Below are positions 1 through 36,030 of a stretch of DNA of 36,030 bases, piece by piece. The translations under genes were made by a program, and so were the position numbers. Position 1 is the first letter of the stretch, and every line of letters begins with the position of its first letter. The DNA is from a virus: positions 1-36,030 of IMG/VR virus record IMGVR_UViG_3300025128_000147. One strand, given 5' to 3'. The notes below the pieces were generated by a model. That model made no database searches. It saw only the letters and a list, made by a program, of their open reading frames with translations, and was not told the DNA's origin.

Positions 1-1
1 T

Positions 2-388
2 GGATTTATTGGGACCGATACGATTGAGTTTATCGTTGCCCGTGGAATGGGTACGGCGATCTCGTATGTTCCGATTTACGTCGAAGCGAATCATTTGGTG
101 GGGGATATCAACGACGATGAGTTATTTCCCAAAGCGTTGGCAGTCACCGGATATACGTTTGCATTAGTTGCAGTATCAAACGGTGCCGCCATTACGAGCG
201 GCACCGTTACTTTGAAGATTACCAAGGATGGTGGAACTCAGGGAACGCTCAGTGGATCAGCAACGCACGAGGGTAACGGGCAGTGGAGTATTAATTTAAC
301 GTCAACCGAAATGGATGCAGACGTGGTTGGACTGGCAATCACCCATGCTTCTGCTGTGCCGGTTTACAAAACATTCCGCACAAGATGA
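2..388 (+). CDS. Beta-rich virion protein, C-terminal part (partial at left edge)
   Basis: The reading frame is open to the left edge (G-F-I-G-T-D-T-I-E-F before the first ATG at 47), so the gene most likely starts outside the window and only its last 128 codons are seen. The C-terminal 80 residues are alternating polar and hydrophobic, as in an immunoglobulin-like beta sandwich. They carry KDGGTQ, LSG, EGNGQWSINLT, TEMDADVVGL and TH-S-VPV. The same pattern occurs at the N-terminus of the adaptor gene at 8410, so this is a reused phage domain. The stop overlaps the next ATG (ATGA), so the two genes are translationally linked. A role in a head, collar or fibre structure is inferred from position and fold; the exact function is unknown. 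Confidence 0.7.
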   Translation, partial: GFIGTDTIEFIVARGMGTAISYVPIYVEANHLVGDINDDELFPKALAVTGYTFALVAVSNGAAITSGTVTLKITKDGGTQGTLSGSATHEGNGQWSINLTSTEMDADVVGLAITHASAVPVYKTFRTR

Positions 389-978
389 CAGAGAAAAAGA
401 AACGCCGCAGACCTGGGTGGGCTTTGTTTATCGACAGGCTCAGACGTGATGGGAAGTATAAGGCGTACCGTAAGTACTATGATGCCAACCGTGAGGAAGG
501 TCAGAGTAATCATACGGCATCGTTTAATGCCTGTTTAAGTATGGGCTACGAGGGGCCGGACGTGGAGCGAAAGCTTCACGATGAGTATTTGCTTAAGCAA
601 AGCTTTTTAGAGAAGAGGGAACTGCATCAGTCCGAAATGGATCTGAATGCAGACGAAGAGAAACAAATAGAGCTAAGCCGTGTGCTTGGCGAATTTGATG
701 TCAGCGAGTCCAGCCTGCCGGAGGACATCGCCTGGTCTTATCACAACTTGCATAAGGCCAAAGGCGAGGTAGAGGAGTGGCTGATAACACCTGAGGATGC
801 ACCTTCGCCTGGGGGTTGGTCGATGTTGGTCTGGGCAGTTGATAACACAACGAAGTTTATGGAGTTGGTTATCAGGGAACAGATGAAGATCAATGCTCAG
901 CAGGAGCAGGATACAGGGATGAAAGCCACTGAACACAGTATTGAGCAGATAGCTCAGATGATCAGTGCTTTAGATTAG
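385..978 (+). CDS. Hypothetical protein, possible small terminase subunit
   Basis: A 197-residue, highly charged and mostly helical protein. It begins with a basic patch (KKKRRR) and has acidic middle and C-terminal helices. It overlaps the preceding stop by four bases and lies two genes upstream of the large terminase, the usual place of the small, DNA-recognising terminase subunit. The region with S-F-N-A-C-L-S-M-G-Y-E-G-P could be part of a helix-turn-helix, but I cannot confirm one. No family-defining motif was recognised, so the terminase assignment rests on gene order and size only. Confidence 0.6.
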   Translation: MTEKKKRRRPGWALFIDRLRRDGKYKAYRKYYDANREEGQSNHTASFNACLSMGYEGPDVERKLHDEYLLKQSFLEKRELHQSEMDLNADEEKQIELSRVLGEFDVSESSLPEDIAWSYHNLHKAKGEVEEWLITPEDAPSPGGWSMLVWAVDNTTKFMELVIREQMKINAQQEQDTGMKATEHSIEQIAQMISALD

Positions 979-986
979 GACATACA

Positions 987-1175
987 ATGCTGCGAAAACT
1001 TTTTTTGATTACCGGTATCGGTTTCTTCGTAATAAATCTGTCGCTTAATGGCATAGCCGTTTACAAGCAGTACAAGCAGGTACGCATCATGCTTGATGTG
1101 CAGCGTGCAATGCAGCTTCAGATGGAGTATTACGAACGCAATACACCGGAAGATCCACGTAGTCGAACGCTTTGA
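987..1175 (+). CDS. Small one-helix membrane protein
   Basis: A 62-residue protein with a hydrophobic segment at about residues 4-25 (LFLITGIGFFVINLSLNGIAVY). A soluble tail rich in Arg, Gln and Glu follows. One membrane helix with the short N-terminus inside or outside is likely. The stop overlaps the TTG start of the large terminase (TTGA), which would couple translation. A membrane peptide inside the terminase cluster is unusual; it could be a displaced lysis gene or simply uncharacterised. No function is assigned. Confidence 0.6.
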   Translation: MLRKLFLITGIGFFVINLSLNGIAVYKQYKQVRIMLDVQRAMQLQMEYYERNTPEDPRSRTL

Positions 1176-3010
1176 CCGAACTGTATCAGCAGGTTCCCAA
1201 AACGCTTAAGGAAAACCTTGAGTATCGCAGTGACCTGCTTAAATGGGCAGACACTCTTGATAAGCAACGTATCTTGTATACGGCTTGCAGCGAGGACATT
1301 TTGTTCTTTATCAATGCGTTCTGCTGGCTATATGAACCACGATCATCACGACTGGTTGGTACGACCAGTAACGTGATTCCGTTTATTACGTATGACTATC
1401 AGGACACCGCATTTGTTCAGATGAATCAGGTGCTTGGTGGCAGGGATATTGGCATCGAGAAGTCTCGTGACCTTGGTGCAACGTGGATGTTCCTCACGTT
1501 GTTCTTTTACCATTGGATGTTCAAACCCTTCAGCAGTTTCGGCATTATGAGCCGAACTGCTGATCTGGTGGATAAGCCAGGTAAGAAGGATACGCTCATG
1601 TGGAAGCTGGACTTCTTACTTACCGGTGATGGTCGGGTCGGTGGATTGCCACCGTGGATGCGTCCGAAGAATGTCTATCGCAGCGTAATGCTGATGGAGA
1701 ACAGAGATAACGGCAGTACGTTTGAAGGGGCCAGTACGACAGAGGATGCATTCCGTGGTGGTCGTAAGAAGGCCATTGGTATCGATGAGTTTGCAGCATT
1801 CCCAAAGGGTGATGATTACAAGAGTCTGGCAGCAGCTCAGCATGCAACGGATTGCCGTATCTTTGTGTCCACACCTAAGGGGGCCAGTGGTGCTTACTAC
1901 GATGTGATGCATCAGCCGAGCAACATTGAGAAGATCATCCTTGATTGGAAGGATCACCCTGACAGACGGCCTGGGTTATACACCAGCGATGAGGGTGATC
2001 TGAATGTCATCGATAAGGATCATCCGTTTGAAGAAGGCTATCCGTTTGTGCTGGATGGCAAAACCCGAAGCCCGTACTACGACAAGGAATGTATGCGGCC
2101 TGGTGCAACACCACAGAGTATTGCTCAGGAGCTTGACCGTGATTACGGAGGAAGTGAATACCAGATCTTCGGCAAGGATCTTTACGAAGCAGCGCGTTCG
2201 TCCATATTGCGACCTTATGGTCGGGGGATTCTATATTATGACGAAGAGACACTTGACCCAGACTTCAACGAAACCGAGGACGGACCACTCCGACTCTGGT
2301 GCCACCGAAACGCCAATAATGAGCCACTGGCTTCAGGCCAGTATGTTGTCGGTTGCGATATTGCTGCCGGACTTGCTGGCAGCTACAGCTCTAATTCTGT
2401 TGCCGTTGTTATGGATCGCGTTACTAATGAGCAGGTTGCGGAATACGCAACGAACAGTTTAAGGCCGGAAGTCTTTGCAGACTATGTGATTAGTTTGTGC
2501 CGGTGGTATCGCAGTGCCTATCTGATCTGGGAAATGAATGGTGCACCTGGTGGTGCATTTACCCGACAGGTACTGGATCGTGCCTATCCCAACATCTATT
2601 ACCGTAATGTTGAGAATCGGGCGTACAAAAAGAAGACAAAAAATCCTGGGTGGTATAGCAACGAGAAGAACAAACTTGCTGTTCTTTCCAATTTATCTAA
2701 CGCTATACAATCAGGAGAGATGACCATTCGCAGTGATAAGCTGCTCGATGAGTGTCGTCAGTACGTCTACAAGGACGGAAAGGTCGTACACTCACGCAGC
2801 GTGAAGACACAGGATGATTCATCTAAAGGACAGGCGCACGGGGATAGAGTCATAGCTGCTGCAATTTGCTGGCATGCTGTTAGGGAAAGACCTCCGCTTC
2901 CGGTTGATCGGGAGTTCGGTGAGGAGGAGGCACCTCATGGCAGTATTGCTTGGAGATTGAAGGAGCGTAAACAGCGTAAAGCTGCCTTTTACTCTGACAA
3001 GTGGGCCTGA
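1172..3010 (+). CDS. terL: Terminase large subunit (packaging ATPase-nuclease)
   Basis: This is the motor that pumps DNA into the procapsid through the portal and cuts it. The N-terminal ATPase has a degenerate Walker A, EKSRDLGATW (residues 96-105), a Walker B ending in the catalytic pair D205-E206 (AIGIDEF), and a coupling motif FVSTPKG (231-237). The C-terminal RNase H-like nuclease has the expected acidic residues D396 (VVGCDIAAG), E454 (LIWEMN) and D558 (AHGDR). The length of 612 residues is normal for the family. The start is TTG at 1172, overlapping the previous stop. The first ATG lies far downstream and would remove the ATPase start. The portal gene follows at once. Confidence 0.95.
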   Translation: MTELYQQVPKTLKENLEYRSDLLKWADTLDKQRILYTACSEDILFFINAFCWLYEPRSSRLVGTTSNVIPFITYDYQDTAFVQMNQVLGGRDIGIEKSRDLGATWMFLTLFFYHWMFKPFSSFGIMSRTADLVDKPGKKDTLMWKLDFLLTGDGRVGGLPPWMRPKNVYRSVMLMENRDNGSTFEGASTTEDAFRGGRKKAIGIDEFAAFPKGDDYKSLAAAQHATDCRIFVSTPKGASGAYYDVMHQPSNIEKIILDWKDHPDRRPGLYTSDEGDLNVIDKDHPFEEGYPFVLDGKTRSPYYDKECMRPGATPQSIAQELDRDYGGSEYQIFGKDLYEAARSSILRPYGRGILYYDEETLDPDFNETEDGPLRLWCHRNANNEPLASGQYVVGCDIAAGLAGSYSSNSVAVVMDRVTNEQVAEYATNSLRPEVFADYVISLCRWYRSAYLIWEMNGAPGGAFTRQVLDRAYPNIYYRNVENRAYKKKTKNPGWYSNEKNKLAVLSNLSNAIQSGEMTIRSDKLLDECRQYVYKDGKVVHSRSVKTQDDSSKGQAHGDRVIAAAICWHAVRERPPLPVDREFGEEEAPHGSIAWRLKERKQRKAAFYSDKWA

Positions 3011-4797
3011 TGAATCCTAATAATGAACTAGACAGGTCGCGTCTGCTAAAGGCGATTGACCATTCTACACGCGCGTTAAAACCATTTAGAGAAGTACGTA
3101 ACCGGTTTGTAAAAGATTACGCCGGTAGCTATTACGGGATCAACGCAAACAAAGATCCTGTGCCTGAAGTCGTTATGAATCTGATGTATCAGACGGCTGA
3201 AACGTACACCATGGCTCTCGCAGCAAATCGTCCCAGAGTTCTGATTACCAGTAAGCATCCTGAGCTGAACTGGTTTTCACATCAATTTCAGGTTGGCCTA
3301 AACAATCTGATTAATGAAATTCACCTTGAGACGATTTTGCGTAAAGCAGTGCTTGAGGCTTTTTTCTGTATTGGCGTTGTCAAAGTTTATTCAGCTGACG
3401 CTGGTCTGGTGAAGCTTGAGGGTGAAGACGAATGGGTTGATCCAGGTAAGCCATTTGCAGAGAACATCTCGCTCGATGACTTTGTCTACGACACCCGAGC
3501 TACCGAATGGCGAAAGATACGTTGGGCACTGAACAAGTATCGCCTGCCAATGAAAAAGGTTTTAGAAGATCCTGGTTATGACCAGTCGATTCTTAAGACG
3601 CTTGATCCCACAAGTAAGTTTCCGAACTGGGAGGATATGGAGGGTGAAGAGGCAGTCCGTGACATGATGAAGGGCGACCGCTCTCATAACGATATGGAGA
3701 AATCCATTGACCTCATGGATGTCTGGTTACCGCGCGAGAAGCTGATCGTTACACATGCGGTCGGGCGCAACACGCCTCCGCTGAGAGTCGTTGAGTGGGA
3801 CGGGCCTGAGAATGGCCCGTTCCACACTCTCAGTCTTACCACTGATGTGCCGGATCACATCATGCCTGTATCACCGGCAATGAACCTTAAGAGTATGCAT
3901 GACATCATTAATGGTTTGCTGAGGAAACAGAAGCGACAGGCACAAAGACAAAAGGATATTCCCTTTTATCAAATGGGACATCACGAGGATGCGCAGCGTC
4001 TGGAGCGTGCAAGTGATGGTGAGTGGACGCGAGTTGATAACCCTGAAGCTGTGAACGTGCTGAAGATGGGTGGTGTTGATCAGGGTAATCAGGCATACGG
4101 GCACATGATGCGGGATCTGTTTGATCGCATGGCCGGTAATCTTCAGATGATGGCAGGGCTTGGGCCAACAGCTGATACCCTTGGGCAGGATCGTTTGATC
4201 CATGGTGCAGTAAATAAGCGTGAAGCCAACATGCAGTATCGCACGGTCTCCTTTGCCAGCAACATCTGTCAGGATCTCGGCTGGCTGTTGTGGATGGATC
4301 AGACCAAAGAACTGCCTGGTGATTATACGTTTGCCGGTGCGACGGTGGATATGACGTGGACACCGGAGATGCGGGAGGGTGATTTCCTTCAGTACAACTT
4401 TGAGGTCGAACCGTTCTCGATGATGTACAAGTCTCCGAGTGAGAGACTACAGAACATCAGCAACTTCATACAGCAGATTGCACTGCCAATGCAGCCGATG
4501 ATGGAGCAGTACGGCGGTACGCTGGACATTCAGGAGCTGGTCAATATCTACAGCGAACTGATGGATGTCCCACGTCTTAAGAGCATTGTCAAATTCCAAG
4601 AGCCGAAAGAGGACAGGCCTGGGCCTAATCCGGAGCAGCCACCAAAACCATCAGTCACGGTACGGGAGAACGTCAGACGTAGTGTTCCAACCGGTGGTAC
4701 AGAGAAATCCAGAAGTAATGTCATGCAGCAGATTTTACAGGGCGGTCAGCCCAATCAGCAGCAGATGGGTCAGATGGGTCGTGAGAAAGCCACGTAG
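3010..4797 (+). CDS. Portal protein
   Basis: A 595-residue protein directly after the large terminase and before the scaffold and capsid genes, which is the standard portal position. The sequence is typical of podovirus portals: helical N-terminus (around R-L-L-K-A-I-D-H and N-R-F-V-K-D-Y-A-G-S-Y-Y-G), a mixed wing and stem, then a Gln- and Met-rich flexible C-terminus. Twelve copies should form the head vertex through which DNA enters and leaves and to which the adaptor binds. The ATG at 3010 overlaps the terL stop (TGATG) and is preferred over an in-frame GTG at 3001. The assignment rests on context and general sequence character. Confidence 0.88.
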   Translation: MNPNNELDRSRLLKAIDHSTRALKPFREVRNRFVKDYAGSYYGINANKDPVPEVVMNLMYQTAETYTMALAANRPRVLITSKHPELNWFSHQFQVGLNNLINEIHLETILRKAVLEAFFCIGVVKVYSADAGLVKLEGEDEWVDPGKPFAENISLDDFVYDTRATEWRKIRWALNKYRLPMKKVLEDPGYDQSILKTLDPTSKFPNWEDMEGEEAVRDMMKGDRSHNDMEKSIDLMDVWLPREKLIVTHAVGRNTPPLRVVEWDGPENGPFHTLSLTTDVPDHIMPVSPAMNLKSMHDIINGLLRKQKRQAQRQKDIPFYQMGHHEDAQRLERASDGEWTRVDNPEAVNVLKMGGVDQGNQAYGHMMRDLFDRMAGNLQMMAGLGPTADTLGQDRLIHGAVNKREANMQYRTVSFASNICQDLGWLLWMDQTKELPGDYTFAGATVDMTWTPEMREGDFLQYNFEVEPFSMMYKSPSERLQNISNFIQQIALPMQPMMEQYGGTLDIQELVNIYSELMDVPRLKSIVKFQEPKEDRPGPNPEQPPKPSVTVRENVRRSVPTGGTEKSRSNVMQQILQGGQPNQQQMGQMGREKAT

Positions 4798-4806
4798 GAG
4801 GTAGCT

Positions 4807-4914
4807 ATGCCAAAAGTCGGAAAGAAGAAGTTCAGTTATTCAAAGAGCGGTCGTGCCGCAGCGAAGCGTTATGCAAAGAAAAGCGGTAAGAAGGTTAGCC
4901 GGAGGAAGAAGTAA
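4807..4914 (+). CDS. Small, very basic peptide (35 aa)
   Basis: A gene of only 36 codons, preceded by a strong ribosome site (GGAGG about 6 bases before ATG). It ends in a TAATG overlap with the next gene. Sixteen of its 35 residues are Lys or Arg and none is acidic (KVGKKKF ... KRYAKKSGKK ... RRKK). It lies between portal and scaffold. Such a peptide could bind DNA or the acidic scaffold during assembly, or be a minor virion component, but this is inference. The strong ribosome site and exact overlap argue that it is real. Confidence 0.75.
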   Translation: MPKVGKKKFSYSKSGRAAAKRYAKKSGKKVSRRKK

Positions 4915-5252
4915 TGCCAGTCAAACGTGAATGGCTTTGGACTGATGCGGATGGTGTGAACCGTTGGCACGACTATCCCGAACCTGATCCGAGGAAATCC
5001 AAAAGCACCGAGGTGGGATTCGGTGCGAAAGGTTGGGCAACCGGACTGAGCAGTGATTCAGCCGGTGTACCAAGCAGACAAATCGGTGAGTTCAGGGAAG
5101 ACGCACAAAAGAATGGCTTCACCGGAGTTGACTTTACCAGTGATGGTACAGCTGTATTTAGTTCACGCGCGGAGCGAACACGTTACCTAAAGCATCGCGG
5201 TTTATATGACCGCGATGCTGGTTATGGTGATGCAGCTCCACGTACTCATTAA
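4914..5252 (+). CDS. Hypothetical phage protein between portal and scaffold
   Basis: A 112-residue soluble protein whose ATG overlaps the stop of the basic peptide (TAATG). The N-terminus is Trp- and Asp-rich (W-L-W-T-D-A-D-G-V). The C-terminus reads G-V-D-F-T-S-D-G-T-A-V-F-S-S-R-A-E-R, then R-G-L-Y-D-R-D-A-G-Y-G-D. From memory, that C-terminal pattern (a change-of-residue stretch followed by a GLYDRDGGYGD-like end) occurs in many podophages at this place. Function is unknown; a minor assembly role is possible from context. Confidence 0.75.
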   Translation: MPVKREWLWTDADGVNRWHDYPEPDPRKSKSTEVGFGAKGWATGLSSDSAGVPSRQIGEFREDAQKNGFTGVDFTSDGTAVFSSRAERTRYLKHRGLYDRDAGYGDAAPRTH

Positions 5253-5269
5253 AGCAAGGAGAGGGGTCC

Positions 5270-6238
5270 ATGGCTGACGAAGAAATTATTTTGACCGATC
5301 AGGATGAAGCAGTCATCGCTGAGTTAGAAGATGACGAGATTGAAGAAAATGATATTGGAGGCAGCGAGCCAATATCTGAGGATGAAACAAGTGAGGTCGC
5401 GGAGGATATCGCTGACGACCTCTCGTTATCAGATCAGACGTTTAATCCTGATTTGATTAATCGTGCTGAGGTTTACGGATTTAATCCGGATGACTTTCAG
5501 AACGAAACTGCACTGAGACGTGTCGTTGAAGGTTTTGATCAGGGCAACGCAATGCTCGATCAGTACCAGCAGTGGTCACATCAGTCGCAGCCGCAGGCAG
5601 TGCAACCACCTGGTGATGAACAAATTCCGTCAGGTAATAACACGCTTGCACCCTTTCAGGTAAATCTGGGAGATGAGTACGACGAGGATTTCAAAGCCGC
5701 TATTAATGGACTCGCATCACAGATGCACAGCCAGTACAGCGAAAACTTTGATGTGCTTGCCAGAACTTTACTAGATCAGCAGGGCGTAATTGATCAGTAC
5801 CAAAGTGTACGGAATTCAGAACAAGCTCAGGCTGAGATAGACCATTTCGATAATCTCGTAGGAGAAGTCGGTAACAGCGATCTGTTTGGTGACAGTAACT
5901 ATATGGAGTTAGATCCATCCAGTACTGAAGCACAGAACAGAGAGAAGTTATTTACACAAATGGAAGTAATGGCAAACAGCTTCGCTCAGATGGGACAGCC
6001 GGTTCCACCGGATGACCAGCTTATCGATCAGGCATACCGTTCTGTTTTTGGTAACGAAATTGATGACCAAAACCGACGCAGTTTTAACGACAAAATGAGG
6101 AAGGCCAGCTCACGCAGGCTTGGCGGTGGAGGCAGCACCAAACAGGTAGCAGCCGAATCCGATCCGAATGACATGGTTAATGACGCTGCACTTAAGGACG
6201 TATTCGATGGATACCTCCGAGAGAACGGCGAACTGTGA
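5270..6238 (+). CDS. Capsid scaffolding protein
   Basis: A 322-residue protein directly before the major capsid gene. The first 50 residues are strongly acidic (many Asp and Glu). The middle is Gln-rich and helical, and the C-terminus is basic (about K-M-R-K-A-S-S-R-R-L) followed by a short acidic tail. This layout (acidic start, flexible Gln-rich middle, helical basic end that docks on capsid protein) fits podovirus scaffolds, which shape the procapsid and then leave. The start has GGAGAGG about 8 bases upstream. The call rests on position and composition. Confidence 0.82.
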   Translation: MADEEIILTDQDEAVIAELEDDEIEENDIGGSEPISEDETSEVAEDIADDLSLSDQTFNPDLINRAEVYGFNPDDFQNETALRRVVEGFDQGNAMLDQYQQWSHQSQPQAVQPPGDEQIPSGNNTLAPFQVNLGDEYDEDFKAAINGLASQMHSQYSENFDVLARTLLDQQGVIDQYQSVRNSEQAQAEIDHFDNLVGEVGNSDLFGDSNYMELDPSSTEAQNREKLFTQMEVMANSFAQMGQPVPPDDQLIDQAYRSVFGNEIDDQNRRSFNDKMRKASSRRLGGGGSTKQVAAESDPNDMVNDAALKDVFDGYLRENGEL

Positions 6239-6264
6239 CGGTTTGATATATAAGGAATTGAGCC

Positions 6265-7320
6265 ATGGCTTTAATGCCTGACCAATTAGACGACTTTGTC
6301 AATTTGACATTGCAATCGTTTAAGCGAAAAAGCTGGATTGATCTTTCATTAGATCAACAGCATCACATTTTTGCTTCCAAGTTTCTCAGTGGTAAAACCC
6401 GTACTCCGTATCAGGGTGGACACCAACTGAATTGGAAGGTGCAAACAAGTAACACCGGTACGGCGAAGTACAGTGAACTGTACAGCGTTGATGCTACATC
6501 GGTAAAAGATCTGACCACAGAAGCGAAACAGCCTTTCTGTAAACTGACAGCTAACTTCAGCTACGACGTTCACGAGGACAGCTTCCAATCAGATCGTGAA
6601 ACGATCATCCGAGAAATCGATGTTCGTCGTCACTCGATGTACAACGATGTCTTTGAACTGGCTGAGACTTCTCTGTGGACAGCTCCAAGCTCGGACACAG
6701 AGTCTCCACGTAAGCCGTCCGGAATTCCGTTCTGGATTCAAAAATCCGCAACGACACCAGCTGGTGGATTTACCGGTGGTAATCCCTCAGGTTTTTCAAA
6801 CGGTGCTGCTGGTATTAATACCAACACAGTATCCGGATGGAAGAACTGGTCGTTTAACTACACTTCGGTAAGTCGTGATGACATGGTAGCCAAAGCTCGC
6901 AAGGCTATTGAGTTTACTCACTTCCAAGCACCGAAGCAGTTTAACGAAATTGGTGGCGGTAAGAGCGACAGCGACTGGATGTTCTTCACCACGTACAACG
7001 TGTTGGAAGATCTTGAGAAGTTGTTGGAATCCCGTAACGACAATCTCGGCGTTGATCTCGCTAAGTACGCAGGCGCAGTAACCCTTAAGGGTAATCCTGT
7101 GATCTGGGTTCCGTACTTGCAGAACAACGATTCTTCAAACCCGATCTACGGTGTTAACTTCCGTGTGTTCTCCCTTTACTACAAAAAGGGATTGGACATG
7201 TTAGTACATCCACCGCAGAGTTCGGCACGCCAGCATACTGTCAGGGAAGTACACCTTGATAGCTGGTTTAACTTCATCTGCTTAAACCGACGACGATGCT
7301 TCGTTGGTTATGTGGCCTAA
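6265..7320 (+). CDS. Major capsid protein
   Basis: A 351-residue protein right after the scaffold, with a good ribosome site (AAGGAATTGAGCC before ATG). The size and the mix of helix and strand fit an HK97-fold shell protein. There is an N-terminal helix (D-Q-L-D-D-F-V-N-L-T-L), then an extended arm rich in charged strands. A long spine helix region (R-R-H-S-M-Y-N-D-V-F-E-L-A-E) and a C-terminal A-domain with LVHPPQSS follow. About 415 copies would form a T=7 head if it is like other podophages (inference). No fused Ig domain is visible; decoration may come from the next gene. Confidence 0.9.
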   Translation: MALMPDQLDDFVNLTLQSFKRKSWIDLSLDQQHHIFASKFLSGKTRTPYQGGHQLNWKVQTSNTGTAKYSELYSVDATSVKDLTTEAKQPFCKLTANFSYDVHEDSFQSDRETIIREIDVRRHSMYNDVFELAETSLWTAPSSDTESPRKPSGIPFWIQKSATTPAGGFTGGNPSGFSNGAAGINTNTVSGWKNWSFNYTSVSRDDMVAKARKAIEFTHFQAPKQFNEIGGGKSDSDWMFFTTYNVLEDLEKLLESRNDNLGVDLAKYAGAVTLKGNPVIWVPYLQNNDSSNPIYGVNFRVFSLYYKKGLDMLVHPPQSSARQHTVREVHLDSWFNFICLNRRRCFVGYVA

Positions 7321-7340
7321 TAAAAAGGAGAGGTGATCAA

Positions 7341-8108
7341 ATGGGTGACCTTTATACAAAACCGCAGGCAGGTAGTAGTTACATCCGCCGAGGCCTGTCT
7401 CCTAATATCTGGGGCCAAGCTCCTATCACTGAAATCAACAATGGTGGTTTGAGTGCTGGGTTTGGCTTTGTCGATGACTTTTTAACTTTTGACGATGAGA
7501 ACAAGTGGGTTCTGACGCAGGCAACTGCCGGTACCGCCGCACTTGATGCTGCCGCCAAGGGTGGAGTGCTTTTGCTCGATGCAGCAAGTAGCACTGACAA
7601 CCAAGGTGTTCAGATTCAAATGGGTGGAGCCGCCGGAGCTAGCAGCTTTATTGCTAGTGCCGACAGCAAGATCTACTACGAAGCTCGCGTCAAGATCGCA
7701 GATATCGGTACGAGCGGAAGCGATACCGGCAACTTAGTTGTCGGTCTGGCTGAAGTGGATACCACGGTCCTAGCGTCAGGTGCAAACTCGACTGCTAACC
7801 ATATCTGCTTTGAGCACCTGGATGATGATGGTGCCGTTGATTTCCACAGTGAGAAAGCTGGTAGCCGTGATAGCTCCACCGGTCTTCACACTTTGGCAGA
7901 CGGTACGTACTTCAAACTGGGCTTCATAGTTGACGGCCTTACCAGTATCACGCCTTACGTGAATGGTATTGCTAAAACTGCTCACACTACACAGATTCCA
8001 ATCGTTGCAATGACACCTACGTTTGTGTGTCATTCAGCCGGAACAACCGATCCGATTGTCCATGTGGACTGGGTCGCTTGCTATCAGGTTGAGTCGATTG
8101 CGAACTAA
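7341..8108 (+). CDS. Lectin-fold (LamG-like) head decoration protein
   Basis: A 255-residue protein. The ATG at 7341 has AAGGAGAGG about 7 bases upstream, so it is preferred over an upstream start inside the capsid gene. After about 45 residues comes a concanavalin/laminin-G-like jelly-roll pattern: F-V-D-D-F-L-T-F-D-D, then Y-Y-E-A-R-V-K-I, N-L-V-V-G-L-A-E, F-K-L-G-F-I-V-D, Y-V-N-G-I and V-D-W-V-A. Similar proteins follow the capsid gene in many environmental phages and are thought to decorate the head and perhaps touch sugars or surfaces. It is the last gene before a strong terminator, so it should be made at the same high level as the capsid protein. Confidence 0.8.
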   Translation: MGDLYTKPQAGSSYIRRGLSPNIWGQAPITEINNGGLSAGFGFVDDFLTFDDENKWVLTQATAGTAALDAAAKGGVLLLDAASSTDNQGVQIQMGGAAGASSFIASADSKIYYEARVKIADIGTSGSDTGNLVVGLAEVDTTVLASGANSTANHICFEHLDDDGAVDFHSEKAGSRDSSTGLHTLADGTYFKLGFIVDGLTSITPYVNGIAKTAHTTQIPIVAMTPTFVCHSAGTTDPIVHVDWVACYQVESIAN

Positions 8109-8131
8109 CGTATCCTGTGCGCTTTAGACCT

Positions 8132-8172
8132 GCGGGGCGACTGTAATGGTCGCCCCGCTAGTCTATTTTTTT
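8132..8172 (+). terminator. Rho-independent terminator after capsid/decoration genes
   Basis: A perfect 10-bp stem (GCGGGGCGAC at 8132-8141 with GTCGCCCCGC at 8149-8158) and a 7-base loop. Seven Ts follow at 8166-8172. It sits 23 bases after the decoration gene stop and 13 bases before the next start. It should set a drop in transcription between the abundant shell proteins and the tail genes. Confidence 0.9.
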
Positions 8173-8185
8173 GAGGGGTTAAGGT

Positions 8186-8413
8186 ATGGAATATTTCTTA
8201 CAAGAGATGGTTGAGGCAACAAACGACAGTCTTACAGACAAGCAAATTGAAGTCCTTGAGGATGCACATCGTTTGTATCACCAGCGACATAGCGGCCCGT
8301 TAGCGTGGCCGCTTCAGGTTGTCTTAGTAACGCTCGCTAAACATTTGCCAGACGTAAAGCCAGACATAAAGAAAACAACGATCAAAAAAGCAAGTAGCAG
8401 GTCAGTTGAATGA
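8186..8413 (+). CDS. Small hypothetical protein
   Basis: A 75-residue helical protein. It starts just after the terminator with GAGGGGTTAAGG before ATG and ends with an ATGA overlap into the adaptor gene. The N-terminal half is acidic (L-Q-E-M-V-E-A-T-N-D-S-L). The middle is hydrophobic and the C-terminus is Lys-rich. No family was recognised. Coupling to the adaptor suggests a head-completion or tail role. Confidence 0.7.
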   Translation: MEYFLQEMVEATNDSLTDKQIEVLEDAHRLYHQRHSGPLAWPLQVVLVTLAKHLPDVKPDIKKTTIKKASSRSVE

Positions 8414-9513
8414 GCTTTGTCCGCAATGAAGCAGTAACAGGCTTTACATTCGGTATGGTCAATGCGACCTCCGGTGCAGCCCTTACTGGTGTAGCCAGTG
8501 CGATAGGCAAGTATCACACCAAGGATGGTGGGTCACAAGCTGCTCTATCTGGCACCATTGCGGAAGAAGGCAACGGACAATACTCGATAAACCTCACAGC
8601 CACTGAGATGAACGCCTCAGTGGTTGGTTTGCTTTTTACGCACTCCAGTGGTGTACCGGTCCAATTTACGATCAAAACCTTAGGATCACCGGCAGACACC
8701 AGCACGGAGAGCACGCTAAGCCTGAGCCTTACCGATCTACGCAAGGAGGTTGGGTGGTTCTGGCTTGGTGAAAGAACCAGCAGCAACTGGTCTAGTGATG
8801 AAACAACTCAGATTGATGAGATCATTAATAGTGGGCTGCGTCAGTTCTATCACCCTGTGCCTGGTCCCAATGCTCCCAAGGGACATAAGTGGAGTTTCTT
8901 AGAACCCACGACGACACTGGCAACGGTGGCTGACACAGAGAACTACACACTCAGTGCTAACTTCGGTGGGATAATCGGTCCGTTAACGTATGCCAATACA
9001 GACAATCGCTGGTTTCCAATTGAGATCACAGGTGAGAATCGAATCAGGATTCTACGACAGCGTGATTACTCGGAAACAACCACCGATCCTAAGTTAGCTG
9101 CCATCAGACCCATCAGTTCTGATGGCGGCAATGGTCAGCGTTTTCAGCTGATGCTATGGCCCACGCCTGACAAAGCATACACGCTCAGCTATCGCTACCA
9201 TGCTTTACCGAACAAGCTAACTGCGGCAAAGCCATATCCACTTGGTGGAGAGGCGCATGCAGAAACAATCTTGGAGAGCTGTTTGGCTGTTGCGGAAAGT
9301 CGAATGGATAACGTAGCCGGTATTCATTCAGCAGCATTTCAACAACGTCTTGCAGCATCGATTACATACGACCAAGAGATGAACACACCAGAACGCATGG
9401 GATACAACGGCGATGGCAGTGAGGCTGCAATGTTAAGCGAGCAGGCTAACCGTTCTCTTAACGGAGACATCGTTAAGTACAACAGCAACGTCTTTTACGA
9501 CACCAATCCATAG
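8410..9513 (+). CDS. Head-tail adaptor with extra N-terminal beta domain
   Basis: A 367-residue protein. Residues about 10-95 repeat the beta domain of the gene at the left edge (KDGGSQ, LSG, EEGNGQYSINLT, TEMNASVVGL, TH-S-GVPV). Residues about 105-367 look like a podovirus portal-binding adaptor: an acidic helix, D-E-I-I-N-S-G-L-R-Q-F-Y-H-P, a beta region with T-L-S-Y-R-Y-H-A-L-P, then a long C-terminal helix region with C-L-A-V-A-E-S-R-M. Such adaptors form a ring under the portal and seal packaged DNA. The fusion of a surface-type domain to the adaptor is notable. The start overlaps the preceding stop. Confidence 0.8.
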   Translation: MSFVRNEAVTGFTFGMVNATSGAALTGVASAIGKYHTKDGGSQAALSGTIAEEGNGQYSINLTATEMNASVVGLLFTHSSGVPVQFTIKTLGSPADTSTESTLSLSLTDLRKEVGWFWLGERTSSNWSSDETTQIDEIINSGLRQFYHPVPGPNAPKGHKWSFLEPTTTLATVADTENYTLSANFGGIIGPLTYANTDNRWFPIEITGENRIRILRQRDYSETTTDPKLAAIRPISSDGGNGQRFQLMLWPTPDKAYTLSYRYHALPNKLTAAKPYPLGGEAHAETILESCLAVAESRMDNVAGIHSAAFQQRLAASITYDQEMNTPERMGYNGDGSEAAMLSEQANRSLNGDIVKYNSNVFYDTNP

Positions 9514-9522
9514 GATTAGCAA

Positions 9523-9846
9523 ATGTATAGCACACCACAAAACGCAGTTATCACAAGCCTCGGTGTTGACAGCAGCTTAGCTGACAGTGTCTCGGTTGTG
9601 TTTAAGGGGTTTACCAAGGGGGTGATGCTGGTTCCAAGTGGAAGCAGTATCAACACGCTTACGTATTACGTTAGCAGCACGCAGGGTGGAACTTATATCC
9701 AGTTGTACAACAGCAGTGGTGCGGTCAGCACAACTGTAGCAGCTGGTAGAGCGTATCCGATGCCAAGTGAGGTTGAGGGTGCAGCTTTTCTGAAACTCGT
9801 AGGCAATGCCGATGGCGTTGTCGATTTACACCTTATTAGTTCTTAG
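9523..9846 (+). CDS. Small beta-rich virion protein
   Basis: A 107-residue protein made of short alternating strands (V-S-V-V-F-K-G-F, L-T-Y-Y-V-S-S-T, T-Y-I-Q-L-Y-N, F-L-K-L-V-G-N, V-V-D-L-H-L). It has few charged residues, as in small phage surface proteins. It sits between the adaptor and the tail nozzle gene, with an AGGATTAG-type ribosome site. It could be a decoration, head-fibre or tail-knob subunit. No motif allows a firmer call. Confidence 0.75.
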   Translation: MYSTPQNAVITSLGVDSSLADSVSVVFKGFTKGVMLVPSGSSINTLTYYVSSTQGGTYIQLYNSSGAVSTTVAAGRAYPMPSEVEGAAFLKLVGNADGVVDLHLISS

Positions 9847-9854
9847 GAGCAGCG

Positions 9855-10223
9855 ATGTCAGGACACAACGTATTACAACAAATTGCCGATACAACGGAAC
9901 TGGAGATCCTTGATCCAGGTAGTGGTGGAACGATCCCCGTTGATCGCTCGATGGGAATCTGCCCTGTGGTAACCGGTGGTGCTGAAGCACGTAAGATCGC
10001 TTCCCCAGCTCGTGCAGGGATCATCATTACTGTCTGTTTAAAAACAGATGGTGGTAATCTCACAATCACTGGTGAAGGTACAGAGATTATTAACTCCGGA
10101 TCAGGTTCAGAAACCACCGCTGTAATGGCAGACGCTGGTGATGTTCTCACGTTGATTTCTATCAACAAGGGAACAAGTATCATCTGGGCAGTCATCGCAA
10201 ACCACGGAGCTACCCTTAGCTAA
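9855..10223 (+). CDS. Small Gly/Thr-rich beta virion protein
   Basis: A 122-residue protein starting after a good ribosome site (TAGGAGCAGCG before ATG). Its stop overlaps the next start (TAATG). The sequence is rich in Gly, Thr and Ile and forms repeated strands (I-I-I-T-V-C-L-K, N-L-T-I-T-G-E-G, V-L-T-L-I-S-I). This is typical of small trimeric phage decoration or fibre-head proteins. Function is inferred from context only. Confidence 0.75.
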   Translation: MSGHNVLQQIADTTELEILDPGSGGTIPVDRSMGICPVVTGGAEARKIASPARAGIIITVCLKTDGGNLTITGEGTEIINSGSGSETTAVMADAGDVLTLISINKGTSIIWAVIANHGATLS

Positions 10224-11791
10224 TGGCACGTAGACAGACTCGTTTCGATATGCCATGGCCGCAAGGCGGGCTGGTTGAGGCGACTGGCTATGAGTCACAG
10301 CCAAGGGGTACGTCCGTTGATGTTCAGAATGTACGTGCATTTGAACCAACGACAGGGCGTAGCCGTGGTGGTCAACGAGCAGGACTGGCGAAATATGTAA
10401 ACGCCAGAACTGCTGATGGTAAGGTTCAGGACATCGGTCAGGTCGTCGGCAGAGACACCCCTTCTGATCAGAATGAGGTGGGCGCAAGGACTGTCGTTAC
10501 ATATGCCGTAACCAATGGTACGGTTGCTAAGGTGACTGATAGTGCGTTTACGACAGCCACCAACGGGTCAGGTGCCCTTAGTAGTTCTGTACCAAACATC
10601 TTCTCAGCTGAACTGTTTGGGGTGGTGTACTTTGCAGATGGTGCGAGTACCAAGCAGTACACCGCATCTACTAATACAGTAGCAACGTGGAGTGCATCCA
10701 GTGGCTCATTGCCTATTGATAGTAGCAATGAGCCTAGACTGATTGAAACTTGGCGAGGTCGTATCGTTTGTTCCGGTGTAAGTAGTGACCCTCATAACTG
10801 GTATATGTCAGCAATGGGGGATGCTCGCAATTGGAACTATTCACCCACAACGACATCTAGCACACAAGCTGTAGCTGGTAACAACGCTGACGCTGGTAAG
10901 AGTCAGGACATCATCAATGCCATGTGCCCGTACAGCGATGATGTGCTGATCTTCTTTGGTGACCACAGTATCTGGCAGATGTCCGGCGATCCCATGGAAG
11001 GTGGTCGACTGGATAATATCAGCACCACAATCGGAGCACCGTTTGGCCGACCTTACTGCAAGAGTCCCGAGGGAGTTCTGTACTTCTTTGGAAATCAGGG
11101 TGGTGTATTTCAGATGAGGCCCGGGCAGTCACCTTCCAACATTACTGAGCGCAGCATTCAGGAGCGAATGAATCAGTACAATGCGAACACGACAAGTGTT
11201 CGTATGGTGTGGAGCGACAGAGAGCGAGGCTTCTATGTCTTTCTAACTCCACTCGGTGGTGGTGCAACCACTAACTACTTCTATGACATTCGTAATGAAA
11301 GCTGGTGGGCAGATAAGTTTGCCACCAATACTCATAACCCTGTGTGTGTTCACCTGTTTGATGGTGATGAAGCAGGAGATCGTACTGTCTTAATGGGCGG
11401 TCAGGACGGTTATGTACGCACGTTTGATTACGACACACCAGCCAAGGCAGACGATGGTGTAGCCATTGATAGCTATGTCTGGTTAGGGCCGGTTTCCTTA
11501 ACAAACCGGCCCAAGTTAATGCTGACTGAAATGAAGGCAGCGGTAGCAACAGGTAGCAACCCAGTGACGTTTGATGTGTACGGAGCCGAAACAGCAGAAG
11601 CTGCAAAAGCTGGTAGCAGCAAGGTTAGCGGTACATGGGTAGCTGGCAGAAACAAGAGTGAGCGACGGAGAGCCGTTGGTCACGATCTTTTTATACGTTT
11701 ACGAAATAACACTGACGCGCAAGCTTGGGGATATGAATTCCTTGGCTTGGAACTAAACAGCTTTGACGGTCCCCGTCAGAGACAATGGTAG
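10223..11791 (+). CDS. Tail nozzle / DNA-stabilisation protein (P22 gp10-like)
   Basis: A 522-residue beta-propeller-like protein. It starts with R-Q-T-R-F-D-M-P-W-P-Q-G-G, then V-Q-N-V-R-A-F-E-P-T-T-G-R. It contains the hallmarks of the podovirus nozzle family: V-S-S-D-P-H-N-W-Y-M-S-A-M-G-D-A-R-N-W, then F-F-G-D-H-S-I-W-Q-M-S-G-D-P, and V-Y-F-A-D-G. These proteins form the hexameric tube below the adaptor and close the DNA exit channel. The ATG overlaps the previous stop. This is the clearest evidence that the phage is short-tailed. Confidence 0.88.
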   Translation: MARRQTRFDMPWPQGGLVEATGYESQPRGTSVDVQNVRAFEPTTGRSRGGQRAGLAKYVNARTADGKVQDIGQVVGRDTPSDQNEVGARTVVTYAVTNGTVAKVTDSAFTTATNGSGALSSSVPNIFSAELFGVVYFADGASTKQYTASTNTVATWSASSGSLPIDSSNEPRLIETWRGRIVCSGVSSDPHNWYMSAMGDARNWNYSPTTTSSTQAVAGNNADAGKSQDIINAMCPYSDDVLIFFGDHSIWQMSGDPMEGGRLDNISTTIGAPFGRPYCKSPEGVLYFFGNQGGVFQMRPGQSPSNITERSIQERMNQYNANTTSVRMVWSDRERGFYVFLTPLGGGATTNYFYDIRNESWWADKFATNTHNPVCVHLFDGDEAGDRTVLMGGQDGYVRTFDYDTPAKADDGVAIDSYVWLGPVSLTNRPKLMLTEMKAAVATGSNPVTFDVYGAETAEAAKAGSSKVSGTWVAGRNKSERRRAVGHDLFIRLRNNTDAQAWGYEFLGLELNSFDGPRQRQW

Positions 11792-11798
11792 GTGAATT

Positions 11799-12068
11799 AT
11801 GACAGTCCTTAATACCCCCGAACAACAAGCAGCTACGCAAAGAGCTTTTGACATGCTTAATAGGTTGAGAGGGTTCCAAGGTGCATCTCGCTTTGATGCT
11901 GGTGGCATGGGTGGCGGCATGGGCGGTTCCTTTGGCATACACGGTGGTGCTAACGCAGGCCCCATGGGCGGCATGGGTGGCTTCGGAGGTGGTGCTGGTT
12001 TCGGTGGCATGGGTGGTGGCATGGGTGGTGGCATGGGTGGTGGCATGGGTGGTGGCATGGGTGGGTGA
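11799..12068 (+). CDS. Gly/Met-rich small protein with MGGG repeats
   Basis: An 89-residue protein with a ribosome site (TAGGTGAATT before ATG). Residues 1-35 form a normal helical start (T-P-E-Q-Q-A-A-T-Q-R-A-F-D-M-L). The rest is Gly and Met in tandem MGGG units. The last part is coded by five perfect 12-bp repeats (GGTGGCATGGGT, 12003-12062). Its stop overlaps the next ATG (TGATG), and the next protein continues the same Gly/Met composition. The pair could be one split gene, a frameshift pair or two coupled genes. Function unknown; likely a flexible virion protein. Confidence 0.65.
   Translation: MTVLNTPEQQAATQRAFDMLNRLRGFQGASRFDAGGMGGGMGGSFGIHGGANAGPMGGMGGFGGGAGFGGMGGGMGGGMGGGMGGGMGG
12003..12062 (+). 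repeat. Five tandem 12-bp repeats (GGTGGCATGGGT)
   Basis: Five exact copies of a 12-base unit code for Gly-Gly-Met-Gly at the end of the first Gly/Met-rich gene. Related imperfect copies occur in the next gene (about 12205-12380). A length change here by anything other than a multiple of three would alter how the two genes are joined, because the stop is only 4 bases after the last unit. Confidence 0.95.
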
Positions 12069-13042
12069 TGGAAGATCCAGCACCACGTAGGCGTAGGACT
12101 GGCGGCGGTGGTGGCGGTGGAGCCGGTGGTAGAGGAGGCCATGATATCACAGGCCAATGGAATCCTAACCAGCCTGCTGGTGTATGGTCTGCGAGAGGGC
12201 AAGGCGGCGGCATGGGAGGCATGGGTGGCGGTGCCGGTACCGGCGATATGTTTGGCAACCCTGGGACTCCTATGAGCGGCGGTATGGGAGGTGGCATGAT
12301 GGGTGGCATGGGAAGTCCCATGGGTGGCGGAATGATGGGTGGAGGTATGGGTGGCGGTGCCATGGGTGGCGGTGGTGGCGCAGCTGGTCAGGTCGAGCGC
12401 AATAGTGTCTCGCAAGGCACCTATCAACCACAACAGGGCGCACGCGCAGGACTCGGTCAGCCAATGCAATCACGGACAGCTGTTGTATCTGGTAATCAGC
12501 AGGGAACGGTTGGTGGTGCGTTTAACAACCAACCCTCAGCCGAATCCGATATGAGCGATTCACCTGATGTCGGTGGCGGTATGGGCACAGCCAGAGCAGG
12601 TGGAGGTTTCAACAGAAGACCTCCCCAGAATTTCGGACCCACTGGTGGATTTAGCACAGCAACCAGAACACAAGACCTTGGTAGTCCCACGGGTGGTGGT
12701 GGTACAGGTAGTGACGGTAGGCCTATCGGAGGTGGACCAATGGGAGGTGGGCCGATAGGACAACCATCTCCGATGTCACCTACTCCACAGCCAACGGCTC
12801 CACCGAGCTACGGCGGTGGTTTTGGAATGATGTCTCCCTATGGTGGTCAACAGCCGGAAATCAATCAGGACTTTAGCTTTAGCAGTAACATGTTCGGGCA
12901 GAACCCCATGATGCAGATGGCTCAGAAGCAACCTAAAGCTCGTCAGTTTGCCCCAAGGCAGGGACGATCACAATCCAGAACGATTGGCAATCTGGCTAAC
13001 CTCGCACGGCAACGTAGAAACCTGAGGTTCGGATGGGGTTAA
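12068..13042 (+). CDS. Gly/Met/Pro-rich low-complexity virion protein
   Basis: A 324-residue protein with ATG at 12068 (an in-frame GTG at 12065 is possible). It has an Arg patch near the start (P-R-R-R-R-T-G), long Gly runs and MGGGM-type repeats, then a Pro/Gln/Gly region. It ends in a basic helical segment (about N-L-A-N-L-A-R-Q-R-R-N-L-R). It overlaps the previous stop and has no separate strong ribosome site, which suggests translational coupling. Composition indicates a disordered, flexible protein. It lies between nozzle and ejection-type proteins, so a tail or internal role is likely but unproven. Confidence 0.7.
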   Translation: MEDPAPRRRRTGGGGGGGAGGRGGHDITGQWNPNQPAGVWSARGQGGGMGGMGGGAGTGDMFGNPGTPMSGGMGGGMMGGMGSPMGGGMMGGGMGGGAMGGGGGAAGQVERNSVSQGTYQPQQGARAGLGQPMQSRTAVVSGNQQGTVGGAFNNQPSAESDMSDSPDVGGGMGTARAGGGFNRRPPQNFGPTGGFSTATRTQDLGSPTGGGGTGSDGRPIGGGPMGGGPIGQPSPMSPTPQPTAPPSYGGGFGMMSPYGGQQPEINQDFSFSSNMFGQNPMMQMAQKQPKARQFAPRQGRSQSRTIGNLANLARQRRNLRFGWG

Positions 13043-13284
13043 TAGAAGGACATCCACGTACTCCTGGTCTTAATGCCAGAGCACGACGTGGTTCAGCAAA
13101 ACTAAGCACAACAGATCCAGATTTGGTTCAGTTGCAGGGTACGTTCATTGTGAACATATATACCGATCTAGCTGGCGTTGGAACGCACGGTGAGATTGCA
13201 TTGTACAAACCGGCTGGGAATCCATATCTCGTAATACATTACAGCGGTACTTGGTATACATCAGCTGGAGGAGCGATCAGTTAG
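13033..13284 (+). CDS. Small hypothetical protein
   Basis: An 83-residue protein overlapping the previous gene by 10 bases. After a basic N-terminus (P-G-L-N-A-R-A-R-R-G) it has a compact beta pattern (G-T-F-I-V-N-I-Y-T-D, G-E-I-A-L-Y-K-P-A-G-N-P-Y-L-V-I-H-Y-S-G-T-W-Y). It is followed by the 1509-residue gene. No family recognised; a small structural protein is the best guess. Confidence 0.65.
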   Translation: MGLIEGHPRTPGLNARARRGSAKLSTTDPDLVQLQGTFIVNIYTDLAGVGTHGEIALYKPAGNPYLVIHYSGTWYTSAGGAIS

Positions 13285-16200
13285 ATGGTTGTAAATAAAG
13301 ATAGAGCCGGAAGACTGCTAGATGCTGACGGTCAAAGATATATCAAAGGTGACCGTTACGGTTCTCGTAGGGTTGTGGGAGGCCTTTCGCACGCCAAGCG
13401 TAGGTCTGATAGAGCGGAAAAATATGATCGTGGCAGGGCTGAGGGCTGGGGTGAAGCGAGGAAAGAACGTGATCGTCTAGGGGCAGAACTAGCTGTTTTG
13501 AAACAGAAGCATCCCTCTTGGGATGATATGGATTCAAAGACATGGTATGAAGTGGATAAGGCGCAACAGGCGTTCAATAAATCCCGCGAGAAAGAAGTAA
13601 GGCTCAGATACAAAAACATTCCTAATGGTGGTGCGAAAACTGCACAGGCACTAGAGGATCTATCGGAAGTAGATGGTGATTTCAAAGGCTACTATGACAA
13701 AATCCAAAATCAGAATGTAGCACAATACGGTAGGAAAGACGTTGAACTAAGTGCAGCACAGCAAGCTGAGAGAGATAAAGTAGACGCAGAAGGCAGGCGT
13801 TCATCGTTTTTGGAAAGCAAGTGGAGAGACTCAGAGCAAGCCTTTGCCGAAAGAGCTAAGTCCTACAGTGACGTAGATCTACATTTAAAAAGGAAAGCCC
13901 GAGATAAGAAGATATTTGATGAGGCCGTCAAGCGTGGTGAAGACGGGCAACTTGCAGTCACAAATGCCCAAAAGAAGAGAATGCAGGTAGGGCGTGACAA
14001 TCGAGAGAGTGGCCTTAAGAATCTACCAGATTGGGCAAAAGGCAAAGGCACAGATGCTGAGCTTAAGGCAGCAGAACAGCAGTGGTTGAAAGATAAAGAA
14101 TCAGACCAGTTAGCCAGACGCAAGCATCGTGAGGAGAGCCAGTCGGAATTAGAAGAACTCGACGCTCTGAAATTAAATAAATGGAAGCGAGATCCGAAAA
14201 ATAAAAAAGTAGACGTGCGTCATAACTATTCTCGCATTGCTGACAGTCTCAAGTTGAAATCTAAAAAGTTTACTGGCACAAGTAATCGTGGAAATGTCGG
14301 TGGAAAGTATACAAAAGACGTAGCGTCGGCTGCGCAAAATGCTCAGTCCTATTTCCAAGGCAGGGAAAAAGCAGATAAACCGGCAAAACCGACTCTCGCA
14401 GATCGTTACAAAAGTGAGTTTGGTAACAAGTTACCATCGCAACTGTCCGGCAGAGAGAAAATCAGGGCACGGAATTTATTTAACAAGCTAAATAATTCAC
14501 AACAGAAATCTATTAACCAATCTGTGGTGCAACAACCACAACAATCGCAGCAGCCTCAGCAAACGCAACAACCGCAGCAACAGCCAAGCCCGCTTAAGAG
14601 CATTGCTCAGCAAGCTGAAGGTCAACAACCACAGCAGTCGCAGGCTCCGGCTAAAGTCCAGCAGCCAACGGAAACACCGGAAGTGCGTCCACCTCTTGGA
14701 GCACTTAGAGACACGCTAGAGCAAGCGGGTCCCGAGAACCAGAGACAAGATCAACCAGCCCAACAGCCTGCCCAATTAAGGCAGGCTGTGGAAGGTCAAA
14801 CACAACCAGCTACACAGCAACCAACCCAACAGCCAAGGACAATTGGTATGGCTAGAGATAACGCACGAGACAGAGCAGATCAAACAAGATGGCCGACAAG
14901 TCGTCATCAAAATCCATGGAACCTGCCTGATAACCGAGGAGGTCGTACCGGTCGCAGAGGTGATCGTCCGGACATACCTGGCAAAGCTGACTGGCAGGAC
15001 CGCAGAAGTGCAATCGCTGATTCAAACCTATCACCACTGCAAAAGCTATTAGCTAACATCGTCGATGAATATCGTGGCGCGAGAGAACGTGGTCTGGCTG
15101 GTAACCTTGAGCGTGAGCGTCAGTTGCGTACCGGCTTCGATGAGTTGGGTAATCAGGCTGAATCAACCCTCGGCAACCTGATGGGTGGTTATAAGGATCT
15201 CGGATCACGATTGGGTGGATTGACATCTAAGAATATGGAATCAATCGGTCGCCTCTTCAGTGGTGAACGTGGTGGAATCCTCGGTCGTGGTGAGAACAGA
15301 TTGCAGGATCTACTAAAACGATACGATGCATCTAGTGGTCGAATTGGTGATGCTGTGCAGGGTAACGTAGGCCAGATCGGTGATCTTGCCAGACAACAGG
15401 CTGACCCTGTGCTTGGTGAATTCCGAGAGGGCTTGGGAGCACAACAACGTGGATTTGAGCAACTCGGCAGAGGGCAGCAGGACTTGATCGGGCGTGGTGG
15501 CGAATCCTTGTTGGAGAATCTGCGTGGTCGCACAGCCGGTCAGCTCGGTGCTCACGATGCAGCTGGTGGATCACTTGCTGGATTAGTCGGGGAGGCGCGT
15601 GGTCAGGAGCGTGGTGAATACGGACAGGCTGCTACCGAGGCAGGCGGTCGTTATGGCGACCGCTTAACCGAAGGCATGGATATGCTTAAACGGCTCGGTG
15701 AAGGTAGAAGAAAAGATATCAACCGATCTTTCGATGATCGGCTGAAACGTGACATCAGTCGTGCCGAACAGGATATGGTTCGACGAGGACTTGGTAACAC
15801 CACAGCCCGAGCGAACATGATCCGTGGTCTGAGAGAAGGCAGCATGCGTGAGAGAGAAAGCGCGTTAGGCCAACTCGATGATAACCTTAGAGCACAACAG
15901 GCAAGCCAGTTTGCTCAGCTTAGTGGTGATCAGCAGCGTGCAGTGGATGCGTTGCAACGTAGTGGACTTGCCGCTGGCACAGCACTTGGCAGTGCAGGCA
16001 TGGGCGCACAGATGCAGAATGTGCTTGGTAAAGTTGCTTCAGGCGAACGTCTAACGGGTGCTGAATCTGATGCATTAGCACGTATGAACGCTGCACGAGA
16101 AGGTGCAAACCTTCAAACAGGACTAGCTGGTCTTGGTGATCTGGCACAAGGTAATCGGGCATTACTAAGTAGTGGTGGTCAGTTCGGTCAGCAGGCACTC

Positions 16201-17814
16201 GGTGGGCAGATAGGACAACTGGGTCAGGGGCTTGGTGCAAATGTAAGTCTGATGGGACAAGGCCTTGGTGCCCTTGGTGCGGGACGACAGCAGTTGACAG
16301 GTATCGATGCTCAGTTAGGCGGTCAGGGGCTTGGTGCCCTGACCGGCCAGCTTGCTGCAAATCTAAGTGGTCAGCTGAATCTTGGTCAGAGTGGTCTTGG
16401 TGCATTTGAACGTGGTGGCCGAGACATCAGTCAGATTGGTAAAGAGAAGCTTGGAATGATCGAGCGTATCCAAGACGAATACCCAAGCCAAAAGGATATC
16501 ACTGATCTGCTACTTAACTTTGGTGCATCGGGTGCCGGAGCTGGTGGCGGTGGAGTTGGTGGTATCGGTGGCAGCGGTGGTAAACCAATCAACATCGGAT
16601 CGCCAACGATGCCAGGCGGTGGATTCCCAAGGCCACAGTTCCCAATGCCTGGTGGTGGAGGACAAGGTGGTGGACAAGGTGGTGGACAAGGTGGTGGACA
16701 AGGTGGTGGCGGTGGCCCTGCCACGGCACCAACGCTTCCCACCCCAACGTCGGGAGTCCCAGGCGGCGCAGCTGGTGGTAGTGGTGGTGGATTTGCAGGC
16801 GGTGCTGGAGTGCCTGGATCGTCTGGTGGCATCACGCCAATCATACCTGGTCAAACTGGTGCAGGCCAAAACGCTCCTGGTGGCTATGTGCCTGGTAGTT
16901 CGCAAGGGCCACCGACAACTACAGGTACTGGTACGGGAGGAGGAGCAGGTACAGGGACTGGTACTGGTGGTGGTACAGGTACTGGTACTGGTGGAGCTGG
17001 TACTGGAGGAGCAGGTACTGGTGGAGGTTTAGGCCAACGCATCGGTGATTACTTTTCACCTATCGCCAGAACCGCTGCCGGATTGTATGGCGGAATGACT
17101 GAAGCTGCTCAGAATGCTCAGAACCAAGGCGGCACTTACGGCGCAAACAACGAGGTAATGAACAAGATGCGTCAGATGCTTGGAAATCCAAACGCCCCTG
17201 CTACATCTCAAAATTGGACGCAACCCTTTAGCGATGCGTTAGGCGGACTAGGCCAGTCTGTCGGTGACTTCGGCGAAGATCTGAAGAAAAGAGGCGAGGA
17301 AGGAATGGCTGGTCAACAACCACAAAACCCACAAGATGGAGATCCGACGCTCAGAGGTTGGCGAGATGTCTTTAATCAACCTCGCGGTGAACAACAAGGA
17401 GGTTGGATGGATCGCGCTAAAGAAATCCTCAATCAACCTCGTGGTGAAACACAAGGAGGGTGGCAAGATGTCTTCAATCAACCTCGTGGTGAAACACAAC
17501 AACCATGGTTTGATCCTTCGACTCTTCCACAAAGTGAGTTAGAGCAAATGCAAGGTGAAGGATCTATATATGGCCAAGGCGGTATACCTGCTGGGCCACC
17601 TCTTGGTGATAAACCATTACCAAAGACCGAAGGTCCCGATCATACCCTGCCACGCCCTAGAGCTGATCAGTTTGATCCGCAAGGAAGACCGAAGTCAAGG
17701 AATATCTTGCAGTGGATGCGGGATCAATTAATTAAACAGCAAAACACCGGTTACAGACCATCGCAGGCTGACCCATACGCTAGTGATTCTTATCCACAGT
17801 TAAGAGTCCGATAA
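13285..17814 (+). CDS. Giant internal virion/ejection-type protein (1509 aa)
   Basis: The first of three very large late genes, with GGAGGAG upstream of its ATG. Visible parts in order: a charged, helical coiled-coil region (residues about 1-380); a Gln/Pro linker (about 410-540); a long Gly-, Leu-, Arg- and Gln-rich helical region (about 570-1070); Gly-rich linkers (GGGQ units and TGTG units, about 1110-1250); a conserved module G-G-L-G-Q-S-V-G-D-F-G-E-D-L-K; and three NQPRGE repeats near the C-terminus. Podophages carry such proteins in the head and inject them to extend the tail through the envelope. That role is inferred from position and size; no enzyme motif was seen. Confidence 0.75.
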   Translation: MVVNKDRAGRLLDADGQRYIKGDRYGSRRVVGGLSHAKRRSDRAEKYDRGRAEGWGEARKERDRLGAELAVLKQKHPSWDDMDSKTWYEVDKAQQAFNKSREKEVRLRYKNIPNGGAKTAQALEDLSEVDGDFKGYYDKIQNQNVAQYGRKDVELSAAQQAERDKVDAEGRRSSFLESKWRDSEQAFAERAKSYSDVDLHLKRKARDKKIFDEAVKRGEDGQLAVTNAQKKRMQVGRDNRESGLKNLPDWAKGKGTDAELKAAEQQWLKDKESDQLARRKHREESQSELEELDALKLNKWKRDPKNKKVDVRHNYSRIADSLKLKSKKFTGTSNRGNVGGKYTKDVASAAQNAQSYFQGREKADKPAKPTLADRYKSEFGNKLPSQLSGREKIRARNLFNKLNNSQQKSINQSVVQQPQQSQQPQQTQQPQQQPSPLKSIAQQAEGQQPQQSQAPAKVQQPTETPEVRPPLGALRDTLEQAGPENQRQDQPAQQPAQLRQAVEGQTQPATQQPTQQPRTIGMARDNARDRADQTRWPTSRHQNPWNLPDNRGGRTGRRGDRPDIPGKADWQDRRSAIADSNLSPLQKLLANIVDEYRGARERGLAGNLERERQLRTGFDELGNQAESTLGNLMGGYKDLGSRLGGLTSKNMESIGRLFSGERGGILGRGENRLQDLLKRYDASSGRIGDAVQGNVGQIGDLARQQADPVLGEFREGLGAQQRGFEQLGRGQQDLIGRGGESLLENLRGRTAGQLGAHDAAGGSLAGLVGEARGQERGEYGQAATEAGGRYGDRLTEGMDMLKRLGEGRRKDINRSFDDRLKRDISRAEQDMVRRGLGNTTARANMIRGLREGSMRERESALGQLDDNLRAQQASQFAQLSGDQQRAVDALQRSGLAAGTALGSAGMGAQMQNVLGKVASGERLTGAESDALARMNAAREGANLQTGLAGLGDLAQGNRALLSSGGQFGQQALGGQIGQLGQGLGANVSLMGQGLGALGAGRQQLTGIDAQLGGQGLGALTGQLAANLSGQLNLGQSGLGAFERGGRDISQIGKEKLGMIERIQDEYPSQKDITDLLLNFGASGAGAGGGGVGGIGGSGGKPINIGSPTMPGGGFPRPQFPMPGGGGQGGGQGGGQGGGQGGGGGPATAPTLPTPTSGVPGGAAGGSGGGFAGGAGVPGSSGGITPIIPGQTGAGQNAPGGYVPGSSQGPPTTTGTGTGGGAGTGTGTGGGTGTGTGGAGTGGAGTGGGLGQRIGDYFSPIARTAAGLYGGMTEAAQNAQNQGGTYGANNEVMNKMRQMLGNPNAPATSQNWTQPFSDALGGLGQSVGDFGEDLKKRGEEGMAGQQPQNPQDGDPTLRGWRDVFNQPRGEQQGGWMDRAKEILNQPRGETQGGWQDVFNQPRGETQQPWFDPSTLPQSELEQMQGEGSIYGQGGIPAGPPLGDKPLPKTEGPDHTLPRPRADQFDPQGRPKSRNILQWMRDQLIKQQNTGYRPSQADPYASDSYPQLRVR
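17373..17493 (+). repeat. Three NQPRGE-coding repeats
   Basis: An 18-base sequence coding N-Q-P-R-G-E occurs at 17373-17390, 17431-17448 and 17476-17493. The spacing is 58 and 45 bases, and the flanks also match in part (W-x-D-V-F before, Q-x-G-W after). The wider unit reads GGWxDVFNQPRGE. The repeats lie in the C-terminal tail of the 1509-residue protein. Confidence 0.9.
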
Positions 17815-17839
17815 CGGAAATGACAAGGAATAGATAACA

Positions 17840-19699
17840 ATGCCGATTGTCTATAAGCATGAGCCGGATATTGCACCTGTTGGGGCAGCTGCCTTTGCAA
17901 CCGGACAGATGACCTACCAGAATCAGCGTAGGCGGGAGTTAGAAGAACTCGCTATGCGTGCTGCCTCCCTAAGGCAGCAACGCTCTATTGCTGAAGGTCA
18001 GATGGTTCAGCGTCAGAACATGGCGAATCAGGATGTGGCAGAACGCATCTATCGTCAGCAAATGGGGCACATGCAGAACATGCAGTCGCTCGGGTTTCAG
18101 GCGCAGAACAGACGGGAGATGTTCGATCTCGGTTTAGATCAGGACGACAAACATCACCAGCAACGATTAGAGCAAAACGCTGAGTTCTTTAAACAGCGAC
18201 AGCAGTATTCTGTACAGCAGGCACAACAGAATGCCCAGCTGCAAACACGCCAGCAAACGATCACTAACACGAGACAACGATACCAGAAGTTCTTTAATAA
18301 TTTAAATCCGCAGGGTATCAATCAGGCGCAGACAATCATCGGGCAGATATCACAGTGGCAGACGGCAACCAATGTAAACCCACAACAGCAACAAACTGCT
18401 ATCAACCAGCTGGTCACACAGCTCGACGGTATTACCAAAGACCCACTGAATTTAATAAACGCACAAGATGTGCCTGGTAGAATTGCCGACCACAAGATGT
18501 CGGATGACGGTATTAATCACCAGTACCAAATGAAAACAGTTGCTCCTGGTGACTATGAATACAGTCCTAAGCTGGAGTACCGCAAGCCGAAGATGGATAC
18601 CATTCAGGGTCCAGACGGTGAGGAGGAAGTCCATGCAAAGGATGCTCAGGGTAATCCTTTATATGAAGATGCGACCTTTACAAATCCTTACGAGTGGCAG
18701 GAGCACTACACCAAGACATACCCGATGAACGATGGCACTGGCCGAGAGCGGGTGATAAAGCCAAGTCTCACTGACCCTGATAAGTATGAAGAAGAGATCA
18801 TTGATCCTCAACAGATTCAGTCTGGCAAGCTTGACGACATCACTAAGTGGGAAGGAGAGATCGCTAGGAAGTACAAGGAATACGTCGTAGGAAATACACC
18901 AAAACGTGGTTCTGGTATTGAAGCGCAATTAGATGAAATCACGGGAGGTGACGATCCAAATCTGATCAAGGATAAGTTCGACTGGGCAGAGCAAGACCCG
19001 CACGGAAGACTACTGCTTGAGCAATACAACAAAGCGAGAGAACGAGCTGGACTAGATCCATGGGAACCTCAGGATATAGATGGCGGTGAGGGTGGTTGGA
19101 CTGAACCCATTAGAGATTTCATAGGTGGGCTAGGTCAGGGTATCGGTGACTTAGGCGAGGATCTAAGGCAAAGAGGCCAGCAAGGAATGTCTGGGCAACA
19201 ACCAGAAGAGCAGATAATAACGCCAAATCCGGAATCACCAGTATCGAATCTTATAAACGCTGTTCAGCCCCCAGAACAACCAGAAGAAACACCACAAGTT
19301 GGTTTCCAACCCGAGACACAGATGGGTGTTGCACCACAACTTAGAGAGCAACCTGAAGGTGCTCCCAAGCCAGATCCAAACGAAAGTATCGTCCTGCTCA
19401 ACAATGAAATAAAAACATACCACGATTCGATCCTTCAAAATGGAGGCGATCCGCAACAACAGTATGAAGTTGGTGGATTGATAGACATTGGTGGTGACCA
19501 AGGTCCGGCAATAGTTTCACCAGAGTTTTTAATAAAGATCGGAGTCACCAAAGCTGCTGTTGATCGGTCACTTAAAAGGTGGGAAGAGCGTACCGGTGAG
19601 CGATGGGAAGGTGCCCAAGAAAAAGAAAATCTCCAATACCTCATAGCCGAGTATGGTCCAGAAGAAGGTCTTAAGAGATACCTTGGAGGACACAAGTGA
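17840..19699 (+). CDS. Internal virion-type protein (619 aa), Gln-rich
   Basis: A 619-residue protein with AAGGAAT about 9 bases before ATG. The N-terminal 40 residues look like a short head-binding segment (G-A-A-A-F-A-T-G-Q-M-T-Y-Q). A Gln-rich coiled coil follows (about 40-200), then a mixed region and a C-terminal domain (about 530-619). Near residues 424-458 it has the module G-G-L-G-Q-G-I-G-D-L-G-E-D-L-R, then QRGQQGMSGQQP. That module is shared with the preceding 1509-residue protein. Its stop overlaps the GTG of the next gene (GTGA). Position among giant proteins suggests an ejected or internal core component. Confidence 0.75.
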   Translation: MPIVYKHEPDIAPVGAAAFATGQMTYQNQRRRELEELAMRAASLRQQRSIAEGQMVQRQNMANQDVAERIYRQQMGHMQNMQSLGFQAQNRREMFDLGLDQDDKHHQQRLEQNAEFFKQRQQYSVQQAQQNAQLQTRQQTITNTRQRYQKFFNNLNPQGINQAQTIIGQISQWQTATNVNPQQQQTAINQLVTQLDGITKDPLNLINAQDVPGRIADHKMSDDGINHQYQMKTVAPGDYEYSPKLEYRKPKMDTIQGPDGEEEVHAKDAQGNPLYEDATFTNPYEWQEHYTKTYPMNDGTGRERVIKPSLTDPDKYEEEIIDPQQIQSGKLDDITKWEGEIARKYKEYVVGNTPKRGSGIEAQLDEITGGDDPNLIKDKFDWAEQDPHGRLLLEQYNKARERAGLDPWEPQDIDGGEGGWTEPIRDFIGGLGQGIGDLGEDLRQRGQQGMSGQQPEEQIITPNPESPVSNLINAVQPPEQPEETPQVGFQPETQMGVAPQLREQPEGAPKPDPNESIVLLNNEIKTYHDSILQNGGDPQQQYEVGGLIDIGGDQGPAIVSPEFLIKIGVTKAAVDRSLKRWEERTGERWEGAQEKENLQYLIAEYGPEEGLKRYLGGHK

Positions 19700-22600
19700 C
19701 CGATGTCTTCAAAGAACTAGGAACTGATGCATACAAAGCCTACGGGATGTATCCGGCTTCTTCCGTTCGGCCTGAGTATTCAGAGACTGGTGAGATACAG
19801 CCATACAAAATGTATAACAATCTCGATGATGTTGAGATTTCTTACCGACCGGACACAACACAAAGCCTGCATTATGAAACAGATCGCACCGGTCACGAGC
19901 GTATTTTAAAAGACCTGACCAATGCTCAGTACTCGCCAGCTGTTAAGATGCAGCTGGCGAACCAGTATCTCCAGCGATTACCCCACGATGAGATTATGAA
20001 GCGTGGTGATCGTGACGGTTTCTTTACGTATTTATTTAAAAGCTTTCCACCAACGAGAAAGCTTCTCGCCTTGGATAAGGCTGACCTTGACGTAGCGCAT
20101 GAGATGGTTGGTAAAGGCATTGGTAAACCGGCACAGTATCTAGCTGTTGCCTACGACAATGCTGTGCAGGGAGACAAAGGCTGGGCAGAAAATCTGTTCG
20201 GTGAGGGCGGCTCTGCAATGATGAACATGGCCTGGCAGTTTGGTGCTGGCGGTGGACTTGCTAAAGGTGCGACCAAAGGAATTCAAATGCTCCGTGGTGT
20301 GGATGCAGCCACAGATGTCGCACGAGCTACAACTGCCGGACTTCAGGCAGCACAGAAAGCTCCCACGGTAAAAGCCGCAGCCGGACGCGCACTTGCTGGT
20401 GGTGCTGGCATGACTGCTGGCCCTGTTGGTTGGCAGCAAATGGGTGAGGCTCAGGCTGAAAGAGAAAGATCAACCGCATATCTGGACCCTAACAATCCTA
20501 ACCGTTTGATCTATGAAGAAGGCGAGACTGGCACGCCATCCGTTGTGAAGTCCCTTACCGATGTCTTTACAATGAACGTCACTGAAAGGTTGGGTGGTGA
20601 GTTCTTTAAGGCGGTGGGTAGCAAAGGTTCAGATATGCTGAAGGTGCTTCGTCGCACCACACCAGCCAAAAAAACAACAGCTACCCTGCACAAGGAATTG
20701 GCTAAGGGTTACCTAAAACAAAACCCAGGTAAGTTCGGTAACAAGCCTCAGGGCGTGATGGACGCTTTCGGCATCAATGGTCTGATAGGTGAAATTGGTG
20801 AAGAGCGTGCAGCTGAATTACTCGGTGGTGCAACCGAGGCCATGTACAACGAAGTAGCCTTTGGTAAATCTACTGACCAAGGTGTGCGTGATAGGTTCGG
20901 TGTGACCGGTCAGCTGGCAGAGGGAGATATTGGTGGTGCTCTGCGGGGCGCAGGTGAAGAGGCATTACTATTAACGTCTATCAAGTCACCTTCAATCGTT
21001 GCAAATATGCCACGTCAGCAACGGCAGGCAGAGGCGCATCGTGCCTTAGAACAACAGGCAAAAGAGAGAGTTGAAACAAGGGTATACGAAGCGAACGATA
21101 AGCTTGACCGCATTGTAGAGCAGGCAGAAAACAATCCAGAGCTCGTCAAAAAGATTGATGGTCTTTTAGAAAAAGATCCAACTCGCAGTTCCTTTGAAGA
21201 TGTGGAATTACCTGAGGAAATGCAGGAGGAGTTTGGTCGTACATTATCCTCAGCATTCCCCAGAGTTGCGGAGCGAGTCGCCGTACAGGAGCGACTCGCT
21301 CAACAGTCGGTTGCAGATCAGGTAACTGAACGTCAGGCACAGACACAGCAGGCAGAGCTTGAGCAACAGCAGGCAGAAGAGGAAGCACAACGGCAGGCAG
21401 CTGCTGAAGAAGCTGCAAGTCAGGCACAACTTAGTGCCGACATGCCAGAGGCTGGCCGTATTGGTCGTGCAAGGATGGAGCAACGACAGGCACAGCCACC
21501 TGCAATGCCAGATGAAGTAGCCGCAGAACCATCGGCAATTGAGCAGATACCAGAGCAAGCTGTACAGCAGCAACCTAGTGTGCCAGTTGAACAGCGACTG
21601 GCACCTAGTCCAGTTGAGACGATGGATACCAAGGATGTAATTAAAGAAACGACACTACCTCCACTAAATACAGTTAAAGAAATAAATGCAGCTGCCAAAG
21701 AGCTAGGCATCAAAGTTACAGGCAAAAAAAAAGAAGCTGCTAGACAGGCTGTAATTAATAAAATCCGTCAGCAAGATGCCACACCTCAACCGGAGGTGCA
21801 GACACCTGAACCATCTCCCCCACCAATGCAGGTGAAGCCGGTAAGACCACCTGGCGTAATTCGGGCTAGATGGCAGCAAACTACACCAGAGGCTCCACCT
21901 AAGCAGCCAGCAGTTGAGCCTATCGTGCAGGAGATGCAGCAGTTAAACGCTATTGCCGGTGGGACAGTTGGTGAGGTCCAGTCGTTAATCGACGATGGCA
22001 CTGTGGAAACCTCATTAGGCAAACAGCCAGTTGGTAAAAAGTGGACCGTTGAATCCGCACAGAGTGAGGCTTTAAATCGTATAGGTGATATCAGATCTAA
22101 AGAACCTGATATAGATGAGCGTGTAACTGAAGCAGAAACAACACAAGTAGAGGATATCAAAGACCCAGTTGCCGTAGCTGCTCAACAGGTAAAGGATCAG
22201 CCGTCACAACAGGTAACTGAACAAGAGCTTCCTACAGTTGAGTATGAGGAGGGTGATGCTCAACGGCAGCGTGAATGGCAGCAGAATCTACCGAAAACCC
22301 CAGCTGAACCTCCTCTGACAAAGGGCAAGGAGGTTATCAAAGCTGCATATAAAAAGCCGCCATCAGCGGTGCCTGAAGCACCCGCTGATGTAGCAGCAAA
22401 AGAAATATCACAACCTGCACCAGCACCGATTCTTAACGTGCCTACCAAACGCACCCCTCCACCTGTGCCTGTGCAAGCTGGGAAGCAACCACCACCGATA
22501 CCTGAAGCTGCAAGACGACAACCACCACCGGTACCTGAAGCTGCTAAAGGACCGCCACCTCTACCTGGTGTGCAACCGGGCCATAAAGGTATTTCAGCCG

Positions 22601-25600
22601 AGGCCACCGGTTATACGCAGGATGCCGTTGATGTCACCTCAGCTATGAAGACCGGTAAGACATTAGGCAAGTACATAAAAAGACAGTTGTTTGGTACGCC
22701 CGAAACAAAGCAGATGCGTTCCGAGTTGGAATCAGCAGAAGGCAAGATCGGATTGCATGGACGCAGGGCTGAGATCAATAGGCGTGATCTGGTTAAGACC
22801 ATAGAAAAGAAGTTCGGTGTTCCACTAAAGAAATGGGCAAGCAAGACAGAGCATGACACGTTTAGAAACCAATTGTTTGAGGCATACACTAATCCCACAA
22901 AGATGGAAGCGTTTAAGCAGCAGTATCCCGAGGTCGGTGAGAAGCTACAGGTAATGCGCGACCATCAGGATCAGGTCACCAAGGCGATTGCTGATGCCTT
23001 ACATATAGAACATACATCGTTACTAAGCACGCTCGATAAGAACCTTGGGTTTTATATGGTTCGCCGGTATGAAGCACTGGATAACCCAGCTCACTACTAC
23101 CGACTGACGAAGACCGAGGAAGGTAGGAAGAAACTTGAGGATGCTTATCGTTACACGATTAAGCAGGATCTTGAGACACGTACCGACGCATCTGTTGATC
23201 AGTGGTTTGACAATCTTCTAAAAGGAAAGAAGAAGGATGTCGATGGCGTAAACCAGACTGCTATCGATAGTGTATTTGCGACAGATGGTGATCTTAAGAA
23301 AGCACGCGCTGATTACCGAAAACAGCTGCGTGAAAGTTTACAGAATGTGCCTGAGAATATCCGGAATAACATGATCACTTCTCGCATGCAGGAGTTTGAC
23401 GGCGATTTAAAAGATCGTCTGAGAAGATATGTATCGCATAAGCCGCTAACCATGGAGCAGGCTAAGGATAAAGTTATCAGTCTGGTCAGTCCTCAGAATA
23501 TGAAGGACAAAGAAATCGATAGCTTCCGTGCGCGTAAGGATATCGATGAGGTTATCCGGATTCTGTACGGTGAAGTGACAGATGTCGAAAAGGGTTACAC
23601 CGAAAGTATCATACGCACTTCGCACATAGCTGCGAAGTTACAGTTCTATGAGGCCATTGCTGAGCAACAGGCAAACGTCGATCCGGAGAAACGATTTGTA
23701 TTTGATAGCCGTGATCAGATACGACAGCTGCAACGACAGGGCCATGACATTGATATCGATGAGTTTACTAACACCGTCGAAGGTGAGATGTGGGGTAAGC
23801 TCCATGGGAAGTATGTACGTACAGATCTCGTAGACATTCTCAAAAGTATGAATGATACGCAGGCAGACAGAACCACACGGCATAGTGGTAACCTGTTCGC
23901 CAAGATGGGATCGATGATGCTTAGGGCTGCTCACCTGGCAAAAGCATTTAAGACAGTCATCTCGCCGGTAACCAAAGCTCGTAACTCCCTTGATGCAAAC
24001 TTTCGGGTTGGCGTAACTCTTGGTTATCTGGAGCGTGCCGGTTTATCCAACCTCGTCGAAGCGATGAGGGTGACTAAAGGTGTATCAGGTTACAAGATCA
24101 CACCTGCGATGCGGGGAATCCTTGATCCCTTAGGGTCAGCAATATCTGCCGGTGTTAAGCCTGATGCAGCAGCCGAGAAAATGATTGAGCGATTGTTTGA
24201 GCTTGGTCTGATCAACAACTCTGAATATCAGGAGATTGTCAAAGGACTCTCGGGTAAATATGAAACCGATATAGATGATCTTATATATGACTCCCTACCT
24301 GAACATGAGCAGATTCGTCAGCTCGGTGAGAAGGTTGATACAGCACGGTTTAATCCAAAGCTAATGGCTACGCTCGGTGACTTGTATCAGGAGTCTGATA
24401 ATAAGGCCAAGGTGATTGGGTTCTTTGCTGAACGCAAGATGCTCATTGAGGCTGCGATGCATGACGGTGTAGAGATCAATGCAGAATCGATGAAGCAGAT
24501 CGAGAAGGAGGCAGCTGAGCGTGTTAAGACGTTAGTGCCAACCTACACCCGTGCTCCAAAGATTGTAAAGACAATCTCAAAGTTTGCTCCGCTCGGTGAC
24601 TTCCCCACCTTCACAGCTGAAGTAATCCGTACCAACATCAATCTGCAAACGCTGGCTTGGAAAGACATCGCCAGCGGTAATCCAGCGAAAGTTAAAGCAG
24701 GTATCCGCATGCTGGCCGGTCAGATGTTTGTGACCATTGGCCTACCAGTATTGGCAAGTGTTGTGTCGCAGGCTCTCAGTGGAGAGGACGACGAACAGTT
24801 ACAGAAGAAGCGTGCATTGATGCCTGAGTGGATGCGTAACGGTACACTGCTACATCTGGGCGGTGGTGATAAACCGATTGTGGTGGACTTAAGCAACTTC
24901 ATCGGTGATCTGTACCTGACTGACCTTGTGCGATCTACAGGGTTAACCGGTATCCCTGAGGAAGAAGGCGAGAGTCGGTTTGAGAATGCATACAAACAGG
25001 CACTTGCTCCCTTCTGGGATCAGGGTATGGTCTTTGGTCGAATCGTTGAAGGTGTATCAGGCCGAGATATCTACGACCGAAAGATCTATCGACCTAACGA
25101 TAGCGGTGTTGATCGCATGCTCAAGTTCATTGCACACGCGACCATCGGTATACCAGGCACATCAGGGATTGGTAAAGGACCTCTTGTGCCTGGTATCGTT
25201 AGCCAGCTGAAACGTATTAAGGAAAGTGTGGACGGCACCACGTTACCCGATGGTAGGAAACGTGACTTCATTACTGAGGTAATGAGTTATGTATCCGGCA
25301 TGCGGGGTTACGAGCTTGATATATCTAAGCAGGCATTCTTTGCAGTTCGTAGTACGAAACAGCGAATCGATGAACTGACTGGTAACTACCGTTACGATGT
25401 TCGCAAAGACAAGCTGACAGTGGATGATGTCGAATCAATACACGACGACTTTACATCTAACTACAACAACATGTACGAACAGTTCTTCCGAATCACGGAT
25501 GCCATGGAAGCATCCGGATTAGCACCACGCGAGGTGGTGAAGGTACTACTGGAGTCCGGTATGAGTGCTGATCTGGCTGCGATGGTTTATCGAAAGAAGA

Positions 25601-25728
25601 TCCTTGCCTATAAGCCAAGTGATAAGTCGCTTGTGAATATCTACGACATCTACAAAAAGCAAGGTGATGACAGCACCGAGGCAAAAAACAAACTGAGGGC
25701 CGTACTTGGTTTGAAGGGTCGCAAGTAA
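19696..25728 (+). CDS. Giant polyvalent/ejection protein (2010 aa)
   Basis: The largest gene in the window. The GTG start overlaps the previous stop (GTGA). Visible parts: an N-terminal folded region (about 1-330, with small-residue-rich helices); a long Gln/Glu coiled coil (about 440-570); a SAP/HeH-like helical motif V-K-E-I-N-A-A-A-K-E-L-G-I-K (about 656-690); a Pro-rich stretch with repeated PPPVPEAA units (about 915-960); and a large C-terminal helical region. That region has S-P-V-T-K-A-R-N-S-L-D-A-N-F and, near 1670-1695, a membrane-like segment M-F-V-T-I-G-L-P-V-L-A-S-V-V. The last part resembles the LPD38-type regions of phage polyvalent proteins that enter the cell with DNA. No transglycosylase motif was found. 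Confidence 0.78.
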   Translation: MTDVFKELGTDAYKAYGMYPASSVRPEYSETGEIQPYKMYNNLDDVEISYRPDTTQSLHYETDRTGHERILKDLTNAQYSPAVKMQLANQYLQRLPHDEIMKRGDRDGFFTYLFKSFPPTRKLLALDKADLDVAHEMVGKGIGKPAQYLAVAYDNAVQGDKGWAENLFGEGGSAMMNMAWQFGAGGGLAKGATKGIQMLRGVDAATDVARATTAGLQAAQKAPTVKAAAGRALAGGAGMTAGPVGWQQMGEAQAERERSTAYLDPNNPNRLIYEEGETGTPSVVKSLTDVFTMNVTERLGGEFFKAVGSKGSDMLKVLRRTTPAKKTTATLHKELAKGYLKQNPGKFGNKPQGVMDAFGINGLIGEIGEERAAELLGGATEAMYNEVAFGKSTDQGVRDRFGVTGQLAEGDIGGALRGAGEEALLLTSIKSPSIVANMPRQQRQAEAHRALEQQAKERVETRVYEANDKLDRIVEQAENNPELVKKIDGLLEKDPTRSSFEDVELPEEMQEEFGRTLSSAFPRVAERVAVQERLAQQSVADQVTERQAQTQQAELEQQQAEEEAQRQAAAEEAASQAQLSADMPEAGRIGRARMEQRQAQPPAMPDEVAAEPSAIEQIPEQAVQQQPSVPVEQRLAPSPVETMDTKDVIKETTLPPLNTVKEINAAAKELGIKVTGKKKEAARQAVINKIRQQDATPQPEVQTPEPSPPPMQVKPVRPPGVIRARWQQTTPEAPPKQPAVEPIVQEMQQLNAIAGGTVGEVQSLIDDGTVETSLGKQPVGKKWTVESAQSEALNRIGDIRSKEPDIDERVTEAETTQVEDIKDPVAVAAQQVKDQPSQQVTEQELPTVEYEEGDAQRQREWQQNLPKTPAEPPLTKGKEVIKAAYKKPPSAVPEAPADVAAKEISQPAPAPILNVPTKRTPPPVPVQAGKQPPPIPEAARRQPPPVPEAAKGPPPLPGVQPGHKGISAEATGYTQDAVDVTSAMKTGKTLGKYIKRQLFGTPETKQMRSELESAEGKIGLHGRRAEINRRDLVKTIEKKFGVPLKKWASKTEHDTFRNQLFEAYTNPTKMEAFKQQYPEVGEKLQVMRDHQDQVTKAIADALHIEHTSLLSTLDKNLGFYMVRRYEALDNPAHYYRLTKTEEGRKKLEDAYRYTIKQDLETRTDASVDQWFDNLLKGKKKDVDGVNQTAIDSVFATDGDLKKARADYRKQLRESLQNVPENIRNNMITSRMQEFDGDLKDRLRRYVSHKPLTMEQAKDKVISLVSPQNMKDKEIDSFRARKDIDEVIRILYGEVTDVEKGYTESIIRTSHIAAKLQFYEAIAEQQANVDPEKRFVFDSRDQIRQLQRQGHDIDIDEFTNTVEGEMWGKLHGKYVRTDLVDILKSMNDTQADRTTRHSGNLFAKMGSMMLRAAHLAKAFKTVISPVTKARNSLDANFRVGVTLGYLERAGLSNLVEAMRVTKGVSGYKITPAMRGILDPLGSAISAGVKPDAAAEKMIERLFELGLINNSEYQEIVKGLSGKYETDIDDLIYDSLPEHEQIRQLGEKVDTARFNPKLMATLGDLYQESDNKAKVIGFFAERKMLIEAAMHDGVEINAESMKQIEKEAAERVKTLVPTYTRAPKIVKTISKFAPLGDFPTFTAEVIRTNINLQTLAWKDIASGNPAKVKAGIRMLAGQMFVTIGLPVLASVVSQALSGEDDEQLQKKRALMPEWMRNGTLLHLGGGDKPIVVDLSNFIGDLYLTDLVRSTGLTGIPEEEGESRFENAYKQALAPFWDQGMVFGRIVEGVSGRDIYDRKIYRPNDSGVDRMLKFIAHATIGIPGTSGIGKGPLVPGIVSQLKRIKESVDGTTLPDGRKRDFITEVMSYVSGMRGYELDISKQAFFAVRSTKQRIDELTGNYRYDVRKDKLTVDDVESIHDDFTSNYNNMYEQFFRITDAMEASGLAPREVVKVLLESGMSADLAAMVYRKKILAYKPSDKSLVNIYDIYKKQGDDSTEAKNKLRAVLGLKGRK

Positions 25729-25786
25729 TTCTATTGTCGGCTCATCGCTACCAGCTCGATAATGAATGTAACCTTGCCCCTCTGGT

Positions 25787-25824
25787 AGGCTTCGGCCTGC
25801 TAGCCTCCGGCGTTGGTGCCGGAG
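25787..25824 (+). other. Two adjacent RNA hairpins in the gap after the giant gene
   Basis: In the 131-base gap 25729-25859 there are two perfect hairpins. The first is AGGC-TTCG-GCCT (25787-25798, a UUCG-type loop). The second is CTCCGGC with GCCGGAG (25805-25824, 6-base loop). No T-run follows, so they do not look like a standard terminator. They may protect or process the mRNA. The rest of the gap shows no convincing gene. Confidence 0.6.
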
Positions 25825-25859
25825 AGGGAAACCAATCCGCGCCAATTGCCGGTGGCATT

Positions 25860-26204
25860 ATGCAGTGGGAATACAAATACAGATGTAGCGTTGTGGGCAT
25901 CGTGGACGGAGATACGATTGATCTTTCTTTCGATCTCGGCATGGGTGTGACCATTACAAAGCGGTGCCGTCTCTATGGTATCGATGCACCGGAGGTGCGA
26001 GGTGACAACAAGGCAATGGGATATCTGTCCCGACGATGCCTCGGAGAAATGTTGAAAGACAAAAAGAATATCTGGGTTAAGACGCACAAGGATCGCACAG
26101 GTAAATACGGACGCTACCTGGTGGAACTATATACAGACGAAAGTGAAACCAGTTTGAACATGATGCTGGTGGAGCGGGGACTTGCAAAGGAATCCAAGAG
26201 CTAA
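25860..26204 (+). CDS. Thermonuclease-like (SNase-fold) protein
   Basis: A 114-residue protein covering one staphylococcal-nuclease domain. It has V-V-G-I-V-D-G-D-T-I-D-L (metal-binding Asp), R-L-Y-G-I-D-A-P-E (catalytic Arg, Asp and Glu) and R-T-G-K-Y-G-R-Y-L (second catalytic Arg). The set needed for Ca-dependent phosphodiester cleavage therefore appears complete. The ATG at 25860 is preferred because the SNase fold starts right after it. The frame is open back to a TTG at 25734, which would add a hydrophobic N-terminus (L-A-P-L-V-G-F-G-L-L-A-S-G). It could degrade host DNA; its place after the ejection genes is also compatible with a virion-carried nuclease. Confidence 0.82.
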   Translation: MQWEYKYRCSVVGIVDGDTIDLSFDLGMGVTITKRCRLYGIDAPEVRGDNKAMGYLSRRCLGEMLKDKKNIWVKTHKDRTGKYGRYLVELYTDESETSLNMMLVERGLAKESKS

Positions 26205-26497
26205 TGAATCCGGAGAGTTGGCAGAACCTTATTACGACAGTCGGAATACCCACTGCTTTCTTAAGTGCGGTGGTGTGGATGGTTTGGAAAAGTATCAAGG
26301 CAGTAGGACCCTACCTGCATGACAGCTACCAGCGTCACTGTGATTTGATCGAAGAGCTAAAGGCATCAGTGCGTGATACTCAAAAGACTAACGATGCATT
26401 GGGACATGCAGCTAACGCCATTGAAGCGTTAGCTGCTGATGATAAGAAGCTGCAAGTCAGTGCTCATACCCAGGCAATGAAAGAAGAACTTAAATGA
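26204..26497 (+). CDS. Small membrane protein, holin/spanin candidate
   Basis: A 97-residue protein. The ATG overlaps the nuclease stop (TAATG). A single hydrophobic helix lies at about residues 8-28 (L-I-T-T-V-G-I-P-T-A-F-L-S-A-V-V-W-M-V-W). A long helical soluble part follows (D-L-I-E-E-L-K-A-S-V-R-D). One membrane helix plus coiled coil resembles BhlA-like holins or inner-membrane spanins. It is the first of three small membrane genes, a typical lysis cluster layout, but no endolysin is visible nearby. Confidence 0.65.
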   Translation: MNPESWQNLITTVGIPTAFLSAVVWMVWKSIKAVGPYLHDSYQRHCDLIEELKASVRDTQKTNDALGHAANAIEALAADDKKLQVSAHTQAMKEELK

Positions 26498-26724
26498 GTA
26501 AACGAAAAGATCGGCGGCGTGCCGCTGAGGACTCAGCTTCGCCTGTGAAAGCTGAGGTCCGGATCGAGAAACGTGAGACTCGCACAACGGGCAAGGCTAC
26601 TGTTATTAATGCCAAGGCTATGCTTCAGCAGGCGAAGGCCAACAAGTGGAAGTGGCTTAGCATACTCATTGCAGCCGCTATAGCAGCATACATGGCATTC
26701 AAAAATAAGATCTTTGGAGGCTAA
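26494..26724 (+). CDS. Small C-terminally anchored membrane protein
   Basis: A 76-residue protein with a very basic N-terminus (S-K-R-K-D-R-R-R-A-A-E), a charged middle and one C-terminal hydrophobic helix (W-L-S-I-L-I-A-A-A-I-A-A-Y-M-A-F). The start overlaps the previous stop (ATGA). The topology suggests a tail-anchored inner membrane protein. A lysis role is possible from the cluster; no family recognised. Confidence 0.65.
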   Translation: MSKRKDRRRAAEDSASPVKAEVRIEKRETRTTGKATVINAKAMLQQAKANKWKWLSILIAAAIAAYMAFKNKIFGG

Positions 26725-26726
26725 CA

Positions 26727-26939
26727 ATGGAATATCTCAAGACAGTTTTTTCAGACTTCTTTAATGCGCTTAAGAGTAAGCGTGTGGTAACGACGATATC
26801 AGCAGCGATCCTAACTGTGCTGGCTGCAAAGTATGAATGGATACCAACGGATCGCATCGATGATATTGCAACTTTCGTAGCAGCGTTAATCGTAGGTGAC
26901 AGCCTGCGTCCAACTAACCCAGAGAAACTCGGAGACTGA
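26727..26939 (+). CDS. Small two-segment membrane protein, holin candidate
   Basis: A 70-residue protein with a strong ribosome site (TGGAGGCTAACA before ATG). Two hydrophobic segments are seen: V-V-T-T-I-S-A-A-I-L-T-V-L-A-A-K (about 20-35) and I-A-T-F-V-A-A-L-I-V-G (about 47-57). Short length and two helices fit a class II-like holin better than the neighbours do. The call rests on topology and context. Confidence 0.68.
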   Translation: MEYLKTVFSDFFNALKSKRVVTTISAAILTVLAAKYEWIPTDRIDDIATFVAALIVGDSLRPTNPEKLGD

Positions 26940-26940
26940 C

Positions 26941-27183
26941 ATGCGCTGGCGATACGTTAAACCGGAATACAAAGCACGCATCATGATGCGTAGCAACAGA
27001 ACACTACCTTTAATAGAAGCTGAGGAACGGCTGATCAAGCATGGCTTTGTCAGAGTAACTCTACTTGGCTTTATCAAACACATAATATTTCCTTCGTCAA
27101 AAGTAAAAGACTTTTATTCCCCTGTAGAAAAAATAGATGAGTACCTTGAGCAATGCTCGGAGGGTGAAAAACCTTCTGAATAA
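26941..27183 (+). CDS. Small basic hypothetical protein
   Basis: An 80-residue protein. The ATG at 26941 follows CTCGGAGACTGAC, a proper ribosome site. The N-terminus is basic (R-W-R-Y-V-K-P-E-Y-K-A-R). A hydrophobic patch follows (V-T-L-L-G-F-I-K-H-I-I-F-P) and the C-terminus is acidic. Its last 47 bases overlap the next gene. Not recognised. Confidence 0.6.
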   Translation: MRWRYVKPEYKARIMMRSNRTLPLIEAEERLIKHGFVRVTLLGFIKHIIFPSSKVKDFYSPVEKIDEYLEQCSEGEKPSE

Positions 27184-27610
27184 AGGCGAGGGGCGGGGGT
27201 TTAAATACTTAAGGCAGCAACCAGATCTGGCAGATCTGACAGACAAGGAAATTAGGAATGCGTTAAAGAATCAATATGAAGCGTACAAGCTTCAGTGGAA
27301 AAAGCGTAACCCAGAATCTCTGATGCTTTGCGATGCGCGTACACGAGCAAGGAAGCGTAATATCTTCTTCGATTTAAAGAAGGAGGATATTAAGATTCCG
27401 ATTCGCTGCCCGATCCTCGGTACATTTCTTACACCGAAAGGAGAAGGTTATATGGACGAGTCCCCTTCCCTTGACCGCATTGATTCTAAGAAAGGTTACA
27501 CCAAAGATAATGTGCAGGTTATCAGTAACCGCGCTAACCGGCTCAAGGCTGATGGAAACATCGAAGAGTTTAGGCTGATTTTAAAATGGCTAACGGAGAA
27601 TGAAACTTAA
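27137..27610 (+). CDS. HNH-like (His-Me finger) nuclease
   Basis: A 157-residue protein. The C-terminal half has the phage HNH-type pattern C-P-I-L-G-T-F, S-L-D-R-I-D-S-K-K-G-Y, D-N-V-Q-V-I-S-N-R-A-N. A helical basic region precedes it (C-D-A-R-T-R-A-R-K-R-N). In the classic motif a His stands next to the first conserved acid; here the place reads L-D-R-I-D, so activity is uncertain. Such genes are often free-standing phage endonucleases. It overlaps the previous gene by 47 bases and runs tail-to-tail into the leftward gene (41-base overlap). The ribosome site is weak. Confidence 0.72.
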   Translation: MSTLSNARRVKNLLNKGEGRGFKYLRQQPDLADLTDKEIRNALKNQYEAYKLQWKKRNPESLMLCDARTRARKRNIFFDLKKEDIKIPIRCPILGTFLTPKGEGYMDESPSLDRIDSKKGYTKDNVQVISNRANRLKADGNIEEFRLILKWLTENET

Positions 27611-28082
27611 CTGACGAATGCTCGTTAAGTTCTACAAAGATTACCTCTTCCTTGGGACACGTATAGCACTGACTCGGTGCTCGTCTGTTTAACCGTGTAT
27701 CAAATGTCTCAGCTACCGTCCACGTATGATACGTGTCTGTGTAAACCAGAGCGGCGTGTGTCTCCGGCTTGTTAAGAATCACATACACATATGGCTTAGG
27801 GTAGGTCTGATCATACGCACTCATTGCTGTTACGTAGACATCCGCATAGGGATAGTCATCACGAGTAGTGAAGTCGAGGTTACGTTTCTTAACCTCGACT
27901 CTCAGCGAAATCTCCAGGTCGCCTGTATCGACAAAGTATTTCCACATGTCAGCGGTCGGTGCTTTACCTGCCTGCTTAACCTGCACAGGCAGGCCGGTTG
28001 AATACAACCAGCGTGCCACCTTCCACACATGTTGTTCACTGTCTTTCAAACTTTTTAAGAATGCCTGATGTGAATCGTTCAT
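27570..28082 (-). CDS. Possible PD-(D/E)XK-like nuclease
   Basis: The last gene of the leftward operon, 170 residues, starting in an ATGA overlap with the Lar-like gene. A central pattern D-T-G-D-L-E-I then V-E-V-K-K-R-N-L-D-F-T-T-R-D-D-Y-P-Y is similar to PD-(D/E)XK nuclease cores (acid, then E-x-K). From memory it resembles an uncharacterised family common in environmental phages. A Cys pair (C-Y-T-C) lies near the C-terminus. Possible roles are restriction-like defence or recombination. It overlaps the convergent HNH-like gene at the 3' ends. Confidence 0.65.
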   Translation of the reverse strand: MNDSHQAFLKSLKDSEQHVWKVARWLYSTGLPVQVKQAGKAPTADMWKYFVDTGDLEISLRVEVKKRNLDFTTRDDYPYADVYVTAMSAYDQTYPKPYVYVILNKPETHAALVYTDTYHTWTVAETFDTRLNRRAPSQCYTCPKEEVIFVELNEHSSVKFHSPLAILKSA

Positions 28083-28462
28083 TGTCTTTCATTCCATAGA
28101 AGCACTGCATCGCCACGGTTACTAGCTGGTGGTCCTGTTGCCAGACAACTGTGACAGGTAACGGTATATTCATCGTCTTCAAAGCCATCGTCCACCAACG
28201 GCTGATCTTTACTGCTGCAAAATGGGCATTCCAATATCTCTACCTCAGGTCTATTAAACTCGCAGAACTCTCCGAAGGTAAAGAAGTGCGTAGCATACAT
28301 GTGAGCATTGATCTCATCACGCAAACGTCTTGCATCCTTGCGATCCAGATAGATATGGATATCGTTTGCCGAATTCATTTCGCCATTGAGATACAGATTC
28401 TCGGTTGAGAAGTTATATCGAATGCTCAGCGTTGAGCCATCAATGATCCAGTCAATCTGCAT
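28079..28462 (-). CDS. Lar-like restriction alleviation protein
   Basis: A 127-residue protein. The C-terminal 50 residues match the Lar zinc-ribbon pattern: E-C-P-F-C-S-S-K-D, T-C-H-S-C-L-A-T-G-P, then A-V-L-L-W-N-E-R. Two CxxC pairs should bind one zinc ion. Lar-family proteins reduce cutting by host type I restriction, partly by stimulating modification. The N-terminal 75 residues are an added beta-rich domain. The ATG at 28462 has GGAG at the right distance; an in-frame ATG at 28468 is too close to it. The gene overlaps the methyltransferase end, so the two are probably co-translated as an anti-restriction pair. Confidence 0.78.
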   Translation of the reverse strand: MQIDWIIDGSTLSIRYNFSTENLYLNGEMNSANDIHIYLDRKDARRLRDEINAHMYATHFFTFGEFCEFNRPEVEILECPFCSSKDQPLVDDGFEDDEYTVTCHSCLATGPPASNRGDAVLLWNERQ

Positions 28463-29207
28463 GGTCATACTCCATGATCGATCTGCCCAGATACTCGGCT
28501 ACCTGTGGCACGACGGAATTGCCCAAAGCTTTTATGCGGTCCACTCGGTTGGGAAACCCATGACCCATTCGATCCACGTTGGATTGAGTCCCCCATTGAC
28601 TTTGTCCTGCTTCGCTACGACACAGGCCAAGCGTCTCTTGTGTGCATATTTGGCGAGGATGTCCCAGCTCCCCGTGTCTTTGTAATCTCTCGCTGTTGGC
28701 GTTGGCAATGATAAAGATTCTGTCCCGTTGGTGCGGTGCGCCAACACTGTTAGCGGGTATGCAGTGATGCTCCATGTAGGTGAAGTGCGGTGGACCTTCA
28801 GGCAAACCGATCTGGGCCAAGTCGGTATAGATTCTCCCAAGACCCCTGGTAAGCAGAGCTGAGACGTTTTCCAAGACCAGCCATCGTGGTCGTAATAGGT
28901 TGCATATGCGAATGACTTCTGCGTAGAGTCCACTGCGATCACCATCCAATCCTTTTTGGTGTGATCCCCCAGCGACACTAATATCTTGGCAGGGGAATCC
29001 CGCAGCGATTAAGTCAACGTCCCATTGTCCTTCATCCGGTGGAAAATCTTTTACATCAGGCAGCGTTGGGATATCAGGCCAGTGTTTGTTCAGTACATAC
29101 TGTGCATACGGATCGATCTCCACCTGCCATTTGCATTGCCAACCAGCACGCTCAAGGCCGAGGTCGATTCCACCGATACCGGCAAACAAACTCCCAAAGG
29201 TATTCAT
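28452..29207 (-). CDS. dcm: DNA (cytosine-5-)methyltransferase
   Basis: A 251-residue C5 methyltransferase that transfers a methyl group from AdoMet to cytosine in a short target. Motif I is FAGIGGIDLG (8-17). Motif IV is GFPCQDIS with catalytic Cys73. Motif VI is ENVS (113-116). Motif VIII is QRDRIFIIA (160-168). Motif X is KALGNSVVPQ (226-235). The target-recognition part between VIII and X is only about 55 residues, much shorter than in typical enzymes. The ATG at 29207 overlaps the upstream DUF3310 stop (ATGA). It probably protects phage DNA from restriction. Oddly, a second frame across the gene also resembles phage protein sequence (see the separate entry). Confidence 0.92.
   Translation of the reverse strand: MNTFGSLFAGIGGIDLGLERAGWQCKWQVEIDPYAQYVLNKHWPDIPTLPDVKDFPPDEGQWDVDLIAAGFPCQDISVAGGSHQKGLDGDRSGLYAEVIRICNLLRPRWLVLENVSALLTRGLGRIYTDLAQIGLPEGPPHFTYMEHHCIPANSVGAPHQRDRIFIIANANSERLQRHGELGHPRQICTQETLGLCRSEAGQSQWGTQSNVDRMGHGFPNRVDRIKALGNSVVPQVAEYLGRSIMEYDHAD
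28532..28978 (-). other. Alternate-frame ORF inside the methyltransferase gene, itself homolog-like
   Basis: In the +1 frame relative to the methyltransferase there is a 148-codon frame (GTG at 28978, TAA at 28532). Its sequence has D-G-W-S-W-K-T-S-Q, then T-W-P-R-S, A-Y-P-L-T-V-L-A-H-R-T, L-P-T-P-T-A-R-D-Y-K and L-N-P-T-W-I-E-W-V-M-G-F-P-T-E-W-T. From memory, this series matches a widespread set of phage and metagenome proteins annotated as methyltransferase or hypothetical (WRTSQ, TWPRSG, YPLPPLAPRT, PTPxARDxK, LNPxWVEWLMGFPxGWT). No ribosome site is obvious, so it may be untranslated, an overlapping gene, or reached by frameshift. It is listed because chance alone is a poor explanation. 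Confidence 0.45.
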
Positions 29208-29461
29208 ACTTCGTATTCTTCCATGACTTCGATTGCGAACTGAGCGTAGTTCTGTATCTTCTTCAGGTCTGATATCTGTGTTTCGATTGCAAGACTCTTT
29301 TTTCCAAGACGCTTGAGATACTTGAGCATGTTGCACACGCAGTAACCTACGAACGCATCATCCTTTACAAACTCACGCTGGATATCCCTTAGCTCGTGCT
29401 TGGTATCTGTGTAGTAATGCGGGTTTGATTCATCAATCTTCGTTGTTGTATTTGTGTGCAT
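29204..29461 (-). CDS. DUF3310 family protein
   Basis: An 85-residue protein with the DUF3310 pattern: N-P-H-Y-Y-T near the start, a helix with F-V-G-Y-C-V-C-N-M-L-K-Y-L-K-R-L-G-K-K, and a final helix D-L-K-K-I-Q-N-Y-A-Q-F. The family is common in phages (sometimes called SaV-like) and often sits by replication or nucleotide genes; its biochemical role is not established. Here it overlaps both the nuclease upstream and the methyltransferase downstream, so it is part of the same translated unit. Confidence 0.8.
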   Translation of the reverse strand: MHTNTTTKIDESNPHYYTDTKHELRDIQREFVKDDAFVGYCVCNMLKYLKRLGKKSLAIETQISDLKKIQNYAQFAIEVMEEYEV

Positions 29462-29801
29462 GCTTTGTTCCCTTATTGAATGCTGTGATACGCTTCACGA
29501 GATCCGGCAGATCCTCCAGATAAATAACCGCAATCCACTTACGATGGTTACGCCGGTGAAGAACCACAGGTGTTTCTGTCGCCCGCGCATCAGAGTCTGC
29601 CTGATCCAGCCAAGAGTACGGGTTGCCTTTCTCGACTCTCTTAATTTCAAAATGCAAACCGTTGATGCTGGTAATCAGATCTGCATCGCCCGACTCACCA
29701 CAGTACTGCTGGCTTCTGCGAGCCTCGCAGCCAAGCACCTTTGAGAGTGCCTTGGCTGCCTGCAATTCACCACGCTTCCCTTTCGATTTACTATTCGTCA
29801 T
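29433..29801 (-). CDS. Holliday-junction-resolvase-like PD-(D/E)XK nuclease
   Basis: A 122-residue protein with a compact nuclease core: K-G-K-R-G-E-L-Q-A-A-K-A-L (first acid in the helix), G-D-A-D-L-I (catalytic Asp), F-E-I-K-R-V (E-x-K) and a later Q-A-D-S-D-A helix. This order matches archaeal Hjc-like and phage resolvases of the PD-(D/E)XK class, which cut branched DNA after recombination or before packaging. The ATG at 29801 is chosen because GGAGG lies about 8 bases upstream; earlier in-frame ATGs are at 29807 and 29819. It overlaps both neighbours. Confidence 0.8.
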   Translation of the reverse strand: MTNSKSKGKRGELQAAKALSKVLGCEARRSQQYCGESGDADLITSINGLHFEIKRVEKGNPYSWLDQADSDARATETPVVLHRRNHRKWIAVIYLEDLPDLVKRITAFNKGTKHAHKYNNED

Positions 29802-30081
29802 CTGCATACTCCTCCACATTATCTTTTACGAATGGCACAACGAACGGTGGGGTCACATGGCCGAGTAACCGCCGCTGGATTTCTTCATCCGTCCAGCTGT
29901 GCTTGATCTCTTTAGTTACACGTTCGATACGTGCATCAACAATCTGGCTGGCTAGCCGGTCAGTTGTGCATAACGTCAGTGCCCAGTGTTCATTCTCCGG
30001 ACACTGGTCGATGTCAACAAAGATGGGGTTACCAGTCTTTGGGTTGATGTGATACTTCCGTGCATCCCAGCGAGCAACCAT
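29791..30081 (-). CDS. Hypothetical protein between helicase and resolvase
   Basis: A 96-residue soluble protein starting 3 bases after the helicase stop region. It reads R-K-Y-H-I-N-P-K-T-G-N-P-I-F, then E-H-W-A-L-T-L-C-T-T-D-R, then a helical, charged C-terminus ending acidic (E-E-Y-A-D-D-E). The Asn-Pro-rich start and acidic tail give no family match. Context suggests an accessory replication or recombination role. Confidence 0.7.
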   Translation of the reverse strand: MVARWDARKYHINPKTGNPIFVDIDQCPENEHWALTLCTTDRLASQIVDARIERVTKEIKHSWTDEEIQRRLLGHVTPPFVVPFVKDNVEEYADDE

Positions 30082-30083
30082 TG

Positions 30084-31799
30084 CTAATATCCAAACGTCT
30101 GTGTCTCCGCATCAAATTTCAAAAACACTTTGTCCCTTCGGATTGGTCCGTTACGACGCTTCGTAATCTGCACCAGATATTTTGGTTCTGTCCCAGCAGC
30201 TTTGCCCCTGCCATACCAGTGGCCGAACATGATCATGTCTGCATCGTTCTCAAGTTGTCCCGACTCCCGCAGCATGTCACTCTTAAAGTCGATCTCTTCC
30301 ATGCGTTCGACCTCTCGCGATACCTGACACAGTGCAAGCACAGCTACGTCATACTTACGTGCAATGTGTTTGATCCTTTGCGAGATCTCGGTCACCACCT
30401 CATAACGACCGGTGACTTTGTCACTGCGTAGCAACTGGAGGTAGTCGATAATCACAAGCTGAATCTTGTGCGAGTTAGAGTAGAGTCGTATCGACTGCTC
30501 AACATCTGCAATGCTGGCAACACCCTGATAAAAGAACTTTGTATTGCGTAGCTTTGATTCGATTAAAGGAAGGACCGCGTCCTCGTCCCATGTGGCTTCC
30601 TCACCACCGACATATCGCATGACAAGGCGACGACCTATCTCAAACTCAGACATCTCAGCGTTGAGCATGAGCACAGGTATCCCCTGCTCTGCATTGTGCA
30701 GGCCATACTGCAATGCGAATGCACTCTTACCACCGCCTGGTCTTGCACCGAAGATCCCCATCTCTCCCCGACCGAGGCCATCAATGGCTCGGTCGAGAGG
30801 TTCAATGCCGGTACGAATATACTGCTGACCTGATCGCCGTTTAAAGAACTGCCTGACACAGCCAATGGCTAGTGTCTCACCCTTTACTTCGCTCGTCCGT
30901 TTAGCAACTGACTTGTAAGCATTATCAATGGTGAGCTTGATCCACTCGTCGCTCTTCTTATAGCCTTCCTCATCACACCAATGCCGCAGTGCATCAAAGA
31001 TATCTTCAGTTGGTATGCGTTGGTAAACAGCTTCGCATGCAATCTGAAATACGATACTCGACCGAGAGTTATCTTTACTAGTTTCCCTGGGTATTCCCCG
31101 CCACCGGAGAGAGAGGTCGGAGTTTTCAACTGCAAGCAGCTGCTTCATCCGACCACTCAAACCGCCAGCAGGTTCTGGTGGAGCTGTTGATGTACCAAGC
31201 TTATGACAGAACTGTTCGATCTCTTGTTTGCTAACAGTCGTGCAGTTAGCAAACTCGATATCGCACCAGTCACTATCAGGATCGACAAACCTAGAGCGAT
31301 TCCAATAAGGATACCGCACCAGATTTCCAAGTCCCTTGCCCTTAAGCGTATCCTGACGGGGATACACTTCTCGGAAATCGATCTTTAGTACACCATCAAT
31401 CGCCGCCCAAAATCGCCTGATTAGAAAAGCAGGCACAGGCTCTGAGAAGAAGAGCCAGACGTGAGCACCATAACCTGAAGCACTGATCTCAAGGCAGGGA
31501 TCAAACTCCTGTTCCTCTAAGAAGTAATAGAGTTTCTCTGCCTTGTCCCTCCATGCCGGATCAGGTTGATCGGGATGGTTATCAAAGTCTATGCAGCTGC
31601 ATAAGACTGTTGAATCAGGTCGCATTAAATAGAAGCCGAAGCACGTCGTTCCTTCAACGTGTTCGGCAAGCAGCATCTCTTCAGTCATTGGTTTATGCAC
31701 AGGCCTGAAGGTGGAACCCTTGGGCTGCGCAGCAATGATATCACTTCTTCCATTGAAGTATTTGAGAATCTGCTTAGCGGTATCAGTACTCATTGTCAT
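30084..31799 (-). CDS. Primase-helicase: TOTE-type AEP primase fused to DnaB-like helicase
   Basis: A 571-residue fusion. The N-terminal half has the archaeo-eukaryotic primase signs of the TOTE-type family: C-I-D-F-D (D71, D73), S-G-Y-G-A-H-V-W (H113) and G-K-G-L-G-N-L-V (154-161). A primase-C-like helical region follows (about 215-300). The C-terminal half is a RecA-fold DnaB-type helicase: Walker A GARPGGGKSA (351-360), Walker B L-V-I-I-D-Y-L-Q (448-455), and E-N-D-A-D-M-I-M near 517-524. It should prime and unwind DNA at the phage fork. The ATG at 31799 is used; the frame is open to a GTG at 31880, and neither start has a good ribosome site. Confidence 0.85.
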   Translation of the reverse strand: MTMSTDTAKQILKYFNGRSDIIAAQPKGSTFRPVHKPMTEEMLLAEHVEGTTCFGFYLMRPDSTVLCSCIDFDNHPDQPDPAWRDKAEKLYYFLEEQEFDPCLEISASGYGAHVWLFFSEPVPAFLIRRFWAAIDGVLKIDFREVYPRQDTLKGKGLGNLVRYPYWNRSRFVDPDSDWCDIEFANCTTVSKQEIEQFCHKLGTSTAPPEPAGGLSGRMKQLLAVENSDLSLRWRGIPRETSKDNSRSSIVFQIACEAVYQRIPTEDIFDALRHWCDEEGYKKSDEWIKLTIDNAYKSVAKRTSEVKGETLAIGCVRQFFKRRSGQQYIRTGIEPLDRAIDGLGRGEMGIFGARPGGGKSAFALQYGLHNAEQGIPVLMLNAEMSEFEIGRRLVMRYVGGEEATWDEDAVLPLIESKLRNTKFFYQGVASIADVEQSIRLYSNSHKIQLVIIDYLQLLRSDKVTGRYEVVTEISQRIKHIARKYDVAVLALCQVSREVERMEEIDFKSDMLRESGQLENDADMIMFGHWYGRGKAAGTEPKYLVQITKRRNGPIRRDKVFLKFDAETQTFGY

Positions 31800-31889
31800 A
31801 TGTTTTAAAATGAGGTGAGGGCCAGCAGATCGCGCTGCGGATTGCGACCTGAACGCTTGGGACAAAGCTCCAGCCCCCACCCCTCTTTT

Positions 31890-32381
31890 TTAAAATGGTT
31901 GGTCAGCGGAAGTCTCAGCGACAGGCGCAGCCGATGCTGCTGCTGTGGCCGTACCAAAGTATTCACCAAACTCTGCATCGATCTGTGCCAGTTCGACACT
32001 GTCGATCTTTACAGTCTTAGTAGTTTCCTTTGGTGTGAAGATCTTCCAATCCTGATAGTCGCTGCCCTCACGATTGCGGCAGGTAAAGATAGCCTGCTTA
32101 CCACTGAGGTCTACGAATGATGGCGAGGCTTCGTCAAGTTGCGACAGCTCACCTTCAAAGCCAAGCTGCTTCAGCTGATCAGCAGTCCATGACGCTGCCT
32201 TATGTGTGACAGGCAACCACGTACGCAGAGTAATCACACTTTCAAATTCCTCTGTCCGTCCATCAGGTAGCTCCCGATGTACCGGAGAGAATCCGATAGC
32301 GACCTGAGTCGTACCGCTCTTACTCTTGGTTAGTGTGTTGCCAGTTACTTCACATAGGTATCTTCCGGTTTCAAATTTCAT
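31890..32381 (-). CDS. Single-stranded DNA-binding protein-like
   Basis: A 163-residue protein with AAAGGAAACTGAA before ATG. The N-terminal 110 residues have a beta-barrel pattern (G-R-Y-L-C-E-V-T-G-N, T-T-Q-V-A-I-G-F, E-S-V-I-T-L-R-T-W, A-I-F-T-C-R-N-R). An Ala-rich linker follows and the last four residues are D-Q-P-F. That end resembles the D-x-P-F tip by which bacterial SSBs recruit partners. It lies between a Sak4-like ATPase and the primase-helicase, exactly where phages place their SSB. Fold assignment is inferred, not certain. Confidence 0.72.
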   Translation of the reverse strand: MKFETGRYLCEVTGNTLTKSKSGTTQVAIGFSPVHRELPDGRTEEFESVITLRTWLPVTHKAASWTADQLKQLGFEGELSQLDEASPSFVDLSGKQAIFTCRNREGSDYQDWKIFTPKETTKTVKIDSVELAQIDAEFGEYFGTATAAASAAPVAETSADQPF

Positions 32382-32382
32382 T

Positions 32383-33198
32383 TCAGTTTCCTTTTTTCAT
32401 AGCATCAACAAAGTTATTCCAACCCTCTTCAGCGGTAGCACCAAGCGAGAAGCTCTCAGGTAAACCGTGTCTGTTCTTCGCATCCCAAGCAGCTCGTCGT
32501 TGCGTATAGGCAATGCGTTTCGTTCCACCTTTACCCTTGTTGCGTGAGCCGTCCTCATCCACGACGGTTACAAAGTCGAAGAACATTACGATGTCACACC
32601 AGCGGTGTAGCAAACCCCATTGGTTTTTGTGCATGTCTGCACTGAACCGGTCGTAGTCTGCACCAGCTGGGTTGCGAAACACTTTCACCTGGATATGTGA
32701 AAGCAGAAACACCATCATGTTCTTTTCGTTGCGTAGTCTCTCCAGCTGGCCGAGCATCTTTTCAAACTCAACACTGCTAGTGATGTAGCCCTGTTGGAAG
32801 TTAGCAAACCCTCGCGGTCCCCAGTCACCGCCATACTGCGTGTTGCAGATGTGGTCATAGAGCAGTCGTTCAAAGCCATTGATCGTGTCGAGCACGACTG
32901 TTTCAAAGTCGTGCTCACTACCAATCAGTTCATCAAGTGTGTTCACAAGATCAGACCAAGTGGTGATCTCAATGTTTGATACAGCAGGGATCTGATCAGC
33001 ATCGATCAGAGTCTCGATGCCTGTCTCACCTTGGCTCATTAAGAAGATCGGATTCTTTGCCCAGACGGGGAAGGAACTCTTACCAATCCCTTCAACTCCA
33101 GCCACACAGATGCGTGGCTTAAGACCACTGCCTGTTGTCTTTATCTTGTTAAGAAATCCAGCACCTTTACTGGCCGGTATCTTTTTGGTTACCGTCAT
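32383..33198 (-). CDS. Sak4-like RecA-family ATPase
   Basis: A 271-residue ATPase with Walker A GVEGIGKS (34-41), Walker B in T-V-V-L-D-T-I-N-G-F-E, and a sensor-like strand V-F-L-L-S-H. It lacks the large lid of helicases and fits the Sak4-type single-strand annealing/RecA group used in phage recombination. The ATG at 33198 has AAGGA about 8 bases upstream. It overlaps the nuclease gene before it, and its stop abuts the SSB-like gene. Nuclease, annealing ATPase and SSB together make a complete recombination set. Confidence 0.82.
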   Translation of the reverse strand: MTVTKKIPASKGAGFLNKIKTTGSGLKPRICVAGVEGIGKSSFPVWAKNPIFLMSQGETGIETLIDADQIPAVSNIEITTWSDLVNTLDELIGSEHDFETVVLDTINGFERLLYDHICNTQYGGDWGPRGFANFQQGYITSSVEFEKMLGQLERLRNEKNMMVFLLSHIQVKVFRNPAGADYDRFSADMHKNQWGLLHRWCDIVMFFDFVTVVDEDGSRNKGKGGTKRIAYTQRRAAWDAKNRHGLPESFSLGATAEEGWNNFVDAMKKGN

Positions 33199-34180
33199 CT
33201 TTCTTATCCTTGCGCTTTGCCATCCACCAAGCTTCCAAGCTTTGGTGTATAGCTGATCCAAAAATTAATGCGTTTGATTTCTCAACACGCCGTTCAATCC
33301 GTTGAACGTATCTGTAAAAGTATTTGCGTCTGCATGTGAGGAAGCAGCCGATACCTGAATGGCTCAGCCGGTCTTGCCCTGACACGCTACCACCTGTGCG
33401 TGAACCCCAGACTTCGTCATCGATTGACTCCGTGTTCCGGCACAGGTTAAGGAATTCGCACGGGCTACCGAATCGCTCACAAGCCTCTGTGTTCTGATAC
33501 CAGCGACTTTTGGTTTTACAGGACTCAATGTCCTTTGCGATGTCGATGAGCTGCACGAGCGTATCTCGTAGCTCATGCGACGAACGTGTGATGTGCCCGA
33601 AGCGATGGTAGTATTTTTCAGGTCGCTCAAGCACATCATGTGTGCAGCGAAACTCAAAGAGCTTGGCAGTCTCTCGCTCCAGATCTTCAGGTAGATCTGG
33701 CACATCAAAGCCATAGTACGTACCGTGGTTCTCTATCTCCCAAAGGGTACCAATGGAATTCTCTTTACCCTTGGCGATGCGAGATGGCTTGATAGTTATC
33801 TTGCGGATAACATCGTAGATCGTCTGATCGATTGGCTCATCTTTTAATAGAGAAGCTAGATGGTATCTACTGATCTGTGATTCAAAGGGTAGTCTGCCAG
33901 TGAATGCATCGTATGGTTTGAGATCACGACCGATGGTCTTGTGTTCGATCATCACCCGTTGCTTGCCGTAACCGGAGACGAGGGTATCGATCATGCCAAC
34001 GTAAGTGAGATCCGTATAAGGGATCTCAAAGATGACCGGCACTTCTGCATCAAGGCAAGACCACTCATCGTTTTGGTAACGATGATGATAGCCCGTGATA
34101 AGAGCACGAGCTTTTGCTGTTTCGACCTGATCGATTTCTAATTGATCAAGCGTCGTCAGTGCTTTGTTTAAACCATCCAT
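33167..34180 (-). CDS. RecB/Cas4-type PD-(D/E)XK nuclease with permuted motif order
   Basis: A 337-residue nuclease, probably a 5'-end-processing exonuclease for recombination. Visible motifs: G-M-I-D-T-L (D65), M-I-E-H-K-T (E79, K81), S-Q-I-S-R-Y (Q102, Y106), Cys residues 234, 241 and 247, then L-S-H-S-G-I-G-C-F-L-T-C-R-R-K-Y (C279, C283) and F-G-S-A-I-H-Q-S-L-E (H312). In usual members the last two blocks stand at the N-terminus, before the Asp motif; here they are at the C-terminus, so the order looks circularly permuted. Four Cys suggest an Fe-S cluster. The ATG at 34180 is used; a GTG at 34189 is possible. Confidence 0.82.
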   Translation of the reverse strand: MDGLNKALTTLDQLEIDQVETAKARALITGYHHRYQNDEWSCLDAEVPVIFEIPYTDLTYVGMIDTLVSGYGKQRVMIEHKTIGRDLKPYDAFTGRLPFESQISRYHLASLLKDEPIDQTIYDVIRKITIKPSRIAKGKENSIGTLWEIENHGTYYGFDVPDLPEDLERETAKLFEFRCTHDVLERPEKYYHRFGHITRSSHELRDTLVQLIDIAKDIESCKTKSRWYQNTEACERFGSPCEFLNLCRNTESIDDEVWGSRTGGSVSGQDRLSHSGIGCFLTCRRKYFYRYVQRIERRVEKSNALIFGSAIHQSLEAWWMAKRKDKKDDGNQKDTGQ

Positions 34181-34331
34181 GCGTATCACTCAGCTGCGAG
34201 TCGATCCATTCGACTGCTTGTCTTTTAGTAATAAATCGCACAGGTAGCTTTACACCAATTCGCGTGACGATCTGGTAGTGCATATCGTCGGCCACAAAAA
34301 CAAGTTTATAAGTTGGTAAATTTTTATTCAT
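34146..34331 (-). CDS. First gene of the leftward operon, small unknown
   Basis: A 61-residue protein with mixed strands (Y-K-L-V-F-V-A-D-D, Y-Q-I-V-T-R-I-G-V-K-L-P) and a Trp-containing helix (A-V-E-W-I-D-S-Q-L). It is preceded by a putative promoter and repeats, with only a weak ribosome site. It overlaps the nuclease start by about 35 bases. As first gene of a leftward early operon it might be a regulator or host-takeover protein, but nothing in the sequence proves it. Confidence 0.6.
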   Translation of the reverse strand: MNKNLPTYKLVFVADDMHYQIVTRIGVKLPVRFITKRQAVEWIDSQLSDTHGWFKQSTDDA

Positions 34332-34344
34332 CTGTGCGCTCGTA

Positions 34345-34363
34345 GTATGTACGTGGTATGTAC
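34345..34363. promoter_or_regulatory. Paired GTATGTAC operator-like repeats
   Basis: The 8-mer GTATGTAC occurs at 34345-34352 and 34356-34363. The starts are 11 bases apart, one helical turn. The repeats lie just downstream of the predicted leftward start site, where a repressor could block transcription. A T-G-T-A-C-A palindrome lies within the second copy. Confidence 0.45.
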
Positions 34364-34379
34364 ATGCTGTGAACGTATT

Positions 34380-34407
34380 AATGTAATGAGTTCATCCAAT
34401 ATGTCAA
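34380..34407 (-). promoter_or_regulatory. Leftward sigma70-type promoter for the replication operon
   Basis: Reading the minus strand, TTGACA (34407-34402) is followed after 16 bases by TACATT (34385-34380). The start site would be near 34373, about 42 bases before the first leftward gene. It is a consensus -35 with a fair -10. It would drive the leftward genes from 34331 down to 27570. Confidence 0.55.
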
Positions 34408-34458
34408 GCAAGTTTATATGACGTTCCTAATACACATATATTATTTTCAAAGTAGGTG

Positions 34459-34486
34459 TTGACATATAAGGCTAGATATATATGTT
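34459..34486 (+). promoter_or_regulatory. Rightward sigma70-type promoter
   Basis: TTGACA (34459-34464) is followed after 16 bases by TATGTT (34481-34486). The start site would be near 34493. An inverted repeat AATGCA-CACA-TGCATT (34500-34515) lies just after it and could be an operator. It would drive the small gene ending at 34897. It lies about 50 bases from the leftward promoter, giving a divergent control region. Confidence 0.5.
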
Positions 34487-34534
34487 TATGTAATCATTTA
34501 ATGCACACATGCATTGTAAAAATGATCACAAGGT

Positions 34535-34553
34535 TGTAATATTTTTTATTACA
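34535..34553. repeat. Inverted repeat TGTAATA-TTTTT-TATTACA
   Basis: A perfect 7-bp inverted repeat with a 5-base spacer lies in the AT-rich divergent region. It could be a regulator-binding site or a weak hairpin in the rightward leader. No T-run follows. Confidence 0.5.
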
Positions 34554-34632
34554 CACGACCACACTTGTAGCAATCACGCTACGCACGACCAAAGCTGCGT
34601 AACAAAGTGAACACTAACGCTACGCACGACCA
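34551..34632. repeat. Three iteron-like repeats AC(A/G)CACGACCA
   Basis: An 11-mer occurs at 34551-34561, 34581-34591 and 34622-34632. The last two copies extend to a perfect 16-mer ACGCTACGCACGACCA (34576-34591 and 34617-34632). Start-to-start spacing is 30 and 41 bases, close to 3 and 4 helical turns, so a protein could bind on one face of the DNA. They sit beside AT-rich sequence and between divergent operons. This is compatible with a replication origin or a regulator array. Confidence 0.6.
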
Positions 34633-34897
34633 GAAAGTAAGGGACAACCTTTTGGCCGCTAATCAAACAGAGCCGTACTCCGCAATTATGTTGCGAGAGA
34701 TCTCAGACCGGATGAAACTGCAAGCTGAAAGCCTGCTTGCGATCTCCGTAAAGATGGAAGCAAACTCAGTCGAATCTATCGACGTGCTGAACTCACTGGA
34801 GTTCCGAAAGAACGGTGTGAAAAAAGTAGCAGCGTTTGTACGAGGTGCTGAAGATGCCTGGTATAACAGTCAGGTAACAAGTCAGATCGAAGACTAG
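34607..34897 (+). CDS. Small hypothetical helical protein
   Basis: Up to 96 residues from a GTG at 34607. TTG at 34652 (with AAGGGA about 8 bases before it) or ATG at 34688 are alternative starts, and the TTG has the best ribosome site. The core is helical and charged (I-S-D-R-M-K-L-Q-A-E-S-L-L-A-I-S-V-K), ending G-A-E-D-A-W-Y-N-S-Q. No DNA-binding motif is evident. It is the only gene driven by the rightward promoter and may belong to the lysogeny/early control set. The GTG start would place the third iteron inside the gene. Confidence 0.55.
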   Translation: MNTNATHDQKVRDNLLAANQTEPYSAIMLREISDRMKLQAESLLAISVKMEANSVESIDVLNSLEFRKNGVKKVAAFVRGAEDAWYNSQVTSQIED

Positions 34898-34900
34898 CCC

Positions 34901-34929
34901 TTGACAGAGCCAGTCTCAATAAGCACAAT
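34901..34929 (+). promoter_or_regulatory. Sigma70-type promoter in front of the structured RNA
   Basis: A consensus TTGACA (34901-34906) and CACAAT (34924-34929) are separated by exactly 17 bases. The expected start is near 34936. It begins 4 bases after the stop of the small gene. It has no gene between it and the terminator at 35142, so it would produce a short RNA. Confidence 0.6.
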
Positions 34930-34935
34930 AGCAGT

Positions 34936-35142
34936 ACAATGAGAAGCGCATAGAAATGCCCGCTCATTTGCTGGCCGCCCATTAAGGCGGTCCAGCTTAG
35001 ATGATAAGCTGATTCATCTAATCGATTCATATATATAAAGCACACCGGTCTGCGCAGGCAGATCAACGAATCAATTTTGAGAATTGATACTCCTAAAATT
35101 GAAACTGGCACAGGCAGACTTCGGTTTGCCTGTGTTTTTTTT
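34936..35142 (+). ncRNA. Candidate structured small RNA or leader (about 207 nt)
   Basis: The span runs from the predicted start to a strong intrinsic terminator. Hairpin A: GCTGGCCGCC (34970-34979) pairs with 34986-34996, with one bulged T. Hairpin B: CAGCTTA-GATGA-TAAGCTG (34993-35011). Alternative B': TTAGATGA (34997-35004) with TCATCTAA (35014-35021). Hairpin C: ATCAATT (35070-35076) with AATTGAT (35082-35088), competing with TCAATTTT (35071-35078) and AAAATTGA (35095-35102). Only tiny frames exist (for example 9 codons at 34956). The exclusive pairings look switch-like. A trans-acting RNA or an attenuator are both possible. Confidence 0.5.
35109..35142 (+). terminator. Strong UUCG-loop terminator
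   Basis: An 11-bp stem (35109-35119 with 35124-35134, one G-U pair) is closed by a cUUCGg tetraloop and followed by eight Ts (35135-35142). This loop type is very stable. The 5' arm repeats an upstream CAGGCAGA (35055-35062), which could pair with the 3' arm as an antiterminator. Confidence 0.9.
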
Positions 35143-35220
35143 GTTTTTCTATTTGTCAGTGACCAAACGTGTCACAGTCTCCGACAAAATAAATTCTAAA
35201 AGAGTGGTGGAATCTACATT

Positions 35221-35245
35221 TTCAGTTTCATAGAATCTAACTGAA
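35221..35245. promoter_or_regulatory. Operator-like inverted repeat TTCAGTT/AACTGAA
   Basis: A 7-bp perfect inverted repeat with an 11-base spacer (35221-35227 and 35239-35245), about 59 bases upstream of the small gene at 35304. It has the size and symmetry of a dimeric repressor site. No clear promoter could be placed around it. Confidence 0.4.
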
Positions 35246-35303
35246 CAGAGTAGATGACACACACATACCATGTACATCATTCGATTTTGAAAGGTGATCT
35301 CTG

Positions 35304-35525
35304 ATGTATCGTTTGCAAATGATTGAGAAGAATTCTCGCGATGTCTTTTTTGAGAGACTGTTTACAACTGACGCTGATGCACAAGCTTTTGGTGAAGAGT
35401 TGGAAAAACATAACAGTCGTTTTACGATTCGGATTCGTAAGCTTGGACCAATTCCATGGCTACGGTTTGGCTTGAGCCGTATAAGGCTCAAGCCACTCAG
35501 ATGGTTGAAGCTTACGTCAAAGTAG
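35304..35525 (+). CDS. Small basic hypothetical protein next to integrase
   Basis: A 73-residue protein with AAAGGTGATCTCTG before ATG. The first part is mixed (Y-R-L-Q-M-I-E-K-N, F-F-E-R-L-F-T-T-D-A-D-A-Q) and the C-terminus is strongly basic (I-R-I-R-K-L-G, R-I-R-L-K-P-L-R-W-L-K). It ends 9 bases inside the convergent integrase gene. Its position suggests an excisionase or regulator, but no helix-turn-helix or winged-helix motif is certain. A long inverted repeat lies in its 3' end. Confidence 0.55.
   Translation: MYRLQMIEKNSRDVFFERLFTTDADAQAFGEELEKHNSRFTIRIRKLGPIPWLRFGLSRIRLKPLRWLKLTSK
35469..35494. repeat. Perfect 10-bp inverted repeat near integrase end
   Basis: GGCTTGAGCC (35469-35478), loop GTATAA, then GGCTCAAGCC (35485-35494). 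It lies inside the 3' end of the small gene, 22 bases from the integrase stop. No T-run follows in either direction. It could be a bidirectional RNA structure between convergent genes or a recombinase-related site. Confidence 0.75.
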
Positions 35526-36029
35526 ATTCATCGCATCAGCTACGTCTGAATCGTACGCATGCGAGTACATGCGAAGTGTAGTCATTGGATCGGAATGACC
35601 TAGTATCTTTGCAATGACCGCTATGTTCACGCCTGCTCCGAGCATTCTGCTTGCTGCTGTATGCCTTAGACAATGCCAAGCCAAGCCTGGTTTATCAAAC
35701 TTGGTGTTTCGCTTCGCCTTCTGAAAGGCTGAACTCAAGGTGTTCTTCTTATCAGTGAATAGGTTCTCACCACTAGCTTTAGATTCGATGCGTCGTCGCA
35801 GCATACCTTTAATCTGTGCAGGTACGGGTAGTCTGCGGTAGCTTACTGAGGCATCTGAACGTCTGGTGAGTGAACGCTTGCCTGACCTGCGACGAATAGC
35901 ATTGCCTTTGGGATTCGGTAAAGTCACATGTGCCAGATCACCTGAAAACAAATCAGATGTGATGCGCGTTAGCTCACCACGACGGATAGGTATGTATGCC
36001 ACAAACTCAACGGCATCTGCGATCATCTC
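35517..36029 (-). CDS. int: Tyrosine recombinase (integrase), C-terminal part, partial at right edge
   Basis: The frame is open to the right edge, so the N-terminal arm- and core-binding domains are outside the window; 170 residues of the catalytic domain are seen. Active-site residues appear in order: Arg in P-I-R-R-G-E-L-T-R-I, a Lys in N-P-K-G-N, His and Arg in W-H-C-L-R-H-T-A-A-S-R, His in L-G-H-S-D-P-M-T-T, and the nucleophile Tyr in R-M-Y-S-H-A-Y. It should integrate and excise the phage through att sites, making the phage temperate. It converges on the small gene at 35304 with a 9-base overlap. No attP could be identified. Confidence 0.9.
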   Translation of the reverse strand, partial: EMIADAVEFVAYIPIRRGELTRITSDLFSGDLAHVTLPNPKGNAIRRRSGKRSLTRRSDASVSYRRLPVPAQIKGMLRRRIESKASGENLFTDKKNTLSSAFQKAKRNTKFDKPGLAWHCLRHTAASRMLGAGVNIAVIAKILGHSDPMTTLRMYSHAYDSDVADAMNLL

Positions 36030-36030
36030 G

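Follow-up and report, generated by a model that had tools for sequence, protein, structure and literature searches.

The question raised by this locus is whether a promoter, a run of stable hairpins and an intrinsic terminator, found together between two short genes of a phage, form a gene for a small RNA in its own right or belong to a neighboring gene as its leader or its tail. The window, i.e., the whole 36,030-base stretch that was analyzed, is an incomplete viral contig, the end of which falls within an integrase gene. Rightward structural genes occupy bases 47 to about 27,610, a leftward replication and recombination block runs from 34,331 to 27,570, and the right end is a hub of short genes, in which a gene of 96 amino acids (aa), the RNA unit, a gene of 73 aa and the end of a tyrosine integrase follow one another (Table 1). 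No other non-coding gap of the record is as long as the one that contains the unit (34898-35303). When viral contigs were scanned by DNA pattern and with five proteins (helicase, exonuclease, portal and the 96-aa and 73-aa proteins), one contig with the unit was obtained, namely IMGVR_UViG_3300009481_000145, here called the sister phage, which carries the same hub (unit at L187:17671-17884). The 96-aa protein had no Pfam or PHROG match and was modeled as mostly helical with low confidence; it is 97% identical in amino acids to its sister counterpart, despite about 6% nucleotide change. The 73-aa protein is 90% identical and was modeled as beta-beta-alpha-beta (pLDDT 74). The predicted structures of these neighboring proteins gave no informative match. 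The end of the 73-aa gene also holds a perfect 10-bp inverted repeat (35471-35496; GGCTTGAGCC-GTATAA-GGCTCAAGCC), the arms of which are kept in the sister phage, with the loop changed to GTGTCA. Elsewhere in the record, a 113-aa protein (47-388) and a 367-aa SU10 adaptor-like protein (8410-9513) cross-match each other's relatives (about 53% identity over 88 residues), and by this measure they share a domain that is probably duplicated.

Table 1. Coordinates of the RNA unit, its predicted elements and the flanking genes
Feature	Position	Strand	Basis or remark
Sigma70-type promoter of the RNA, TTGACA-N17-CACAAT	34901..34929	+	Identical in sister phage
Predicted structured non-coding RNA, about 207 nt	34936..35142	+	MFE, z-score, sister homologue
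Hairpin 1, AAUGAG...CUCAUU, inner stem GCAU/AUGC	34938..34968	+	Fold
Hairpin 2, GCUGGCCGCC / GGCGGuCCAGC	34970..34996	+	Fold
Hairpin 3, UUAGAUGA / UCAUCUAA	34997..35021	+	Fold
Hairpin 4, GGUCUGC / GCAGAUC	35047..35064	+	Fold
Hairpin 5, long stem 35071-35102 or short stem 35070-35088	35070..35102	+	Fold
Intrinsic terminator, 13 bp, cUUCGg loop, U8	35107..35142	+	Hairpin and T-tract search; stem 35107-35136, T8 at 35135-35142
Upstream gene, 96 aa, no family	34607..34897	+	Stop codon 3 nt ahead of -35 box
Downstream gene, 73 aa, no family	35304..35525	+	Candidate cis target
Tyrosine integrase, end of gene	35517-36026	-	Convergent with hub genes; C-terminal part only in record

An earlier note on this DNA had described the promoter, about 207 bases without a meaningful frame, and a cUUCGg hairpin followed by eight Ts, and all three were located as described. 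The -35 box TTGACA (34901-34906) is separated by a 17-nt spacer from the -10 box CACAAT (34924-34929), which matches in 4/6 positions only, and the predicted transcription start lies at about 34936. A strict rule, demanding a perfect TTGACA, a spacer of 16-18 nt and a -10 box matching in at least 4/6 positions, was applied genome-wide and returned only three sites in the whole record, 34407(-), 34459(+) and 34901(+), all within one 1.1-kb intergenic hub. By chance, 1.0 such site would be expected for the record and 0.07 for the region, and three were reached in 0/500 shuffles of the region. With a loose rule, the result in the AT-rich gap was not impressive (7 found vs 3.8 expected). The sites at 34407(-) and 34459(+) are divergent, the former facing the replication block, which is read leftward, and the latter the short genes read rightward; no repressor gene was recognized near them or was visible in the record. 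Since the strict promoter sites cluster and the record's sole strong terminator lies with them, the layout suggests a hub of divergent early promoters joined by a third promoter that would serve the RNA. Two copies of a direct repeat, ACGCTACGCACGACCA, lie between the divergent promoters and the start of the 96-aa gene (34576-34591 and 34617-34632, 41 nt apart), and are possible operator sites.

The terminator is the only strong hairpin followed by at least six Ts that the rule used found in the 36 kb of the record. Inside the unit, the longest frame on the plus strand is only 9 codons (MPAHLLAAH, 34956-34985), and its ribosome site is poor; on the antisense strand, a GTG frame of 111 aa (34776-35111) is shortened to 88 aa in the sister phage. 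The locus has, in this respect, the arrangement of a phage small-RNA gene, with an own promoter and an intrinsic terminator around a non-coding stretch.

The fold of the predicted RNA is consistent with a structured product. The whole RNA had an MFE of -74.7 kcal/mol (z=-6.5), and 0/200 shuffles were as good; removal of hairpin 5 and the terminator still left a z-score of -4.7. The opposite strand of the unit, which lacks a T tract, reached z=-5.2. When the whole genome was scanned coarsely (24 shuffles per segment, noisy), segments of the unit came out among the top ones for structure, and others ranked alike. Hairpin 2 is the most stable of the upstream elements (-18.5 kcal/mol). Few parts are left unpaired, these being the linker at 35022-35046, the loop of hairpin 3 and the ACUCCU loop of hairpin 5.

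It had also been proposed in the earlier note that the RNA contains three sets of mutually exclusive stems. All of these can form as base pairs, and helices of at least 6 bp are in excess (9 vs a shuffle mean of 3.3, p=0.006); the number of exclusive stem pairs, however, is not unusual (three vs a shuffle mean of 0.8, p=0.094). Hairpin 3 excludes an alternative stem at 34993-35011, which would open hairpin 2 as well, and the alternative, for which the stable hairpin 2 must be broken, loses. In hairpin 5, the long and the short stem are two to three kcal/mol apart. More notable is a helix of 12 bp that 35053-35064, the 3' side of hairpin 4, can form with the 3' arm of the terminator; this competitor scored -18.2 kcal/mol vs -10.9 (sd 1.9) in shuffles, a value as good being found in 1/1000. 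Over the segment 35050-35142, the forced antiterminator fold reached -28.0 kcal/mol vs -32.9 for the terminator fold. Since the fold containing the competitor costs 4.9 kcal/mol more, the default outcome is termination, and switching is no more than a possibility. Both arms of the terminator and the competitor segment are invariant between the two phages. The case for a switch is, in sum, weaker than that for a small-RNA unit.

Comparison with the sister phage delimited the unit further. A block of 168 nt (34900-35067) is identical in the two phages and begins one base ahead of TTGACA; beyond it, the terminator is kept, and within the RNA several changes occur in hairpin 5 alone, with six edits in and beside it and both of its stems still formable. 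The gap 34332-34606 is 90% identical, and the 161 nt from the terminator to the start codon (35143-35303) are only 62% identical, with long indels. As far as two sequences tell, conservation tracks the transcription unit and not the downstream leader. An imperfect palindrome just past the terminator (35159-35175, GTGAC-CAAACGT-GTCAC) persists in the sister phage amid an otherwise diverged leader. It is to be noted that the identical block could reflect a recent exchange, since other gaps of the same genome pair are also 98-100% identical. The edits in hairpin 5 looked striking at first but were not counted as proof of covariation, since the helix survives equally many random edits in 14-16% of mutants, and the pairing changes between the two sequences are overall too few to count as such.

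The same 73-aa gene lies downstream of the unit in both phages. Homology ends at 35515, just before the integrase, and a separate tyrosine recombinase follows in each (L187 18222-19793, 523 aa, in the sister phage). On this alignment, the integrase difference is a clean module swap; and since homology stops there and the recombinases differ, the unit as compared does not travel with, and is not tied to, one integrase. The idea that a serine integrase had replaced the tyrosine enzyme in the sister phage was rejected, as another tyrosine recombinase sits there; the sister phage has a serine recombinase also, further out. In several relatives (L199, L203, L209-L214), a serine recombinase lies beside the exonuclease gene of the same replication block, at the position that the tyrosine integrase occupies in the record.

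Portal and helicase define a group of virus contigs, with about 39-99% protein identity, which from our reading of the source datasets we take to be marine. Among about 80 such portal and helicase relatives, more distant than the sister phage and many of them fragments, neither blastn nor a covariance model found the unit beyond the sister phage. No third homologue was found in 289 Verrucomicrobiota genomes, where the covariance-model matches were discarded, being either plain terminators of the UUCG type or a stretch rich in GC. Phage and plasmid collections held no homologue, with one meaningless 31-nt match, and a loose palindrome pattern in genome contigs retrieved solely unrelated GC-rich palindromes. 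Rfam 15, known leaders and riboswitches included, yielded 0 matches above the gathering cut-off, the best subthreshold match being L20_leader (25 bits vs a cut-off of 58.7). Of the checks suggested beforehand, that by Rfam returned nothing, and in that of pairing in relatives the sister phage keeps the stems, with too few changes to count as covariation. As regards the host, a portal search in Gammaproteobacteria, Alphaproteobacteria and Planctomycetota found nothing; a terminase 39% identical to that of the record is present in one Verrucomicrobiota genome, which is the only hint of a host group, and no more than a hint. In the Verrucomicrobiota genome G1177:C1, two equal terminase copies (34978-36765 and 85911-87698; L232, L235) lie 50.9 kb apart, perhaps in a duplicated or tandem prophage.

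Two readings of the unit would attach it to a neighboring gene. The earlier note had offered a small RNA or a conditional leader, and of these, a small RNA with its own promoter and terminator fits best, the leader being possible and, in our judgment, unlikely. The note's small RNA was one made from a prophage, an origin that is conjectural, the record being an incomplete viral contig that breaks off in an integrase gene. As such a leader, the RNA would be the 5' end of the 73-aa transcript, stopping at 35142 by default until a signal or a phage protein allowed 35053-35064 to take the terminator 3' arm, with read-through as the result. A competitor of 12 bp that 1/1000 shuffles matched, an antiterminator fold that costs only 4.9 kcal/mol, and promoter scans in which no TTGACA-type promoter appeared between 35142 and 35304 all speak for this, whereas the terminator fold is the favored one, hairpin 4 has to open first and the competing folds are unbalanced. 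The pairing, moreover, is made by the repeat CAGGCAGA alone, the remaining exclusive pairs are within chance, the stretch leading to the 73-aa gene is poorly kept with its indels, and nothing like a known leader or riboswitch was matched, L20_leader lying far below its cut-off. It is rather doubtful, too, that the hairpins are the structured 3' end of an early rightward operon, which would run from the 34459 promoter through the 96-aa gene to the terminator, and in which they would serve as protection or insulation for the mRNA and keep antisense transcription away from the convergent integrase. A dedicated TTGACA promoter between the stop codon and the hairpins is at odds with this, as is the 73-aa gene next on the same strand; and the terminator suffices for insulation, leaving four further conserved hairpins unneeded, even though the divergent promoters at 34407(-) and 34459(+), the 96-aa gene directly upstream, the integrase converging at 35517 and the record's sole strong terminator would suit it.

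The remaining two readings dispense with a functional RNA. A DNA-level element, such as a recombination site, an operator array or an origin, whose inverted repeats mimic RNA hairpins, would agree with the proximity of the integrase and with the opposite strand also folding well (z -5.2), but the same block adjoins two different integrases, the T8 tract and the better fold belong to the plus strand only, and the whole is framed by promoter and terminator, which makes this very unlikely. Least credible is that sequences resembling a promoter and a terminator came together by chance: loose-rule promoter matches are indeed common in the AT-rich gap, as counted above, and against this stand the stricter genome-wide controls, the fold statistics (z=-6.5) and the retention of the unit in the sister phage.

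The reading that we prefer, with moderate confidence, is that of a stand-alone gene for a trans-acting phage small RNA of ~200 nt; it is favored because the promoter lies directly past a stop codon, a terminator closes the unit and conservation follows the unit. The unit is well supported, owing to the sequence statistics and one sister phage, whereas its transcription, its action in trans and its targets are inferred. RNA polymerase would start near 34936, the transcript would fold into four compact hairpins, then a fifth, A/U-rich hairpin and then the strong terminator, and transcription would stop at about 35142. The RNA, which is probably lineage-specific, would then act in trans, either by base pairing through its unpaired parts (the linker and the loops of hairpins 3 and 5 being the candidates) or by binding a protein, and may adjust the activity of genes of the host or the phage, either in early infection or in lysogens. 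Against the early transcripts of the phage itself and against its integrase, complementarity was no better than in shuffles, so the targets, if the RNA pairs, are more likely in the host; an unrestricted duplex scan over start regions was uninformative, as it ignores accessibility. An extended version, which we consider improbable, would make this a new RNA family of a little-known marine lineage with a possible Verrucomicrobiota link, combining a trans-acting RNA with a switchable terminator. In it, hairpin 4, which resembles the terminator hairpin, could invade the latter, so that one RNA would have two fates, release or extension into the 73-aa gene.

Phages use small RNAs in several ways, exemplified by lambda 6S RNA, the put RNAs and the immunity RNAs of P4 and P1. 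The lambda 6S RNA, of about 194 nt, spans pR'-tR' and leads into the late genes under Q. The put RNA of HK022, of about 65 nt with two hairpins, acts on terminators downstream, and the antisense immunity RNAs P4 CI and P1 C4 target their own early leader by pairing. Trans-acting small RNAs encoded by phages include PreS (lambda) and VpdS (VP882), and lambda 6S RNA is listed as a phage sRNA as well (PMC12197685). By analogy, the unit would work most like PreS and VpdS among the phage RNAs compared, each being a small RNA gene in an early or regulatory phage region without a protein frame, although no sequence relation was found, and PreS and VpdS are proven by experiment whereas the present unit is known as sequence. 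Lambda 6S is likewise a terminated transcript of ~200 nt from its own promoter, and the unit could similarly serve in both roles, as an RNA and as a terminated leader; however, late genes under Q follow there, whereas here the 73-aa gene alone follows and no Q-like gene was recognized. With put and antitermination leaders, the unit shares a structured phage RNA beside a terminator in an early region, but put is much shorter, with its two hairpins, and read-through in the unit is hypothetical. P4 CI and P1 C4 are also small structured RNAs near an early promoter, and the record has no visible repressor gene, but complementarity of the unit to the early leader was not above shuffles.

Overall, phage small RNAs are an already known kind, and the RNA of this record fits no described family. 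With two copies only, it is a good candidate and not a discovery; being compact and well bounded, the unit is directly testable on a plasmid. Few phage small RNAs are known outside the phages of laboratory bacteria, and, if expressed, this one would place an RNA regulator within the regulatory hub of a phage group that is uncultured and presumably marine.
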